From Spongiibacter marinus (GTDB lineage Bacteria > Pseudomonadota > Gammaproteobacteria > Pseudomonadales > Spongiibacteraceae), in NCBI RefSeq assembly GCF_016906995.1, contig NZ_JAFBBD010000002.1:1-64000 (forward strand): a DNA stretch of 64,000 nt. The letters run 5' to 3'. Of the stretch, positions 1-64,000 are shown piece after piece; position 1 is the stretch's first letter, and each line of letters opens with the position of its first letter. The notes beneath the pieces were generated by a model that worked only from the letters and a program-made list of their open reading frames with translations, was not told the DNA's origin and ran no database searches. The position numbers and the translations under genes are program-made.

Positions 1-1
1 C

Positions 2-589
2 ATTCCTGAGCCCGAGCGTGCTATCGACCAGCCGTTCCTGATGCCAATCGAAGACGTATTCTCGATCTCTGGTCGCGGTACTGTTGTAACCGGTCGTATC
101 GAGCGCGGTGTTCTGAACACTGGCGACGAGATCGAAATCGTTGGTATCAAAGACACCACCAAGACTACCTGTACTGGTGTTGAAATGTTCCGCAAGCTGC
201 TCGACGAAGGTCGTGCTGGTGAGAACGTTGGTGTTCTGCTGCGTGGTACTAAGCGTGACGAAGTTGAGCGTGGCCAAGTATTGGCTAAGCCTGGTTCAAT
301 CACTCCGCACACTCGCTTCGAAGCCGAAGTGTACGTACTGAGCAAAGATGAAGGTGGTCGTCACACGCCATTCTTCAAAGGCTACCGTCCACAGTTCTAC
401 TTCCGTACCACTGACGTAACCGGTGCGTGTGAGCTGCCAGAAGGTACAGAAATGGTAATGCCTGGCGACAACGTGAAAATGGACGTGACATTGATTGCGC
501 CTATCGCGATGGAAGAAGGTCTGCGTTTTGCAATCCGTGAAGGTGGCCGTACTGTCGGCGCCGGCGTGGTAGCGAAAATCGTAGAGTAA
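2..589 (+). CDS. tuf: Elongation factor Tu, C-terminal half (5' end outside window)
   Basis: EF-Tu is the GTPase that delivers aminoacyl-tRNA to the ribosomal A site. The frame is open from base 2 and lacks the N-terminal GTP-binding domain. What is visible is the end of that domain ([11 protein letters not shown]), then beta-barrel domains 2 and 3 with family sequence such as [13 protein letters not shown] and, near the end, PGDNVKMDV and [15 protein letters not shown]. It ends in VVAKIVE-stop, a normal EF-Tu terminus. It lies directly before the S10 operon, the place of tufA after rpsL-rpsG-fusA in gammaproteobacteria. Those genes should lie just upstream, but that is inference. Identity is certain. 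Confidence 0.98.
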
Positions 590-623
590 TACTGACGCGC
601 GATGTTATTCGCGCAGCAGTGTG

Positions 624-648
624 GGAGGGAGGCTTCGGCCTCCCTTTC
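624..648 (+). terminator. Hairpin after tuf (weak terminator or attenuator)
   Basis: A perfect 8-bp stem (AGGGAGGC / GCCTCCCT) closed by a stable TTCG tetraloop lies 37 bases after the tuf stop. Only three T residues follow, so termination may be partial and some str-operon transcripts may read into S10. Confidence 0.6.
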
Positions 649-722
649 TGGGTAACAATGGGTGCAATTGGCGCCCTAAAACGCGCGGCAGCGTCTTTAA
701 TTGCCTTTGTGTCGAATAGTTG

Positions 723-751
723 TTGACACGGGGCGGTTAGGTCATTAATAT
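723..751 (+). promoter_or_regulatory. S10 operon sigma-70 promoter
   Basis: A perfect TTGACA at 723-728 is followed by a 17-base spacer and TAATAT at 746-751. Transcription would start near 758 and leave a leader of about 75 bases before rpsJ. That leader can fold around CGGC/GCCG arms near 777-791. In E. coli the S10 leader is bound by L4; whether this shorter leader serves the same role is unknown. Confidence 0.8.
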
Positions 752-831
752 GCCGCTTCTTTTTTCGGGTTGTCTCGGCCAGTTGGCGCCGATAGTGGCT
801 CGAAGGTATTTCGGGATGGGAGTTTGATCAG

Positions 832-1143
832 GTGCAAAATCAACGGATTCGCATTCGTTTAAAAGCTTTTGATCACCGCCTTATCGATGCGTCTACGCAA
901 GAGATCGTAGATACCGCTAAGCGCACTGGCGCGCAGGTTCGGGGTCCAATCCCGCTGCCTACTCGCAAAGAGCGTTACACGGTTCTGGTCTCTCCACATG
1001 TAAACAAGGATGCGCGAGATCAGTATGAGATCCGCACCCACAAGCGCATGTTGGATATCGTAGAGCCTACAGAAAAAACTGTAGACGCTTTGATGAAGCT
1101 AGATCTGGCGGCTGGTGTAGAAGTTCAAATTAGCCTCGGCTAA
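832..1143 (+). CDS. rpsJ: 30S ribosomal protein uS10
   Basis: Protein uS10 (103 residues, the usual length) sits in the head of the 30S subunit and also acts as NusE in antitermination with NusB. The product matches the family from end to end ([40 protein letters not shown]). The start is a GTG with a GGGAG ribosome site at 818-822, nine bases upstream. It is the first gene of the S10 operon, followed by an unusually long 111-base gap before rplC. Confidence 0.98.
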
Positions 1144-1254
1144 TTAAAATTTACTGAATATATTCAGACCCGCTCAGGGGCTGGCCCTGGGTTGTGTAAC
1201 GCGTGAGAGCGCGGCCGTAGAGGGTTAAGCCCCGTACACTGAGAGGTTGGAGCA
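1144..1254 (+). promoter_or_regulatory. rpsJ-rplC intergenic leader
   Basis: These 111 bases separate rpsJ from rplC, whereas the following genes are only 11-28 bases apart or overlap. I see hairpin-capable segments (CAGGG / CCCTG near 1176-1190 and a GC-rich stretch at 1200-1215) but no ORF and no convincing sigma-70 promoter. It may be an internal regulatory or RNA-processing site. Confidence 0.35.
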
Positions 1255-1899
1255 ATGACTATTGGTTTGGTCGGTCGTAAAAGCGGCATGACTCGCGTTT
1301 TTACTGACGACGGCGTATCTATTCCGGTAACGGTGATTGAGGTTGAGCCCAATCGCGTTACTCGTGTCAAGGCAGACGATGCTGACGGCTATCGCGCTAT
1401 TCAAGTGACGGCTGGAGCTCGTAAGGCGTCACGTATTTCAAAAGCTGAAGCTGGGCACTTTGCTAAAGCAGGTGTTGAAGCTGGTCGCGGTCTTTGGGAG
1501 TTTCGCCTTGAAGAAGGTGACGAGGCTCCAGAGGTTGGTGCTGAGCTGACTGTTGCTGCATTTGAGGCAGGTCAGAAAGTTGATGTTACTGGGCAGTCTA
1601 AAGGTAAGGGCTTCCAAGGTGGTGTTAAGCGTTGGAACTTCCATATGCAAGACGCTACTCACGGTAACTCATTGTCGCACCGTGCGCCGGGTTCTATCGG
1701 TCAATGTCAGACTCCTGGTCGCGTCTTCAAAGGTAAGAAGATGGCGGGTCACATGGGTGCTGAGCGTGTGACTGTTCAGACGCTGGAAGTTGTACGTGTC
1801 GATGCAGAGCGCAACTTGATTTTGATCAAGGGTGCGGTTCCCGGTGCGCCAGGTGGTGACGTGTTTGTACGTCCTGCTGTTAAAGCAAAAAAATCCTAG
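1255..1899 (+). CDS. rplC: 50S ribosomal protein uL3
   Basis: uL3 binds 23S rRNA near the peptidyl transferase centre and is an early assembly protein. The 214-residue product has the family start ([14 protein letters not shown]), the central extension that reaches into rRNA ([29 protein letters not shown]) and the conserved KMAGHMG segment. A GAGAGG ribosome site lies eight bases before the ATG. The GGGGG at its stop codon forms the ribosome site of rplD. Confidence 0.98.
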
Positions 1900-1910
1900 G
1901 GGGCTAAGCA

Positions 1911-2531
1911 GTGGAACTGAATATTGCGAAACCCGGTAACGGTGCAGCGGCTGGAACTATCCAGGTTTCCGATGTGGCCTTTGCTCGTGAGTTTAATGAA
2001 GACCTGGTTCATCAGGTTGTGACTGCCTATCTGGCTGGTGCTCGTCAGGGTACCCGTGCACAGAAAACCCGCTCCGAAGTGAGTGGTGGCGGCAAGAAGC
2101 CATGGCGTCAAAAGGGTACTGGCCGCGCGCGTGCTGGTACCATCCGCAGCCCGATTTGGACTGGCGGTGGTGTGACCTTTGCGGCGAAGCCTCAAGATCA
2201 CAGTCAAAAAGTAAACCGCAAGATGTACCGCGCGGCTCTGCGTTCTATTTTGTCTGAGCTGGCTCGTCAGGAGCGTCTGGTTGTCGTTGAAGAAATGGCA
2301 CTTGAAGCACCTAAGACCAAGCTGCTTGTTAAGTCGCTGGCTGAGCTGGATGTAAAAGGTGCGTTGATTGTTACTGAAGAAGTAACTGGCAACCTGTACC
2401 TGGCGGCGCGCAACCTTCACGACGTTGATGTTCGTGATGTGAACGGTGTCGATCCCGTTAGCTTGATCGGTTACGACAAAGTTGTGGTTACCGTTGCGGC
2501 ATTGAAAAAGTTTGAGGAGATGTTGGGATGA
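1911..2531 (+). CDS. rplD: 50S ribosomal protein uL4
   Basis: uL4 lines the peptide exit tunnel and in E. coli autoregulates the S10 operon. The 206-residue protein carries the conserved loop [28 protein letters not shown] (split: [11 protein letters not shown] and [16 protein letters not shown]), which reaches the tunnel. The start is a GTG preceded by a run of five G residues. Its last codons overlap rplW by four bases (ATGA), implying translational coupling. Confidence 0.98.
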
Positions 2532-2824
2532 ATCAGGAGCGCATTTACAAAGTATTGCTCGGTCCTCACGTTTCTGAAAAAAGCGCAATGAGTGCTGAAG
2601 CGGGCAATCAGGTCGTTTTTCGTGTGCTGCCCAGCGCTACCAAGCTGGAAATCAAAAACGCAGTCGAAAAGCTGTTCAAGGTGGACGTTGTTGACGTGCG
2701 CACCGTGAACATGAAAGGCAAAGTTAAGCGTAACCGTTTTGGCCTGAGCAAAAAGCCGAACTGGAAGAAGGCTTATGTAAGCCTGGTGCAGGGTCAAGAT
2801 ATCGACTTTGCAGTCGCTGAATAA
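2528..2824 (+). CDS. rplW: 50S ribosomal protein uL23
   Basis: uL23 sits at the tunnel exit and is the docking site for trigger factor and SRP. The 98-residue product shows the normal fold sequence ([38 protein letters not shown]). The ATG overlaps the rplD stop. It is followed 17 bases later by rplB. Confidence 0.97.
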
Positions 2825-2841
2825 GTCTGGAGCTGAGTCAA

Positions 2842-3666
2842 ATGGCAATTGTAAAAAGTAAACCGACCTCTCCCGGACGCCGTCACGTCGTTCGAGTGGT
2901 TAATGCAGAGCTGCACAAAGGCGCTCCGCATAAGGCCTTGCTTGAGAGTCAGTCGCGCAATGGTGGTCGTAACAACAACGGGCGTATCACAACTCGCCAC
3001 GTTGGCGGTGGCCACAAGCAGCACTACCGTATTATCGATTTTAAGCGCAACAAAGATGGCATTCCTGCTGTTGTTGAGCGTTTGGAATATGACCCTAACC
3101 GTACTGCGTATATTGCACTGCTTAAGTACGCGGACGGTGAGCGTCGCTATGTGATTGCACCTAAAGGTGTTGCCGCAGGTGATGAAGTGCTCTCAGGTGA
3201 GTCAGCACCGATCAAGCCCGGTAACGCGCTGCCGCTGCGTAATATTCCAGTTGGTAGCACAATTCACTGCATCGAGATGAAGCCTGGTAAAGGTGCTCAG
3301 ATCGCTCGTAGTGCGGGTGCATCAGTGCAGTTGGTTGCACGTGAAGGCCAATATGCCACTGTGCGTTTGCGCAGCGGCGAAATGCGCAAGATTCTTGCTG
3401 AGTGCCGCGCCACATTGGGCGAGGTGTCAAACAGCGAGCACAGCCTGCGTAAGTTGGGTAAAGCCGGTGCGGCGCGTTGGCGTGGTGTTCGTCCTACCGT
3501 TCGCGGTGTGGCTATGAACCCCGTTGATCACCCACATGGTGGTGGTGAAGGTCGTACCTCTGGTGGTCGTCATCCTGTAACTCCTTGGGGTGTTCCGACT
3601 AAAGGGTATAAGACCCGTAAAAATAAGCGTACAGATAAGCTGATTGTGCGTGATCGCAGAAAATAA
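2842..3666 (+). CDS. rplB: 50S ribosomal protein uL2
   Basis: uL2 supports the peptidyl transferase centre and subunit association. The 274-residue protein has the KPTSPGRR start, the RNA-binding middle ([19 protein letters not shown]) and the invariant C-terminal [13 protein letters not shown] segment, whose histidine is important for peptide-bond formation in the family. The length is standard and nothing is unusual. Confidence 0.98.
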
Positions 3667-3694
3667 GCGCAGTCAGAGTAAAGAGGATTAGCTT

Positions 3695-3970
3695 GTGCCA
3701 CGTTCATTGAAGAAAGGACCGTTTATCGATCTTCATCTTTTGAAGAAGGTAGAGACAGCGGTTGAGAAAAACGATCGTCGTCCGATCAAGACCTGGTCGC
3801 GTCGTTCTATGATTCTCCCCGAGATGGTTGGTTTAACCATCGCGGTACACAACGGTCGTCAACATGTTCCGGTGATGGTTACCGAGGATATGGTTGGGCA
3901 CAAATTGGGTGAATTCGCCGCGACTCGCACCTACAAGGGGCACGTGGCTGATAAAAAGGCCAAGCGTTAA
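3695..3970 (+). CDS. rpsS: 30S ribosomal protein uS19
   Basis: uS19 binds 16S rRNA in the head next to uS13. The 91-residue product begins [11 protein letters not shown] and has the family segment [15 protein letters not shown]. The start is GTG with AGAGGA upstream. It lies 28 bases after rplB and 25 before rplV. Confidence 0.98.
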
Positions 3971-3995
3971 GCTTGGGCTGGGAGAGGCATAAACG

Positions 3996-4334
3996 ATGGA
4001 AGTAGCGGCACGTTTAAAAGGCGCACGTATCTCCGCCCAGAAGGCCCGTTTGGTTGCTGACCAGATTCGCGGCAAGGGTGTAGAAGAAGCGCTGGATTTG
4101 TTGACGTTTAGCTCCAAAAAGGCAGCCGGCATCATTAAGAAGGTGCTGAACTCTGCAATCGCCAACGCCGAGCACAACGAAGGTGCTGATGTTGATGAGT
4201 TGCGAGTTTCGACAATCTTTGTCGACGAGGGTATGACGATGAAGCGTCTGCGCCCCCGTGCAAAAGGCCGGGCCGATCGCATCTTGAAGCGGTCTTGTCA
4301 TATCACGATTAAAGTAGCCGACGGCGAAGGTTAG
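3996..4334 (+). CDS. rplV: 50S ribosomal protein uL22
   Basis: uL22 has a globular domain on the ribosome surface and a hairpin in the exit tunnel; changes in the hairpin cause macrolide resistance in other bacteria. The 112-residue product shows [18 protein letters not shown] and the tunnel loop [21 protein letters not shown]. No deviation from the family is evident. Confidence 0.98.
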
Positions 4335-4347
4335 TAGGAGAGACCAA

Positions 4348-5022
4348 ATGGGTCAGAAAGTACACCCGACCGGCATCCGGCTCGGAATTGTAAAAGATCA
4401 CAACTCTGTCTGGTATGCAGGCAGCAAACAGTACGCACAACAGCTGGTGACTGACATCCAAGTTCGCGAGTACTTGGAAGAGAAGTTGGCGCACGCTTCT
4501 GTTAGCCGCATTGTGATCGAGCGTCCGGCACAAACCGCACGCATTACTATTCACACTGCACGCCCTGGCATTGTTATTGGCAAAAAGGGTGAAGACGTTG
4601 AGAAGCTGCGCAAAGAGCTCAGCAAGCGCATGTCTGTACCCGTGCACATTAACATTGAAGAGGTTCGCAAGCCGGATCTTGATGCGAAGCTGGTTGCACA
4701 GAACGTTGCACAGCAGCTTGAGCGCCGCGTTATGTTCCGTCGCGCGATGAAGCGTGTGGTACAGAATGCAATGCGCCAAGGCGCGGAAGGCATCAAAGTA
4801 CAAGTTAGTGGCCGTGTTGGTGGTGCTGAGATCGCACGTACTGAGTGGTACCGGGAAGGTCGTGTACCTCTCCACACTCTGCGCGCAGATATCGACTACG
4901 CCACATACGAGGCAGCGACTACCTACGGCATCATCGGTGTCAAGGTCTGGATCTTCAAGGGTGAAATCCTGGGGAACAGAAACGAAGCAGTCGAAGCCAA
5001 GGCTAAGAAAGGTTCAGAGTAA
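4348..5022 (+). CDS. rpsC: 30S ribosomal protein uS3
   Basis: uS3 helps form the mRNA entry channel and contributes to helicase activity. The 224-residue protein has the [13 protein letters not shown] start, a KH domain with the GXXG-type loop ([12 protein letters not shown]) and the C-terminal domain ([17 protein letters not shown]). It ends with a short lysine-rich tail. Confidence 0.98.
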
Positions 5023-5033
5023 GGGTTACGCAC

Positions 5034-5447
5034 ATGTTACAGCCGAAGCGCACAAAGTTTCGCAAGGTACAGAAGGGCCGCAATCGCGGTCTGGCAGAAC
5101 GCGGCAGCCGGGTCAGCTTTGGTGATTTCGGCCTGAAAGCAGTCGGACGCGGTCGTATCACCGCTCGCCAGATCGAGGCAGCTCGTCGTGCCATGACTCG
5201 TCACATTAAACGTGGCGGTAAAATCTGGATCCGCGTTTTCCCGGATAAGCCAATTACTGAGAAGCCTCTCGAGGTTCGTCAAGGTAAAGGTAAGGGTAAC
5301 GTTGAATATTGGGTTGCCCAAATTCAACCCGGTAAAGTGCTGTATGAAGTAGAAGGTGTGCCCGAAGAGCTGGCGCGTGAAGCCTTTGCACTGGCAGCAG
5401 CTAAAATTCCGGTAGCAACCCAATTTGTTAAGCGGGTGGTGATGTAA
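5034..5447 (+). CDS. rplP: 50S ribosomal protein uL16
   Basis: uL16 is a late-assembly protein that positions A-site tRNA. The 137-residue product begins [11 protein letters not shown] and keeps the functional loop region ([14 protein letters not shown]) and [19 protein letters not shown]. The stop TAA overlaps the rpmC ATG by one base (TAATG). Confidence 0.98.
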
Positions 5448-5638
5448 TGAACGCTATTGAATTACGCGAAAAGTCAGTAGACGAGCTCAATGCCCAGCTG
5501 CTGAAGTTGCTCGAAGAGCAATTCAAGCTGCGCATGCAGAAAAGTACCGGCCAGTTGGCGCAGACGCATCTGCTGAAGCAGACCCGTCAAGAAATCGCGC
5601 GCATTAAGACTGTGCTCCAGGAAAAGGCAGGTAATTAA
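5447..5638 (+). CDS. rpmC: 50S ribosomal protein uL29
   Basis: uL29 is a short two-helix protein near the tunnel exit beside uL23. The product is 63 residues, with the family's [13 protein letters not shown] and [20 protein letters not shown] segments. It overlaps rplP by one base and is separated from rpsQ by one base. Confidence 0.97.
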
Positions 5639-5639
5639 A

Positions 5640-5906
5640 ATGTCAGAAGCAGCAAAGAGCGCTCGTACCGCCACCGGTAAGGTAGTTAGCGACAAGATGG
5701 ATAAAACCATCACCGTACTGGTAGAGCGTCGTGTGAAACACCCAATCTACGGTAAGTACTTGACCCGTTCTTCTAAAGTCCACGCTCATGATGAGAATAA
5801 TGAGTGCAAGACTGGAGACGTGGTAACAGTTTGTGAGACGCGTCCGCTGTCTAAGAGTAAGTCATGGACTTTGCTGCGCGTTGAAGAGACGGCTAAGCAG
5901 ATTTAA
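5640..5906 (+). CDS. rpsQ: 30S ribosomal protein uS17
   Basis: uS17 is an early-binding OB-fold protein of the 30S body. The 88-residue product contains [23 protein letters not shown] and the CRPLSKSK-type motif (here [13 protein letters not shown]). It ends the S10 operon proper; a 59-base gap separates it from rplN, the first gene of the spc block. I see no clear promoter in that gap. Confidence 0.98.
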
Positions 5907-5965
5907 TTTGGCCGGCGGCCTGTGTTCAATGGCTTGATGCACAGTTGACTGCTTTGGAGTAAGAA

Positions 5966-6334
5966 ATGATTCAAACAGAAAGCTATTTGGAAGTTGCAGA
6001 TAACAGTGGCGCGCGTCGCGTTATGTGCATCAAAGTGCTTGGCGGCTCACACCGTCGTTACGCTCGTGTCGGCGATCTGATCAAAGTCACTGTCAAAGAG
6101 GCAATTCCTCGCGGCAAAGTGAAAAAAGGTCAGGTAATGACAGCGGTCGTAGTTCGCACCAAGAAAGGCGTTCGTCGCGGCGATGGTTCGCTGATTAAGT
6201 TCGACGACAATGCAGCAGTACTGCTGAACGCCAGTTTGGCTCCTATCGGCACTCGTATTTTTGGGCCGGTGACGCGAGAGCTGCGTGGTGAGAAGTTCAT
6301 GAAGATTATCTCTCTGGCACCTGAAGTACTGTAA
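5966..6334 (+). CDS. rplN: 50S ribosomal protein uL14
   Basis: uL14 lies at the subunit interface. The 122-residue product has [17 protein letters not shown] at the start and [21 protein letters not shown] in the middle, as in all bacterial uL14. First gene of the spc block. GGAG precedes the ATG. Confidence 0.98.
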
Positions 6335-6368
6335 TTGGTTCGCTGAAGAGAAGACTGAGGTCAGCATA

Positions 6369-6686
6369 ATGCGCAAGATTAAACGTGAAGACGAAGTTAT
6401 CGTCTTAACCGGTAAAGACAAAGGCAAGCGCGGCAAGGTACAGAAAGTACTGGACGAAAATCGCGTGCTGGTCTCCGGCATCAATATGATCAAGAAGCAC
6501 CAACGTCCAAACCCACAGCTGGGTGTGGCCGGCGGTATCGTTGAGAAAGAGGCGCCTATCCAGGTGTCGAACGTCGCGATTTATAATCCGTCTTCGAATA
6601 AAGCGGATCGGGTGGGCTTCAAAGTTGCTGAAGACGGCACTAAGACCCGCGTATTTAAATCCAGCGGCGAAGCGATCGACGCGTAG
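6369..6686 (+). CDS. rplX: 50S ribosomal protein uL24
   Basis: uL24 is an assembly initiator with a KOW domain. The 105-residue product has [19 protein letters not shown], the KOW signature, and [11 protein letters not shown]. It ends 13 bases before rplE. In E. coli the S8 repressor site lies at this junction, but this gap is too short for me to recognise such a structure. Confidence 0.97.
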
Positions 6687-6699
6687 GGGTTATTAGAAA

Positions 6700-7239
6700 A
6701 TGGCACGATTAAGCGAACTGTATAACAACGAGTTGCGCGCCAAGCTTATTGAAGAGCTGGGTCTCGCTAACGCGATGGAAGTTCCCCGTATTACCAAGAT
6801 CACTCTGAACATGGGTGTAGGTGAAGCCGCGGGCGACAAGAAAGTATTGGAAGCTGCTCTGGCTGACCTTGAGAAAATCAGCGGTCAAAAGCCTGTGGTA
6901 ACCAAAGCGCGTAAATCAATTGCGGGCTTTAAAATTCGTGACGGTTGGCCGATTGGCTGTAAAGTCACGCTGCGCCGTGAGCGTATGTATGAATTTCTGG
7001 ATCGCTTGATCTCTGTTGCTATCCCTCGTGTACGTGACTTCCGTGGTATCAGCCCTAAGTCATTTGACGGTCGCGGTAACTTTGCGATGGGTGTGACTGA
7101 GCAGATCATTTTCCCGGAAATTGATTACGATAAAGTCGATACCCTACGTGGCTTGGATATTACTATCACCACGTCAGCGCGTAACGATGATGAAGGTCGA
7201 GCGTTGTTGAAAGCGTTCAACTTCCCGTTCAAAGCTTAA
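6700..7239 (+). CDS. rplE: 50S ribosomal protein uL5
   Basis: uL5 is part of the 5S rRNA complex of the central protuberance and contacts P-site tRNA. The 179-residue protein shows [30 protein letters not shown] and the P-site loop region [15 protein letters not shown]. Length and order are normal. Confidence 0.98.
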
Positions 7240-7251
7240 GGGGTTAGGGAT

Positions 7252-7557
7252 ATGGCAAAGCAGTCAATGAAAGCGCGCGAAGTAAAACGTGCTCGCGCAG
7301 TCGCCAAATACGCCGCTAAGCGTGCTGAACTTAAGGCTATTATCGCCAGCGTTGACGCAAGCGATGAAGAAAAGTGGGACGCCCAGGTTAAGCTGCAGAA
7401 GCTGCCGCGTGATGCGAGCCCTGTTCGTCAGCGCCGTCGTTGCCAGGTAACTGGTCGCCCTCACGGTGTTTACCGCAAGTTCGGCCTGTGCCGTAACCAA
7501 CTGCGCCAAGCTGCGATGCGTGGCGATGTGCCTGGTCTGGTTAAGGCCAGCTGGTAA
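7252..7557 (+). CDS. rpsN: 30S ribosomal protein uS14 (long, zinc-free type)
   Basis: uS14 binds the 30S head. At 101 residues this is the long form lacking the CxxC zinc ribbon; the region ends [21 protein letters not shown]. No second zinc-type paralogue is seen in the window. Confidence 0.97.
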
Positions 7558-7609
7558 GATTGAGAATTTTGCTGTCGCGCGATAACGCGGCGATAAATGG
7601 GAGCAAAAC

Positions 7610-8005
7610 ATGAGCATGCAAGATCCTTTAGCGGATATGCTGACCCGCATCCGCAACGCTCAGATGGCTGGGAAGACCGAGGTTCAAATGCCTTCTTCTA
7701 AGCTGAAAAAGGCGGTAGCCAATGTACTTGAGCAGGAAGGCTACATCGCCGGTTCTCGTGTAGACGATAACGCTGGTAAAGCCACTCTGAGCATCGAGCT
7801 GAAGTATTTTCAAGGTAAACCGGTTATCGCTGAAATTCAGCGTGTTAGCCGCCCAGGTCTGCGCGCTTATGCGGGTAAAGAAGATCTTCCGGAAGTACGT
7901 GCCGGACTGGGTATTGCCATTGTCTCCACCAGCCGTGGTGTGATGACAGACCGCGCTGCACGTGCAGCGGGTGTTGGTGGCGAAGTGCTCTGCACTGTTT
8001 TCTAA
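7610..8005 (+). CDS. rpsH: 30S ribosomal protein uS8
   Basis: uS8 binds the central domain of 16S rRNA and represses the spc operon in E. coli. The 131-residue product has [15 protein letters not shown] at the start and [23 protein letters not shown] at the end, both typical. It follows rpsN after a 52-base gap containing a GCGCGATAACGCG-type small inverted repeat, which could be a regulatory element. Confidence 0.98.
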
Positions 8006-8031
8006 ATCGACGGTTAGAAGAGTTTTCTAAA

Positions 8032-8565
8032 ATGTCCAGAGTAGCGAAAAGTCCAGTGGCTCTCCCAAAAGGGGTTGAAGTCACACTCGGCGCCGACAGC
8101 ATTGCGGTTAAAGGCAAGAATGGCAACATGTCCATGCCGCTGCACGAGTCCGTCGAAGTTAAACAAGAAGATGGTCAGCTTGTATTTGCTGCCCGTGAAG
8201 GTGCAAAAAATGGTTGGGCAATGGCGGGAACCACTCGCGCCTTGGCCAACAACATGGTGATCGGCGTCAGCGAAGGTTTTCAGCGTAAGTTGATCCTGAA
8301 CGGTGTTGGTTATCGTGCCAAAGCAAGCGGTAAGTCTGTCAATTTGGTGCTGGGTTTCTCCCACCCCATTGACTACGATTTGCCCGAAGGGGTTAAAGCA
8401 GAAACTCCCTCTCAGACGGAAATTGTTCTGACAGGTAGTGATAAGCAGGTTCTCGGCAAGGTTGCCGCGGAAATCCGCGCCTTCCGTCCGCCCGAGCCCT
8501 ATAAAGGTAAAGGTGTTCGCTACGAAGACGAAGTTGTTCGTCGTAAAGAAGCGAAGAAAAAGTAA
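8032..8565 (+). CDS. rplF: 50S ribosomal protein uL6
   Basis: uL6 lies near the factor-binding site. The 177-residue product shows the duplicated uL6 fold, with [10 protein letters not shown] in the first half and the signature [14 protein letters not shown] near the C-terminus. Confidence 0.98.
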
Positions 8566-8575
8566 AGGCTAGCAT

Positions 8576-8926
8576 ATGAGCGATAAGAAAGTTTCAAGAT
8601 TACGTCGTGCACGCCGAGCTCGCGCTAAAATGCGCGAACTGCGAGCGGTTCGTCTGTGCATTCATCGCACTCCGCGCCATATGTATGCGCAACTGATTGC
8701 AGCAGAAGGTGATCGCGTTCTTGCCAGTGCTTCGACACTGGACAAAGAGTTGCGTAGCGCATCAAGTGGCAATATCGGTGCAGCGGCTGGCGTTGGCAAG
8801 CTGATTGCAGACCGTGCTAAGGCTGCGGGTGTAACAAAGGTCGCTTTTGATCGCAGTGGATTCCGTTTCCACGGTCGAGTCAAGGCGCTGGCAGATGCTG
8901 CCCGTGAAGGCGGATTGGAATTCTAA
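8576..8926 (+). CDS. rplR: 50S ribosomal protein uL18
   Basis: uL18 binds 5S rRNA with uL5 and bL25. The 116-residue product has a basic N-terminus and the conserved [14 protein letters not shown] and [22 protein letters not shown] segments. Confidence 0.97.
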
Positions 8927-8936
8927 GGTTTAGGCG

Positions 8937-9449
8937 ATGGCGTACAACGAGCAGAAAGACAAAGCAAACACAGAAGGCCTCCAGGAAAAACTGGTTCAGG
9001 TTAACCGTGTTGCCAAAGTGGTCAAGGGCGGTCGTATTTTCAGCTTCACCGCGCTGACCGTGGTAGGTGACGGCAACGGCAAAGTGGGTTTCGGCCGCGG
9101 CAAGGCTCGTGAAGTGCCTGTCGCCATCCAGAAGGCAATGGAAGCGGCTCGCCGCAACATGGTCCAGGTGGATATCAAGGGCGATACCCTGCAATACGCA
9201 GTAAAAGGTGTTCATGGGGCCTCTAAGGTCTACATGCAGCCGGCGTCAGAAGGTACTGGTGTTATCGCCGGTGGTGCGATGCGTTCTGTGCTTGAAATTG
9301 CGGGTGTACACAACGTACTCGCCAAGTGCTATGGGTCTACCAACCCGGTAAACGTAGTGCGTGCAACAATTAAGGCACTGCAAAGTATCTCTTCTCCTGA
9401 AGAAGTCGCAGCGAAGCGCGGCAAATCGGTAGAAGATATCCTGGGCTAA
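8937..9449 (+). CDS. rpsE: 30S ribosomal protein uS5
   Basis: uS5 influences decoding accuracy and mRNA entry. The 170-residue protein has the S5 N-terminal double-stranded-RNA-binding domain ([25 protein letters not shown]) and the C-terminal domain ([19 protein letters not shown]). Known spectinomycin and ram sites look wild type by eye. Confidence 0.98.
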
Positions 9450-9468
9450 AAAAGGGGCAGGATTCATT

Positions 9469-9645
9469 ATGAGCAAGATTAAAGTTACACAGGTCCGCTC
9501 AGTAGCGGGCCGATTGAAGGCTCACAAAGCCTGCGTTGCGGGCCTGGGTCTGCGTCGCATTGGTCACACTGTCGAAGTGGAAGACACTCCTTCAGTACGT
9601 GGCATGATCAATAAAGTTAACTATCTGATTCGTGTTGAGGGTTAA
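9469..9645 (+). CDS. rpmD: 50S ribosomal protein uL30
   Basis: A 58-residue ORF fills the gap between rpsE and rplO. Its translation ([15 protein letters not shown] near the start, [20 protein letters not shown] in the middle, YLIRVEG at the end) is uL30, a small 50S protein. A GGGGCAGG ribosome site precedes the ATG. Position and size match other gammaproteobacteria. Confidence 0.96.
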
Positions 9646-9648
9646 AAA

Positions 9649-10092
9649 ATGAGCGAGTTGCGTTTAAACACGCTGAGCCCCGCCCCAGGTCGTGTTAAAG
9701 ACGGCAAGCGGGTTGGACGCGGTATCGGTAGCGGCTTGGGTAAAACTGCGGGTCGTGGCCACAAAGGTCTGAAGTCTCGTTCAGGCGGTAGCGTACGTCC
9801 CGGTTTCGAAGGCGGCCAAATGCCTTTGCAGAAACGCCTGCCGAAGTATGGTTTTACTTCTCGCATGGCCTCTGTAACCGCACAGATTCGTACTTCTGAG
9901 CTGAATGCTGTTGGCGAAGATGTTGTCGATCTGGATGCGTTGAAGCGTGCCGACCTGGTGTCAAACAACATCGAGAGAGCGAAAGTCTTTCTTTCTGGTG
10001 ATGTGACCAAGGCTGTTACAGTTAAAGGTTTGGCTGTGACTAAAGGCGCCCGCGAAGCTATCGAAAAAGCTGGCGGCAAAGTCGAAGAATAG
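9649..10092 (+). CDS. rplO: 50S ribosomal protein uL15
   Basis: uL15 is a late-assembly protein with a long glycine- and arginine-rich N-terminal tail, visible here as [20 protein letters not shown] and [13 protein letters not shown]. Length is 147 residues. It starts three bases after rpmD and is followed 13 bases later by secY. Confidence 0.98.
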
Positions 10093-10105
10093 GGAACTAT
10101 AACCC

Positions 10106-11434
10106 ATGGCGAAATCCAGTCCTTTGACAACTGGAAAGCAGTCCGGACTAGGCGAGCTTATGGCTCGCCTTCGTTTTCTGTTGTTGGCGATAATTGTCTA
10201 TCGCATCGGCACCCACATTCCGGTGCCCGGCATCAACCCGGATCAACTCGCCGCCCTGTTTAATCAAAATCAGGGTACGGTTCTTGGCCTGTTTAATATG
10301 TTCTCTGGTGGTGCACTAGAGCGCATGAGTATTCTGGCTTTGGGTATCATGCCTTACATTTCTGCATCCATTATTATGCAGCTAATGTCCGCCGTGAGCC
10401 CGCAGCTGGAAGCCCTTAAGAAGGAAGGTGAAGCCGGCCGCAGACAAATCAGTCAGTACACCCGTTATTTGACGGTGGTGTTGGCCTTGTTGCAAGCGAC
10501 AGGTATGACGGTTGGCCTGGCTAACCAGGGCCTCGCCTTTAATGCGGATATCAGCTTTTACTTCACCGCGGTGGTTTCTCTGGTAACGGGCGCTGTCTTC
10601 ATGATGTGGCTCGGCGAGCAAGTCACCGAGCGAGGTATCGGTAACGGTATTTCTATGCTGATTTTCGCCGGTATTGTTGCAGGGCTGCCTTCGGCTGTTG
10701 GGCAATCTTTAGAGCAGGCTCGTCAAGGCGAGTTGAATGTACTGGTGTTGCTGGCGATTTTGGTTCTGGCAGTTGCGGTAATTTACTTGGTGGTCTTCAT
10801 CGAGCGTGGCCAGCGCCGCATCACGGTGAACTACGCCAAGCAGCAACGCGGCAATCGGATGTATCAGGCTCAGTCAAGCCATTTGCCTCTGAAGGTGAAC
10901 ATGGCCGGTGTTATACCTGCTATTTTCGCATCCTCGATTCTGCTGTTTCCTGCGTCTATCGCGCAGTGGGTAGGACAAAGTAATGAGGGTATGGAGTGGC
11001 TGCAAGAGTTGGCATTGGCTATTGGCCCAGGTCAACCACTCAATATCATTCTATTTACAGCCTTGATTGTCTTCTTCTGCTTCTTCTACACCGCGTTGAT
11101 GTTTAACCCGGATGAAGTCGCGGATAACTTGAAGCGTTCAGGTGCTTTTTTGCCAGGTATTCGCCCTGGTAAGCAGACGGCAAGTTACATTGATGATGTG
11201 CTTACTCGCCTGACAATGTTTGGTTCGCTATATATCGCCGGTGTCTGCCTGCTCCCACAGTTTTTGGTAGTTATGTGGAACGTTCCGTTCTACCTGGGTG
11301 GTACATCGCTGCTGATCGTAGTGGTCGTGGTTATGGACTTCATGGCACAAGTACAGTCGCACATGATGTCTCACCAATACGACTCGGTGATGAAAAAAGC
11401 TAACCTGAAAAATTACGGTAGCGGCGCCCGCTAA
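10106..11434 (+). CDS. secY: SecY, channel subunit of the Sec translocase
   Basis: SecY forms the protein-conducting channel of the inner membrane with SecE and SecG. The 442-residue product has ten predicted hydrophobic segments. Recognisable motifs are THIPVPGIN after the first segment, the plug region near [27 protein letters not shown] ([13 protein letters not shown] and [10 protein letters not shown]), and the cytoplasmic loop [12 protein letters not shown]. Its place between rplO and rpmJ in the spc operon is conserved. Confidence 0.98.
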
Positions 11435-11466
11435 TCGCGGCGCAGCAATTTGTTTGGAGTGTCGTC

Positions 11467-11583
11467 ATGAAAGTTCGTGCATCGGTAAAGAAAATTTGCC
11501 GCAACTGCAAAATCGTTCGTCGCAAAGGTGTTGTTCGCGTTATCTGTAGCGCAGAGCCACGTCATAAGCAGCGGCAGGGCTGA
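11467..11583 (+). CDS. rpmJ: 50S ribosomal protein bL36 (zinc type)
   Basis: A 38-residue ORF encodes [15 protein letters not shown]... with the zinc-ligand pattern C-x2-C, then C and H (CRNC, VICS, RHKQRQG), so this is the C+ form of bL36. It ends the spc operon. GGAG lies seven bases before the ATG. Confidence 0.95.
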
Positions 11584-11603
11584 GCAAAATTTGGTCGCTG
11601 GGC

Positions 11604-11632
11604 TTGAAACCCGGCCCGGTTGTAGATAGACT
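11604..11632 (+). promoter_or_regulatory. Probable alpha operon promoter
   Basis: TTGAAA at 11604-11609, a 17-base spacer and TAGACT at 11627-11632 lie in the 132-base gap between rpmJ and rpsM. The start would be near 11639, giving a leader of about 75 bases before rpsM. In E. coli S4 binds a pseudoknot in this leader; I could not confirm a pseudoknot here. Confidence 0.5.
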
Positions 11633-11715
11633 ACGGCGCCTTTCGCGCGGGGTCTGTTCATCTGGCCAGATTTTGTCAAGCGTTAAAAGTTAAAGCTTTA
11701 ATTGGAGTAATCTGA

Positions 11716-12072
11716 ATGGCTCGTATTGCGGGTGTTAACATACCAGATAACAAGCATGCCGTTATTTCGTTGACTTATATCTACGGAATTGGTCGCACAA
11801 CTGCTAAAAAATTGTGCGCGGGCAACAACATTGCGGAAGACGCGAAAATCGCTGACCTGACTGAAGAGCAGCTCGATTCACTGCGTAACGCAATTGCCAA
11901 AATGACGGTAGAAGGCGATCTGCGCCGCGAAGTATCTATGAACATCAAGCGTCTGCTGGACCTTGGCTGTTTCCGTGGGCTGCGTCACCGTAAGGGTCTT
12001 CCCCTGCGTGGTCAGCGTACGAAAACTAACGCGCGTACTCGCAAGGGTCCACGTAAGCCGATTCGCAAGTAA
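11716..12072 (+). CDS. rpsM: 30S ribosomal protein uS13
   Basis: uS13 in the 30S head contacts P-site tRNA and the 50S subunit. The 118-residue product begins [13 protein letters not shown], has the helix-two-turn-helix core ([11 protein letters not shown]) and ends in the basic tail [20 protein letters not shown]. First gene of the alpha operon. Confidence 0.98.
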
Positions 12073-12096
12073 TTGCGAAGCAGCAAAGCGCCTTTA

Positions 12097-12119
12097 GTGT
12101 AGCTACACCACTAGTGTAG
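12097..12119 (+). repeat. Alternating GTGTAG/CTACAC repeats in rpsM-rpsK gap
   Basis: Three arms occur in series: GTGTAG (12097-12102), CTACAC (12103-12108) and GTGTAG (12114-12119). The middle arm can pair with either outer arm; the second pairing gives a proper five-base loop. They lie in a 74-base gap, long for this operon. Confidence 0.6.
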
Positions 12120-12146
12120 TGTTGATATTAGAAGCAGGAAGTAAAC

Positions 12147-12539
12147 ATGGCTAAACCAGGCAAGCAAGCGCCTCGCAAGAAGGTCAAAAAGACCGTTGTC
12201 GATGGCGTCGCGCATATTCATGCGTCATTCAACAACACCATCATCACCATTACAGACCGCCAAGGAAACACTCTGAGCTGGGCAACAGCTGGTGGTAGTG
12301 GTTTCCGCGGTTCGCGTAAAAGCACCCCCTTTGCGGCACAGGTTGCAGCAGAGCGCGCGGGTAATGCTGCGAAAGACTACGGTCTTAAAAATCTTGACGT
12401 AGAAGTTAAAGGTCCCGGACCTGGCCGTGAGTCGGCTGTTCGCGCTTTGAACAACTGCGGCTACAAGATCACCAACATCACAGACGTGACGCCCATCCCC
12501 CATAATGGTTGCCGTCCTCCCAAGAAACGTCGCGTGTAA
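12147..12539 (+). CDS. rpsK: 30S ribosomal protein uS11
   Basis: uS11 forms the 30S platform near the mRNA exit. The 130-residue product shows [20 protein letters not shown] and the C-terminal [21 protein letters not shown] (as [12 protein letters not shown] and CRPPKKRRV), both typical. Confidence 0.98.
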
Positions 12540-12562
12540 TTAACAGTTGAGGAATAGTTAAC

Positions 12563-13183
12563 ATGGCTAGATATTTAGGCCCGAGCTGTAAATTAGCAAG
12601 ACGGGAAGGCACTGACCTGTTTTTGAAGAGTGGCGTTCGTCCTCTGGATTCTAAGTGCAAAGCCGAAAACGCTCCCGGTATGCACGGTGCGCGTCGCGGA
12701 CGTTTGTCCGACTACGGTGTTCAGCTTCGCGAAAAGCAAAAAGTTCGTCGTATGTACGGTGTTCTGGAAAAGCAATTCCGTAGCTACTACAAGAAAGCGG
12801 CAAGCAAGAAGGGCGCAACTGGTGAAAACCTGCTGCAATACCTCGAAGGCCGTTTGGACAATGTTGTATACCGTATTGGTTTCGGTTCTACTCGTGCCGA
12901 AGCGCGTCAGTTGGTATCACATAAAGGTATCCTCGTTAATGGCCAGACCGTTAACGTACCGTCTTATCAGGTTCAGCCTGGTGACGTGATTAGCCTGCGT
13001 GAAAAAGCGAAGAAGCAACTTCGTGTTCAGTCCGCACTCGCACTTGCAGCACAGCGCGGCGACGTGTCTTGGATTGATGTAAACAGCGACAAAATGGAAG
13101 CCGTTTACAAAAATGCACCAGACCGTAGCGACTTGTCTTCAGAGATCAATGAACAGCTGATCGTTGAGCTTTACTCGAAGTAA
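12563..13183 (+). CDS. rpsD: 30S ribosomal protein uS4
   Basis: uS4 is a primary 16S rRNA binder and the alpha operon repressor in E. coli. The 206-residue protein begins [18 protein letters not shown] and includes the S4 RNA-binding domain ([37 protein letters not shown]). Order and length are standard. Confidence 0.98.
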
Positions 13184-13216
13184 GTTATTTCCGGACATTC
13201 TCACTACAGGTGATCT

Positions 13217-14218
13217 ATGCAAAGTGCAGTGAATGAATTTTTAACACCGCGAGTGATCCAGGTTGAAGAGCAGGGTCAAACTCGCGCGAAAGTCACCTTG
13301 GAGCCGCTTGAGCGTGGTTTTGGGCATACCCTGGGTAACGCCTTGCGCCGTATTTTGCTGTCTTCAATGCCTGGTTGTGCGGTGACCGAAGCTGAAATCG
13401 ACGGTGTGTTGCACGAATACAGCGCAATGGAAGGTGTTCAGGAAGACGTTATCGAAATCCTGCTTAACCTGAAAGAAGTGGCGGTGATTCTTCATGGTAA
13501 AGACCAAGCTGTATTAACACTCAGCAAAAAAGGCGAAGGCCCGGTAACTGCTGGTGATATTCAGACTGACCATGAAGTTGAAATCGTCAACCAGGATCAC
13601 GTCATCGCCAACCTGAATTCTGGTGGCGAGCTGAATATGCGCCTCACGGTTGCTCGCGGTCGTGGCTATGTCCCCGCCGACGTTCGCAACGGTGGTGAGG
13701 AAGAGACACGCTCTATCGGTCGTTTGCAGTTGGATGCTAGCTACAGCCCAATCAGCCGCGTTAGCTACGTTGTAGAAAATGCGCGGGTAGAGCAGCGCAC
13801 CGACCTTGACAAGTTGGTACTGGATCTCGAAACCAACGGCACCATTGATCCTGAAGAGGCGATCCGTCGCGCGGCGACTATTCTTCAGCAGCAGCTGGCC
13901 GTGTTCGTTGATCTTGAAAGCGAAGGTGAGAAAGAGCCCTCGCGTGAAGAGAACGAAGTCGATCCTATCCTGCTTCGCCCAGTCGACGATCTCGAGTTGA
14001 CCGTGCGCAGTGCGAACTGTCTGAAAGCTGAAAATATTTACTACATCGGTGACCTGGTACAGCGTACCGAAGTTGAGCTTCTGAAAACGCCGAACCTCGG
14101 CAAGAAGTCTCTGACTGAGATCAAAGATGTATTGGCTTCTCGTGGCTTGTCTTTGGGCTTGCGCCTAGACAATTGGCCACCGGCTAGCCTGAGAAACGAC
14201 GACCGGGTTCTTGCGTAA
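13217..14218 (+). CDS. rpoA: RNA polymerase alpha subunit
   Basis: RpoA dimerises to nucleate RNA polymerase and reads UP elements through its C-terminal domain. The 333-residue protein has the N-terminal domain ([26 protein letters not shown], here as [20 protein letters not shown]) and, after an acidic linker, the C-terminal helix-hairpin-helix domain ([40 protein letters not shown]). Confidence 0.98.
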
Positions 14219-14274
14219 GCATTGAACCGAAGATTATTTTGCTGAGATAGCAACGTTTATTAAAGGAAAAAGCC

Positions 14275-14664
14275 ATGCGTCATCGTCATAGCGGCCGTCA
14301 ACTGAACCGCAATAGCTCGCATCGCAAAGCGATGTTTCGCAATATGACGGCTTCATTGGTAGAGCACGAATTGATTAAAACGACTCTGCCTAAAGCCAAG
14401 GAACTTCGCCGTCACGCGGAGCCACTGATTACTCTCGCAAAAACAGACAGTGTTGCAAACCGCCGTTTGGCCTTTGCGCGTCTGCGTAGCGACGAGGCAG
14501 TGGGTAAGTTGTTCAACGAGCTTGGCCCGCGTTACGCGGCTCGCCCAGGCGGTTACATTCGCATTATGAAGTGTGGTCTGCGTACTGGCGACAAAGCTCC
14601 TATGGCTTACGTCGAGCTGGTTGATCGCCCAGTTGCGGATGAGATCGAAGACGACGAAGAGTAA
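14275..14664 (+). CDS. rplQ: 50S ribosomal protein bL17
   Basis: bL17 lies near the tunnel exit. The 129-residue protein starts [20 protein letters not shown], exactly as in the family, and ends in an acidic tail (EIEDDEE). It closes the alpha operon and is followed by a strong bidirectional terminator. Confidence 0.98.
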
Positions 14665-14683
14665 GCTCTTCGCTGTTTCGACA

Positions 14684-14720
14684 GCATAAAAAAAGCCGGC
14701 TATGCCGGCTTTTTTTATGC
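14684..14720. terminator. Bidirectional terminator between rplQ and uvrA
   Basis: A perfect 17-base inverted repeat with a TAT loop. Arms run 14684-14700 and 14704-14720, with an A7 run on the left and a T7 run on the right, so it works on both strands for the convergent rplQ and uvrA. The stem continues through the T run to ATGC, a feature shared with two other terminators in the window. Confidence 0.95.
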
Positions 14721-14745
14721 CCGTTGATCCGTATAGCTTGTCGTA

Positions 14746-17571
14746 TTACTTGAGCATGGGTTTTAAAAAGCGCCCGGTGTGGGACGCAGCAACTTGTGCA
14801 AGTGTTTCCGGGCTTCCCTCGGCGATGATTTGACCGCCACCGCTGCCGCCTTCGGGCCCCAGATCAACAAGCCAGTCGGCGGTCTTAATAACATCGAGAT
14901 TGTGTTCGATGACCACCACGGTGTTACCGTGGTCACGCAGCCGGTGGAGTACCGACAATAGCAGTTGAATGTCCTCGAAGTGTAGGCCGGTGGTTGGCTC
15001 ATCGAGAATGTAGAGGGTTTTGCCGGTGTCGCGCTTGGAGAGTTCTTTAGCAAGCTTTACGCGCTGCGCTTCACCACCCGACAGGGTTGTTGCCGCCTGG
15101 CCCAGGCGAATATAGCTCAGGCCGACGTCCATTAGCGTTTGAAGCTTTTTCGCAATAGCTGGCACATTTTCGAAGAAGCTGTTGGCGTCTTCGACGGTCA
15201 TCTCCAGCACTTCGTGGATGTTTTTTCCTTTGTATAAAATGTCGAGTGTCTCGCGATTATAGCGTTTGCCCTGGCAAACCTCGCAGGCGACGTAGATATC
15301 TGGCAGGAAATGCATCTCTACCTTAGTAACCCCGTCACCTTGGCAGGCTTCGCAGCGGCCGCCCTTGACGTTAAAGCTAAAGCGGCCAACTTTGTAGCCT
15401 CTGGATCGCGCCTCCTGAGTGCCGGCAAAAAGCTCTCGGATGGGGGTAAAGATTCCGGTATAGGTCGCCGGGTTGGAGCGAGGGGTTCGGCCTATTGGGC
15501 TCTGGTCGATGTCGATGCATTTATCGACGAGATCCAAGCCCTTGATGTCGCTATATGGTGCGGGTTTCAGCGTGGTGGCGCCGTTCAACACAGTCGCAGC
15601 AATCGGGTACAGGGTGTGGTTGATCAGCGTTGATTTCCCTGAGCCTGAGACACCGGTAATGCAGGTCATCAAGCCCAGGGGGATATGCAAGTCGACGTCT
15701 TGGAGGTTGTTGCCTATGGCGCCTTCTAGGTGAATGTAGCGTTCGGGATCCGGTTGGTGACGCGCTGTGGGGATCGCGATACAGCGTTTCCCGGACAAAT
15801 AATCGCCAGTAAGGGATTGCTCACTGCTCAGTATGTCGTCCAAGCTTCCCTCTGCCACGACTTGGCCGCCGTGAACACCTGCCCCGGGGCCGATATCAAT
15901 AATGTGGTCGGCAGTGCGTATCGCATCTTCATCATGTTCAACAACAATGACGGTATTTCCGATATCGCGCAGGTGGCGCAGGGTGTTGAGAAGTCGTTCG
16001 TTGTCGCGTTGGTGCAGGCCTATCGACGGTTCATCCAGGATATACATCACGCCTACAAGGCCTGCGCCGATCTGGCTGGCGAGACGGATGCGCTGTGCCT
16101 CACCCCCTGAAAGGGTATCGGCGCTGCGGTCGAGGCTCAGGTAATTCAGGCCAACATCCACCAGAAAGCGCAGGCGGTCGTTGATCTCTTTCAATATTTT
16201 TTCAGCTATTTGTGCCCGGCGACCGCTCAGCGCTAAATTTTCGAAATACTGTTTGGCGGCGCCCACCGGCATCGAGGCAATATCGGGCAGCGTTTGCTCT
16301 TCAATAAAGACATGCCTGGCTTCCTTGCGCAGTCGCGTGCCCTGGCAGTCCGGGCACGCGTGAGTGCTCAGGAATTTACTCAGGTCTTCGCGTACGGTCT
16401 GCGATTCGGTGTCTCGATAGCGGCGTTCCATATTGGGAATAACGCCTTCGAAGCGGTGCTTGCGTTGGAAGCTGTCGCCGCGATCATTGATATAGGTAAA
16501 GCTGATCTCCTCGTCACCGCTACCTTGCAAAATGCGCTGCTTATTTGCTTTGCTCAGGGATTCGAAGGGCGCGTCAATGTCGAAATCGTAGTGTTCGGCC
16601 AGTGACTTCAACATATGAAAATAATAAACGCTGCGCCGATCCCAGCCGCGGATCGCCCCGGTGGAGAGGCTGGCCTCGGGATGCTGCACAATGCGTGACT
16701 CATCAAAGAATTGTCTAACGCCGAGTCCGTCGCAGCTGCCACATGCGCCAAGCGGGCTGTTGAAGGAAAACAGTCTGGGCTCTAATTCGCTTAAGCTATA
16801 GCCACAGTGAGGGCAGGCAAATTTAGCGGAAAAGCTAAGCTCTGCTTTGCTTGGTTCATCCATGTCGGCAACGCTGGCAATGCCGTCGGTGAGCTCCAGG
16901 GCGGTCTCGAAAGACTCGGCCAGGCGTTGGGCTAAATCGCTGCGCACTTTGAAGCGGTCGACTACCACGTCTATGGAGTGTTTCTTTTTCTTATCGAGCG
17001 TGGGGGCGTCATCCAAATCGACGACGATGCCGTCGATGCGCGCGCGCACGAAACCCTGGCTGCGCAGTTTGTCTAGCACATGAAGGTGTTCGCCTTTGCG
17101 GTTTTTGATCACTGGGGCGAGCATCATCATCTTGCTGCCCTCGGGAAGAGATAAAACGGTGTCGACCATTTGGCTCACCGTCTGCGCGGCCAGTGGTGCG
17201 TCGTGATCGGGGCAGCGCGGTTCGCCGGCGCGGGCGAACAGCAGGCGCAAGTAGTCGTAGATCTCGGTGATGGTGCCCACGGTCGAGCGCGGGTTGTGAG
17301 AGGTCGACTTTTGCTCAATAGAAATGGCTGGCGACAAGCCGTCGATGTGGTCGACATCGGGCTTTTCCATCATGGACAGGAACTGCCGTGCATAGGTCGA
17401 CAGTGACTCAACGTAGCGCCGCTGACCTTCAGCGTACAGCGTGTCAAAGGCGAGGGATGATTTGCCAGAGCCAGACAAGCCGGTAATGACAACCAGCTTG
17501 TCACGGGGAATCTCCAGGTCGATATTCTTCAGATTGTGGGTGCGAGCACCGCGAACGATAATCCGATCCAT
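14746..17571 (-). CDS. uvrA: UvrABC excinuclease subunit A
   Basis: UvrA is the damage-sensing ABC-type ATPase of nucleotide excision repair. With the start chosen here the protein has 941 residues, as in E. coli, and opens [18 protein letters not shown]; a longer frame adds 19 residues with no family match. Walker [10 protein letters not shown] lies at 31-39, and a second Walker A (GVSGSGKST) follows past residue 600. Zinc modules (CPHC...CGSC, CEAC...CEVC) and two ABC signatures ([18 protein letters not shown]) are present. GGGG precedes the ATG. No LexA-like CTGT-N8-ACAG box is visible upstream. Confidence 0.98.
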
Positions 17572-17598
17572 TACAAACCCCGATAAAACAAACCCAAC

Positions 17599-17628
17599 AT
17601 TATACGGGGCGGAATCAAGGCGGCGCAA
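17599..17628 (-). promoter_or_regulatory. uvrA: Probable uvrA promoter
   Basis: On the minus strand TATAAT (plus 17599-17604) lies 28 bases before the uvrA ATG, with TTGCGC 18 bases further upstream (plus 17623-17628). The -10 is perfect and the -35 is weak. Confidence 0.5.
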
Positions 17629-17724
17629 AGGCCAACTGGTTTTTTAGGGGGCGGCAAACTGGTAGACTACTGGCCGTTACTTCATTGATCACCGCTCGGG
17701 AATTTTCCACACTTGAACTCCTCC

Positions 17725-19074
17725 ATGTCTGCGCTGGAGCGTCGCGCTGTTGCAGCGTTGGCCTGTTTATACGTATTCCGCATGCTCGGCTTGTTTATGC
17801 TGCTGCCGGTTTTACCTCTCTATGCTGCGGACTACGCTTTTAGTACACCGGTTTTGGTTGGTCTTGCGCTGGGTATCTATGGCCTCGGGCAGGCTGTGCT
17901 GCAAATTCCGCTCGGTATGCTGTCGGACAGGATTGGTCGCAAGCCGGTTATCGTGGCGGGCTTGTTATTGTTCGCCGCTGGCGGTGTGCTTGCAGCATCT
18001 GCTGAATCGATATTTACGGTGATATTTGGTCGGCTTATGCAGGGGGCGGGGGCAATAGCCAGTACGCTTACGGCGACCGTTGCCGACTTAACGCGAGAGC
18101 AGCACCGCAGTAAGGCGATGGCCGCCATCGGTGTCAGCATTGGGGTTTCCTTTGCCGTAGCAATGGTGGTTGGCCCCGGCGTCGCGGCCAGCTTTGGCGT
18201 TCCGGCGTTATTCTTGTTGACCTCGGCGCTCGCCATGCTTGGCGTGGTGGTGGCCGTCTTTGTGGTGCCGTCCTCGCGCATCCAGTCTCGCGACCCGAGC
18301 GCCCGACCATTGGCAAGCTTGTTGTTGCGCTGTATTCGCAGTCCGTCTTTGATGCGTTTGAATGTGGGGGTTTTCGTCCTGCATATGGCCATGATGGCAC
18401 TATTTTTGGTGTTGCCAGCCCGCCTTACGGAGCTGGGGCTGGCGCCTGCCGAGCATTGGATGGTGTACTTGCCTGTTATGGCCGCAGCGTTTGTATTGAT
18501 GGTTCCGGCATTAATTGTTGCGGAGAAAAAGTCATGGCAGGCGCTGATTTTGCGCCTTGCGATCGCCCTCTTGGCGGGGGTATTGCTGCTCGCGTCGGTA
18601 TTGCCTTTCTCTTTGGTTTCAGTATTGGCAGTGTTGCTGCTGTTCTTTACGGCTTTTAACTACCTCGAAGCATCGTTGCCTGCGTTGTTGAGTCGCAGCG
18701 TATATGCGGGGGGCAAGGGCACGGCGATGGGCGTTTTTGCCAGCTTCCAATTCATGGGCGCGTTTTGCGGCGGTGCGCTAGGAGGATGGGTGCTGGGACA
18801 CTGGGGAGAAGCTGCAGTATTTCTTGCGGCGGGTCTTGCCGGTTTACTTTGGCTGGCGTGTACCGTCGGCATGGTGCTTCCTGTTCAGAATATTAGCGTT
18901 ACCCTAAGCTGGCCGCAGGGCGGTTGGGGGTATGAGCGTTTGCGAAACGAGGTGTTGTGTCTGCCGGGCACATTAGACGTGACGGTCTTTGAGGACGAGC
19001 GCCAGGCCTATCTGCGAGTATCCAAGGGCTTTGATTTAGCTCAGTTGCCCGCGGAGCTTTACCGCCGGGACTAA
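17725..19074 (+). CDS. MFS transporter, YajR-like
   Basis: A twelve-segment major facilitator superfamily permease of about 449 residues. The N-terminus (RMLGLFMLLPVLPLY) and the motif A region after segment 2 (GMLSDRIGRKPVI) match YajR-type drug/proton antiporters. A soluble tail of about 65 residues (LPGTLDVTVFEDERQAYLRV) corresponds to the ferredoxin-like YAM domain of YajR. Substrate is unknown. It is divergent from uvrA and upstream of ssb, the conserved Pseudomonas neighbourhood. An in-frame TTG at 17713 is an alternative start; neither has a clear ribosome site. Confidence 0.88.
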   Translation: MSALERRAVAALACLYVFRMLGLFMLLPVLPLYAADYAFSTPVLVGLALGIYGLGQAVLQIPLGMLSDRIGRKPVIVAGLLLFAAGGVLAASAESIFTVIFGRLMQGAGAIASTLTATVADLTREQHRSKAMAAIGVSIGVSFAVAMVVGPGVAASFGVPALFLLTSALAMLGVVVAVFVVPSSRIQSRDPSARPLASLLLRCIRSPSLMRLNVGVFVLHMAMMALFLVLPARLTELGLAPAEHWMVYLPVMAAAFVLMVPALIVAEKKSWQALILRLAIALLAGVLLLASVLPFSLVSVLAVLLLFFTAFNYLEASLPALLSRSVYAGGKGTAMGVFASFQFMGAFCGGALGGWVLGHWGEAAVFLAAGLAGLLWLACTVGMVLPVQNISVTLSWPQGGWGYERLRNEVLCLPGTLDVTVFEDERQAYLRVSKGFDLAQLPAELYRRD

Positions 19075-19152
19075 TGACGGGTTCCGGCAGAATCCGGTAT
19101 AGTGGTGACTGTCATTTGGCAGGCCGCAGACAGTAATAATAGGAGAGTGCGC

Positions 19153-19680
19153 ATGGCGCGAGGTATCAACAAAGTTATCTTGGTGGGGAATCTTGGCCAA
19201 GACCCAGAGACTCGATATATGCCTTCTGGGGGAGCCGTGACAAATGTCACCATCGCGACCAGTGAGACGTGGAAGGACAAGCAAACTGGCCAACCGCAAG
19301 AGCGCACAGAATGGCACCGGGTGGTGTTCTTCAATCGGCTGGCTGAAATCGCGGGTGAGTATTTGAAAAAAGGCTCAAAGGTCTACGTTGAGGGATCTCT
19401 GCGCACTCGCAAATGGCAGGATCAAAGTGGCCAAGACCGTTACACCACCGAGATTGTTGCCGCTGAAATGCAAATGCTCGACAGCCGTAGCGGTGGTGGC
19501 ATGTCTGGTGGTTACGGCGACGATGGCTACTCCCAAGCGCCGGCGCCTCAACAGCGCCGCCAAGCAGCACCTGCTCCATCAGCACCGCAGCGCCAAGCCC
19601 CTCCGCAACAGCAAGCGCCTGCCCAGCAAAACGCTCCTGCTCCTGGTTTTGACGACTTTGATGACGATATTCCGTTCTAA
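19153..19680 (+). CDS. ssb: Single-stranded DNA-binding protein
   Basis: SSB coats single-stranded DNA as a tetramer and recruits replication and repair partners. The start at [15 protein letters not shown] is set by the family sequence and a TAGGAGAG ribosome site at 19139-19146. The 175-residue product has an OB fold to about residue 110 ([29 protein letters not shown]), a disordered Q/P/A-rich linker ([17 protein letters not shown]) and the partner-binding tip [10 protein letters not shown] frame open 51 bases further upstream has no family support. Confidence 0.97.
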
Positions 19681-19759
19681 GAGATGTCTTCGCAGTTAGT
19701 GAGCGCCGATGGGACGGCGGCGGGATTAACGTCCCAGAAAAGTGTTGTGCAATGTCTAG

Positions 19760-20620
19760 ATGAAGGCGGCAGTGGGCGAAACGGTGAGCGTGTTACTACT
19801 CTGTGAAGACTCCGCGTTAGCGGCGGCCCTGCAAGCGCAGCTGAACTCCCGGGGCCGGGAATTGATGCAACTAAAGCCCTCTGAATTATTGGCGCAACCG
19901 CACTTGGCCGACGGTGCGATTCTCGTTAACGCCCTTTTAACACCGGGCGAACCCGTCACCGACGCCGTCGTTGATATTCAGGCGGAGCTAATAAGTGCTG
20001 TAGGTCCGAAACTGCGGTGTTATTTGGGGCTGAGTGATGCCCGGGTTGTCGCGGCGTTGGATCGCGAAGAGCCGGTGGCAGAAAATGCCACCCCAGCCCC
20101 TCAAGGTCGGGATGCTGTCCGTCTGGCGGCAATGGAAGAGCAGCTGCTATCCGCGTCCTTGCAGGCGCTTATCCTGCGCACGGGGCCACTTATTGCGACC
20201 GACGGTGATAATTTACTGTCCGCCTTTATCAAGGCGCTTAAAGCGGGCCAAGCGCTTGGTCTTGATGATTCTCAGCAGAGTGCTCCGACGCCGGTTGGTG
20301 ACCTTGCCCGGGTGTTATCGGCAATGATTGACCAGCTTTCCTGTGGTGCGCTGTGCCGGGGTATCTATCACTATCAAAGCAGCGGTGCCACTAGCGCCTA
20401 TGCATTTGCCGAAGTGGCCTACGCCCATGCCGGGCAATATCTGGCGACTCCCCCCGATATTTCAATTGATGGCGATGGCTGGGGGTGGGTGACGGATTCG
20501 CGGGTACTCCGCTGTGAGCGTTTATTGCGTAATTTCGGTATTAAGCAATTAGCGTGGCGATCCTGGTTGCCCAAAATGATTAAAACCCTTTGTGAGGATG
20601 ATTGCGATGAGCGCCTCTGA
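19760..20620 (+). CDS. Degenerate RmlD-like sugar-nucleotide-binding protein
   Basis: A 286-residue protein resembling dTDP-4-dehydrorhamnose reductase but apparently inactive. The N-terminus has a Rossmann-like strand (VSVLLLCEDSALAAALQAQL) where RmlD has GxxGxxG, and there is no YxxxK. From about residue 135 it aligns by eye with RmlD of this window: ALILRTGPLI with IIIRTAWVF, GDLARVLSAMI with GDIAKLFLDI, and GIYHYQSSGATSAYAFAEV with GIYHYCGNEAVSWCDFASE. It overlaps moaB by 14 bases, so it may be co-expressed with moaB-moeA. A role is unknown. The start is uncertain; GTG at 19784 is an alternative. Confidence 0.75.
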   Translation: MKAAVGETVSVLLLCEDSALAAALQAQLNSRGRELMQLKPSELLAQPHLADGAILVNALLTPGEPVTDAVVDIQAELISAVGPKLRCYLGLSDARVVAALDREEPVAENATPAPQGRDAVRLAAMEEQLLSASLQALILRTGPLIATDGDNLLSAFIKALKAGQALGLDDSQQSAPTPVGDLARVLSAMIDQLSCGALCRGIYHYQSSGATSAYAFAEVAYAHAGQYLATPPDISIDGDGWGWVTDSRVLRCERLLRNFGIKQLAWRSWLPKMIKTLCEDDCDERL

Positions 20621-21128
20621 CGCGTTTTCAGCTCTGTCGATCGCGGTGCTGACCGTATCGGATACTCGAGATGAGGCTTCTGATAGCTCCGGGCACTACC
20701 TATGTACCGCTCTGCAAGAGGCCGGTCACCGGCAGGCGGATAAACAGATAGTGAAAGACGATATTTATCAAATTCGCGCTGCGCTATCCACTTGGATCGC
20801 CGATGAAAACATTGACACAGTGCTGGTCACTGGTGGCACCGGATTTTCTGGCCGGGACTCCACGCCAGAGGCGGTGTCGGTACTTTTTGACAAGCACATC
20901 GAAGGCTTTGGCGAGGTCTTTCGCGCCGTGTCTTACGAAGAAATTGGCTCGTCGACCATCCAGTCGCGAGCCCTTGCCGGCTTTGCTAATAATACCGTGA
21001 TATTTTGCATGCCAGGTTCTACGGGGGCGTGCCGAACCGCGTGGACGCGGCTTATCGCGGAGCAGCTCGATAGCCGTCATCGCCCCTGCAATTTTGTGGG
21101 TGTGTTAAATACTCGCAGAGGTCACTAA
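20607..21128 (+). CDS. moaB: Molybdenum cofactor biosynthesis protein MoaB/Mog family
   Basis: MoaB/Mog proteins bind or adenylylate molybdopterin before molybdate insertion. The 173-residue product has the family motifs LTVSDTRDEASDSSG and VTGGTGFSGRDSTPEA and ends MPGSTGACRTAWTRLI. I chose the ATG at 20607 because GAGG lies nine bases before it; two earlier in-frame ATGs sit on top of that site. It overlaps the preceding gene by 14 bases, and moeA begins two bases after its stop. Confidence 0.93.
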   Translation: MSASDAFSALSIAVLTVSDTRDEASDSSGHYLCTALQEAGHRQADKQIVKDDIYQIRAALSTWIADENIDTVLVTGGTGFSGRDSTPEAVSVLFDKHIEGFGEVFRAVSYEEIGSSTIQSRALAGFANNTVIFCMPGSTGACRTAWTRLIAEQLDSRHRPCNFVGVLNTRRGH

Positions 21129-21130
21129 TA

Positions 21131-22321
21131 ATGGCGCTGCGCCCGGTGGCGGAAGTACAGGCTGAGTTACTGGCAGGTGCGAGCCTGTGTGGGGATGAGT
21201 GCTGTGATCTGAATGCCGCATTTGGGCGCATTCTTCGGGAGGATATTGTCGCGGCAACAGATGTGCCGCCGGCGGCCAATAGCGCGATGGATGGCTATGC
21301 ATTGCGGGTCGCTGATCTTGCCGAAGGGCGGGCCCTGCCTATCAGCCAGCGTATAGCGGCGGGCCATGCCCCCGATGCCTTGCTGCCGGGAACCGCAGCG
21401 CGAATCTTTACCGGTGCGGTTATCCCGCCGGGGGCAGACTGTGTTGTTGCTCAGGAGGATTGCCGGCAATCCGACGAGAGCGTTGAGGTTGCGATAACGC
21501 CAGCAACTGGCCAGCATATTCGCCCGCGTGGCCAGGACATCGCTAGGGGGGCTGTTGTTGTAGCGCGCGGTCGCAAGCTAGGCGCCGCGGACCTCGGCTT
21601 GTTGGCCTCCGTTGGGGTGCCGGCCTGTCGTGTCGCCAAGCGCTTAAAAGTTGCCTTGATGTCGACCGGGGATGAATTGCGAGAGCCCGGCGAGGCGCTC
21701 GGCACCGCGCAAATTTACAATTCCAATCGGCCGATGCTGGCTGCGCTGATTTCAGCAATGGGCGGTGAGCTTATCGACCTGGGAATTATCCCCGATACGG
21801 CAGAGGCGACTGCGGAGGCCTTGGTTCAAGCGGCTGAGTTGGCCGATGTGGTAATAAGCAGTGGTGGTGTCTCTGTCGGTGAGGAGGATCATGTTAAAGC
21901 GCAGATAGAGCGCTTGGGTGAGCTCAAGGTGTGGAAACTGGCGATTAAGCCGGGTAAGCCCTTGGCCTACGGCCGAATTGCAGGCGTGCCGTTTTTTGGT
22001 TTGCCGGGCAACCCGGTGTCGAGTTTTGTCACCTTCTGCCTGCTCGTCAGGCCGTATTTGTTGGCCATGCAAGGCGTCAGCGACCCGATGCCCGACGTCG
22101 TTCAGGCGAAGGTGGACTTCGAATGGCCAAAGCCTGGTAGTCGGCAAGAGTATCTGCGTGTGCGCCTGAAGGGGGGCGTGCTGAGTTTGCATCCGCAGCA
22201 AAGCTCCGGGGCGCTAAGTTCAGTGGCGTGGGCGAATGCGTTGGCAATTGTACCGCCGGGTACAACCTTTGAGCGTGGAGAGGTTATCGATTGCCTTTCT
22301 TTCGCTGAGTTGGGTGCCTAG
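21131..22321 (+). CDS. moeA: Molybdopterin molybdenumtransferase MoeA
   Basis: MoeA inserts molybdate into adenylylated molybdopterin. The 396-residue protein shows the N-terminal VPPAANSAMDGYALR, the MogA-like domain (ISSGGVSVGEEDHVK), the PGKPLAYGRI and FGLPGNPVSSFVTF motifs and the small C-terminal beta domain. It is the last gene of the ssb-side cluster and is followed by a terminator. The molybdoenzymes served are not in the window. Confidence 0.97.
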   Translation: MALRPVAEVQAELLAGASLCGDECCDLNAAFGRILREDIVAATDVPPAANSAMDGYALRVADLAEGRALPISQRIAAGHAPDALLPGTAARIFTGAVIPPGADCVVAQEDCRQSDESVEVAITPATGQHIRPRGQDIARGAVVVARGRKLGAADLGLLASVGVPACRVAKRLKVALMSTGDELREPGEALGTAQIYNSNRPMLAALISAMGGELIDLGIIPDTAEATAEALVQAAELADVVISSGGVSVGEEDHVKAQIERLGELKVWKLAIKPGKPLAYGRIAGVPFFGLPGNPVSSFVTFCLLVRPYLLAMQGVSDPMPDVVQAKVDFEWPKPGSRQEYLRVRLKGGVLSLHPQQSSGALSSVAWANALAIVPPGTTFERGEVIDCLSFAELGA

Positions 22322-22344
22322 AGCGAAAAGAATAACCGTACTTG

Positions 22345-22382
22345 GCATACAAAAAAGCCCGCAGAAGCGGGCTTTTTTATGC
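22345..22382. terminator. Bidirectional terminator between moeA and fabB
   Basis: Stem AAAAAAGCCCGC / GCGGGCTTTTTT with an AGAA loop, extended outward to GCATA...TATGC with one bulged C. T runs on both strands serve the convergent moeA and fabB. Confidence 0.93.
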
Positions 22383-22398
22383 GCAAGTGTTTTTGGGG

Positions 22399-23622
22399 CT
22401 AGTCGTTAACTCGACTAAACACCAGGCTCGCGTTAGTGCCACCAAAGCCAAAGCTGTTAGACATAATGGTATTGAGCGTCACGTTTTCGCGCTTTTCTGT
22501 TGCAATTGGAATGCCGGCGGCTTCCGAATCCAGCTCCTCGATATTGGCGGAGGCGGCAATGAAGTTATTTTGCATCATCAGTAGCGAGAAGATGGCTTCT
22601 TGAACGCCGGTAGCCCCCAGAGAGTGCCCGGCCAGTGACTTGGTTGAACCGATAACGGGGATGGGGTGTTCACCATAGGCCTGTTTAATGGCCTTGAGCT
22701 CCTGCATATCGCCGGCCGGCGTCGAGGTGCCATGTGAGTTGATGTAGTCGACCTCACTGCTGACATTTTGCAGGGCCAGGCGCATACATCGCGCTGCGCC
22801 TTCGCCACTCGGGGCAACCATGTCATAGCCGTCGGAGGTGGCGCCGTAGCCGACTAATTCGCCGTAAATTTTCGCGCCGCGCGCTTTGGCGTGCTCGAGT
22901 TCTTCCAGAACGATCATGCCGGCACCGCCAGCAATAACAAAGCCGTCGCGGTTAGCGTCGTAGGGTCGGGAGGCCTGCTGGGGGGTGTCGTTGTACTTCG
23001 TAGACAGCGCGCCCATGGCATCAAACAGGCAGCTCAGCGACCAGTGTTCTTCTTCGCCGCCGCCGGCAAAAACAACATCTTGTTTGCCCAGCTGAATCAG
23101 TTCCGCAGCGTTGCCAATGCAGTGTGCGCTGGTGGCGCAAGCTGAAGAGATAGAGTAGTTCACACCTTTTATTTTAAAGGGGGTGGCCAGACAGGCAGAT
23201 ACGGTGCTGCCCATGGTTTGGGTAACCCGGTAGGGCCCAATACGTTTTACGCCGCGCTCGCGCAGTGTATCGGCAGACTCAATGAGGTTGGCCGAAGAGG
23301 CACCACCAGAGCCGGCAATAATGCCAGTACGCTCGTTGTCGATATCCTTGTCTTCAAGTCCGGAGTCGGCAATCGCTTCTTGCATGGCGATGTAAGCATA
23401 GGCTGCCGCGTCGCCCATGAAGCGCAGTTGCTTGCGATCAATGTGGGCTTTTAAATCCAGGTCTTTAATGGAGCCTGAAATATGGCTGCGAAAGCCCATT
23501 TCTTTGTAGGTGTCGTTATGTGTGATGCCGGATGCACCATTTTGGAGCGAAGCCAAAGCTTGTTTGATGTCGTTGCCAATGCTGGAGACGATACCCATCC
23601 CCGTAACTACAACACGTTTCAT
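22399..23622 (-). CDS. fabB: 3-oxoacyl-ACP synthase I
   Basis: FabB elongates unsaturated acyl-ACP intermediates and with FabA makes cis-unsaturated fatty acids. The start at [16 protein letters not shown] gives 407 residues, the usual length; a longer frame adds 20 unmatched residues. The Cys-His-His triad is visible: C162 in [10 protein letters not shown], one His in [11 protein letters not shown] and one in [11 protein letters not shown]. It lies 65 bases after fabA on the same strand, the usual fabAB pair. Confidence 0.97.
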
Positions 23623-23687
23623 GTCTACCTCGTAGCGTATGTTTGTTCTGTCAGTGAGTCTTGTTTGCCACGCTAGTGGCATTGTTA

Positions 23688-24212
23688 TTACGCGAAGGTG
23701 GCGTCGTCTTTGAACAGGCCAACCCGCAGATCTTTAGCGGTGTAGATAACTTTCCCGTCGACAGCGACCTCGCCGTCGGCGATACCCATAACCAGTTTGC
23801 GTTCAATGAGTCGCTTGAAGTTGAGTGTGTAGGTAACGAGTTTGGTGTCGGGTAAAATTTGTCCAGTGAACTTAATTTCGCCGGCACCCAGCGCGCGGCC
23901 TTTGCCACTGTTGCCGCGCCACCCGAGGAAAAAGCCCACCAACTGCCACATGGCATCGAGCCCCAGGCAGCCGGGCATGACCGGGTCGCCAACAAAGTGG
24001 CAGTCGAAAAACCATAGGTCGGGGTTGATATCGAGCTCGGCGATCAGTTGGCCTTTGCCGTATTCGCCACCTTCGCCGCTAATATGCGTGATGCGGTCTA
24101 ACATGAGCATATTGTCGACGGGAAGGCGGGGGTTGCCCGGGCCAAAGAGCCGGCCGTGGCCGCAATCAATGAGTTCTTCTTTTGTAAAGCTATTTTTATG
24201 GGTAAGAGACAT
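23688..24212 (-). CDS. fabA: 3-hydroxydecanoyl-ACP dehydratase/isomerase
   Basis: FabA dehydrates 3-hydroxydecanoyl-ACP and isomerises the double bond, the branch point to unsaturated fatty acids. From [14 protein letters not shown] the protein has 174 residues. Catalytic His72 and Asp86 lie in [11 protein letters not shown] and CLGLDAMWQ. The frame extends 40 residues further upstream without family match. I saw no clear FabR/DesT palindrome in the 227-base gap to divergent galU. Confidence 0.97.
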
Positions 24213-24439
24213 AAGAAAAAGACTTGCCAGTGAGAAATTTGTAGCGCGCATAGTAGCATAAGGGCCTGCTGAGCACACAAAAATGTCAACATTGGCCTGA
24301 TCATTGCTGTAATAATTTGGTAAGCAGGGCAAAGTAGGCTACGCGGTGATTGCGAATCTGCTGCACTGCTGGGAAAATTCGTTCACAAGGCTCGTTACGG
24401 ACTGAGCTATTTCAAAAAAACACAGGATGCACAAGTAAT

Positions 24440-25276
24440 ATGATCAGGAAATGTCTCTTTCCGGTTGCCGGCTACGGTACCCGCTTCCTACCCGCGACGA
24501 AGTCGATGCCCAAAGAAATGCTGCCGATCGTCAACAAGCCACTGGTTCAGTACGGTGTTGAGGAGTCTATTGAGGCGGGGCTTAAGCAAATTGCTCTGGT
24601 AACGGGTCGCGGTAAGCGCGCCATTGCTGATCACTTCGACATTAGTTTTGAGCTTGAAAACCAAATAGCGGGCACCAGCAAAGAGTCCTACCTGACCAGT
24701 ATTCGGAAAGTGTTGAGCGAAGGCACTTTTATGATGACGCGCCAGCGCGAAATGAAAGGCTTGGGGCACGCCATTCTTACCGGTGAAAGCCTGGTGGGCA
24801 ATGAGGCCTTCGGCGTTATCCTTTCTGATGACCTTTGCGTGAACCCGGGCGAAGATGGTGTGATGGCGCAAATGGTGAAGCTGTATAACCAGTTCCGCTG
24901 TAGCATTGTCGCCATCCAGGAAGTGCCAATGGAGAACATCGAGAAATACGGTGTTATTGCCGGCGATGATATGGGTGGTGGTCTCTACCGAGTAAAAGAT
25001 ATGGTTGAGAAGCCCAAGGCTGAAGACGCGCCGAGTAACCTCGCCGTTATTGGTCGCTATATTCTAACGCCCGATATTTTCGATATTTTGCGCGACACTC
25101 CTCCGGGTAAAAACGGCGAAATTCAGCTGACAGATGCACTGATGACCCAGGCGCAAAACGGCTGCGTGCTGGCGTATAAATTCCAAGGCCGCCGATTTGA
25201 CTGCGGCAGCGTGCCCGGATTTATCGAAGCGACAAACTACGTCTACGAAAACATCTATCAAGACGGGCAGGGTTGA
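24440..25276 (+). CDS. galU: UTP-glucose-1-phosphate uridylyltransferase
   Basis: GalU makes UDP-glucose for LPS, exopolysaccharide and trehalose pathways. The 278-residue product starts MIRKCLFPVAGYGTRFLP and has the nucleotidyltransferase signature through TKSMPKEMLPIVNKP, plus LSDDLCVNPG. The start is chosen from this motif; 30 residues of open frame upstream do not match. It is three bases before manB, so the two sugar-phosphate genes form an operon. Confidence 0.96.
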   Translation: MIRKCLFPVAGYGTRFLPATKSMPKEMLPIVNKPLVQYGVEESIEAGLKQIALVTGRGKRAIADHFDISFELENQIAGTSKESYLTSIRKVLSEGTFMMTRQREMKGLGHAILTGESLVGNEAFGVILSDDLCVNPGEDGVMAQMVKLYNQFRCSIVAIQEVPMENIEKYGVIAGDDMGGGLYRVKDMVEKPKAEDAPSNLAVIGRYILTPDIFDILRDTPPGKNGEIQLTDALMTQAQNGCVLAYKFQGRRFDCGSVPGFIEATNYVYENIYQDGQG

Positions 25277-25279
25277 TTC

Positions 25280-26629
25280 ATGGTGCAAGAACTAAGCTGT
25301 TTTAAGGCCTACGATGTTCGCGGTCGCATCCCCGATCAGCTCAACGAAGATATTGCCTATCGCATTGGTCGCGCCTTTGCTGAGGTGATTAAGCCAAAGA
25401 AGGTTGTCGTTGGGCACGATATTCGCCTGAGTAGTGAGGCAATAAAAGCAGCCGTTTCTAACGGCTTGCGCGATGCAGGGGTCGATGTGTACGACATCGG
25501 CCTGTGTGGAACAGAAGAAATTTACTTTGCCACGTCGCATGCAGAAATGGATGGCGGTATTGCCGTCACCGCGAGCCATAATCCCAAAGATTATAACGGC
25601 ATGAAGTTCGTGCGTGAGGAGTCGAAGCCAATCAGCGGCGACACTGGCCTGTTGGATATTAAAGCCCTTGCTGAGAAGAACGAATTTTCAGCCCCGGCAG
25701 CGGTGCGTGGCCAGCTTCAGTCGCTTGATACGAGTGCGGCCTATGTCGAGCACTTGTTGAGCTACGTAGATGTATCTGCCCTCAAACCGCTCAAAATCGT
25801 CGTCAATGCCGGCAATGGTGGCGCTGGGCGTGTGGTTGACTTGTTGGAACCGCATTTACCGTTTGAATTTATTCGTGTTCATCACGAAGCCGATGGCAAC
25901 TTCCCGAACGGCGTGCCGAACCCTCTTTTGGTGGAGAATCGTCAACCCACTATTGATGCCATTAAGGCGCACGGTGCAGATCTGGGTATTGCCTGGGACG
26001 GTGACTTTGATCGCTGTTTCTTTTTCGATGAGCGCGGCGAGTTCATCGAAGGCTATTACGTTGTGGGCTTGCTTGCCGAGACCTTCCTGCTGAATGCTCC
26101 AGGCGAAAAAGTGGTTCACGACCCGCGTTTAACCTGGAATACCGTCGATATTGTTCAGGCGCACGGCGGCGAGGCGGTACAGAGCAAAACCGGTCATGCC
26201 TTTATTAAAGAGCGAATGCGCAAGGAAAATGCGGTCTACGGCGGTGAAATGAGTGCCCACCACTACTTCAGGGACTTTGCTTACTGCGATAGTGGCATGA
26301 TTCCCTGGTTGCTGGTTACTCAGCTGATGTCGGTGAGGTCTGCGGCCTTGTCGTCGCTGGTCGAAGAGCGCGTTGCCAAGTTTCCCTGCAGTGGTGAAAT
26401 TAATCGCGAGGTCGACGATGCGCGCGCCAGTATTGCTGCCATTGAAGCAAAATATGCCGAGCAGGCTAGCAGCGTTGATTATACCGACGGTCTGAGTATG
26501 GATTTTGACGGCTGGCGGTTTAATGTGCGCATGTCCAACACCGAGCCGGTTGTACGCTTGAATGTTGAGAGTGAGGCGGACATGGCGCTGATGAAGCAGA
26601 AAACAGAGGAGCTGCTAACCCAGCTATAA
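25280..26629 (+). CDS. manB: Phosphomannomutase (ManB/CpsG type)
   Basis: The enzyme interconverts mannose-6-P and mannose-1-P for GDP-mannose-derived sugars. The 449-residue product has the four-domain phosphohexomutase layout: the phosphoserine loop [13 protein letters not shown] near residue 97, the metal site [16 protein letters not shown], the sugar loop [10 protein letters not shown] and the phosphate loop [15 protein letters not shown]. The [10 protein letters not shown] loop is typical of phosphomannomutase rather than GlmM. Some relatives also act as phosphoglucomutases. Confidence 0.93.
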
Positions 26630-26652
26630 GCGCGGTCTCTGTTGCTTGTTAG

Positions 26653-26679
26653 AAAGCCGGGCATAGCCCGGCTTTTTTG
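26653..26679 (+). terminator. Terminator after manB
   Basis: Stem AAAGCCGGGC / GCCCGGCTTT with an ATA loop, then a T run to 26678. It lies between convergent manB and pgi; the minus-strand T run is short, so it mainly serves the plus strand. Confidence 0.92.
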
Positions 26680-26704
26680 TTTCTGTGGTGAGTGCGTCCG
26701 GTTA

Positions 26705-28381
26705 TTAGCTATTGGCGCGTCGGGCTCGCTCGATGAGTTGCGCTGTCGAGCTGTCGGGGGTGGTGTCGCTGTCTGTGTTGCCTCGGAGGCTCCCCAGTAG
26801 TTGGTGGCTTAACTGCTTGCCAAGTTCTACCCCCCATTGGTCAAAGGGGTTGATGTCCCAGATGAAGCTCGCGCAGATCAGTCGATATTCGTACAGCGCG
26901 ATCAAATTGCCGAGTGCGCGGGGGCTGAGCTCGTCCATCAAAATTGTGGTGCTGGGGCGGTTCCCTGGCATGGCTTTATGTTTGGCAAGTTGTGCGGCCT
27001 CGTCAGGGCTGAAGCCGTCCCGGAGTAGCTCTTGCTCTACCTCTTTGGCAGATTTGCCCTGCATAAGCGCCAGGCTTTGTGCAAAGCAGTTCGCCAGTAA
27101 GGCTTGCTGTTGGTCGAGAGCTTTGCCACTGTTTTTGAGGGCGGCAATAAAGTCGCAGGGAATGATGTCGCTGCCCTGGTGGAGTAATTGGTGGAAGGAA
27201 TGCTGGCCATTGGTGCCTTCGCTACCCCATATTACGCCGCCGCTCTGTTGCGGCAGGGCGTGGCCGCTGCGGTCCACCGTTTTTCCGGCGCTTTCCATAA
27301 ACAGCTGCTGGAGATAGTCGGGGAGCTGCTTGAGGCGGTTGCAGTAGGGCAGGATGGCGTGAGAGCTGATATTCCAGCTGTTGCGATACCACACATCCAA
27401 TAGCGCGAGTGTAGCGGGCAGGTTGCTCTCAAGGCTGCTGCTTGCCATGTGCTCGTCAACTTCCGCGCCGCCTAATAATACTTCTGAGAAGCAGGGCCAG
27501 CCGTAGTTGGCGGCGACGATAAGGCCAAAGCCAGACCAGACGGAAAAGCGCCCGCCTACCCAGCTCGGCACGGCGAGGGTGAGGTCGGGTGCAACCCCCA
27601 GCTTGGCGGCGGCGTCGGGGTTGGCGGTTATGGCAATAAAATGCCTGCCGATATCCTGCCCAGGTAGAGCCTGTTCCAACCAGCGCTTTGCCGCTGCGGC
27701 ATTGGCTAAGGTTTCTTGCGTGCCGAAAGATTTCGAGGCAACGATGAAGAGGGTGCTCTCGGCGGGCAAATCGGCGAGGGCTTCGTTGGCGCAACTCGGA
27801 TCAATATTGGCTAAAAAGCGGCATTCAAAAGCGGCTTCTGCGCTCTCTTTCAGGGCTTCGGTAAACAGGCGCGGGCCAAAGTCAGAGCCGCCGATACCGA
27901 TATTGACGATATGACTGTAGGGTTTGCCGGTGCAGCCACACAGTTCGCCGCTGCGCAGGCCTGCGCTGATCGCAGCCATGTTTTCGTACATTGTGTGAAT
28001 CGCGGGGTCGCTGCTGTGTTGGGAGTGCGCCCACGTTCGCAGTGCGGCGTAATTTGCACTGCGTTGTTCGGTGTTGTTGCACAGCGCGCCGCTGCGCATA
28101 GCGTTAAGCTTTTCGGGCAGGCCTGCATCGAGGGCGAGGGCGTGCAGGGCCTTGGCAATGTCGCTATCGATATGCTGCTTTGAGTAATCGATAAACAGGG
28201 CGCCCAACTCCGTGCTGAATTGCGTGCTGCGATCCGCATGTTCGGCGAAGCGTTGTTTTAATGGTTGCTTTGAGCACGCACTCTTGAGTGAGGCGAGTGT
28301 TTGCCAGATTTCGCCTCGGCGACTCGGTGTTGCTGGTGCCACTGATTTCTCCCGTTCTTCCGTGGTGGGCGCTCTTCGCAT
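26705..28381 (-). CDS. pgi: Glucose-6-phosphate isomerase
   Basis: Pgi interconverts glucose-6-P and fructose-6-P. The 558-residue product carries both signatures, FIVASKSFGTQET and GSEGTNGQHSFHQLLHQG, and the upstream VNIGIGGSDFGPRL. It is slightly longer than E. coli Pgi. The N-terminus is uncertain: a GTG 13 codons inside the frame is an alternative start. It lies downstream of ispB on the same strand with a 78-base gap. Confidence 0.95.
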   Translation of the reverse strand: MRRAPTTEEREKSVAPATPSRRGEIWQTLASLKSACSKQPLKQRFAEHADRSTQFSTELGALFIDYSKQHIDSDIAKALHALALDAGLPEKLNAMRSGALCNNTEQRSANYAALRTWAHSQHSSDPAIHTMYENMAAISAGLRSGELCGCTGKPYSHIVNIGIGGSDFGPRLFTEALKESAEAAFECRFLANIDPSCANEALADLPAESTLFIVASKSFGTQETLANAAAAKRWLEQALPGQDIGRHFIAITANPDAAAKLGVAPDLTLAVPSWVGGRFSVWSGFGLIVAANYGWPCFSEVLLGGAEVDEHMASSSLESNLPATLALLDVWYRNSWNISSHAILPYCNRLKQLPDYLQQLFMESAGKTVDRSGHALPQQSGGVIWGSEGTNGQHSFHQLLHQGSDIIPCDFIAALKNSGKALDQQQALLANCFAQSLALMQGKSAKEVEQELLRDGFSPDEAAQLAKHKAMPGNRPSTTILMDELSPRALGNLIALYEYRLICASFIWDINPFDQWGVELGKQLSHQLLGSLRGNTDSDTTPDSSTAQLIERARRANS

Positions 28382-28459
28382 TATCGCAGCCCATTACTGC
28401 CGATAATAACGCAATATTCATACCGTTATATGAAATCGCCGTCCTTTTGCGACCGCTGC

Positions 28460-29419
28460 CTAGCTTTTTCTTTGAAGGGCCAGCTCGCACAGCTTGCTAA
28501 GAGCGTCTTTGTGGGCGCTCGGCGGGAGGGACTGTAGTGCATGAATAGCAGCCTGGCTGTATTTCTGGGCGGCATCTCGGCAATAGTCTAGAGCGCCGCT
28601 TTGCTTAACGGCTGCAACAATGCTGTCAAGCTCGTCCGCCGATTTTTCACTAATGGCGCGTTGAACTTGCTGTTTTTGTGTGGCGCTACCGTTCTGCAGT
28701 ATGAAGATCAGTGGCAGGGTCGGTTTGCCCTCTGCCAGGTCGTCGCCGACATTCTTGCCAGTCTCGGTGGGGTCGCCTTCGTAGTCCAGAATGTCATCAA
28801 TCAGCTGGAAGGCAATGCCGAGATTTAAGCCGTAGTCATACAGGGCTTGTTGTTGGCTACTTTGTTCTGACAGCAGCGCGGCGCCCGAGCACGCGGCCGC
28901 GAATAACACAGCGGTTTTGCTGCGAATGACATTGAAGTAAGTGTCTTCATCGGTGTCGGGGTTGCCTGCCCTCGCGAGCTGAAGTACCTCGCCCTCGGCA
29001 ACGGTATTGGTCGTGTCAGACAGTAATGCCATGAGCGGCATGTTGCCAATGCTAACCAATACCTGAAACGCGCGTGAGTAAAGGAAGTCGCCAACCAGCA
29101 CGCTGGGTGCATTGCCAAATTCAGCGTTGGCCGTCGGTCGTCCCCGGCGCAGTGCAGAAAGGTCTACAACGTCGTCGTGCAGCAAGGTCGCAGTGTGGAT
29201 AAATTCAATAACGGCTGCTAGGCGAATGTGGTCGTGGTCAATCTTGCCGAGCGCGCCGGCGCTCAGCAGGCTGAGAAGGGGGCGCAGGCGTTTGCCGCCA
29301 GCATCAATAATGTAGTGGCCAATGTTCTCCACAAGGGCGACTCGGGAGTGCAATTGCTCGACGATAAAATCGTTGACGGAGTTGAACTCGCTATCTACGA
29401 CCTGGCGGATATGTTGCAT
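28460..29419 (-). CDS. ispB: Octaprenyl diphosphate synthase
   Basis: IspB makes the polyprenyl side chain of ubiquinone. The 319-residue trans-prenyltransferase has the first Asp-rich motif LLHDDVVDLSALRRGRPT, the second QLIDDILDYEGD and the typical N-terminus (SRVALVENIGHYIIDAGGKRLRP). Divergent ispB and rplU is the usual gammaproteobacterial arrangement. Confidence 0.95.
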   Translation of the reverse strand: MQHIRQVVDSEFNSVNDFIVEQLHSRVALVENIGHYIIDAGGKRLRPLLSLLSAGALGKIDHDHIRLAAVIEFIHTATLLHDDVVDLSALRRGRPTANAEFGNAPSVLVGDFLYSRAFQVLVSIGNMPLMALLSDTTNTVAEGEVLQLARAGNPDTDEDTYFNVIRSKTAVLFAAACSGAALLSEQSSQQQALYDYGLNLGIAFQLIDDILDYEGDPTETGKNVGDDLAEGKPTLPLIFILQNGSATQKQQVQRAISEKSADELDSIVAAVKQSGALDYCRDAAQKYSQAAIHALQSLPPSAHKDALSKLCELALQRKS

Positions 29420-29520
29420 GGACTTATTGACTTGCGGCGGTGGAATCGGCTGGCATCGTATGGGGGGTGGGCTAGGCTGTCAAGTTGAGCGTACCCGAGG
29501 CTGAACGCTGGATAAAGCAC

Positions 29521-29549
29521 TTGTGTTTATTGGCTGGAGCCAGTAAAAT
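29521..29549 (+). promoter_or_regulatory. Probable rplU promoter
   Basis: TTGTGT (29521-29526), a 17-base spacer and TAAAAT (29544-29549). The implied transcript has a leader of about 135 bases before rplU, GC-rich and able to fold (for example GGCCGGT / ACTGG arms near 29620-29636). Confidence 0.5.
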
Positions 29550-29690
29550 TCGCGCCCCTGAAGCAAAACCGCCCAGCCCGGCTGAAAAGTGAGGTTGCAG
29601 CGGTGCCTGGACTTGTCCCACGGCCGGTAAAAACTGGTGGTGGCCAAACACTCAATATGCATTGCAAGCAGGCTCTTGGAGATTATGCCC

Positions 29691-30002
29691 ATGTACGCAG
29701 TTATTGAAAGCGGTGGTAAGCAGCACCGTGTAGTTGAGGGTGAAACCCTCAAGTTGGAAAAAATTGAAGTCGCCACTGGTGAAGCCATTACTTTTGATAA
29801 AGTACTGATGGTTAAGAACGGTGAAGAACTCAAAATCGGTGCGCCCTATGTTGAGGGTGGTAAAGTGACTGCAGAGGTTATTTCTCAAGGTCGTCACGCT
29901 AAGGTGAAAATCGTTAAGTTTCGCCGCCGTAAGCACAGCATGAAACAAGCCGGTCACCGCCAGTGGTTCACGGAAGTGAAAATCACTGGTATCAGCGGCT
30001 AA
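29691..30002 (+). CDS. rplU: 50S ribosomal protein bL21
   Basis: bL21 binds 23S rRNA domain I. The family start [14 protein letters not shown] gives 103 residues, the standard length. GGAG at 29678-29681 lies nine bases before this ATG but only three before an in-frame ATG at 29685. The product continues [12 protein letters not shown] and ends VKITGISG. Confidence 0.97.
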
Positions 30003-30020
30003 GAATACGAGGAGAGACTC

Positions 30021-30278
30021 ATGGCTCACAAGAAAGCTGGTGGTAGTACCCGTAACGGACGCGATTCCGAGAGTAAACGCCTTGGTGTTAAGCGCTACGG
30101 CGGTCAGGCTGTTAGCGCAGGTAGCATCATCGTGCGTCAGCGTGGCACCAAGTTCCATGCGGGCGAAAACGTAGGCTGCGGAACAGACCACACGTTGTTT
30201 GCAAAAGCAGACGGTGTAGTGAAGTTTGAAGTTAAAGGCCCTAAGAACCGCAAGTTCGTCAGCATCGTCGCTGCGTAA
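30021..30278 (+). CDS. rpmA: 50S ribosomal protein bL27
   Basis: bL27 extends its N-terminus to the peptidyl transferase centre. The 85-residue product begins [20 protein letters not shown], the Gram-negative form without a cleaved leader. A terminator follows, so obg is probably partly uncoupled from the ribosomal pair. Confidence 0.98.
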
Positions 30279-30300
30279 TTTCCGGCTCTACTGGTTCGCA

Positions 30301-30328
30301 AAGCCTCGTCGGTTGACGGGGCTTTTTT
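30301..30328 (+). terminator. Terminator after rpmA
   Basis: Stem AAGCCTCGTC / GACGGGGCTT (one G-T pair) with a GGTT loop and a run of six T. The trailer GGCTTTTTTGTTTCTGT is identical to that of the manB terminator. Confidence 0.88.
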
Positions 30329-30347
30329 GTTTCTGTACACAACATAA

Positions 30348-31580
<1,233 letters not shown>

Positions 31581-31589
31581 GGTGATGGC

Positions 31590-32720
31590 GTGACAGAGGG
31601 ACGGCAGCAGCTCTCGCGTGCGACGCGTATTGTTGTAAAGATCGGTTCGGCATTGCTTACCAACGATGGTCAGGGGCTCTGCGTTGAAGGCCTGGACGCC
31701 TGGGTGGCGCAGATAGCGGGTCTGCGAGCAAAAGGCTGTGAGATTGTGCTGGTGTCTTCCGGGGCGGTAGCCGAGGGAATGACCCGTCTCGGGTGGTCGC
31801 GCCGCCCAGAGGACCTGCATCACCTGCAGGCAGCGGCGGCTGTGGGGCAGATGGGCTTGGTTCAGGCTTACGAGGCGCGATTCCGAGAGCACGGCTTACA
31901 GACGGCGCAAATCCTGTTGGGGCATGACGATATTTCCGCGCGGGATCGCTACTTGAATGCTCGGGGCACCTTGTTGACCCTGCTGGGGCTTTCCGTGCTG
32001 CCGATCGTCAACGAAAATGATAGCGTGGTGACCGATGAAATCCGCTTTGGTGACAATGACACCTTGGCTGCGCTGGTTGCCAACTTAATTGATGCTGATG
32101 CGCTGCTGATCCTGACGGACCAGAGCGGCCTGTATAGCAGTGACCCCCGCTACAACCCCGAGGCTGAGCTTGTCAGTGAAGCCGATGCTGCCGATAAGTC
32201 TCTGGATGCGATGGTCGGTGGCAGTGCCGGGAGTTTGGGGCGTGGCGGTATGATGACCAAGTTGCGGGCGGCGCGTTTGGCGGCGCGCTCGGGTGCAAAT
32301 ACCCTGATCGCGGGCGGGCGTGAGCCCGATGTGCTGTCCCGCGCCCTGTCGGGGGAGGCGCTGGGTACTTTGTTGCTTGCCAAGGAGCCGCCGATGACGG
32401 CACGCAAGAAATGGTTGGCGGGGCAGTTGCGGCTGCGTGGCAGTGTTGTGGTGGATGACGGCGCGGCGCGGGTATTGCGCCAACAGGGGCGCAGTCTACT
32501 TTCTGTTGGAGTGGTTGCCGCTCGGGGGCAGTTTGAGCGCGGTGATTTGGTGAGCTGTATTGATGCGGAAGGTAGGGAGGTTGCGCGGGGCTTGGTTAAT
32601 TACCGTGCGGACGAGGTTGTTCGAATTGCTGGCAAGCCGACTGCTGAGATCGCCGAGATTTTGGGTTATTTGGCTGAGCCGGAGCTGATCCATCGCGATA
32701 ATATGGTCGTGATGTCGTAA
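31590..32720 (+). CDS. proB: Glutamate 5-kinase
   Basis: ProB phosphorylates glutamate, the first step of proline synthesis. The 376-residue product has the amino-acid kinase domain ([50 protein letters not shown]) and a C-terminal PUA domain from about residue 280 ([21 protein letters not shown]). The start is a GTG with GAGGTGA upstream. It follows obg closely, an arrangement seen in Pseudomonas. proA is not in the window. Confidence 0.96.
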
Positions 32721-32728
32721 CCGAAAAT

Positions 32729-32775
32729 GCCAGGCATAAAAAAACCCGCATAAAGCGGGTTTTTTTATGCCTGGC
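32729..32775. terminator. Bidirectional terminator between proB and rpsT
   Basis: A perfect 21-base inverted repeat (arms 32729-32749 and 32755-32775) with an ATAAA loop and A7/T7 runs. It serves the convergent proB and rpsT and is the longest terminator stem in the window. Confidence 0.95.
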
Positions 32776-32784
32776 TTGCTGGTT

Positions 32785-33057
32785 TTACGCAGCTTCGCCC
32801 ATGGCTTTAATGCGAGCGTTCAGGCGGCTCTTATGACGAGCAGCTTTGTTCTTGTGGAAAATGCCTTTGTCGGCAGTGCGGTCAAGAACAGGTACTGCGG
32901 CTGCGTAGGCTGCTTTTGCCGCTTCTTGGTCGCCAGACTCGATTGCAGCAATAACCTTCTTCAGGTAAGTGCGAACCATTGAGCGCAGACTGGCGTTATG
33001 AGTGCGACGTTTCTCCGCCTGACGTGCGCGTTTTCTTGCTTGCGGGGAATTTGCCAC
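32785..33057 (-). CDS. rpsT: 30S ribosomal protein bS20
   Basis: bS20 binds the 5' domain of 16S rRNA early in assembly. The 90-residue helical protein begins [20 protein letters not shown] and has the usual [22 protein letters not shown] lies upstream of the ATG. A strong promoter lies 45-73 bases upstream of the start. Confidence 0.97.
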
Positions 33058-33101
33058 CCTTATTACTCCTCTAGAACTTGCGCTGAAAATTTAGGCCGTG
33101 G

Positions 33102-33130
33102 ATTATTCAGTTTTGCGCCGCCTATGTCAA
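33102..33130 (-). promoter_or_regulatory. rpsT: rpsT promoter
   Basis: On the minus strand a perfect TTGACA (plus 33125-33130), a 17-base spacer and AATAAT (plus 33102-33107, five of six consensus bases). Confidence 0.75.
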
Positions 33131-33187
33131 GGGAAAACGGGGCTTGGCTGGGGATTATTTGCGAGGGAAGGTGAGGCCGCCTGGCCC

Positions 33188-33562
33188 TCAGCGCAATCGC
33201 TCGACGATCTGCAGGCCCCAGCACGTTACGCAAAGCATCAGACTAATCATCACGGCGGCTGAACCGATATCTTTGGCCTGCCCAGAGAGTGGGTGGCGAT
33301 CGGTGCCAATACGGTCTATAGCTGCTTCTATCGCCGAGTTTATCAGCTCGACGATCAAGACCAGCAAAACCGGGATAATGAGCAGGCTGCGCTCGATCGC
33401 ATTTTCCCCCAGCCAAAACGCTGCGGGTAGCAGAATGGCGGCCAGCATGCACTCTTGTCTGAAGGCCTCTTCATGGCGCCACGCGGCGGCGAGCCCCTTG
33501 CGAGAATAGAGAGTGGCGTCAATCAGTCGCCAGAGGCCGTGTCGGCCGGGCTTATTCATCAT
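33188..33562 (-). CDS. dgkA: Diacylglycerol kinase
   Basis: DgkA recycles diacylglycerol from membrane-derived glycan synthesis to phosphatidic acid. The 124-residue product has three hydrophobic segments and the catalytic/metal motif VELINSAIEAAIDRIG followed by AKDIGSAAVM. It is divergent from the lipid A acyltransferase gene. A second ATG follows directly, so the start may be one codon later. Confidence 0.95.
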   Translation of the reverse strand: MMNKPGRHGLWRLIDATLYSRKGLAAAWRHEEAFRQECMLAAILLPAAFWLGENAIERSLLIIPVLLVLIVELINSAIEAAIDRIGTDRHPLSGQAKDIGSAAVMISLMLCVTCWGLQIVERLR

Positions 33563-33710
33563 GGTAATTTCACAGCTGTTAGCCAGGTCTGTGTCTCAAT
33601 CGGTGTACAATACTCAGCGCTATGCTTATGCAGGGCTGTTATATAAGGGCGTAGGCGCGCGAGCTCCGGTAGAACCGCCTGCCGAGAAGACACAGTGTAA
33701 TAGCAGGACG

Positions 33711-34601
33711 ATGACAATTCAGAGACAACTCTTACATCCGCGCTACTGGCCAACCTGGCTGGGTGTGGCATTTATGTTCGTGCTGGCAAAGTTGCCCCAG
33801 CGATTGAACTACCTTGTCGGCAAGCTGCTGGGCAGTTTGTTTTACTATTTTGCCGGTGGTCGACGCCATGTTGCCGCGCGAAATCTGGCGCTGTGTTTTC
33901 CGGAACTTACCGAGGCGGAACGTCGTCGCCTGCTCAAAAAAACCATGCAGGATCAGGGTATCGGTTTGCTCGAAATGCTGCGAACGTGGTTTACCCCAAT
34001 TGACAAGCTGGGCGTTGAGTTGGAATTCGTCGGTGAAGAGCATCTCGACGGCGACGACCAGGGCGTCATCGTATTGGGCGCGCATTTCACCTTTATCGAT
34101 TTGAGCGCAGCCTTAATTGCGCGCAGTAAGCGTTCTGACTCGTTCTATCGCAAGCAAAAAAACCCGGTGATCGAGTGGATTTTGAGTCGAGCGCGCGGGC
34201 GTTATGGTGAGCCGATTCACCGGCGCGATTTTAAACGCGCACTAAAATCCCTTCGCAAAGGGAACCGGCTGTTCTACCTGCCGGATCAAGATTACGGCCG
34301 CAAGTCGGCGGCATTTGTTGAGTTTTTCAATAACCCTGCCGCCACCACCGTGGCGACGTCTACCCTGGCTAAGGGTGGGCGCGCGAAAGTGGTATATATC
34401 GACCAACAGCGCTTGGAGAAAGGGCGCCGAATTCGCCTGGAGGCCATTCCGCTGGAAAATATTCCCAGTGGCGATCCCGATGCCGATGCGCGGGCGGTGA
34501 ACGCTGTGATTGAAGAGAATATTCGCCGAGCGCCGGAGCAGTATATGTGGGTCCATCGCCGTTTCAAAACGCGCCCCGAAGGCGCTGCGAAGGTGTATTG
34601 A
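33711..34601 (+). CDS. Lipid A biosynthesis acyltransferase (LpxL/HtrB family)
   Basis: A secondary acyltransferase of about 296 residues that would add a fatty acid to the lipid A precursor at the inner membrane. It has one N-terminal hydrophobic segment, the catalytic HxxxxD motif (H125 and D130 in GAHFTFIDLS) and family segments RNLALCFPELTEAERR and YLPDQDYG. The start MTIQRQ is chosen because the earlier open frame overlaps dgkA and lacks similarity. Whether it is LpxL, LpxM or another paralogue cannot be told. It is the first gene of the surface-glycan block. Confidence 0.9.
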   Translation: MTIQRQLLHPRYWPTWLGVAFMFVLAKLPQRLNYLVGKLLGSLFYYFAGGRRHVAARNLALCFPELTEAERRRLLKKTMQDQGIGLLEMLRTWFTPIDKLGVELEFVGEEHLDGDDQGVIVLGAHFTFIDLSAALIARSKRSDSFYRKQKNPVIEWILSRARGRYGEPIHRRDFKRALKSLRKGNRLFYLPDQDYGRKSAAFVEFFNNPAATTVATSTLAKGGRAKVVYIDQQRLEKGRRIRLEAIPLENIPSGDPDADARAVNAVIEENIRRAPEQYMWVHRRFKTRPEGAAKVY

Positions 34602-34607
34602 GGCCCT

Positions 34608-35531
34608 ATGGCGACGACTTTGCGATTGTGGTTTATCACTGACGGGCGCCCCGGCCACCTAAATCAGTTGCGCGGGCTTGCCGAGCGGCTCGAGGCAAAA
34701 GTACCGTGCCAAATTCACTGGTTGGATATTTCTCAGCAGGGGTTTCGCAAGGCTGGCCGCCGCGGGCTGTGCGAGCAGTTCGCTGCCAGCTCGCTCCCCG
34801 ATTGGGTGGTGGCCGCCGGGAGTCGTTGTCACCTGCCCTTGCTGTGGGCCGCGAAGGTGAGCGGCGCTCGCTCTTTGGTATTAATGAAGCCCAGTCTGCC
34901 GCGATGCTTATTTGATGCCGCGATTATTCCCGAGCATGATGCGCCGCCGGTATCACCGAAAATACTGGTTACCAGGGGCGTGCTCAATGTTATGCAGCCG
35001 ACTTTTGAAAACAGGGATAAGCGGCGTGGCTTGATTGTATTGGGCGGGGTAAACAAACACTTCGCCTGGGATAACGACGCAGTATTAGCGCAGGTGCTGG
35101 CGATTGCCAACGCCCGCTCAGACTTGCATTGGACCGTATCAGACTCGCCGCGTACTCCGCCCGGCCTACTGGAAGCATTGGCGTCAGAGGCGGTGGCCAA
35201 TATAGATACCTTGCCCTTCAGTGATTGCCCACCCGGGTGGCTGAGAGCGCAGTTAGCCGCAGTTGCCGAGGCCTGGGTCAGTCGCGACAGCGTGTCGATG
35301 GTCTACGAGAGTATTACCTCGGCGGTTCCGACCGGCTTGTTAGCGCTTCCACCATTGCGAGATTCGCGGGTAACGCGAAGTATGGCGAGCGTGCTGGCGG
35401 CAGGTCTGGCCAAGGGGTATGAGTCTTGGTCCGCTGGCGAGCCATTGCCATCCCCTGCTGAACAGGTTTGGGAGGCAGATCGTGCCGCCGATTGGCTGCT
35501 CAACACCTTAGAAGGAAAAAAACATGCTTGA
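34608..35531 (+). CDS. ELM1/GtrOC1-family protein
   Basis: A 307-residue member of the family named after plant ELM1 (mitochondrial fission). In bacteria these genes lie among LPS genes and are thought to be glycosyltransferase-like. The N-terminus has the family hallmark ITDGRPGHLNQLRGLAERL, and LVLGG-type (LIVLGGVNKHFAWD) and VSRDSVSMVYESITSAVP segments match the fold. It starts six bases after the acyltransferase and overlaps the next gene by eight bases. A function in core-sugar addition is inference. Confidence 0.8.
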   Translation: MATTLRLWFITDGRPGHLNQLRGLAERLEAKVPCQIHWLDISQQGFRKAGRRGLCEQFAASSLPDWVVAAGSRCHLPLLWAAKVSGARSLVLMKPSLPRCLFDAAIIPEHDAPPVSPKILVTRGVLNVMQPTFENRDKRRGLIVLGGVNKHFAWDNDAVLAQVLAIANARSDLHWTVSDSPRTPPGLLEALASEAVANIDTLPFSDCPPGWLRAQLAAVAEAWVSRDSVSMVYESITSAVPTGLLALPPLRDSRVTRSMASVLAAGLAKGYESWSAGEPLPSPAEQVWEADRAADWLLNTLEGKKHA

Positions 35532-36672
35532 TGCTGTTAACGAGAGCGAGGCGAGCCCCTGCGTGCTCAAGGTCGTGCAGTTGCTGCCCGCGCTAAATTC
35601 CGGCGGCGTTGAGCGTGGTACCGTCGAATTTGCGCGAGAGCTGGTTCGTCTGGGTCATCAATCGGTAGTCATTTCTCACGGTGGCCGCATGGTCGAGCAG
35701 CTAGAGGCCGAAGGTAGCCAGCATATTGCCATGCCCATTCATCGCAAGTCCCTGGGCTCGCTGTGGCAGGTTCGGCCCCTGCGGCGATTGCTGGAAACAC
35801 TGCAGGCGGATGTGATCCATGTGCGCTCGCGTGTGCCGGCCTGGATAGCCTGGTTGGCGTGGCGAAAGATGGACCCGGCTAGCCGCCCCCGCTTGGTGAG
35901 CACGTTTCACGGCATGTATTCGGTAAACGCCTACAGTGCCATTATGGCAAAGGCGGAGCATTGCATTGCCATCTCACATTGCGTTAAGCGCTACATGGTC
36001 GATAATTACCAGATTCCCGAAAGCAAGATAACGCTGATTCCGCGGGGCTTGGATGCCGAGGCCTTCGTTCGTCAGGATGCCGACAGCCAGTGGTTGGAGG
36101 TGTTGTTTTCGGAGTATCCTCAGCTCAATGGCAAGCCGATAATATTAATGCCGGGGCGGCTGTCGCGGTGGAAGGGACAAGAGGCCTTCCTGCAAATGAT
36201 GGCCCGTTTAGTGAGCTTGCGGCCGGATGTCCACGGGGTGGTGGTGGGAGATGCCGAGCCCGGCAAGCAGCACTATTTAGAAGAACTGCTTGCCATGCGT
36301 GAGTCGCTGGGCCTTACCGAGGCCGTCACCTTTGTTGGTCACCGCAGTGATATTGCCAATTTCTATCGCTTGGCTGCTGTTACGTGTCATCTTTCTAACA
36401 AAGAAGAACCCTTCGGTCGCACGGTGCCGGAGTCCCTCGCCTGTGGTACGCCGGTGGTAGCCTATGACCGCGGTGGCGCAAGTGAGTCACTGAACGCCGG
36501 CTTTCGTCAGGGGCTCGTCCCCGCCGACGATGTGGTGGCGTTTGCGGCGCGTGTTGCCGATTTGTTAGAGGCTGACAATCAGATTAGTCTGCCGCCTGAA
36601 TACTATTTGGATCACCAAGTGGCCAGTACCCTGAGTGTGTACGAGCAATTACTTGGCAATTCTGCCCACTAG
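35524..36672 (+). CDS. Glycosyltransferase family 4
   Basis: A GT-B fold glycosyltransferase of 382 residues. The acceptor half begins LKVVQLLPALNSGGVERGTVEFAREL, and the donor half has LMPGRLSRWKGQEAFL and the E-x7-E type motif in KEEPFGRTVPESLACGTPVVAYDRGGASE (KEEPFGRTVPESLACGTP). It is cytoplasmic or membrane-peripheral and probably builds LPS core. It overlaps the ELM1-like gene by eight bases. Donor and acceptor are not predictable. Confidence 0.88.
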   Translation: MLDAVNESEASPCVLKVVQLLPALNSGGVERGTVEFARELVRLGHQSVVISHGGRMVEQLEAEGSQHIAMPIHRKSLGSLWQVRPLRRLLETLQADVIHVRSRVPAWIAWLAWRKMDPASRPRLVSTFHGMYSVNAYSAIMAKAEHCIAISHCVKRYMVDNYQIPESKITLIPRGLDAEAFVRQDADSQWLEVLFSEYPQLNGKPIILMPGRLSRWKGQEAFLQMMARLVSLRPDVHGVVVGDAEPGKQHYLEELLAMRESLGLTEAVTFVGHRSDIANFYRLAAVTCHLSNKEEPFGRTVPESLACGTPVVAYDRGGASESLNAGFRQGLVPADDVVAFAARVADLLEADNQISLPPEYYLDHQVASTLSVYEQLLGNSAH

Positions 36673-36678
36673 CGCGCC

Positions 36679-36707
36679 CTGACGCCGCGAGGTGGTGGTG
36701 ATATAGT
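36679..36707 (+). promoter_or_regulatory. Possible internal promoter of the glycan locus
   Basis: CTGACG (36679-36684), a 17-base spacer and TATAGT (36702-36707) sit in the only sizeable gap (100 bases) in the first half of the locus. A hairpin (CCAGGG / CCCTGG) follows at 36716-36734. Confidence 0.45.
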
Positions 36708-36772
36708 CGGCCGCTCCAGGGCGGCACTCCCTGGCAGCAATGCCGCGCAACAATGACAAGAACGAGATAACT

Positions 36773-37813
36773 ATGAGAGTACTGCACATTGCCTATCAGC
36801 GATTGCGCAGCTATGGCCCCCGGCGAGTTAGCTGGGCTGAGAAGATGAATTTCGGCTTAATACGTAACGATCATTACGTGCATACATTCAGTGACCGGGA
36901 TGTGGCAGCCTTTGAGGCCCCGCTCGGTATTCGTGAATTAGGCTATACCAAGGCGAATCACCGGTTGTTGTCGGTGAGTGAGGCGTTTGAGCCTGACCTT
37001 ATTATTATTGGTCACTCTGATATCGTAAGCGATAAAACTGTCGCTGAGATGCGTCGCCAGCATCCCAGCTGTCGGATTATTCACTGTAATTGTGACCCTT
37101 TGTTTGTGCCTAGCAATGTCGAGAGGATTCGTCGATATGCTAAACAGGTAGATGCGATTTTTGTAACGACCGGCCGCCGCGAGCTCCGGCAATTTGAAGG
37201 CTTGGGGGCGAAGGTTTATCACATACCGAACCCCGTTGATGCCAGTGTCGAAGTCTTGGATAACTCGCTCAAAGCCGATTTAGATATTGATTTACTATTT
37301 TGTGGAAATGCGACAGGCCACACGCAACGTTATGAATTGTTAGAATTGCTTAAAGTCGAGCTCGCGACTGAGTTGAATTTCAAGACATACGGTTGCTTCG
37401 GTGAGCCGCCTGTGTGGGGGCGTGACTACGACCGTGTTCTGGCGCGTACACGCATGGCCTTGAATTTGAATCGCCAAGACTGCGACTACTGGTATTCATC
37501 TGATCGTATGGCACAGCTTGCTGGTAATGGGATCTTGTTTTTTACTCATTCAGCCACTCGTTTTGATGAGTTACTACCAGAGCACTCGGCGGTTTATTTC
37601 CGAGACAAAGATGATCTACTGGCTAAGGTGCGACGCTTTTCTGCTGACGACGCTATGCGTCGTGAGTGGGCGGCACGCTGTCGAAACTTCTTTCACAAGG
37701 AAATGAATTCGGGGCTTTATTCGCAATTTATACTCGAGGCGACATTTGAGCAGCCATTCAGCCATGACTATGTCTGGGCGCGTGATATTAATTCGTACGG
37801 TTCAGTGACATGA
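36773..37813 (+). CDS. Putative CgeB-like glycosyltransferase
   Basis: A 346-residue protein with a GT-B look. The N-terminus is MRVLHIAYQRLRSYGPRR; the middle has a strand-turn FCGNATGHTQRYELLE, and the C-terminal half (RMALNLNRQDCDYWYSSDRMAQLAGNG, in part RMALNLNRQD and SSDRMAQLAGNGILFF) resembles the glycosyltransferase domain of CgeB-type proteins. The ATG at 36773 has GAG upstream; an 11-residue longer frame is less likely. The last codons overlap the YrbL-like gene by four bases. Substrate unknown. Confidence 0.72.
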   Translation: MRVLHIAYQRLRSYGPRRVSWAEKMNFGLIRNDHYVHTFSDRDVAAFEAPLGIRELGYTKANHRLLSVSEAFEPDLIIIGHSDIVSDKTVAEMRRQHPSCRIIHCNCDPLFVPSNVERIRRYAKQVDAIFVTTGRRELRQFEGLGAKVYHIPNPVDASVEVLDNSLKADLDIDLLFCGNATGHTQRYELLELLKVELATELNFKTYGCFGEPPVWGRDYDRVLARTRMALNLNRQDCDYWYSSDRMAQLAGNGILFFTHSATRFDELLPEHSAVYFRDKDDLLAKVRRFSADDAMRREWAARCRNFFHKEMNSGLYSQFILEATFEQPFSHDYVWARDINSYGSVT

Positions 37814-38535
37814 CCATTGATTTGAGTGCTGAAAAGCCATTCGCCCGTGGCGGCAATCGACTATGCTTCGTTGACCCTCTTGACACTGGTCGCTGCATTA
37901 AGGTGCGTCGCCCCGACTTCAGTCTTGAAGACCTACGACGGAAAAAGGGTTTTCCTAAAAACCTTAAGCCACTGTCGAGCTTTGACGATAGTTTAGAAGA
38001 ATACCGGGTAATGACTAACTTTCAGCGTCATTACCCAGCAGGTATATTTGCTCACGTTAGCCGTTGCTACGGTTTTGTGGACACCGATATGGGGCGCGGC
38101 TTAGTTTCCGAACTCATTCGTGACAGCGATGGCCGCATCTCTATTACGCTCAAGCAGTATATCTGGGACAGCGGCTATCCGGCAGAGTGCTTGGCAGCGG
38201 TTGATCAGCTTTGCCAACACTGGTTGGATTTCCGTGTGCCGTCTAGAGATATTTTATTACACAATATTGTGGTGCAGCGTGGTGTTAATGGTCAGATCTG
38301 TCGGCTTGTTGTTGTCGACGGCTTAGGCAGCGCCAACCTAGTGCCATCGCATTGGTTACCGAATGTCATACAGCTCCGGAAAGCGCAGCGCAAAGTAGAA
38401 AATCTGCATCAGCGTATTGCTGATTTGCAGGCCATTCGAGGTAAGGGGGGGTTTCCTGGTTACCATGGCCTGCTTTTTCACGATGGACTCGATCACGGTG
38501 GAGCTGCACCGATAAAGGCTGATAAGCATGGCTGA
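37810..38535 (+). CDS. YrbL-family kinase-like protein
   Basis: A 241-residue member of the PhoP-regulated YrbL family, related to protein-kinase-like folds. The N-terminal region shows the nucleotide-loop and lysine strand (GGNRLCFVDP...CIKVRR), and the middle shows the catalytic-loop-like DILLHNIVV followed by LVVVDGLG, reminiscent of HRD...N and DFG. It is embedded between glycosyltransferases, overlapping both (four and eight bases). A role as an LPS sugar kinase, like WaaP, is plausible inference; E. coli YrbL itself is not characterised biochemically to my knowledge. Confidence 0.78.
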   Translation: MTIDLSAEKPFARGGNRLCFVDPLDTGRCIKVRRPDFSLEDLRRKKGFPKNLKPLSSFDDSLEEYRVMTNFQRHYPAGIFAHVSRCYGFVDTDMGRGLVSELIRDSDGRISITLKQYIWDSGYPAECLAAVDQLCQHWLDFRVPSRDILLHNIVVQRGVNGQICRLVVVDGLGSANLVPSHWLPNVIQLRKAQRKVENLHQRIADLQAIRGKGGFPGYHGLLFHDGLDHGGAAPIKADKHG

Positions 38536-39577
38536 TTCACTTCGAATTGCACAAGTCTTGGCAGGCGCCGAGCACGGCGGTGCCGAAAACTTTTTTGTGC
38601 GCTTGAGTGCCGCGCTGCAGGCATCGGGTAGCATTCACGAGCGAGCCTTTATTCGCCGCCACGCCCACCGCTTGGAGGCTCTGCGCAGCCAGGGAGTGGA
38701 AGCAGAAGGCTTTCGCTTTGGCGGTAAATTCGATTTTTACGACGCCTGGGTGTATCGCCGTCGTCTGCGTGCTTTCAAGCCGGATGTGGTCATGACCTGG
38801 ATGGGGCGCGCCAGCGATGCAACGCCAAAGGGTGATTACGTACTGGTAAACCGACTTGGACATTACTACAAACTGAAGTATTACCAGCAGGCCGATTATT
38901 GGGTTGGGATTAGCAAAGGAATTTGTCAGCACCTGATCGAGGGGGGAATGCCAGAAGAGCGTGTGGTTCACATCCCCAATTTCGCTGATGAAACCCCGGT
39001 CGAGCCTCTGCCGCGAGACAGCTTTGATACGCCTGCTGATGTTCCATTGTTACTCGCTGCAGGGCGCCTCCACGTAAACAAAGGCTTTGATACCCTGCTG
39101 CGCGCATTGGTCAATGTGCCCGACGCATTCTTGTGGCTGGCGGGCAGTGGACCGGAAGAGCAGGCACTAAAATCCCTATGCAGTGAGTTGGGCCTGGATA
39201 ACCGGGTGCGGTTCTTAGGCTGGCGCAACGACGTTACTGCGTTAATGCGCAGTGTTGATGCATTTGTCTGCCCATCGCGCCATGAAGGACTGGGGTCAAT
39301 AGTGATGGAGTCCTTCGCCCATCGTTGTCCTATTGTCGCAACAAAGTCCCAGGGGCCGGGGGAGGTGATAGAGCACGAGTACAGCGGCTTATTGACCGAG
39401 ATTGACGATGTGCCGCAACTGGTTGACGCGCTCCGGCAAGTGATTACGGACTCCGGGCTGCGCCAGCGCCTGTCTGGTCAGGCTGCTGAGGTATACCAGC
39501 GCAGCTACAGCCGTCAAGTTATCGTCGACTTATACATGGATTTCTACAAAACAATAGCAGCGGGCGGTAAGGCCTGA
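38528..39577 (+). CDS. Glycosyltransferase family 4
   Basis: A 349-residue GT-B enzyme. It begins LRIAQVLAGAEHGGAENFFVRL (LRIAQVLAGAEHGGAE), has the donor-side strand AAGRLHVNKGFDTLLRAL and LGWRNDVTALM, and the C-terminal motif PSRHEGLGSIVMESFAHRCPIVA (SRHEGLGSIVMESFAHR). Typical of LPS-core and O-antigen transferases acting on the cytoplasmic face. It overlaps the YrbL-like gene by eight bases. Confidence 0.88.
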   Translation: MADSLRIAQVLAGAEHGGAENFFVRLSAALQASGSIHERAFIRRHAHRLEALRSQGVEAEGFRFGGKFDFYDAWVYRRRLRAFKPDVVMTWMGRASDATPKGDYVLVNRLGHYYKLKYYQQADYWVGISKGICQHLIEGGMPEERVVHIPNFADETPVEPLPRDSFDTPADVPLLLAAGRLHVNKGFDTLLRALVNVPDAFLWLAGSGPEEQALKSLCSELGLDNRVRFLGWRNDVTALMRSVDAFVCPSRHEGLGSIVMESFAHRCPIVATKSQGPGEVIEHEYSGLLTEIDDVPQLVDALRQVITDSGLRQRLSGQAAEVYQRSYSRQVIVDLYMDFYKTIAAGGKA

Positions 39578-39588
39578 TTAGTTGGTGC

Positions 39589-40530
39589 GTGAATATGCTG
39601 AAAAAACTTCGAGAAAAGCGTCGCCACAAGCAGTACAAAAAGTGGCTTAAAAATGCGGTCGATATACGTGTCAATGCGCTGACGGTGCAGTATCAATGGA
39701 GTACGCTCAATTGCGATAGCCAAGGTGTTGCTGGCGGCAAGGTGCGCCCTTTGGTCGTGTCTTTGACGAGTTTCGGGCAGCGCATTCACGATGTTTTTCT
39801 TACTATTGAAAGCCTATTTCAGCAATCCCTGAAGGCCGATAAGGTTGTATTGTGGCTGTCTGCCGACGAATTTAGTGATGAAGATTTACCGGCAGTTTTG
39901 AAGAAGCAGCGTGAGCGTGGCTTGGATATTCATTTTGTTGCTGAAGATCTAGGGCCGTACACCAAATTCTATTACGCCTTAGAGCGCTACCCAGACGCAT
40001 TATTAGTCACGGTTGATGATGATATTCTTTATCCGATGGACTTGCTGGATCAATTGTATAGCGCTCACCTGCGTGAGCCGAACAAGATACACTGTGGGCG
40101 TGCCCATCGTATTGCGTTCGGCCAAGATGGTACTTTACTGCCTTATAAACAGTGGTGGCGGCACAGTAATGAGTCTGAGTCATCTTTGCTAATCATGCCA
40201 ACCGGAGTGGGAGGTGTGCTGTACTTTCCAGGGTGTTTTGACCCTGAGGTCACGAATAAATCAGCGTTCAAGCGATTAGCGCCGCGCGCGGATGATGTTT
40301 GGTTAAAAGCAATGAGTTTGAAGCGCGGTACCGAATGCAGTGTGTTTGCGCAGCGGGGGGAATGGATGCTGCGCAACCCCATTATTTTAGGCAGTCAGGA
40401 AGTATCGCTAAAACGTCGCAACAAAGGGGCGGCGCTGGGTAACGACCAGCAGATTGCCGCAGTGTTTAATGAATATCAGCTAACAGAGCCGCTACGTCAG
40501 GCTGTTTTAGCTGTCGATCTAGATTCTTAA
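39589..40530 (+). CDS. GT-A type glycosyltransferase
   Basis: A 313-residue protein of a common but poorly characterised bacterial glycosyltransferase group. The hallmarks are [13 protein letters not shown] near residue 54, [23 protein letters not shown] and the metal-binding triple Asp (143-145) in [11 protein letters not shown] lysine-rich N-terminus may touch the membrane. The start is GTG at 39589 with an ATG two codons later. It lies 12 bases before rmlB, so it is probably co-transcribed. Confidence 0.8.
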
Positions 40531-40541
40531 AGGCCAAAGTA

Positions 40542-41621
40542 ATGAAACTATTTGTTACGGGGGGGGCTGGCTTTATCGGCAGTGCAGTCGTAAGGCATAT
40601 TCTCGCCAATACTGACCATAGCGTGGTCAACATTGATGCATTGACCTATGCCGGTAATATGGAGTCTATTCCTAGGGCGTTGCAAGATAGCCGGTATGTG
40701 TTTGTCAAGGCAGACATCTGCGATGCTGAGGTGATCGCGCAACTTTTTGACGAGCACCAGCCTGATGCGGTGATGCATTTGGCGGCAGAAAGCCATGTTG
40801 ACCGCTCTATTACCGGTCCGGGCGCCTTTATTCAAACTAATATTGTTGGTACCTATACGTTATTAGAGGCTGCTCGTTCGTATTGGCAAGGCTTGTCTGA
40901 ATCGCGCAAAGAAGTATTTCGTTTTCACCACATTTCCACCGACGAGGTCTATGGTGACCTTGAAGGCACTGACGACCTGTTCCTAGAGACCACTCCTTAT
41001 GCCCCCAGTTCGCCCTATTCGGCAAGTAAGGCGAGTTCTGATCATTTGGTGAGGGCTTGGCATCGGACTTACGGCTTGCCTGTGTTGATCACTAATTGTT
41101 CGAACAACTATGGCCCCTATCATTTTCCGGAAAAACTTATTCCACACATGATTCTGAATGCGCTAGCCGGTAAACCACTGCCGATTTACGGTGACGGCAA
41201 GCAAATTCGCGATTGGCTTTATGTGGAAGATCATGCTCGTGCATTGATTAAAGTGGTAACTGAGGGCGAAGTGGCTGAGACCTACAACATCGGCGGCCAC
41301 AATGAAAAGAAAAACATCGAGGTGGTACAAACGCTTTGCAACCTGCTCGAAGAGCTGGCTCCCGATAACCCCCACTCCCTTGCTAGTGGTCGTGAGGGCG
41401 GCTTTGCGAGTTTGATTACCTTAGTGACTGACCGCCCAGGCCACGATGCCCGTTATGCTATCGATGCCAGTAAAATCGAGCGAGACTTGGGTTGGGTGCC
41501 TGAGGAAACCTTTGAAAGTGGTCTTCGCAAGACTGTTCAGTGGTATCTCGATAATGAGTCCTGGTGGCGGCGCGTATTATCGGGTGATTATCAGCTTTCT
41601 CGATTGGGCAAAGCTGTGTAG
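40542..41621 (+). CDS. rmlB: dTDP-glucose 4,6-dehydratase
   Basis: RmlB converts dTDP-glucose to dTDP-4-keto-6-deoxyglucose, step two of dTDP-L-rhamnose synthesis. The 359-residue extended SDR has the NAD motif [24 protein letters not shown], the active-site [11 protein letters not shown] (Asp-Glu pair) and the YxxxK in [15 protein letters not shown] 78-base gap separates it from rmlA. Confidence 0.97.
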
Positions 41622-41699
41622 CAAAGCGCCATTGAAGGCGGTGCTGGGCCGCAATGGTCAGCTAATACATTGAAGCAGTACTAACACGACAGGAAATCT

Positions 41700-42581
41700 A
41701 TGAAACCTTATAAGGGCATTATTCTTGCGGGCGGCTCTGGGACCCGCTTACACCCAATAACGATGGGTATATCTAAGCAGCTGTTGCCCATTTACGACAA
41801 ACCAATGATCTATTATCCGCTTTCTGTGCTGATGCTGTCCGGGATTCGCGATATTTTGGTTATTTCCACGCCAACTGACCTGCCAGGCTTTCAGCGCCTT
41901 CTGGGTGACGGCAGCCAATTTGGTATCAATATCTGTTATGAAGAGCAGCCCAGTCCCGATGGCTTGGCTCAAGCGTTCACAATTGGTGCTGATTTTATCG
42001 GCAACGATAATGTTAGCTTGGTGCTCGGCGACAATATTTTTTACGGCCAGCATTTTAGCGACAAGCTCAAGGCCTCGGTGGCGCAGCAAGAGGGCGCTAC
42101 GGTGTTTGGTTACCATGTTACTGATCCCGAACGTTTTGGTGTGGTCGACTTTGATGACCAAGGGAAGGCGCTGAGCATTGAGGAAAAGCCGGCAAAGCCT
42201 AAGTCTAACTATGCAGTAACTGGCCTCTATTTCTACGATAACGACGTTGTCGAGATTGCTCGCAATATTCAGCCTTCTCCGCGCGGTGAATTAGAGATCA
42301 CCGACGTGAACACCGCTTATCTTGACGACGGGAAGCTCAATGTGCAGGTGCTCGGGCGCGGTTTTGCTTGGCTTGATACAGGTACCCACGATTCATTGCT
42401 CGAAGCCGGCCACTTTGTGCAAACTGTTGAGCACCGCCAGGGTTTGAAGGTTGCCTGCTTGGAAGAAATTGCCTTTCATCAGGGCTGGATCAGTCAAGAG
42501 GCGCTAATATTGCAGGCCGATGCATTGAAAAAAACCGGCTATGGCCAATACCTAAAGAGTGTGGCCGAGGGGTATAAATAA
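41700..42581 (+). CDS. rmlA: Glucose-1-phosphate thymidylyltransferase
   Basis: RmlA makes dTDP-glucose from dTTP and glucose-1-P and is feedback-inhibited by dTDP-rhamnose in the family. The 293-residue protein has [20 protein letters not shown], the metal-site VLGDNIFYG and the typical [14 protein letters not shown]. It ends TAATG, overlapping the rmlC start by one base. Confidence 0.98.
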
Positions 42582-43138
42582 TGAATGTTATACCCACTAA
42601 GCTAAAAGACTGCGTAATTATTGAGCCCAAAGTCTTTGGTGATCACCGTGGTTTCTTTTTGGAAACCTTCCAAGTGGAACGCTATCGTGATGCAGCCGGC
42701 ATTACCTTGCCTTTTGTGCAAGACAATCACTCGCGCTCGGCAGCGGGCGTACTGCGCGGCCTGCATTTTCAAAAGACCAAGCCTCAGGGTAAATTGGTCA
42801 GAGTAGTGCGTGGCGAAGTATTTGATGTGGCCGTCGATATTCGCAAAGGCTCCCCCAGCTTTGGCCTTTGGGAGGGCGTAATCCTGTCTGAAGAAAACCA
42901 CCGCCAGTTTTGGGTGCCGCCCGGCTTTGCTCATGGGTTTGTGGTGCTAAGTGAAACGGCGGATTTCGAGTACAAATGCACAGATTACTATGATCCCACC
43001 GATGAGGGGGGCCTGCGCTGGGACGACCCAGATCTAGCTATCGATTGGCCGCAGATTAATGGTCAGGCCTTTAAGCTGTCTGAAAAAGATGCGGCGGCGT
43101 CAAGTTTTAAAACGCTCTGTGAGGAGTTGGGCGTATGA
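42581..43138 (+). CDS. rmlC: dTDP-4-dehydrorhamnose 3,5-epimerase
   Basis: RmlC epimerises C3 and C5 of dTDP-4-keto-6-deoxyglucose. The 185-residue cupin has FLETFQVERY, the catalytic His in VLRGLHFQKTKPQGKLV, FDVAVDIRKGSPSFG and PPGFAHGFVVLSE. The last codons overlap rmlD by four bases (ATGA). Confidence 0.97.
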   Translation: MNVIPTKLKDCVIIEPKVFGDHRGFFLETFQVERYRDAAGITLPFVQDNHSRSAAGVLRGLHFQKTKPQGKLVRVVRGEVFDVAVDIRKGSPSFGLWEGVILSEENHRQFWVPPGFAHGFVVLSETADFEYKCTDYYDPTDEGGLRWDDPDLAIDWPQINGQAFKLSEKDAAASSFKTLCEELGV

Positions 43139-44013
43139 AGGTACTGCTGACTGGAGCCAATGGGCAACTGGGGCGCTGCGTGCAGGATGTATTCGCTAGA
43201 ACCGATTACGAGCTGGTTGCCTTGGATCGTGCAGCGCTGGATATTAGTGATGCCGAGGCGGTGTCATCTGCTGTGGCAAAGCACAAACCTCAAGCGATTA
43301 TCAATGCGGCGGCCTATACCGCCGTTGATAAAGCTGAGGCAGAGCCGGAGTTGGCGGCGCAGATAAATACCGTAGGGCCTAGTAATTTGGCACGCGCCGC
43401 TGATGAAATTGGTGCTGTGCTGATCCATATTTCCACAGACTATGTTTTCGATGGTAGTGCTAACACTCCGTACACGGAAGAGGATGAAACTAGTCCTCAG
43501 GGCATATATGGACGAACGAAGCTTGAAGGTGAGAGAGAAGTTCAGCGCCGTTGCGAGAAGCATATAATCATACGCACGGCATGGGTGTTCAGTGAGTATG
43601 GCAATAATTTCGTTAAAACAATGTTGCGACTTGGTAAAGAGAGAAAAGAGCTGAATGTTGTTTCTGACCAAGTTGGCTGCCCTACCTACGCGGGTGATAT
43701 CGCCAAGCTGTTTTTGGATATTTGTGGCTTGGAGAAAGACGGTCGAGCTACTTATGGCATCTACCATTACTGCGGCAATGAGGCGGTAAGCTGGTGCGAC
43801 TTTGCCTCAGAGATATTTAGGCAGGCAACAGCAGAGGCGAGGTATGGAGGCGCGCCACAGGTGATAGACATAACTACAGAGCATTTTCCTACGCCGGCGA
43901 AGCGGCCACCGTATTCGATTATGTCTACGGCTAAGTTGAGTCGAGATTATGGATTAATGCCAAGTCTCTGGAAGAATGCTCTGAAAGAAGTATTCGCGAA
44001 GCTTGATACGTAA
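43135..44013 (+). CDS. rmlD: dTDP-4-dehydrorhamnose reductase
   Basis: RmlD reduces the keto sugar to dTDP-L-rhamnose. The 292-residue protein has TGANGQLG at the start, INAAAYTAVDKAE, HISTDYVFDG and the YxxxK in YGRTKLEGE. C-terminal substrate-binding motifs are DQVGCPTYAGDIAKL and GIYHYCGN. The second half of the gene is visibly richer in A and T than the first, suggesting a recombination junction within the gene. Confidence 0.97.
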   Translation: MKVLLTGANGQLGRCVQDVFARTDYELVALDRAALDISDAEAVSSAVAKHKPQAIINAAAYTAVDKAEAEPELAAQINTVGPSNLARAADEIGAVLIHISTDYVFDGSANTPYTEEDETSPQGIYGRTKLEGEREVQRRCEKHIIIRTAWVFSEYGNNFVKTMLRLGKERKELNVVSDQVGCPTYAGDIAKLFLDICGLEKDGRATYGIYHYCGNEAVSWCDFASEIFRQATAEARYGGAPQVIDITTEHFPTPAKRPPYSIMSTAKLSRDYGLMPSLWKNALKEVFAKLDT

Positions 44014-44039
44014 ATACGGCGGGGCAAGGGGAGGAGCTA

Positions 44040-44840
44040 GTGGAACATTTAGCAGATCAATTGACTTTGGTAACTGTTGGCTACAATAGCGCTGAGGTTC
44101 TAGGGCCTCATATTGAATCTTTGCGTCAAAGTGCTCAATCGCCGCTGCCTCGCTGGTTAGTGGTCGACAATGCTAGTAGCGACGGCACGGTTGAGCTGTT
44201 GGAAAACTATAAGGGTGTTATTGAATTATTGCAAAGCCCGCAGAACGTCGGCTTCGGAGCGGCTTGTAATCTTGGGATAGCTCAGGCCACAACACGTTAT
44301 GTAGCAGTGCTAAACCCTGATACTAAATTGTCGGAGATGGCGCTCCAGGAGTTGCTGTTTGAACTGAAGGCAAGGAAAGCTGCGATTGCAGGACCGTCTT
44401 TAACTGCCGCCACTGAGGATAGCGTGGAGAAAGTTGACTGGCTGGTTGGGGCTGTACTGCTAATTGATTGCCAACTAATGAGGGAAGTGGGTTTCTTCGA
44501 TGAGCAGTTTTTCCTCTATGAAGAAGATGTTGACCTATGCAAGCGCGCCAATGACACGGGGCTTGATGTTATCCTCTGTAAGCGCATCAGCATACCCCAT
44601 GTTGGTGGAGGATCGACTGAGCGTTCTAAAAAAATTAATCGAATTGTGCACTTTCATAAGGGGCGGTCTTATGCGCTCTACGTTCGAAAGCACGGATTGC
44701 GGAAGTCGCTGATAGATAATTATGTAGCAAAGAATCATCGTCGCTGCCTTATAGCCCTATTTACTTTTGGATTTCGCCGCTATACGCGTGCTAAGGCAAA
44801 ATTGGATGGCGTAAAATCAGTTTTTGCAGAAGGTATATAG
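44040..44840 (+). CDS. Glycosyltransferase family 2 (rhamnosyltransferase-like)
   Basis: A 266-residue GT-A enzyme with the WbbL-like pattern: LVTVGYNSAEVL, LVVDNASSDGTVELL, NVGFGAACNLGI, LNPDTKL and FFLYEEDVDLCKRAN. Being next to rmlBACD suggests it uses dTDP-rhamnose. The start is GTG at 44040 with GGGGAGGAG upstream. Composition is AT-rich like the following genes. Confidence 0.87.
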   Translation: MEHLADQLTLVTVGYNSAEVLGPHIESLRQSAQSPLPRWLVVDNASSDGTVELLENYKGVIELLQSPQNVGFGAACNLGIAQATTRYVAVLNPDTKLSEMALQELLFELKARKAAIAGPSLTAATEDSVEKVDWLVGAVLLIDCQLMREVGFFDEQFFLYEEDVDLCKRANDTGLDVILCKRISIPHVGGGSTERSKKINRIVHFHKGRSYALYVRKHGLRKSLIDNYVAKNHRRCLIALFTFGFRRYTRAKAKLDGVKSVFAEGI

Positions 44841-44848
44841 TAGACGAG

Positions 44849-45787
44849 GTGACTGTGAATCAACCGCTAATCTCAGTGGCAATGTGTACCTATAACGGCG
44901 AGAACTATTTGAGGCAGCAGCTCGATACGATTATTAATCAAAGTTATTCAAACCTCGAGATCGTTATAGTTGATGATTGCTCAAATGATGGCACCGTAGT
45001 CATTCTGCGTGAATATGCTGCACGTGATAGCAGGATCCGCTTGATTGAAAACGAACAAAACCTAGGTTTTGTTCGTAACTTCAGTAAGGCTATGCAGCAC
45101 TGCCAGGGGGACTACATTGCACTGGCAGATCAGGATGATATTTGGTTCGAAAATAAAATCGAGCATCTTTATAAGGAGATTGGTGAGAATTTGCTAATTT
45201 ATTCTCGCATCGAGATGGTGGATGCCAAAGCTAGACCGCAGGGGCGGGAATTCCCTAAAACAGAGCGTATTGATGGCGATTGCGCAATATCGTTGGTGTT
45301 AGCTAACTGCGTCACTGGGCATGCCTGTTTGTTACGCCGTGAATTGCTGAGCATGGCGGGATCGTTATTGCAGGAGGCACCTTATCACGACCAATTACTG
45401 GCCTTTGTTGCTGCAAGTAATCAGGGGCGTTTAAAAGCTGGGAGTGAGGTGTTGTCCTACTATCGTTGTCATGAAGACAATGCTGTGCTGGGTAATAAAC
45501 GGCGTCGACCAGCTTCGAAAGTATTGCGTCACCGCGATAAGGTTGTAGTACGCTGCGCGTTTTACGATCGCTTGATTGCATCGGGATTGTTGCGGAGTGA
45601 AGAGCAGCTTTTGCTGCTCCACTTCCGAACGCTGTATTCTCGTAATACAGGTCTGTTTTACAACTGGAAGTTACGGCGGTTCTTGCTTTCTGAAGGGCGG
45701 GTTTTATTGCGTCTTCTACCGAAGAAAAAACAGCTAAGAAAAGTGTGTCGGGGTGTATGGTATTACCGCCTCGTACCTTTTGCGTAG
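44849..45787 (+). CDS. Glycosyltransferase family 2
   Basis: A 312-residue GT-A enzyme. It shows ISVAMCTYNGENYLRQQL, IVIVDDCSNDGTV, NLGFVRNFSKAM and the metal-site ALADQDDIWFENKIE, as in rhamnan-type and capsule transferases. Two candidate GTG starts (44849 and 44855) lie beside a GAGG; the second has better spacing after the Shine-Dalgarno bases but is near it. No flanking terminator. Confidence 0.87.
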   Translation: MTVNQPLISVAMCTYNGENYLRQQLDTIINQSYSNLEIVIVDDCSNDGTVVILREYAARDSRIRLIENEQNLGFVRNFSKAMQHCQGDYIALADQDDIWFENKIEHLYKEIGENLLIYSRIEMVDAKARPQGREFPKTERIDGDCAISLVLANCVTGHACLLRRELLSMAGSLLQEAPYHDQLLAFVAASNQGRLKAGSEVLSYYRCHEDNAVLGNKRRRPASKVLRHRDKVVVRCAFYDRLIASGLLRSEEQLLLLHFRTLYSRNTGLFYNWKLRRFLLSEGRVLLRLLPKKKQLRKVCRGVWYYRLVPFA

Positions 45788-45805
45788 CCATATACCGGCG
45801 GTACG

Positions 45806-46663
45806 ATGAAGTATTTTGAACACCTGCGTTCACACATTAGGCGGCCGAGAGTGCTTGCGGAATATCGAGGTGTCGAAAGCGATTCCGACAAGCTGTGTTT
45901 TTTTGCCAACTACCATCCTTACGGTGAAGCGACAGCCCATACGGAAAATTATTTGCGCGCTTTGCGGCGTGATGGATTTGATATTGTGCTTTGCTCTACA
46001 AGTCCTGAGCTGCCGGGGCACGCCTTGCGAATTTTTTTGAAGCTGTGTTGTGTAGTTATCCATCGTGAAAATGCAGGCTATGATTTTTACTCATGGAAAA
46101 CATGCTTTGAAAGAGTTGCGGGTTGGCAGAGTCGCAAAGCGTTGCTTCTGACGAACGATAGCATACTCGGCCCAATAAAACCGCTGGGTCCTCTGTGGGC
46201 TAAGATAGATGCATGTGATGCTGGGCTCGTTGGGCTGAATGATTCTCACGAGAGGGGGTATCATCTCCAATCATTTTTTCTTTACGTAAAGGCAGAGCTG
46301 CTGTCTTCTAATGTGTTTGAACGTTTCTGGAGAAAAGTGCGGGTACTGAAAAAGAAAAGCGACATCATCAAAAAATACGAAGTGGGTTTTACACAACAAA
46401 TGCAGTCTGCTGGGTGCTCCGTTGAGGCACTGTTTCCCCAGCGAGATCTCCAGCAGTTTTGTTTGTCACTCGGTGATGACTTTCAGTACCCCGATATTTT
46501 ATTGAATCTAAAATTCAATGCGACACTTTACTGCTGGTATGAACTAGTTCATTTTTTTGATTACCCCTTTGTGAAGGCCGCAGTTCTTCGGCACGACTGC
46601 TATCGGTCACAGCATTACGCTAAACTAGATGCCATGCTCGCGTCCGTCGAGCAAGGGGGGTAA
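45806..46663 (+). CDS. RgpF-like rhamnan synthesis protein
   Basis: A 285-residue member of the rhamnan synthesis F family, named after streptococcal RgpF. Diagnostic segments are HRENAGYDFYSW (87-98), ALLLTNDSILGPIKPL (from 112), RGYHLQSFFLYVKAELL and FWRKVRVLKKK. Family members are glycosyltransferases linked to rhamnose polymers. Proximity to rmlBACD supports a rhamnose-containing surface glycan. No signal peptide is seen. Confidence 0.8.
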   Translation: MKYFEHLRSHIRRPRVLAEYRGVESDSDKLCFFANYHPYGEATAHTENYLRALRRDGFDIVLCSTSPELPGHALRIFLKLCCVVIHRENAGYDFYSWKTCFERVAGWQSRKALLLTNDSILGPIKPLGPLWAKIDACDAGLVGLNDSHERGYHLQSFFLYVKAELLSSNVFERFWRKVRVLKKKSDIIKKYEVGFTQQMQSAGCSVEALFPQRDLQQFCLSLGDDFQYPDILLNLKFNATLYCWYELVHFFDYPFVKAAVLRHDCYRSQHYAKLDAMLASVEQGG

Positions 46664-46711
46664 TCACTTGCCTCGTTGCTTATTCTTCGTTTTCATGAGT
46701 GGGGGTGTTTC

Positions 46712-47749
46712 TTGTCCGAATTATTAAAATCTTCAGGTTATAAGACGATCTATGTTGCTGCGCCAGCTGGAGCCCCGTCAGGTGGTCCCGAGCTTGCTCA
46801 GCAGTTGGTGCATGTTTTGCGCACGTTGGGCGCTAATGCTCAGATATATTATTATCATCGTGAGCCAGGGGTTGATCCGGTATACAAGGATTTTAGGGTC
46901 TACAACAACCCCTGTGCAGATAATATAGTAGACTCACCAGAAAATTTATTGGTTGTGCCGGAAACGAAAACTAACCTGCTCAGTGATTATTTGTTTATAA
47001 AAAAATCTATTTGGTGGATGAGTATAGACTTTTACTATACGGTGCTAGGCTTTTCGGTCGCTGACCATAAAGCTTTAGCAAACCCAATACGACGTTTTGT
47101 TAAATTACTGGGTAAGTCGAAAAAGCTCCAGCGCCATTTTTTTTTCGGTCGAAAGGGGGTAAATGACATTTTTCATCTGGTGCAGTCGCAGTATGCACGT
47201 GAGCACCTGCTGTCCAAGAATATCCCCGACAAACAGATTGGCTATCTTAGTGACTATCTTAATGCCGACTTTATTCGTGACAGTGCTGCCGCTGCTGATC
47301 GAGAAAAACGTGATATTGTAGTATACAACCCGAAAAAGGGTTTGTTTTATACTCGTGAGTTAATGTCGTTGATGCCTGATGTTGAATTTATTGCTATTGA
47401 AAATATGAGCCGAATCGAAGTGGTGGAGCTGCTGCAAACGGCGAAACTTTATATCGACTTTGGTGAGCACCCGGGCAAGGACCGAATTCCTCGAGAGGCC
47501 TGTATTTCTGGAGCCTGCATCATTACGGGGAAAAACGGTTCTGCTAAGTATGCAGAGGATGTTCCTATACCGGAAGAGTTTAAATTTGAGCGAGTTTCCT
47601 CAGAGCTGCCTCGGGTTGTCGAGAAAGTGCGTCATTGCCTTAATGATTACAATACGCTCAGGGAGTGTTTCGAAGCGTACCGTACAATGATCCGCGGCGA
47701 GCAGGAGCGCTTTCGTGAAGACGCTAAGCGTCTGTTAGAATGCATTTGA
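46712..47749 (+). CDS. Glycosyltransferase-like protein, function unknown
   Basis: About 345 residues with a GT-B appearance: an N-terminal Rossmann-like start (YKTIYVAAPAGAPSGGPELAQQL), a strand VVYNPKKGLFYTRELM and a C-terminal segment IDFGEHPGKDRIPREACISGA resembling donor-side sites of glycosyltransferases. I do not recognise the exact family. I place the start at TTG 46712 because GGGGGTG lies five bases upstream; the frame stays open to 46676. It is strongly AT-rich. It ends three bases from convergent glf with no terminator between. Confidence 0.65.
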   Translation: MSELLKSSGYKTIYVAAPAGAPSGGPELAQQLVHVLRTLGANAQIYYYHREPGVDPVYKDFRVYNNPCADNIVDSPENLLVVPETKTNLLSDYLFIKKSIWWMSIDFYYTVLGFSVADHKALANPIRRFVKLLGKSKKLQRHFFFGRKGVNDIFHLVQSQYAREHLLSKNIPDKQIGYLSDYLNADFIRDSAAAADREKRDIVVYNPKKGLFYTRELMSLMPDVEFIAIENMSRIEVVELLQTAKLYIDFGEHPGKDRIPREACISGACIITGKNGSAKYAEDVPIPEEFKFERVSSELPRVVEKVRHCLNDYNTLRECFEAYRTMIRGEQERFREDAKRLLECI

Positions 47750-47752
47750 CGT

Positions 47753-48847
47753 TCATAGCATAGATTGTAGATCTTTCAGAGCGGAGGCTATAACTTGGTG
47801 CATATCGTAGTAGCGATATTCGGCTAGGCGGCCGCCGAAAAACACTTTTTCCTCCGCTTTACTTAGTTCTCGATATCGACGGTATAGAGCATTGTTCTGT
47901 TCGTTGTTCACTGGGTAATATGGCTCCATGCCATCTTGCCATTCTACGGGGTATTCTCGTGTAATGACTGAACGGGAACTTTCTACGGGGTCAAAGTGCT
48001 TGTGTTCAATTATCCTTGTGTACGGCACCTCCTTATCGGTGTAATTGACCACCGCATTACCTTGTATATTCGGCGTATCAACAACTTCGTTTTCGAAGCG
48101 TAAGCTGCGGTATTCCAGCTTGCCGTATCGATAGTCAAAGTAGCGGTCTATTGCGCCGCTATAAATCACCTTTTTCGCAAGAGCATTGTGATCGGAGCGT
48201 TCGGCAAAATAGTCTGTATTCAATCGCACCTCAATGCCGTCAAGCATCTTTTCAACTATTTGAGTGTAGCCGCCAATTGGTATGCCTTGAAAGCGATCAT
48301 TAAAGTAGTTGTTGTCATAGGTAAAGCGGACCGGTAGTCGTTTTATTATAAATGCGGGTAATTCCGAGGCAGGTCGCCCCCACTGCTTTTCGGTGTAACC
48401 TTTAATGAGTATTTCGTATATGTCGCGGCCGACAAGGCTAATAGCCTGCTCTTCTAAATTTTTTGGTTTGCGGTCGCCGATTTCTGCGCGTTGTTCGGTG
48501 ATTTTCGCCATCGCCTGCTGTGGAGTGCTGGTGCCCCACAGTTGATAGAAGGTGTTCATGTTGAAAGGCAAGTTGTAAATTTTTCCTCGATAGTTGGCGG
48601 TTGGAGAGTTTGTATAGCGGTTGAAGTCAGCAAATTGATTGATGTAATCCCAGAGCTCTTTGCTATTCGTGTGAAAAATGTGGGCGCCGTATCGATGAAC
48701 TTGAATACCGTGCATTTTCTCTGTGTAGATGTTGCCGCCAATGTGTTCGCGTTTTTCTATTACGAGGACTTTTTTGCCGCGTTTCTTCAGCTCGTAGGCG
48801 CAGGTAGCACCGTAAAGGCCGCTGCCGACGATGAGGTAGTCGTACAT
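47753..48847 (-). CDS. glf: UDP-galactopyranose mutase
   Basis: Glf is a flavoenzyme that converts UDP-galactopyranose to UDP-galactofuranose for O-antigens and related polymers. The 364-residue product has the FAD motif YLIVGSGLYGATCAYELKKRG (as LIVGSGLYGATCAYE), GGNIYTEKMHGIQVHRYGAHIFHT (as GIQVHRYGAHIFHT), KQWGRPASELP and the C-terminal GGRLAEYRYYDMHQVI. It faces the glycan cluster tail to tail, so galactofuranose may be one of the sugars. A galactofuranosyltransferase must be among the unassigned enzymes or elsewhere. Confidence 0.96.
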   Translation of the reverse strand: MYDYLIVGSGLYGATCAYELKKRGKKVLVIEKREHIGGNIYTEKMHGIQVHRYGAHIFHTNSKELWDYINQFADFNRYTNSPTANYRGKIYNLPFNMNTFYQLWGTSTPQQAMAKITEQRAEIGDRKPKNLEEQAISLVGRDIYEILIKGYTEKQWGRPASELPAFIIKRLPVRFTYDNNYFNDRFQGIPIGGYTQIVEKMLDGIEVRLNTDYFAERSDHNALAKKVIYSGAIDRYFDYRYGKLEYRSLRFENEVVDTPNIQGNAVVNYTDKEVPYTRIIEHKHFDPVESSRSVITREYPVEWQDGMEPYYPVNNEQNNALYRRYRELSKAEEKVFFGGRLAEYRYYDMHQVIASALKDLQSML

Positions 48848-48927
48848 TAGTGAGGTTCCAAAATATATAAATCTAACATGTTAACATCTTCCATGGTTAG
48901 ATACGCTAATACGACATTTCCCCACAA

Positions 48928-49064
48928 TGACCGGAGGAAGCCCCCGGTCAATCTCTGTATAATGGCCGAAAATTCCTCGCCGGAGCTGGCTTGATGCCTC
49001 TTCGGCTCGCTGCGGCCGTTGTGTTGACAGCTCTGAAATTACCCCCAAAGAAATCGAGTTTTTC
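48928..49064 (+). promoter_or_regulatory. Promoter and structured leader of the SulP gene
   Basis: Elements in order: an inverted repeat TGACCGG / CCGGTCA (48928-48934, 48944-48950) with inner GG/CC pairs; a perfect -10 TATAAT at 48958-48963 without a good -35; then a leader of about 95 bases in which GAGCTG (48983-48988) can pair with CAGCTC (49028-49033), enclosing a GC-rich hairpin (CGGC / GCCG near 49002-49018). The palindrome covers the expected -35, suggesting an activator or repressor site. Confidence 0.45.
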
Positions 49065-50558
49065 ATGTTACTACTGTCTAAAAAAGAAGACTGGCTCGGC
49101 AATATCCGCGCCGATATCCTCGCTGGTTTAGTGGTTGCGCTGGCGCTGATTCCCGAAGCGATCGCTTTTTCCATCATCGCGGGTGTAGACCCCAAAATCG
49201 GCCTGTATGCGTCGTTTTGTATCGCGGTGGTCATTGCCATCGTCGGCGGCCGCCCGGGGATGATCTCGGCGGCCACGGGGGCGATGGCGCTGCTGATGGT
49301 TACCCTCGTTAAGGAGCATGGCTTGCAGTATTTGCTAGCCGCGACCTTGCTTTGCGGGGTATTGCAGATCATTGCAGGCTACCTAAAGCTGGGGCAGCTG
49401 ATGAGCTTCGTGTCGCGCTCGGTGGTCACCGGCTTTGTGAATGCCCTGGCCATTTTGATCTTTATGGCGCAGTTGCCCGAACTCACTAACGTAACGTGGC
49501 ATGTCTACGCTATGACGGCGGCGGGTCTGGCGATAATTTACCTGTTCCCGCTACTGCCTAAAGTGGGCAAGGTTATTCCGTCGCCATTGGTATGTATCCT
49601 GACGCTCACTGCATTTAGCCTGATGGCAGGCTTGGATATTCGCACGGTAGGCGACATGGGTGAGCTGCCCGACACGCTGCCTATGTTCCTGTGGCCAGAC
49701 GTGCCGCTGAACTGGGAAACACTGCAGATCATCTTTCCTTACTCGGCCGCGTTGGCAGTAGTGGGTTTGCTGGAGTCGCTGATGACGGCAACGATCGTCG
49801 ACGACCTCACCGACACGGGCAGCGATAAGAACCGCGAGTGTAAAGGCCAGGGTATTGCCAATATTTTCTCGGGCTTGCTCGGTGGTATGGCGGGCTGTGC
49901 CATGATCGGTCAGTCGGTTATCAATGTTAAGTCGGGTGGCCGAGGCCGTTTGTCGACCTTCTTTGCCGGGGCGATGTTGCTGACAATGGTGGTTTTCCTC
50001 AGCGATTGGGTGTCGCGTATTCCGATGGCAGCGCTGGTGGCGGTAATGATTATGGTGTCGATCGGCACCTTTAACTGGTCCTCCATCAAGGGCCTGAAGA
50101 CGAACCCGCTGTCGGCCAACATCATTATGCTAGCCACCGTGGCGGTGGTGGTATGGACCCATAATCTGGCCTTCGGGGTACTGACGGGCGTGCTGCTGGC
50201 GGCGCTGTTCTTTGCCAATAAGGTCAGCCACTTCATGTATGTGGACAGCGTGCTCAAAGAGGGCGGCGGCCAGCGTAACTACCGCGTCGTCGGTCAGGTG
50301 TTCTTTAATTCAGCGGATCGCTTCGCGGCAAACTTTGACTTTAAGGAAGCCCTTGATAAGGTGGTCATAGACCTGAGCCGCGCCCATTTTTGGGATATTT
50401 CTGCCGTTGCCGCCTTGGACAAGGTGGTTATTAAATTCCGCCGAGAAGGTGCAGAGGTCGAGTTGATTGGCTTAAACGATGCCACGGCAACCATTGTCGA
50501 TCGCTTTGGTATTCACGATAAACCCGAAGAAATTGAAAAAGTGCTGGGAGCCCACTGA
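49065..50558 (+). CDS. SulP-family anion transporter
   Basis: An inner-membrane transporter of 497 residues with ten to twelve hydrophobic segments and a C-terminal STAS domain (from about residue 410: [23 protein letters not shown], in part [14 protein letters not shown]). SulP members carry sulfate, bicarbonate or other anions; the N-terminal [21 protein letters not shown] is characteristic. The substrate cannot be decided from sequence, and bicarbonate and sulfate are both possible. The stop overlaps the uspA-like ATG by one base (TGATG). Confidence 0.88.
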
Positions 50559-51406
50559 TGACGGATAACTATGTCTTGGCCTGCATTGATGGCGCCGCAC
50601 TTAGCACTGCCGTGTGCGACTACGCGGCGTGGATCGCCAGCCGCGTTCAGGCGCCGGTTAAGCTGCTGCACAATCTTGAACATCGCCCGCAGGCGGCGGT
50701 GGCCGATTTAAGCGGCAGTATTGGCCTTGGCAGTCAGGAAGAGCTGCTGGAAGAGCTCACCCGGGTTGAGCAAGAGCGCAGCAGGCTGTTGATGCAGAAG
50801 GGTAAATTGATGCTCAAGGCAGCCGAAGAACGGGTGCATGCAGATGGCGTGGAACAGGTTGAGTGCTGGCAGCGCCACGGCAGTCTGCAGGAATCGCTGA
50901 TTGAGAACGAGCAAGATATCCGCGTGCTGGTGATGGGCGTGCGCGGAGAGGAGCATCACGCGGGGCAGTTAGGTGCGCATTTGGAAAGTGTTATTCGCGG
51001 CTTGCACCGGCCAGTACTGGTGGTGAACAGTGCGTTTAGTGCACCGAAGAACGTCATGCTTGCCTATAACGGCACCGAGGCGTCTCAGAAGGCCCTGGAC
51101 ATGGTGGCCGCCAGCCCGCTCTTCAAAGACATTCCCTGCAAGCTGGTTTACGTCGGCGACGACAAACGGGCGGCGGAGATTTTAGCTGATGGCAGTCGCC
51201 GGCTCACGGCGGCGGGCATAGCGCACGAGAGTGTGCAGCTGCAGGGAAAGATCGACGAGGCACTCATCAGTTACCAGGCGAAAGAAGGGATCGATCTCAC
51301 CGTTATGGGGGCGTACAGCCACCACCGCATTCGCGATGTGCTGTTGGGTAGCTTTACGGCAAAAATGCTCAGCAAGACCCAAAAGCCGCTGCTGCTATTG
51401 CGCTAG
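50558..51406 (+). CDS. Tandem universal stress protein (UspA family)
   Basis: A 282-residue protein with two Usp domains. The first starts NYVLACIDGAALS and the second PKNVMLAYNGTEASQKAL. The second ends with a nucleotide-site-like VMGAYSHHRIRDVLLGSFTAKML. Translational coupling to the SulP gene suggests it modulates or senses the transporter's condition, a pairing seen in other proteobacteria. No DNA-binding domain. Confidence 0.87.
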   Translation: MTDNYVLACIDGAALSTAVCDYAAWIASRVQAPVKLLHNLEHRPQAAVADLSGSIGLGSQEELLEELTRVEQERSRLLMQKGKLMLKAAEERVHADGVEQVECWQRHGSLQESLIENEQDIRVLVMGVRGEEHHAGQLGAHLESVIRGLHRPVLVVNSAFSAPKNVMLAYNGTEASQKALDMVAASPLFKDIPCKLVYVGDDKRAAEILADGSRRLTAAGIAHESVQLQGKIDEALISYQAKEGIDLTVMGAYSHHRIRDVLLGSFTAKMLSKTQKPLLLLR

Positions 51407-51564
51407 GCGGGTTGAATCTGTCCGCTCTTCACATCGCCTAGCGGTGTGTTCGGCGGTAACATCGCCCTCAAGTGATGATTTCGGTCGCACTTGGAGGGTG
51501 AAGACTCGCCGCCAAGCGTTGTGCGATCGCCAAACCTGATAAAACGATAAACAAGGGGAAGGCT

Positions 51565-53001
51565 ATGAACGCAATACAACCCGCCGTCAGTGAGATTGCT
51601 GCACCACTTCACCAGGCATTCGACCTACAGCGCCAGGCCTATTTGGCCGCGCCAGTGCCCAACTACAGCGAGCGCAAACAGGACCTTCAGCGCTTGAAGA
51701 GCATGCTTAGCGACAACCGCGAAGCGATTATTGATGCGATCTGTCAGGATTATGGCAATCGCTCGCGTCACGAGAGTTTGTTTGCGGAAATCATCGCAGT
51801 AACCGATGCCATCAACGATGTGATCAAGCATCTAAAAAAATGGATGCGCGTACAAAAACGCCACGTTGATCACACCATGTTTCCCGGCGGCCGCAACCGT
51901 GTCATTCCCCAGCCCTTGGGCGTGGTGGGAATCATCGTACCGTGGAATTTTCCGGTAAATCTCAGCTTTGTACCCATTGCCCAAGCCTTTGCCGCGGGCA
52001 ACCGCGCCATGGTGAAAATGTCCGAGAACTCGCGCGCACTGAGCGCCTTGCTTCGCGAGTTGACCGCCAAGTACTTCGCTGAAGACAAGCTGCAATTTTT
52101 TGATGAAACTGGCGGTGTCGGCATCGAATTTTCGAAGATCCCCTTCGACCTGCTCGTGTTTACTGGCTCAGGCCAGACCGGCAAGTCGGTGATGGCTGCT
52201 GCGGCGCAAAACCTGACACCGGTGGTGTTAGAGCTAGGCGGCAAGGCCCCTGCGGTGATTGATCCAGACTACCCCATTGAAAAAGCCGTTGGACGAATCA
52301 TGTTCATCAAGCAATTCAATGCCGGGCAAATTTGCACCAACGTCGACTATGTATTCGTGCACAGCAGCCAACGAGAAGCCTTTGTGAACGAGGCCAAACG
52401 CTACGTTGCCAAGCACTGCCCTGATATTAATCATCAAGACTACACCTCAATTATCGACGACCGCTCAATGCAGCGTTTACAGGCTACCCTTGAGGATGCG
52501 CGTTCGAAGGGGGCAACGGTCATCAACCTGAACGACCAAGACGCGAATATCGAGGCGCGAAAACTGCCGTTGCACCTGGTGTTGGACACCACGCCCGAAA
52601 TGACCATTCGCCAGCGCGAAACTTTCGGCCCGCTGTTAATGGTGTTGGAGTACGACAGCCCGTCCGAAGTGGTCGACTACGTGAATGCCCATGACCGCCC
52701 GCTGGCGTTTTACCCTTTCACCAAGAAGCGCGAGTTGGCCGACATGTATATTGAGCGGGTCATGTCGGGTGGCGTAACGGTTAACGATGCGCTGTTCCAC
52801 CTTGCTCAGCACGACCTGCCCTTTGGTGGTGTGGGCGGCAGTGGCATGGGTCACTATCACGGCTATGAAGGGTTTATCACCTTCAGTAAGCTGCGTCCGG
52901 TCTACTATCAGCCCGGTTTCTCACCGATGGAGTGGCTGCGCCCACCCTATGGCAATTTCGCCACGCGCTTCTACAACCTGCTGCTAAAACTCAAGGGCTG
53001 A
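51565..53001 (+). CDS. Aldehyde dehydrogenase (coniferyl aldehyde dehydrogenase type)
   Basis: A 478-residue NAD(P)-dependent aldehyde dehydrogenase. Catalytic Cys257 is in FNAGQICTNVDY and Glu223 in VLELGGKAP; VPWNFPVNLSF and GSGQTGKSVM form the cofactor site. The overall pattern (HTMFPGGRNRVIPQPLGVVG, C-terminal GMGHYHGYEGFITFSK) is that of coniferyl aldehyde dehydrogenases, which accept several aromatic and aliphatic aldehydes. It lies 83 bases before an alcohol dehydrogenase on the same strand, so the pair could oxidise an alcohol to an acid. The true substrate is unknown. Confidence 0.9.
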   Translation: MNAIQPAVSEIAAPLHQAFDLQRQAYLAAPVPNYSERKQDLQRLKSMLSDNREAIIDAICQDYGNRSRHESLFAEIIAVTDAINDVIKHLKKWMRVQKRHVDHTMFPGGRNRVIPQPLGVVGIIVPWNFPVNLSFVPIAQAFAAGNRAMVKMSENSRALSALLRELTAKYFAEDKLQFFDETGGVGIEFSKIPFDLLVFTGSGQTGKSVMAAAAQNLTPVVLELGGKAPAVIDPDYPIEKAVGRIMFIKQFNAGQICTNVDYVFVHSSQREAFVNEAKRYVAKHCPDINHQDYTSIIDDRSMQRLQATLEDARSKGATVINLNDQDANIEARKLPLHLVLDTTPEMTIRQRETFGPLLMVLEYDSPSEVVDYVNAHDRPLAFYPFTKKRELADMYIERVMSGGVTVNDALFHLAQHDLPFGGVGGSGMGHYHGYEGFITFSKLRPVYYQPGFSPMEWLRPPYGNFATRFYNLLLKLKG

Positions 53002-53084
53002 TCGCTCGTCATTTAGCCAGTGTCTCAATAGGGGAGCGCAGCTGCTCCCCGTGCTTCCCAGAAAACCAATAAATAGGAATTGCT

Positions 53085-55235
53085 ATGAAGACTGCAATGC
53101 GCCTGTTGAGCAGTACTGTGCTGCTCGCGATGACCTTAAGCGGCTGTAGCCGCGACGTTGACACGAAGGCCAACGCTGGTAGCCAGCCTGTTAATGCTGA
53201 ACGAATCATTGCTGCCGCGCCCGGTGAGTGGGTGAGCCACGGACGTGATTATGCCGAGCAGCGTTTTAGTCCGCTCAAGCAGATCAACGATGACACGGTA
53301 AGCGAACTGGGCCTGGCGTGGTATGCCGACTTGCCCACGCGTCGCGGCATTGAGAGCACGCCGCTAATGGCAGACGGCGTGCTATATGTAACGGCGTCGT
53401 GGGGCCACGTACTCGCCTTTGATGCACGTAACGGCGCGCTGCTTTGGCACTTCGACCCCAAGGTTCCCAAGGACTACGGCGTCAATGGCTGCTGCGACGG
53501 GGTTAACCGCGGGGTGGCGCTTTGGGGCAACGCTGTTTACGTCGCCAGTTATGATGGCCGCTTGAGTGCCCTCGACAGGTACACAGGCGAGCTGCAATGG
53601 CAGGTGGATACCCGAATAAACCAGCAAGACCCCTACACCGTTACCGGTGCGCCGCGTATTGTCGACGGCCGCGTCATTATTGGTAACGGCGGTGCCGAAC
53701 TCGGCGTTCGCGGTTATGTGAGTGCCTTTGACGCAAAGACCGGTGAACTGGACTGGCGTTTTTATACGGTGCCCGGCAATCCGGCAAAGGGTTTTGAAGA
53801 CGACACCCAGAAAATGATCGCTAAAACCTGGCACGGTAAGTGGTGGGAAAATGGCAAGGGCGGCGGTACCGCTTGGGACTCTTTCGCCTACGACCCCGAG
53901 CTGAACCTGCTTTACATCGGGGTGGGTAATGGCTCGAGCTGGAACCGCAAAGCGCGCAGTGATGGCAAAGGCGATAATTTATTCCTGTCGTCAATTGTGG
54001 CCGTGAAAGCCGACACTGGAGAGTATGTCTGGCACTACCAAACGACCCCCGGCGACAGTTGGGACTACACGGCGACACAGCACATGATTCTCGCCGAGTT
54101 AGAAATTGATGGCGTCGAGCGTAAGGTCATTATGCAAGCGCCGAAAAACGGCTTCTTTTATGTGCTCGATCGCCGCAGCGGCGAACTATTGTCAGCTGAG
54201 AAATACATGCCCGTAAACTGGGCGAGCCATGTGGATATGGAAACGGGGCGGCCGGTGGAAGCCGCGGGCCTGCGCGATGGTACTTTCCCGGGCATGGTGA
54301 GGCCCGCGCCCAGCGGCGCCCACAATTGGCAGCCCATGTCATTCAGCCCGCAAACCGGCTTGGTGTACATTCCGGCGATGAGTTCGGGGGCAATCTATTC
54401 AGACGACTTTTCCGCGAAGGATCGCAAGGGCACCTGGAATACCAACTACGCTGTTGAAGCAATGCTCGAGGTGCCCGACCAGGTGACGGTAGAGCAACGC
54501 AAGGCAATGGGTGAAATGCTGCTGCAGTCGGTGCTGATCGCGAGGGATCCGGTCACCAATACCGATGCCTGGCGAATTGAGGGCGGCTACTTCTCGGCCA
54601 GCGGCTTGCTGTCCACGGCTGGGAACTTACTATTTCAAGGAGACTTGGACGGGCAGTTTCGCGCCCGCGCGGCCGATACCGGGAAGTTGCTTTGGCAAAA
54701 AGATGTACAGGGCGGTTTGATGGCTGCACCGATGAGCTATGAGCTTGATGGTGAGCAGTACATTGCCATTGCCCAGGGCTGGGGCGGTATCAGTGGCCTG
54801 CCCTACGGAGCGGTATCTGGCCCGAGGAATATGATCAATATTAGCCGCGTGCTGGTCTTTAAGCTCGGTGCCAATACCGAACTGCCGCGCATCCCGGTTG
54901 TTGAGCAAGCCCTGCCAAAGCCCGCATTGGCGGCGGCAAGCGATGAAGACATTGCGAAAGGACGTGAGCTGTTCAACCTCTACTGCGCGGTCTGTCACGG
55001 TGGCAATGCCATTAGTGCGGGGCTGATTTCCGATTTGCGTTACCGCATCAATGACCTAGATGACGCGTGGCTTGCCATTGTGCGCGACGGTGCGTTGGCT
55101 TCCATGGGCATGCCCGCGAGAGGTGAGTTCATTGATAACGATGAAGCCATCGCGATCAAGCACTATGTTGTCGAGCAGGCGCGCTTAGGACACGAGCGTG
55201 GCGAGAAGCGCTTGATAAGGGGCGCTGCGCAATAG
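53085..55235 (+). CDS. PQQ-dependent quinohaemoprotein alcohol dehydrogenase
   Basis: A 716-residue periplasmic enzyme. The N-terminus has a lipobox LSGC (18-21), so it may be a lipoprotein with Ser at +2, pointing to the outer membrane. The eight-bladed PQQ domain shows the vicinal disulfide Cys136-Cys137 (NGCCDG) and catalytic Asp327 in SWDYTATQ. A cytochrome c domain follows, with CAVCH at 634-638. Residue 329 is Thr, not the Asp of lanthanide-dependent enzymes, so calcium is expected. Electrons would pass to a cytochrome. PQQ synthesis genes are not in the window. Confidence 0.92.
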   Translation: MKTAMRLLSSTVLLAMTLSGCSRDVDTKANAGSQPVNAERIIAAAPGEWVSHGRDYAEQRFSPLKQINDDTVSELGLAWYADLPTRRGIESTPLMADGVLYVTASWGHVLAFDARNGALLWHFDPKVPKDYGVNGCCDGVNRGVALWGNAVYVASYDGRLSALDRYTGELQWQVDTRINQQDPYTVTGAPRIVDGRVIIGNGGAELGVRGYVSAFDAKTGELDWRFYTVPGNPAKGFEDDTQKMIAKTWHGKWWENGKGGGTAWDSFAYDPELNLLYIGVGNGSSWNRKARSDGKGDNLFLSSIVAVKADTGEYVWHYQTTPGDSWDYTATQHMILAELEIDGVERKVIMQAPKNGFFYVLDRRSGELLSAEKYMPVNWASHVDMETGRPVEAAGLRDGTFPGMVRPAPSGAHNWQPMSFSPQTGLVYIPAMSSGAIYSDDFSAKDRKGTWNTNYAVEAMLEVPDQVTVEQRKAMGEMLLQSVLIARDPVTNTDAWRIEGGYFSASGLLSTAGNLLFQGDLDGQFRARAADTGKLLWQKDVQGGLMAAPMSYELDGEQYIAIAQGWGGISGLPYGAVSGPRNMINISRVLVFKLGANTELPRIPVVEQALPKPALAAASDEDIAKGRELFNLYCAVCHGGNAISAGLISDLRYRINDLDDAWLAIVRDGALASMGMPARGEFIDNDEAIAIKHYVVEQARLGHERGEKRLIRGAAQ

Positions 55236-55250
55236 CCTATCCGCAGAGGG

Positions 55251-55280
55251 AAAAACAGCGGCTCTTGCCGCTGTTTTTTT
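55251..55280 (+). terminator. Terminator after the PQQ alcohol dehydrogenase gene
   Basis: Stem AAAAACAGCGGC / GCCGCTGTTTTT with a TCTT loop and a longer T run on the plus strand. The A run on the left lets it also act for the convergent peroxidase gene. Confidence 0.9.
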
Positions 55281-55300
55281 GTGCGCTTATTTCGCTGAAC

Positions 55301-56308
55301 TTATTTAACTGAACTTAAGGTCACTGGCCGGGTATTTTCCAATGCGTTCAGGAAGGTGACAATGCTCGCCGTGTCAGCGTCGCTGAGTGAGCGGCCAAGT
55401 TGTAACCACGCCATCTGTTTTACCGCTTCGTCCAACGTTTTGGCCGCGCCATCGTGGAAGTAGGGCGCGGTGCGTGAGATATCGCGCAGCGCTGGCACCT
55501 TAAACACAAAGCGGTCGCTCGCCTTGCCGGTTACCTCCTGACGGCCAATGTCGCTGGTATTGGCATAGGCATTCACCACACCCATTTTTTGGTACATGGT
55601 GCCGCCCAGTGTCGCGCCGCTGTGGCAGGCGATGCAGCCCGTGCTAATGAAGGTTTTCAAGCCCTGCTTTTCCGCTGCGTTCAGTGCTTGGTCGTCGCCC
55701 GCCAAGAACTCGTCAAAACGGTCGCGGGTAATCAACGTGCGCTCGAAGGCGGCAATTGCTTCGGCCATATTGTCGTAGCTCAGCGCGGGCTCAGCATTGG
55801 GAAAGGCCTTGGCGAAGGCTGTTGCGTAACCCGCGTCACGCAGCCGCTGTTCGGCGGTTGCTTCATCGGGCATGGCCATTTCTACCGGGTTGAGAATGGG
55901 GCCCTTTGCCTGGGCTTTCAGGTCGGCGGCGCGGCCGTCCCAGAACTGTGCAATGTGAAAGCCGGCGTTAAACGAGGTGGGTGAGTTGCGACCGCCGCGT
56001 TCGCCGAGCGCGCCTGGCGAGGTGGGCTCGTTGTCGACACCGGCACCGTTGTTGTCTACTTGGTGGCAGCTGTTGCAAGACTGACTACCATTGGTCGACA
56101 GCGCCGTTTCAAAATAGAGCTGTTCACCTAGGGCAATGCGCTCGGGCGTGTCATTTTCGCTGCCAGGCATTGCCGCGGGCAGTGGTTTGAAAAAGGCTTG
56201 AGCCTGGGCGCGAAGCGCGGCATCGGCGTTGGCTGTTGCGCTGGTAGCAAGGCCGCCAAGGCACAGGCCGACGACCGCGAGGGTATTTTTAACGCTGTTG
56301 TTAAGCAC
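55301..56308 (-). CDS. Dihaem cytochrome c peroxidase family protein
   Basis: A 335-residue periplasmic protein with a Sec signal peptide (LAVVGLCLGGLATSATANA) and two c-haem sites, CNSCH (78-82) and CIACH (225-229). The family reduces hydrogen peroxide or, in MauG-like members, oxidises proteins. Conserved RNSPTSFNAGF and FKVPALRDISRTAPYFHDG fit bacterial CCP. It is convergent with the quinohaemoprotein gene and 116 bases downstream of the TonB receptor. It could accept electrons from the same cytochrome pool. Confidence 0.9.
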   Translation of the reverse strand: MLNNSVKNTLAVVGLCLGGLATSATANADAALRAQAQAFFKPLPAAMPGSENDTPERIALGEQLYFETALSTNGSQSCNSCHQVDNNGAGVDNEPTSPGALGERGGRNSPTSFNAGFHIAQFWDGRAADLKAQAKGPILNPVEMAMPDEATAEQRLRDAGYATAFAKAFPNAEPALSYDNMAEAIAAFERTLITRDRFDEFLAGDDQALNAAEKQGLKTFISTGCIACHSGATLGGTMYQKMGVVNAYANTSDIGRQEVTGKASDRFVFKVPALRDISRTAPYFHDGAAKTLDEAVKQMAWLQLGRSLSDADTASIVTFLNALENTRPVTLSSVK

Positions 56309-56424
56309 GGGTATTACTTCCTTGGGTAAATTAAGGAGGCATCATACGTGCTCAAATCGCTAAGATTAAATCTTAAAAATCTATCGTTCTCATAGGATTT
56401 GGCAATAGCGGTTAGTGTCGCTGC

Positions 56425-58788
56425 CTACCACTGGTAGCTCATGCTGGCGAATACGCTCCGGCCGGGGTTTTGGCTTGGGTTATAGGTGCCCGGGAACATC
56501 GCGGTATCAATCACTTGGTTGAGGCTGCGCTCGTCACTTAAATTTTTGCCGCCAACCGTCAGCGCCCAGCCTTGTTCGTCACTGCGCAGTGTCAGGTTTG
56601 CGGCGACGGTTGTGGTGTCGGGAATGCGCGTATTGTCGTCCAGGTCGGTGTCAGTGTAGTGCTCGCCCTGATGCTGAATATTCATGCTGGCACGCAGCAG
56701 AAGGCTGCCCAGCTGATACTCCAGCGTTGGGCTTATTGTGGCCGTTAACTCCGGCGCGAAAGCCAGGCGTTTACCGCTGAGGTCTTGCTTAGCGCCGATG
56801 CCATCGCTAATGGGCGCCGGGCCGTTTTCATATTCTTTGTAACGGGCGCGCAGGTAGCCCAGTGAGGCGTTGATGCTGAGCGGGGTATATGGTGTGAGCC
56901 ACTGAATCTCGCTCTCGATACCTTCGGAAAATGCAGCCGCGGCATTGGTAACGTCGAACAGTAAACCGTTAAATGCAAGAACCTGAAGGTCGTCAAAGTC
57001 CATGCGGTAGGCAGTGATATTGAGCTGTAGACTGTTTTCGAGCCAGCGGCTACGCAGGCCCAGTTCGAAAGATTGTGCCTCTTCCGGCTCGAACTCCAGC
57101 TGCTCGCCAGTGAAGGAAATGGCATTAACGCCACCACTTTTGAAGCCGCGGGAGAGGCTGGTGAAAAAGGAAATGTCGTCGTTCAAAAAGTAGCTGAGTG
57201 TGAGCTTGGGGGATAACTGGGTTTCAGTGCGCTCAATTTCACCGGGGGCGTAGTCCTGGCCGCCAGTGAGGGTCGCGGTAATACAGGGCAGCAATGGGTT
57301 GCTGCACACGCCTTGGCCAGTGGGGGTGGACTTCTTCGTTTCCCGGTTCAGGCGCAGTCCCGGTGTAAGTACCCACTTTTCGCTAATATCCCAGCTCACC
57401 TGGCCAAACAATGCGGTGGCGGCGGTGTCCTGGCGATAGTCAAAACGGTAGTAATCGGTTTCCTGAAGTAGGTTGGTCAATTGCGGCAGGATGGCGGCCA
57501 AGGTGCCGGCCAAAGGGTTGCCGGGCACATTACTACTGCCACTTAGTAGCTGTTGGGCATCTTTGGTTAGCACGTAGGAGGCAATATCCTGGCCAGCAAT
57601 AATGTCGGCAATGATGCGAAAGTCACTCTGGAAATAATACAGGCCGCCGATAAACTCAACATTCCCACCCAGCCCAAATAAGCTGTCCGCCGCGCCGCTA
57701 AAGCGCCATTCGAAAGTTTGTTGGCGATAATCGTCGACCTCGTCCAAGGTCAATAAATCGGCGGGGGAGACATCCAGATCCTGTCGTTGTTCGACATCCA
57801 ACCAGGACAGGCCGATGACAGCGGTGGTGTCCAGTCGCGATAAGCCAGCCACTTCACCAAAGTCATAGCTACCTCGCATGGCCAGGCTATCTGAGCGCTG
57901 GTAGAGCTTGCCGTCTTCATTAAAGCTGGTTTGGAAGTTGAAAGGGTCATCTTCGATTTCGGGATCGAAGTTTTGCAAATAGTCCCGAGTATCGTCGTCG
58001 AGCTTCATTAACTGCCGCGGCCAGAAGTTAACGCGGGTGACAGATTGCTGCGCAATAAACTCCAGTTCACTGCGGTCACTCGGTTGCCAATTGAGTTTTG
58101 CTCGCAGCGCATCTTGGTCGCGGTCGTCCTCTTTTCGCTCGAGTTTGGTATTTTCCAGGCGGCCGTCGCGCTGCCACTTCATGGCGGACAAGCGCAGTCC
58201 CAGACTGGGGCTAAAGCGATACCCGACGCCCGCCTCAAGACGTTGTTCGCCGTATTCTTCGTCGCGGTAGCTCAGCTCCCCTTCACTGCCTTCCTCGGCG
58301 GGGACAGTTTGGCTGCTGACATTGAATACACCGGCGATCGTATTTTTACCGAACAGTGTGCCCTGTGGTCCACGCAGCACTTCCACCCGTGCAAGGTCAT
58401 ACATTGACTCGCTGAAGTAGCTGGGGCGACCGTAGAACACCTCATCCTGAACCAGCCCTACCGCAGGCTCGAAGCTGGGGTTAAAACTGTTGGTGCCAAA
58501 GCCGCGAATGAATACCTGAGGTGAGGACGGGCTGGTGAACTCGACTCTGACATTGGGTACGTAGGCTGACACGGCGACCAAATCGCCGATGGCGTTGTCC
58601 TGCATAAAGTCGCCAGACAGGGCGCTGATTGAAATTGGAACGTCCTGCAGGCTTTGTTGGCTCTTCTGCGCGGTGACGACCACCTCCTCTAAAACGCGGG
58701 GGCGGTTTTCGGCTTCGGCGTTGGGGCTGAGCAGCGCCAAGGCAAGGATGCCTAGGGCGGTCGTTCTACTGTTGCTGTGCGTTGTCAT
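56425..58788 (-). CDS. TonB-dependent outer-membrane receptor
   Basis: A 787-residue active-transport barrel. After a signal peptide (ALGILALALLSPNAEA) comes a TonB-box-like EEVVVTAQK, the plug (DVPISISALSG, VFIRGFGTNSFNP, VEVLRGPQGTLFGKNTIAGVFN in part as LRGPQGTLFGKNTIAG) and the barrel (SRGFKSGGVNA), ending SVFASMSYQW with terminal aromatic Trp. The plug resembles receptors common in bacteria degrading hydrophobic or aromatic compounds rather than classical siderophore receptors. It is 49 bases downstream of the TSUP gene on the same strand. Ligand unknown. Confidence 0.92.
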   Translation of the reverse strand: MTTHSNSRTTALGILALALLSPNAEAENRPRVLEEVVVTAQKSQQSLQDVPISISALSGDFMQDNAIGDLVAVSAYVPNVRVEFTSPSSPQVFIRGFGTNSFNPSFEPAVGLVQDEVFYGRPSYFSESMYDLARVEVLRGPQGTLFGKNTIAGVFNVSSQTVPAEEGSEGELSYRDEEYGEQRLEAGVGYRFSPSLGLRLSAMKWQRDGRLENTKLERKEDDRDQDALRAKLNWQPSDRSELEFIAQQSVTRVNFWPRQLMKLDDDTRDYLQNFDPEIEDDPFNFQTSFNEDGKLYQRSDSLAMRGSYDFGEVAGLSRLDTTAVIGLSWLDVEQRQDLDVSPADLLTLDEVDDYRQQTFEWRFSGAADSLFGLGGNVEFIGGLYYFQSDFRIIADIIAGQDIASYVLTKDAQQLLSGSSNVPGNPLAGTLAAILPQLTNLLQETDYYRFDYRQDTAATALFGQVSWDISEKWVLTPGLRLNRETKKSTPTGQGVCSNPLLPCITATLTGGQDYAPGEIERTETQLSPKLTLSYFLNDDISFFTSLSRGFKSGGVNAISFTGEQLEFEPEEAQSFELGLRSRWLENSLQLNITAYRMDFDDLQVLAFNGLLFDVTNAAAAFSEGIESEIQWLTPYTPLSINASLGYLRARYKEYENGPAPISDGIGAKQDLSGKRLAFAPELTATISPTLEYQLGSLLLRASMNIQHQGEHYTDTDLDDNTRIPDTTTVAANLTLRSDEQGWALTVGGKNLSDERSLNQVIDTAMFPGTYNPSQNPGRSVFASMSYQW

Positions 58789-58837
58789 GGCGTTTTCTCG
58801 TTTTTATTATGTATCGTTTTTTTGTGTTCTGGTGTGC

Positions 58838-59569
58838 TTAAAAGCCGGTAATGATCAGCAAGCTACCGGTAAAAAGCAGCAGGGCGTAAACCACATTGCG
58901 AAAACGTTGCTCGTCTACCCGGTGGTGGAGATATTCACCTACGACGACGCCGGCGACTAACACCGGGGCAATTGCGGCGACCTTGGGTAGTGCGGGGTAG
59001 AGGCTTCCATCAATGGCGAAGACGACGGTGAGTAAGCTGTTTAAGCTGAACCACACGGTGATTAGTGTGGCGCGAAAAGCCGCTTTATCAAGTTGGGTGC
59101 CCGTCAACGCATAGACTAGTAACGGGCCGCCAGAGGCGTAGAGGCCGTGGGTAATCCCGGCGCCCAGCATCCAGCCCCGTGTCCACAGCGCGCCGTGACG
59201 GCGGCTGCTCAGACCGCGATAGGCGCGCAGCAGCTCGCGACCGGCAAACCAGACGACCAGGGCGCCAAATAGTAATTGCAAAAGCTGATCGCCGAGCCAG
59301 GGCCTCAACAGATAGCCCGCCAAGGTGCCACTAACCATTAACGGCAGAATCAGCTTAAGTAAGGTGGACCAATGAATGTGCTGGTGGTGGCGGGCCAGTA
59401 GGTAGCCCGTCATACAGATATTCAGCGGTACCAGCACGGGTAGCATGGCCTCAATGGGTAGCAACAACGCGCCCAGTGATAGGGCGATAACAATGCTGCC
59501 AAAGCCGGTGATCGCTTCAATGCTGTAGGCAACAAAAACGAAAATCGCCAGAAGAATCCAAGGGTCCAT
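58838..59569 (-). CDS. TSUP-family permease (TauE/SafE type)
   Basis: A 243-residue membrane protein with about eight hydrophobic segments in two repeats. TSUP hallmarks are ITGFGSIVIALSLGALLLP near the start and GITHGLYASGGPLLVYAL in the second half. Members export sulfite, sulfoacetate and other organic sulfonates or acids. I chose ATG at 59569 because it overlaps the preceding stop (TAATG); 30 residues of open frame upstream run through the previous gene. Substrate unknown. Confidence 0.87.
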   Translation of the reverse strand: MDPWILLAIFVFVAYSIEAITGFGSIVIALSLGALLLPIEAMLPVLVPLNICMTGYLLARHHQHIHWSTLLKLILPLMVSGTLAGYLLRPWLGDQLLQLLFGALVVWFAGRELLRAYRGLSSRRHGALWTRGWMLGAGITHGLYASGGPLLVYALTGTQLDKAAFRATLITVWFSLNSLLTVVFAIDGSLYPALPKVAAIAPVLVAGVVVGEYLHHRVDEQRFRNVVYALLLFTGSLLIITGF

Positions 59570-60354
59570 TAATGCTGCTCCAGTTCCACGGCAAATTTGC
59601 GCCGCATTAGGCGGTGGAAGGTTGTTGGCGCAACGCGCCACAGCAAGCTTGCCAACCAAATTCCGCGATGGGGAAACAAGTGTGGTTTGCGCCGTTCGGC
59701 GGCCTGTAAAATTGCTGCGGCCAGCGGTTCGGGCTCGCCAATGCCGCCGAGGGTGGAGCGTGCGTGCCGCGCAGCGTTGCCATCGGCACCGAGGGCATTT
59801 TGTTCGATATTGGTGTTCACGAAGGCGGGGTAGACCATCAGTACGTGCACACCATTGTCCTGTTCTTCGCCGCGTAGTACTTCAAAGAACTGACTCAGTG
59901 CAGATTTAGCGCTGCAATACGCGGCTCGGCCGAGCACCGGCATCCAGCCCGCCATTGAGCCAATGTTAATGATACTCCCGCGGCTGCGTCGCAGCAGCGG
60001 GAGTAAGGCCATGCTGAGCGATACAGGGGCTTGCCAGTCGATAGCCATTACCTTTCTAAACACCGCCGGATCAGTGTGGCCGGCGAGAGAGCGGTGGGTA
60101 ATACCGGCGTTATTCACCAGGATATCCAGGCGTCCACTTGCGGTGATGGCCTGAGCGACAGCGTCGATAGCGGCTGCATCGGCAAGGTCGGCAACAACGG
60201 TGTGCACACGCTCGTTGCCGAGTGTTGCGCTGCGTTGCTGCAGTCCCTCGGCGTCGCGGTCGACGAGCCACACGCAGTCACCGCGCTGATAAAACTGTTG
60301 CGCCATCGCCCAGCCGAGCCCGCTGGCGGCACCGGTAATGAGTACTGTCTTCAT
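59569..60354 (-). CDS. Short-chain dehydrogenase/reductase
   Basis: A 261-residue classical SDR. It shows TGAASGLG (7-14), NNAG (81-84), Ser133, Tyr146 and Lys150 (YCSAK) of the catalytic tetrad. The C-terminus is extended with arginines and aromatics (RKPHLFPHRGIWLASLLWRV), as in membrane-associated SDRs acting on lipophilic alcohols such as SadH-like enzymes. It overlaps the epimerase gene by four bases. A role in oxidising or reducing the monooxygenase product is inference. Confidence 0.88.
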   Translation of the reverse strand: MKTVLITGAASGLGWAMAQQFYQRGDCVWLVDRDAEGLQQRSATLGNERVHTVVADLADAAAIDAVAQAITASGRLDILVNNAGITHRSLAGHTDPAVFRKVMAIDWQAPVSLSMALLPLLRRSRGSIINIGSMAGWMPVLGRAAYCSAKSALSQFFEVLRGEEQDNGVHVLMVYPAFVNTNIEQNALGADGNAARHARSTLGGIGEPEPLAAAILQAAERRKPHLFPHRGIWLASLLWRVAPTTFHRLMRRKFAVELEQH

Positions 60355-61283
60355 AGCTGCCCCCGGGCGCGGGCGTGGTCGATAAACAGCTCCAATACTT
60401 GCGCTGAACTCAACTGCGGTTGATAGCCAAACTCTTCTTTCAAACGGCGATTACTCAGTACCGGGCGATAGCGCAAGAAGTTAATCTGCTCGGGTCGATA
60501 GCGGCTTAGGCCGAGTCGATGCCCCACTGCGAGGGCGGTTTTAAGCAGCGCCGCAGGTAAGCGCAACAGGGGTTTGTTTAAACGCTTTGCCACTTCATCA
60601 ATGCGCAGGGCGCCGTCACCGGCGAGATTAAACATGCCCACTTGGGATTCAATAATGCCTTTCTCCACAATCCGGAGCAGGTCTTCGTCCCAGATAAAGA
60701 CAAAGGGCGAGTCAGAGCCGCGAATAGCCAACAGGCGTTTCTTCTCAAACAGCTGGGTAATCTGATTGCGGGTTTGGCGCCCCAGTACAGTGCCTGGGCG
60801 CAAAATGAGCTGCTTGAGCTCCGGGTGCGCGCGGCGCTGCTCGGCTAAATACTCTTCAACCAAACGCTTGTGGCGGGCATAGGCAAATTCGTCATTGCCG
60901 CGCAGCGGGTCGCTTTCATCGATCCAGCTGGGGTTGTCGGGATGGTAGCCATAGGCTGCGCCGGAGCTGGTGACGGTGAGGTGTTGTACACCGGCCTTCA
61001 GGCAACAATGCACAACATTGCGCGTGCCGTTTACGTCGATATCGTAGTCGCGCTGCTCGTCGCCGCTGGCTTCGAGTACTGAGGCGAGGTGCACAACGTG
61101 GCTGACCTGGTGCTCGCTCAGAATGTCAGCCAGCTTCGGGTCGCGAATATCGCACTGGATGTGATTCGCGTCGTCAGTAGGGCGAATGTCCACGCCAATC
61201 ACGGCGTAATCTTTCCTGAGTCGCTCGCTGAGTTGGCGACCGATATAGCCGCCGGCGCCGGTAATGAGAATACGTTTAGGCAT
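60351..61283 (-). CDS. NAD-dependent epimerase/dehydratase family protein
   Basis: A 310-residue extended SDR. It has TGAGGYIG (8-15), VVHLASVLEASGDE, catalytic Tyr135 and Lys139 (YARHK) and LRPGTVLGRQTRNQ. The family includes sugar epimerases but also hydroxysteroid and dihydroflavonol dehydrogenases; the catabolic context argues against a sugar role. It overlaps the BASS gene by eight bases and the SDR gene by four. Confidence 0.85.
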   Translation of the reverse strand: MPKRILITGAGGYIGRQLSERLRKDYAVIGVDIRPTDDANHIQCDIRDPKLADILSEHQVSHVVHLASVLEASGDEQRDYDIDVNGTRNVVHCCLKAGVQHLTVTSSGAAYGYHPDNPSWIDESDPLRGNDEFAYARHKRLVEEYLAEQRRAHPELKQLILRPGTVLGRQTRNQITQLFEKKRLLAIRGSDSPFVFIWDEDLLRIVEKGIIESQVGMFNLAGDGALRIDEVAKRLNKPLLRLPAALLKTALAVGHRLGLSRYRPEQINFLRYRPVLSNRRLKEEFGYQPQLSSAQVLELFIDHARARGQL

Positions 61284-62178
61284 GAATAGTCTCCGCGCTG
61301 CGCGACCAGTAAAAAGCCAAACAAAGGCCGGCAGCCAAATGCCAGAAGCTCCAGAAGCCTGCGATAAGCATCATGCCGCCCGCCTGGGGGAAAAACGTGA
61401 AAATGATCGACAGGCCGAGTGCTGAATTTTGTATGCCGACCTCCATGGTGACGGCGCGGCGCTCGGCCTGGGGAAGTTTGATAACGCGCCCTGCCAAGTC
61501 GCCAAGCAGCAGTGCGCCGGCGTTTTGCAGGGCAACGAGCAGCAAGATGCGGTCGGCGTACTCCATAAATAGCTGCTGGTTGCGGGAGAAGGCGATCACG
61601 ACAAAGCACAGAAACACCAGCAGGGTGACCGCGCGCATGGGCTTTTCGGCGCGGGTGGCCCATTCAGGGTGGCGTTTGCCAACGGCCATGCCCAGTAGCA
61701 TGGGCAGCACTAGTACCAATGCGACCAGCAGCAAGATATTCATTGGCTCCAGAGAAATGCCGCGCAGCAACTCCCGGGTGGCGGGGTTGAGCTGCGCGTA
61801 AAGGCCAAAATTAAGGGGGGTCATCACGATGGCCGCCAAGCTCGAAACGGCGGTCATGCTGACCGAGACGGGCACACTGGCGCGGCCCAGCCAGGTCATA
61901 ATATTGGAGAATGTCCCGCCGGGGCAGGAGGCGATGAGTATCATACCCAGTGCTAATTCTGCGGGCACGGCGAAGGCGATTGTCGCCAGGCAGGTCGCCG
62001 CTGGCAGCAGAAGAAACTGTGCCACCAAGCCGGCAGCGGGCGCGTGGGGTTGCCGCAATACGCGAACGAAGTCGTCACGGCGCAGGCCCATGGACACACC
62101 AAAGATCATGCCCGCTAGAATCCCGTTAAGCAGGATCAGGCTCTGGGGGCTGAACGCGACTTGAATATCAGCGTACAT
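61276..62178 (-). CDS. Bile acid:sodium symporter (BASS) family transporter
   Basis: A 300-residue inner-membrane protein with nine or ten hydrophobic segments. BASS motifs are IASCPGGTFSNIMTWLG in the first repeat and MEVGIQNSALGLSI in the second, which form the sodium-binding crossover in solved structures. Members move bile acids, pantothenate, pyruvate and other organic anions with sodium. It overlaps the monooxygenase gene by 11 bases, so it is likely made with it. A steroid-like or carboxylate substrate is only a guess. Confidence 0.88.
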   Translation of the reverse strand: MYADIQVAFSPQSLILLNGILAGMIFGVSMGLRRDDFVRVLRQPHAPAAGLVAQFLLLPAATCLATIAFAVPAELALGMILIASCPGGTFSNIMTWLGRASVPVSVSMTAVSSLAAIVMTPLNFGLYAQLNPATRELLRGISLEPMNILLLVALVLVLPMLLGMAVGKRHPEWATRAEKPMRAVTLLVFLCFVVIAFSRNQQLFMEYADRILLLVALQNAGALLLGDLAGRVIKLPQAERRAVTMEVGIQNSALGLSIIFTFFPQAGGMMLIAGFWSFWHLAAGLCLAFYWSRSAETIHA

Positions 62179-63490
62179 ACGCGGCGTCGCTCTGTGGCAG
62201 GTCTCGTTGCAGTTGTTGAATATGCCGATTCACGCTGCGCCGATAGCTGTCTTTGTGCACGTAGTAGGCCATGCGCTCTAGTTGCAAATAGCGATAGCCG
62301 CCATCGAGGCGCTGGCCACAGTGGCGTTTGATATCGCGCTCCAATTGCAGGGCGGCTTTGCCGCCGGCTAATTGCTGACGTATATACAGAGCGACCATCT
62401 CGGCCTGCTCGCTACGACCCTCCCAGCCAAGCCCCGTTGCTTCAATCATGCCCATCACAAACAAATTGCGGTGCTCGGGATGGAACACATTTAAATACAG
62501 TGAGGGCGCACCGCCGTCTTGCCAGTTGAGGTGCTTGCGGTCGATAAATGGGTAGTGGAGCTGATAACCGGTCGCCTGCAAAATCAGGTCGTAGTCGGCG
62601 CATTCGCCATTGCTGAACTCGACGCTGAGGCCGTTGGTGTTGGCAATGTCGCCACGGGCCGTGATGTCGCCATGACCAAGGTGATGCAGCATCTGTGAGT
62701 TGATCACCGGGTGTGATTCATACATTTTGTAGTCGGGATCGGGCAGGCCGTAGTCCGAGGGTTTGCCCACCGCAAGGCGAATCATCAATGCGTCAAGGCG
62801 CTGTTTTATTGGCCGCGGTAGCGGGATCAGACCGCCCAGCGTATCGGTGGGGCGGCCAGCGATAAACTTGGGAAGAAAGTAGTAGCCGCGGCGCACCGAT
62901 ACGTCCACAGATTTGGCGCGGTGCACGGCATCCACGGCAATGTCGCAGGCGGAGTTGCCGCAACCGACAATTAATACCCGCTTGCCGGCAAAGACCTCGG
63001 CATTGCGGTAGTCTGCGGAGTGCATTAGCTCACCGGTATATTCACCGGGCAGTGCTGGCGCGTTGGGGTGATGCAGGGTGCCATTGGCGATTAGCAGGCC
63101 GTCAAAGTCTTCGATATGGCGCTTGCCATGCTGCTCGCTAACGATCCGCCAGCCGCCATTGTCGAGCGGGCTGGCGTCAATCACTTTGGTGTTAAATCGG
63201 TAGTGAGGGTAGAGGCGGAAGTGCTGGGCGAAGTCTCGGAAATACTGGCGCAGTTCGCTGTGATGCGGGTAGGGTGCACCGCTTTTTGCCATGGGGAACT
63301 CTTTGAACTCGGTCATGTGGCGCGACGAGATCAAGTGGGCCGAGTCGTACATAGTGCTGTGCGGGTTGTCGATGTCCCACAGGCCGCCAACATCGCTGTG
63401 CAGCTCAAATCCGGTAAAGGGGATGTCGTACTTTTGTAAATTCCGGGCAGCCGCCAAGCCCATCGGGCCAGCGCCAATTAATGCGTACAT
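62168..63490 (-). CDS. Flavin-containing monooxygenase
   Basis: A 440-residue FAD/NADPH monooxygenase. The start MYALIGAGPMGLAAARNL places the FAD-binding GxGxxG at residues 6-11; 71 residues of open frame upstream are not related and cross the divergent promoter region. The FMO fingerprint appears as YTGELMHSADY (151-161), with Tyr for the usual first Phe, followed by the NADPH site GCGNSA (176-181). Such enzymes hydroxylate or insert oxygen at N, S or ketone carbons. First gene of the minus-strand operon, divergent from an AraC regulator. Confidence 0.92.
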   Translation of the reverse strand: MYALIGAGPMGLAAARNLQKYDIPFTGFELHSDVGGLWDIDNPHSTMYDSAHLISSRHMTEFKEFPMAKSGAPYPHHSELRQYFRDFAQHFRLYPHYRFNTKVIDASPLDNGGWRIVSEQHGKRHIEDFDGLLIANGTLHHPNAPALPGEYTGELMHSADYRNAEVFAGKRVLIVGCGNSACDIAVDAVHRAKSVDVSVRRGYYFLPKFIAGRPTDTLGGLIPLPRPIKQRLDALMIRLAVGKPSDYGLPDPDYKMYESHPVINSQMLHHLGHGDITARGDIANTNGLSVEFSNGECADYDLILQATGYQLHYPFIDRKHLNWQDGGAPSLYLNVFHPEHRNLFVMGMIEATGLGWEGRSEQAEMVALYIRQQLAGGKAALQLERDIKRHCGQRLDGGYRYLQLERMAYYVHKDSYRRSVNRHIQQLQRDLPQSDAAYVR

Positions 63491-63512
63491 AGCACATACT
63501 CTTGTTATCATT

Positions 63513-63544
63513 ATTGCAATACAGCTTAATTGAACAGCTATTGC
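63513..63544. promoter_or_regulatory. Candidate AraC-type operator between FMO and regulator genes
   Basis: Two direct ACAGCT repeats (63521-63526 and 63534-63539) are spaced 13 bases centre to centre and enclosed by GCAAT (63516-63520) and ATTGC (63540-63544) arms. Direct repeats near one helical turn are usual for AraC-family binding. The site lies 23-54 bases from the FMO start. Confidence 0.45.
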
Positions 63545-63587
63545 GCGTAACGGCTTTTTCAGGACGGCAATCTGCCAATTCAGGACT

Positions 63588-64000
63588 ATGACCGAACCCA
63601 CCGTCACATTGCGGTTTACCCAAGGCTTGTTGCAGGCCGCCGAGCGCCGGGGTATTGAGCTTCCCCCCGCGTTGAGTCGTCGTGTGCCGGAAACCGGGCG
63701 CACGCCTTTGGCGGTGCAAGATCAGTTGTGGCAGGCCTACTGCGATGCCGTTGATGACCCCTTGGTCGGTTTGCAGCTTGGCCTGGGATTGCAGGTTGGC
63801 CACCTGGACCTTGTCGGCATGCTTCTGATGAGCTGCGAAACCCTCGGCGAGGCACTCGACCTGCTACTGGAATATCACCCCATTGTGGGCGAAGGGGGCG
63901 ACTTTGCTCTGCGTCACGCCGGTGGCAACTGCCTGTTAATCTATCAGCCCCACTATCAAACTTGCCGCCGCCAGCGCGTGGAAGCGGTGCTGGCCTGCGT
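63588..64000 (+). CDS. AraC-family transcriptional regulator, N-terminal part (cut by window end)
   Basis: An open frame of 137 codons runs off the window. Its translation (MTEPTVTLRFTQGLLQAAERRG, as MTEPTVTLRFTQGLL; then VQDQLWQAYCDAVDDPLVGLQLG and GHLDLVGMLLMSCETLGEALD) is the sensory N-terminal domain of VirS/OruR-type AraC regulators. The helix-turn-helix part lies beyond base 64000. It is divergent from the monooxygenase operon with 97 bases between, the usual place for its regulator. Effector unknown. Confidence 0.85.
   Translation, partial: MTEPTVTLRFTQGLLQAAERRGIELPPALSRRVPETGRTPLAVQDQLWQAYCDAVDDPLVGLQLGLGLQVGHLDLVGMLLMSCETLGEALDLLLEYHPIVGEGGDFALRHAGGNCLLIYQPHYQTCRRQRVEAVLAC

Follow-up and report, generated by a model that had tools for sequence, protein, structure and literature searches.

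A conserved flavin monooxygenase–BASS transporter–epimerase gene set in Spongiibacter marinus and a possible route for import and oxidation of an organic compound

Organization of the locus

We analyzed a stretch of 64,000 nucleotides of Spongiibacter marinus DNA (hereafter, the window), at the end of which lie five minus-strand genes encoding a flavin monooxygenase (FMO), a BASS-type transporter, an epimerase-like extended SDR, a classical SDR and a TSUP permease, followed by a TonB-dependent receptor and faced by an AraC-family regulator (Table 1). Profile searches confirmed the family of each gene above its Pfam cut-off. Recomputation reproduced the order and spacing given in the original prediction, with overlaps of 11, 8, 4 and 1 bases from the FMO to the TSUP gene and a gap of 49 bases between the TSUP and receptor genes, and the divergent orientation of the regulator was likewise confirmed. 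Among the six operon genes, Pfam profiles found no CoA ligase, thiolase, hydrolase, lipase, acyl-CoA ligase or esterase. In a sigma-70 and terminator scan of the region, matches were no more common than in shuffled sequences. Overall, the locus very probably represents one functional operon.

Table 1. Genes and features of the operon and its divergent regulator in the window
Feature	Position	Strand	Remarks
FMO, 440 aa, class B flavin monooxygenase (PF00743)	62168..63490	-	lacks the BVMO fingerprint; Ile54 at the Asn position of aligned FMOs
BASS-type transporter, 300 aa (PF01758)	61276..62178	-	probably sodium-coupled
Extended SDR, "NAD-dependent epimerase" fold, 310 aa (epimerase-like)	60351..61283	-	YxxxK 135-139
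Classical SDR, 261 aa	59569..60354	-	YxxxK 146-150
TSUP (TauE/SafE) permease, 243 aa	58838..59569	-	Pfam profile
TonB-dependent receptor, 787 aa	56425..58788	-	Pfam plug and barrel
AraC-family regulator (PF12625 and HTH_18), truncated at window end	63588..64000	+	complete gene of 319 aa, ending at contig position 64547
Divergent intergenic region between FMO and AraC genes, 97 bp	63491..63587	.	between both gene starts
Direct repeat GTCCTGAA-N13-GTCCTGAA, period 21	63558..63586	-	proposed AraC operator, inside the divergent region

Conservation of the gene set across genomes

In the best 80 of 228 relatives from genome contigs, the FMO and BASS genes directly adjoined the epimerase gene at 72 loci. 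This strict count excludes two loci whose genomes do have the FMO: L049, where the gap between the BASS and epimerase genes exceeds 150 bases, and L055, which lies at a contig start with the FMO on another contig. A second sample comprised 26 epimerase relatives of at least 40% identity from related or evenly drawn genomes, 17 of which had the FMO and BASS genes beside them; the two samples overlap, with at least L042–L047 coming from genomes that also supplied six of the 26. The epimerase of L143 was located by tblastn. Seven weak epimerase matches (24–32% identity), which were not counted in the 26, had neither gene nearby. The conserved association elsewhere, which the original prediction had named as its own check, thus holds in both samples. 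The core that it had proposed (FMO, SDR and AraC regulator) does not: the conserved core is FMO–BASS–epimerase, and the regulator and companion transporter vary. Regulators were of the AraC, IclR or TetR-like type, and the companion transporter was TSUP (32 of the best 80 of 228 relatives), EamA (in Comamonadaceae), ABC or absent.

Overlapping or touching junctions in the best 80 of 228 relatives, with gene starts taken from a custom codon-based caller, were found for FMO–BASS in 25 of 73 cases, BASS–epimerase in 47 of 77, epimerase–SDR in 24 of 35 and SDR–TSUP in 22 of 30. Within Spongiibacteraceae, orthologues of the FMO, epimerase and receptor occurred all-or-none in the identical 9 of 21 genomes. 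FMO and epimerase distances were correlated (Mantel r = 0.89, 0/2000 permutations). Every family at the locus is common, and the genome holds 48 TonB-receptor barrel matches, which might favor an accidental adjacency of six common families; this reading is refuted by the neighborhood counts, the co-inheritance and the direct repeat, and we give it almost no credence.

Carriers among the best 80 of 228 relatives included Spongiibacteraceae, Alcanivorax, Comamonadaceae, Limnohabitans, Idiomarina, Wenzhouxiangella and Gemmatimonadota. The locus is a conserved unit with uncharacterized chemistry that extends from Spongiibacteraceae and Alcanivorax to Comamonadaceae, to another class of the phylum and to Gemmatimonadota. 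We found no publication describing the FMO–BASS–epimerase gene set in the open-license literature (preprints excluded). In some Limnohabitans, a 4-hydroxybenzoate hydroxylase and an anthranilate-dioxygenase-like enzyme are encoded near the locus, and other carriers showed nothing obvious; because flanking pathways differ by lineage, the neighbors do not converge on a single substrate.

The epimerase-like protein has a GalE-type fold and a YxxxK motif, and scored 61 bits against the curated GalE model TIGR01179, under its cut-off of 262. At one locus (L034), the epimerase and SDR domains are fused in one protein. Four of the 26 relatives of at least 40% identity stand alone without other locus genes, and three have a Vgb/SGL-like protein and an MFS transporter as partners instead, suggesting that the epimerase is able to function without the FMO.

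Features of the flavin monooxygenase

The FMO scored 170.6 bits against PF00743 (cut-off 22). We searched the 76 FMOs of the locus type for the known fingerprint motifs of Baeyer-Villiger monooxygenases (BVMOs) and FMOs. The BVMO fingerprint FxGxxxHxxxW[P/D] was found in 0/76 in either its strict or its relaxed form, and the relaxed FMO fingerprint [FYWAV]xGxxxHxxx[YF] was present in all 76. Class B FMOs that oxygenate nitrogen or sulfur have a conserved active-site Asn. Ile54 of the window FMO aligns with this Asn in ancestral FMO1, FMO2 and DiatB (PDB 8z12), the nearest structure, which has Asn57 in that column; Ile occupies it in 76/76 locus-type FMOs, as part of an HLISS[KR] motif that is also present in 76/76. 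A search of the open-license literature returned no relevant publication on DiatB. Two specific identities were rejected: the protein reached 90 bits against the trimethylamine monooxygenase model (cut-off 675) and scored far under the cut-off of the ArsO-type model. Among the proteins of related fold are ancestral FMO5 and the oxygenase domain of LbmA, both of which are Baeyer-Villiger-active despite the absence of the classical fingerprint. FMO relatives were found in 31 plasmid records, every one below 60% identity.

Regulator, candidate operator and comparison with virS–mymA

The regulator matches VirS (PDB 8rcx) nearly over its full length (residues 25–317, E = 5.2e-12). In a search of 30 divergent regions, GTCC-N17/18-GTCC occurred in 16, compared with a mean of 0.145 and a maximum of 2 in shuffles, and the exact repeat was absent from the other 14. 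The pattern was picked after inspecting the same regions, and outside the six Spongiibacteraceae it occurred in 11 of 24. An AraC operator would be a direct repeat with its halves about two helical turns apart, and this enriched repeat is a likely candidate for one.

The original prediction had likened the locus to the mymA operon of Mycobacterium tuberculosis. VirS is an AraC-type regulator divergent to mymA, and the mymA operon contains a lipase and an acyl-CoA ligase (FadD13). MymA itself is described as a Baeyer-Villiger monooxygenase (PMC13234193). Both loci pair a regulator of the VirS kind with an operon for a flavin monooxygenase, and this part of the comparison stands. The type of monooxygenase is not shared, given the fingerprint counts above set against the description of MymA; the window has the BASS transporter, epimerase-like SDR, TSUP permease and TonB receptor and no lipase or ligase.

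An operon of the mymA type, performing Baeyer-Villiger oxidation of hydrophobic ketones or of fatty compounds, would agree with the VirS-like regulator, the joint presence of an FMO and an SDR and the fold relatives FMO5 and LbmA, and many carriers among the best 80 of 228 relatives are marine Alcanivorax or Spongiibacteraceae. However, the BVMO fingerprint is missing throughout, the operon has no lipase, ligase or esterase, and carriers in the same set extend to Limnohabitans, Idiomarina, Wenzhouxiangella and Gemmatimonadota, among which few hydrocarbon users are known to us. The BASS transporter and the enzyme replacement described below fit an anionic oxo compound better. We consider this explanation improbable, and the hydrophobic ketone or steroid-like substrate originally suggested found no direct support.

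A second parallel comes from Acinetobacter venetianus, in which the AraC/XylS-family protein APR1 is described as activating the flavin monooxygenase gene almA for a hydrophobic carbon source, and AlmA homologues as performing terminal or Baeyer-Villiger oxidation (PMC11784139). Compared by these descriptions, the two systems have in common an AraC-family activator of a flavin monooxygenase and differ in their gene sets.

Replacement of the FMO by a thiamine-diphosphate enzyme

In Wenzhouxiangella and a few other carriers, a thiamine-diphosphate (ThDP) enzyme takes the place of the FMO; this form is rare. No FMO was found at E ≤ 1e-40 in the five ThDP-type genomes, and no ThDP enzyme at E ≤ 1e-100 in the 18 FMO-type genomes tested, so the two enzymes are mutually exclusive in these genomes. 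The BASS, epimerase, SDR and TSUP genes are all beside the ThDP gene only in L064 and L067. In L066, the SDR and TSUP genes lie 6 kb from it, and L119 is without BASS. In L121, the ThDP gene is split into three frames and lies close upstream of genes for an indolepyruvate ferredoxin oxidoreductase alpha subunit, whose match passed the cut-off, and a PaaK-like ligase, whose match missed it by 2 bits. For the ThDP enzymes BbmA and CsmA, we found no relevant publication in the open-license literature.

This exchange places a sharp constraint on the chemistry of the locus. It bears on the possibility that the FMO oxygenates nitrogen or sulfur of an imported compound, either to detoxify it or to release a nutrient, and that TSUP exports a sulfonate or sulfite. 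The FMO-type fingerprint of all 76 proteins would suit such a role, as would the TSUP family, which includes sulfite and sulfonate carriers. Yet the Asn of the aligned FMOs is replaced by Ile in every case, the trimethylamine monooxygenase score is far below its cut-off, TSUP is present at only 32 loci of the best 80 of 228, and a ThDP enzyme, which is incapable of heteroatom oxygenation, can hold the same slot. Heteroatom oxygenation is accordingly rated as slightly less probable even than the Baeyer-Villiger operon.

Transporters and outer-membrane receptor

The BASS protein scored 103.5 bits against SBF (PF01758; cut-off 24.3), 161 bits against TIGR00841 (bass; cut-off 326) and 119 bits against the model of the ketopantoate/pantoate transporter PanS (cut-off 400). 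It therefore belongs to the family of the ASBT_NM-type BASS transporters and PanS (3zux, E = 8.5e-35) and differs from them in falling under both NCBIfam cut-offs. Its EVGxQN and CPGGTxSN segments, which we take to hold Na+-site positions, are conserved in the alignment with the crystallized homologue 3zux. The TSUP permease reached 90 bits against PF01925 (cut-off 32.6). To our knowledge, BASS and TSUP are families with few known substrates; solving the locus would name the cargo of one subfamily of each.

The receptor matched PF07715 and PF00593, both above cut-off. Receptor orthologues (at least 68%) were found at the locus only in Spongiibacteraceae. Distant TonB receptors (26–27% identity) lie 3' of the TSUP gene in two Alteromonadales (L063 and L070), which favors a role for uptake through the outer membrane in the pathway. 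Steroid or hydrocarbon specificity was also considered through the receptor paralogues and rejected: by eye, they lie near varied gene clusters, and no substrate was singled out.

These findings also bear on a small biosynthetic operon, in which BASS would feed a 2-oxo precursor and TSUP or EamA would export the product. Such an operon might well contain two SDRs together with an oxygenase and a permease resembling an exporter, catabolic CoA genes are missing, and the nearest structure, DiatB, whose title gives only its name, may be biosynthetic. Uptake is instead indicated by the co-inheritance of the TonB receptor in Spongiibacteraceae and by the distant receptors in the same place in Alteromonadales, and some Limnohabitans neighbors resemble ABC importers (by eye) and aromatic-acid oxygenases. 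A biosynthetic role thus seems about as improbable as the Baeyer-Villiger operon.

Proposed pathway

Import followed by oxidation of one organic compound is the reading that we somewhat favor. Of the import–oxidation–export route in the original prediction, the import-and-oxidation logic and the coherent operon are upheld, and export is without direct support. The AraC-type protein would sense a metabolite, bind the two GTCC half-sites and switch the operon on. In Spongiibacteraceae, the TonB receptor could carry the compound or a precursor through the outer membrane, and BASS, with its direction assumed, would use sodium to carry the anion over the inner membrane. The epimerase-like and classical SDRs may then catalyze NAD(P)-dependent alcohol/carbonyl interconversion, and the FMO, with NADPH and O2, would attack the carbonyl carbon, resulting in oxidative decarboxylation or C–C cleavage. 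In some lineages lacking the FMO, the ThDP enzyme might perform the equivalent cleavage without O2. TSUP (EamA in Comamonadaceae) would most simply move the acidic product or a competing anion, its direction again being assumed.

Tentatively, the locus may represent an undescribed, widespread pathway in which an O2-dependent FMO without the canonical Asn and an O2-independent ThDP enzyme are interchangeable for the same C–C bond step, acting on a compound taken up by the cell that is either a 2-oxo compound or a vicinally oxygenated carbonyl. The BASS transporter and the epimerase-like SDR beside the two enzymes are the same, as are, in Wenzhouxiangella, the SDR and TSUP. If the ThDP enzyme performs a cleavage equivalent to that of the FMO, a 2-oxo acid or a carbonyl with a neighboring oxygen would be the leading candidate for the substrate class, an assignment that we hold with low confidence. 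Possible parallels for this substrate come from YUCCA, cyclohexanedione hydrolase and plant BASS proteins; no known substrate was found for any member of the gene set. The window form of the repeat occurs as a single perfect copy genome-wide, and this probable single-site operator would offer a biosensor for finding the substrate.

Gene content of the operon

The operon is real and conserved. Its six genes on the minus strand and the AraC-type gene facing them lie where the original prediction had placed them, and the sequence confirmed the predicted overlaps of 11, 8, 4 and 1 bases and the gap of 49 bases. All operon genes and the AraC gene, which is truncated by the window edge (the complete gene encodes 319 aa and ends at contig position 64547), exceeded curated Pfam cut-offs, and none of the seven proteins reached an NCBIfam cut-off among the models listed (the best 25 each for the SDR and the receptor). 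The regulator aligned with VirS (8rcx) across almost its entire length. An AraC regulator, an importer, a flavin monooxygenase and dehydrogenases make up a familiar general plan; what is unusual is the gene set and the interchange of the FMO with a thiamine-diphosphate (ThDP) enzyme. Open-licence literature, preprints excluded, yielded no account of the gene set, and as far as our searches show the operon is undescribed. Transport directions at the locus are assumed.

Features of the window operon, its surroundings and related loci (L, stretches of other genomes, except L002, from the window's own contig; G, genomes)
Feature	Location	Assignment
FMO (class B flavin monooxygenase)		Pfam FMO-like
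BASS transporter		Pfam SBF/BASS
Epimerase-like extended SDR		Pfam Epimerase
Classical SDR		Pfam adh_short
TSUP permease		Pfam TauE/TSUP
TonB-dependent receptor		Pfam TonB plug and barrel
AraC-type regulator		Pfam Arabinose_bd and HTH_18
Candidate operator	window 63586-63558, FMO-sense strand	GTCCTGAA-N13-GTCCTGAA
Genes beside the operon	window 51565-56308	aldehyde dehydrogenase; PQQ-dependent alcohol dehydrogenase that carries a cytochrome c domain (passes the TIGR03075 cut-off); MauG/cytochrome c peroxidase-like
Metalloprotease past the window end	L002:5756-8788 (+); contig C2 ~67755-70787	ImpA family (NF038322, 949 bits; cut-off 250)
Distant receptor, Paraglaciecola arctica	L063:12488-14806 (+)	TonB receptor (26-27%), 14 bases after TSUP
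Distant receptor, Pseudoalteromonas prydzensis	L070:12529-14832 (+)	TonB receptor (26-27%), 65 bases after TSUP
Fused gene	L034:2483-4252 (+)	epimerase and classical SDR domains, one 589-aa frame
FMO replacement loci	L032:2168-6176; L033:6485-11367; L149:5763-11434; L099:2454-6378	Vgb-lyase/SGL-type protein (590-600 aa) and MFS (by eye in L099)
FMO paralogue, G007	L156:8177-10224 (-)	second FMO (42%) with SDR (by eye)
Tandem-receptor locus, G006	L153:3838-13430 (+)	SDR, 500-aa flavin monooxygenase, hydrolase and MFS (all by eye), then two tandem TonB receptors

The aldehyde dehydrogenase, PQQ-dependent alcohol dehydrogenase and MauG-like genes adjoin the operon both in the window genome and in G013, its near twin; of the three, only the aldehyde dehydrogenase is found again elsewhere, G010 having it at 72% and L106 and L142 having 28% matches. 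Neighbouring pathways vary by lineage and point to no single compound.

Conservation and lineage forms

Using the epimerase-like protein as probe, we found relatives in 12 genomes besides the window genome among 57 related genomes, its own included (48-98% identity), in two others among 369 sampled across the class (E 1e-60 or better) and in 12 others among 398 sampled across the phylum (40-61%; 1e-50 or better). The neighbourhoods of all 26 relatives were read. FMO and BASS adjoined the epimerase in 17, counting L145, whose FMO is only 40% identical. One (L137) had FMO and TSUP without BASS, one (L034) a ThDP enzyme with BASS, and three (L032, L033, L149) a Vgb/SGL-like protein with an MFS carrier, two of them with BASS too; the remaining four had none of these genes nearby. 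Seven weaker matches (24-32%) from the related genomes were left out, and neither FMO nor BASS occurred in their surroundings as read. A scan of named genomes yielded 228 stretches encoding a relative, and in 72 of the best 80 FMO and BASS adjoined the epimerase on the same strand with gaps under 150 bases; the eight failing this rule were L049, L055, three Wenzhouxiangella loci, L099, L119 and L121. The two sets share at least six genomes.

Within the window's family, orthologues of the FMO (≥70% identity), epimerase (≥65%) and receptor (≥68%) occurred in the identical 9 of 21 genomes; searches of the remaining 12, among them G020, which is only 70% complete, found none. Distant receptor paralogues (44-55%) were more widespread, including in seven of those 12. 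Pairwise identities of FMO and epimerase were correlated (Mantel r 0.89 over 42 shared entries; value reached in 0 of 2000 permutations), a correlation to which common species history contributes.

The Spongiibacteraceae form has AraC facing FMO-BASS-epimerase-SDR-TSUP-receptor, with TSUP missing in one genome (G010). Alcanivorax, Halopseudomonas and Alteromonadales share it without the orthologous receptor; the distant receptors in two Alteromonadales loci (Table) are possibly independent gains or fast-evolving relatives. Endozoicomonas lacks TSUP. Comamonadaceae mostly have IclR facing SDR2-FMO-BASS-epimerase-EamA (IclR and EamA profile-scanned in L102), and Limnohabitans SDR2-FMO-BASS-epimerase, preceded in 8 of 13 loci by a branched-chain-type ABC transporter (judged by eye), often with IclR and 4-hydroxybenzoate hydroxylase (above cut-off in L085) near. 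Three genomes from another class of the phylum (L140-L142) have a TetR-like gene (by profile scan in L140, by eye in the others) facing FMO-BASS-epimerase-SDR, and in L034 the fused gene follows the ThDP enzyme and BASS. Among the best 80 loci, AraC-type genes were found in 33 and TSUP in 32. The core is therefore FMO-BASS-epimerase; what differs from form to form is the regulator, the second SDR and the accessory transporter.

Exchange of the FMO for a ThDP enzyme

In Wenzhouxiangella (L064, L066, L067), L034, L119 and L121 (by eye in the last), the FMO position or the place next to it is occupied by a ThDP enzyme from the acetolactate-synthase superfamily. Among solved structures its best matches are BbmA, acetolactate synthases and 2-hydroxyacyl-CoA lyases; cyclohexane-1,2-dione hydrolase ranks lower. 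BASS-epimerase-SDR-TSUP is retained beside it in L064 and L067; in L066 SDR and TSUP lie 6 kb away, and the 3.3-kb contig L119 lacks a BASS gene between the ThDP enzyme and the epimerase. In L121 the ThDP gene is broken into three frames and the epimerase is followed by an iron-type alcohol dehydrogenase; a short way downstream of the L121 genes come indolepyruvate ferredoxin oxidoreductase alpha, which passes its cut-off, and a PaaK-like ligase, which misses its own by 2 bits. No FMO was found at E≤1e-40 in the genomes, of unstated completeness, of L064, L066, L067, L119 and L121 (the last three metagenome bins by title) or at 1e-60 in that of L034, and no ThDP enzyme of this kind at E≤1e-100 in the 18 FMO-type genomes searched. 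ThDP enzymes catalyse cleavage beside a carbonyl and are unable to oxygenate nitrogen or sulphur, so the step common to both enzymes would most simply be cleavage or decarboxylation next to a carbonyl.

Candidate operator

The 97-bp divergent region carries a candidate operator repeat (Table). Across nine aligned Spongiibacteraceae, GTCC is kept in all nine FMO-proximal half-sites and in eight of the others. Among 33 regions with a divergent AraC gene, dereplicated to 30, GTCC-N17/18-GTCC occurred in 16 and its exact form was absent from 14; 200 dinucleotide shuffles averaged 0.145 and never gave more than 2. The pattern had been picked after inspecting these same regions; outside the six Spongiibacteraceae it occurred in 11 of 24. 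Half-site spacings were mostly 21 (12 pairs, GTC[CT] counted) and 22 (8 pairs). The window genome has 40 sites for the repeat, not above the 44 for a reversed control; one is perfect and the remaining 39 carry 2-3 mismatches. This single perfect copy suggests that the regulator is dedicated to the operon.

Related arrangements elsewhere

In the four FMO replacement loci, the Vgb-lyase/SGL-type protein and MFS take the place of the FMO beside the epimerase. In three genomes of one genus from the same taxonomic order (L146, L147, L148), an epimerase homologue (45-46%) adjoins an AraC-type gene, without other locus genes; the regulator in L146 resembles QhpR/GliR but scores under the cut-off. Neither BASS nor epimerase was seen near the FMO paralogue of G007. 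The locus in G006, whose tandem receptors are 46% identical to the window receptor, is possibly nearer than the window operon to the predicted likeness to the mymA operon of Mycobacterium tuberculosis.
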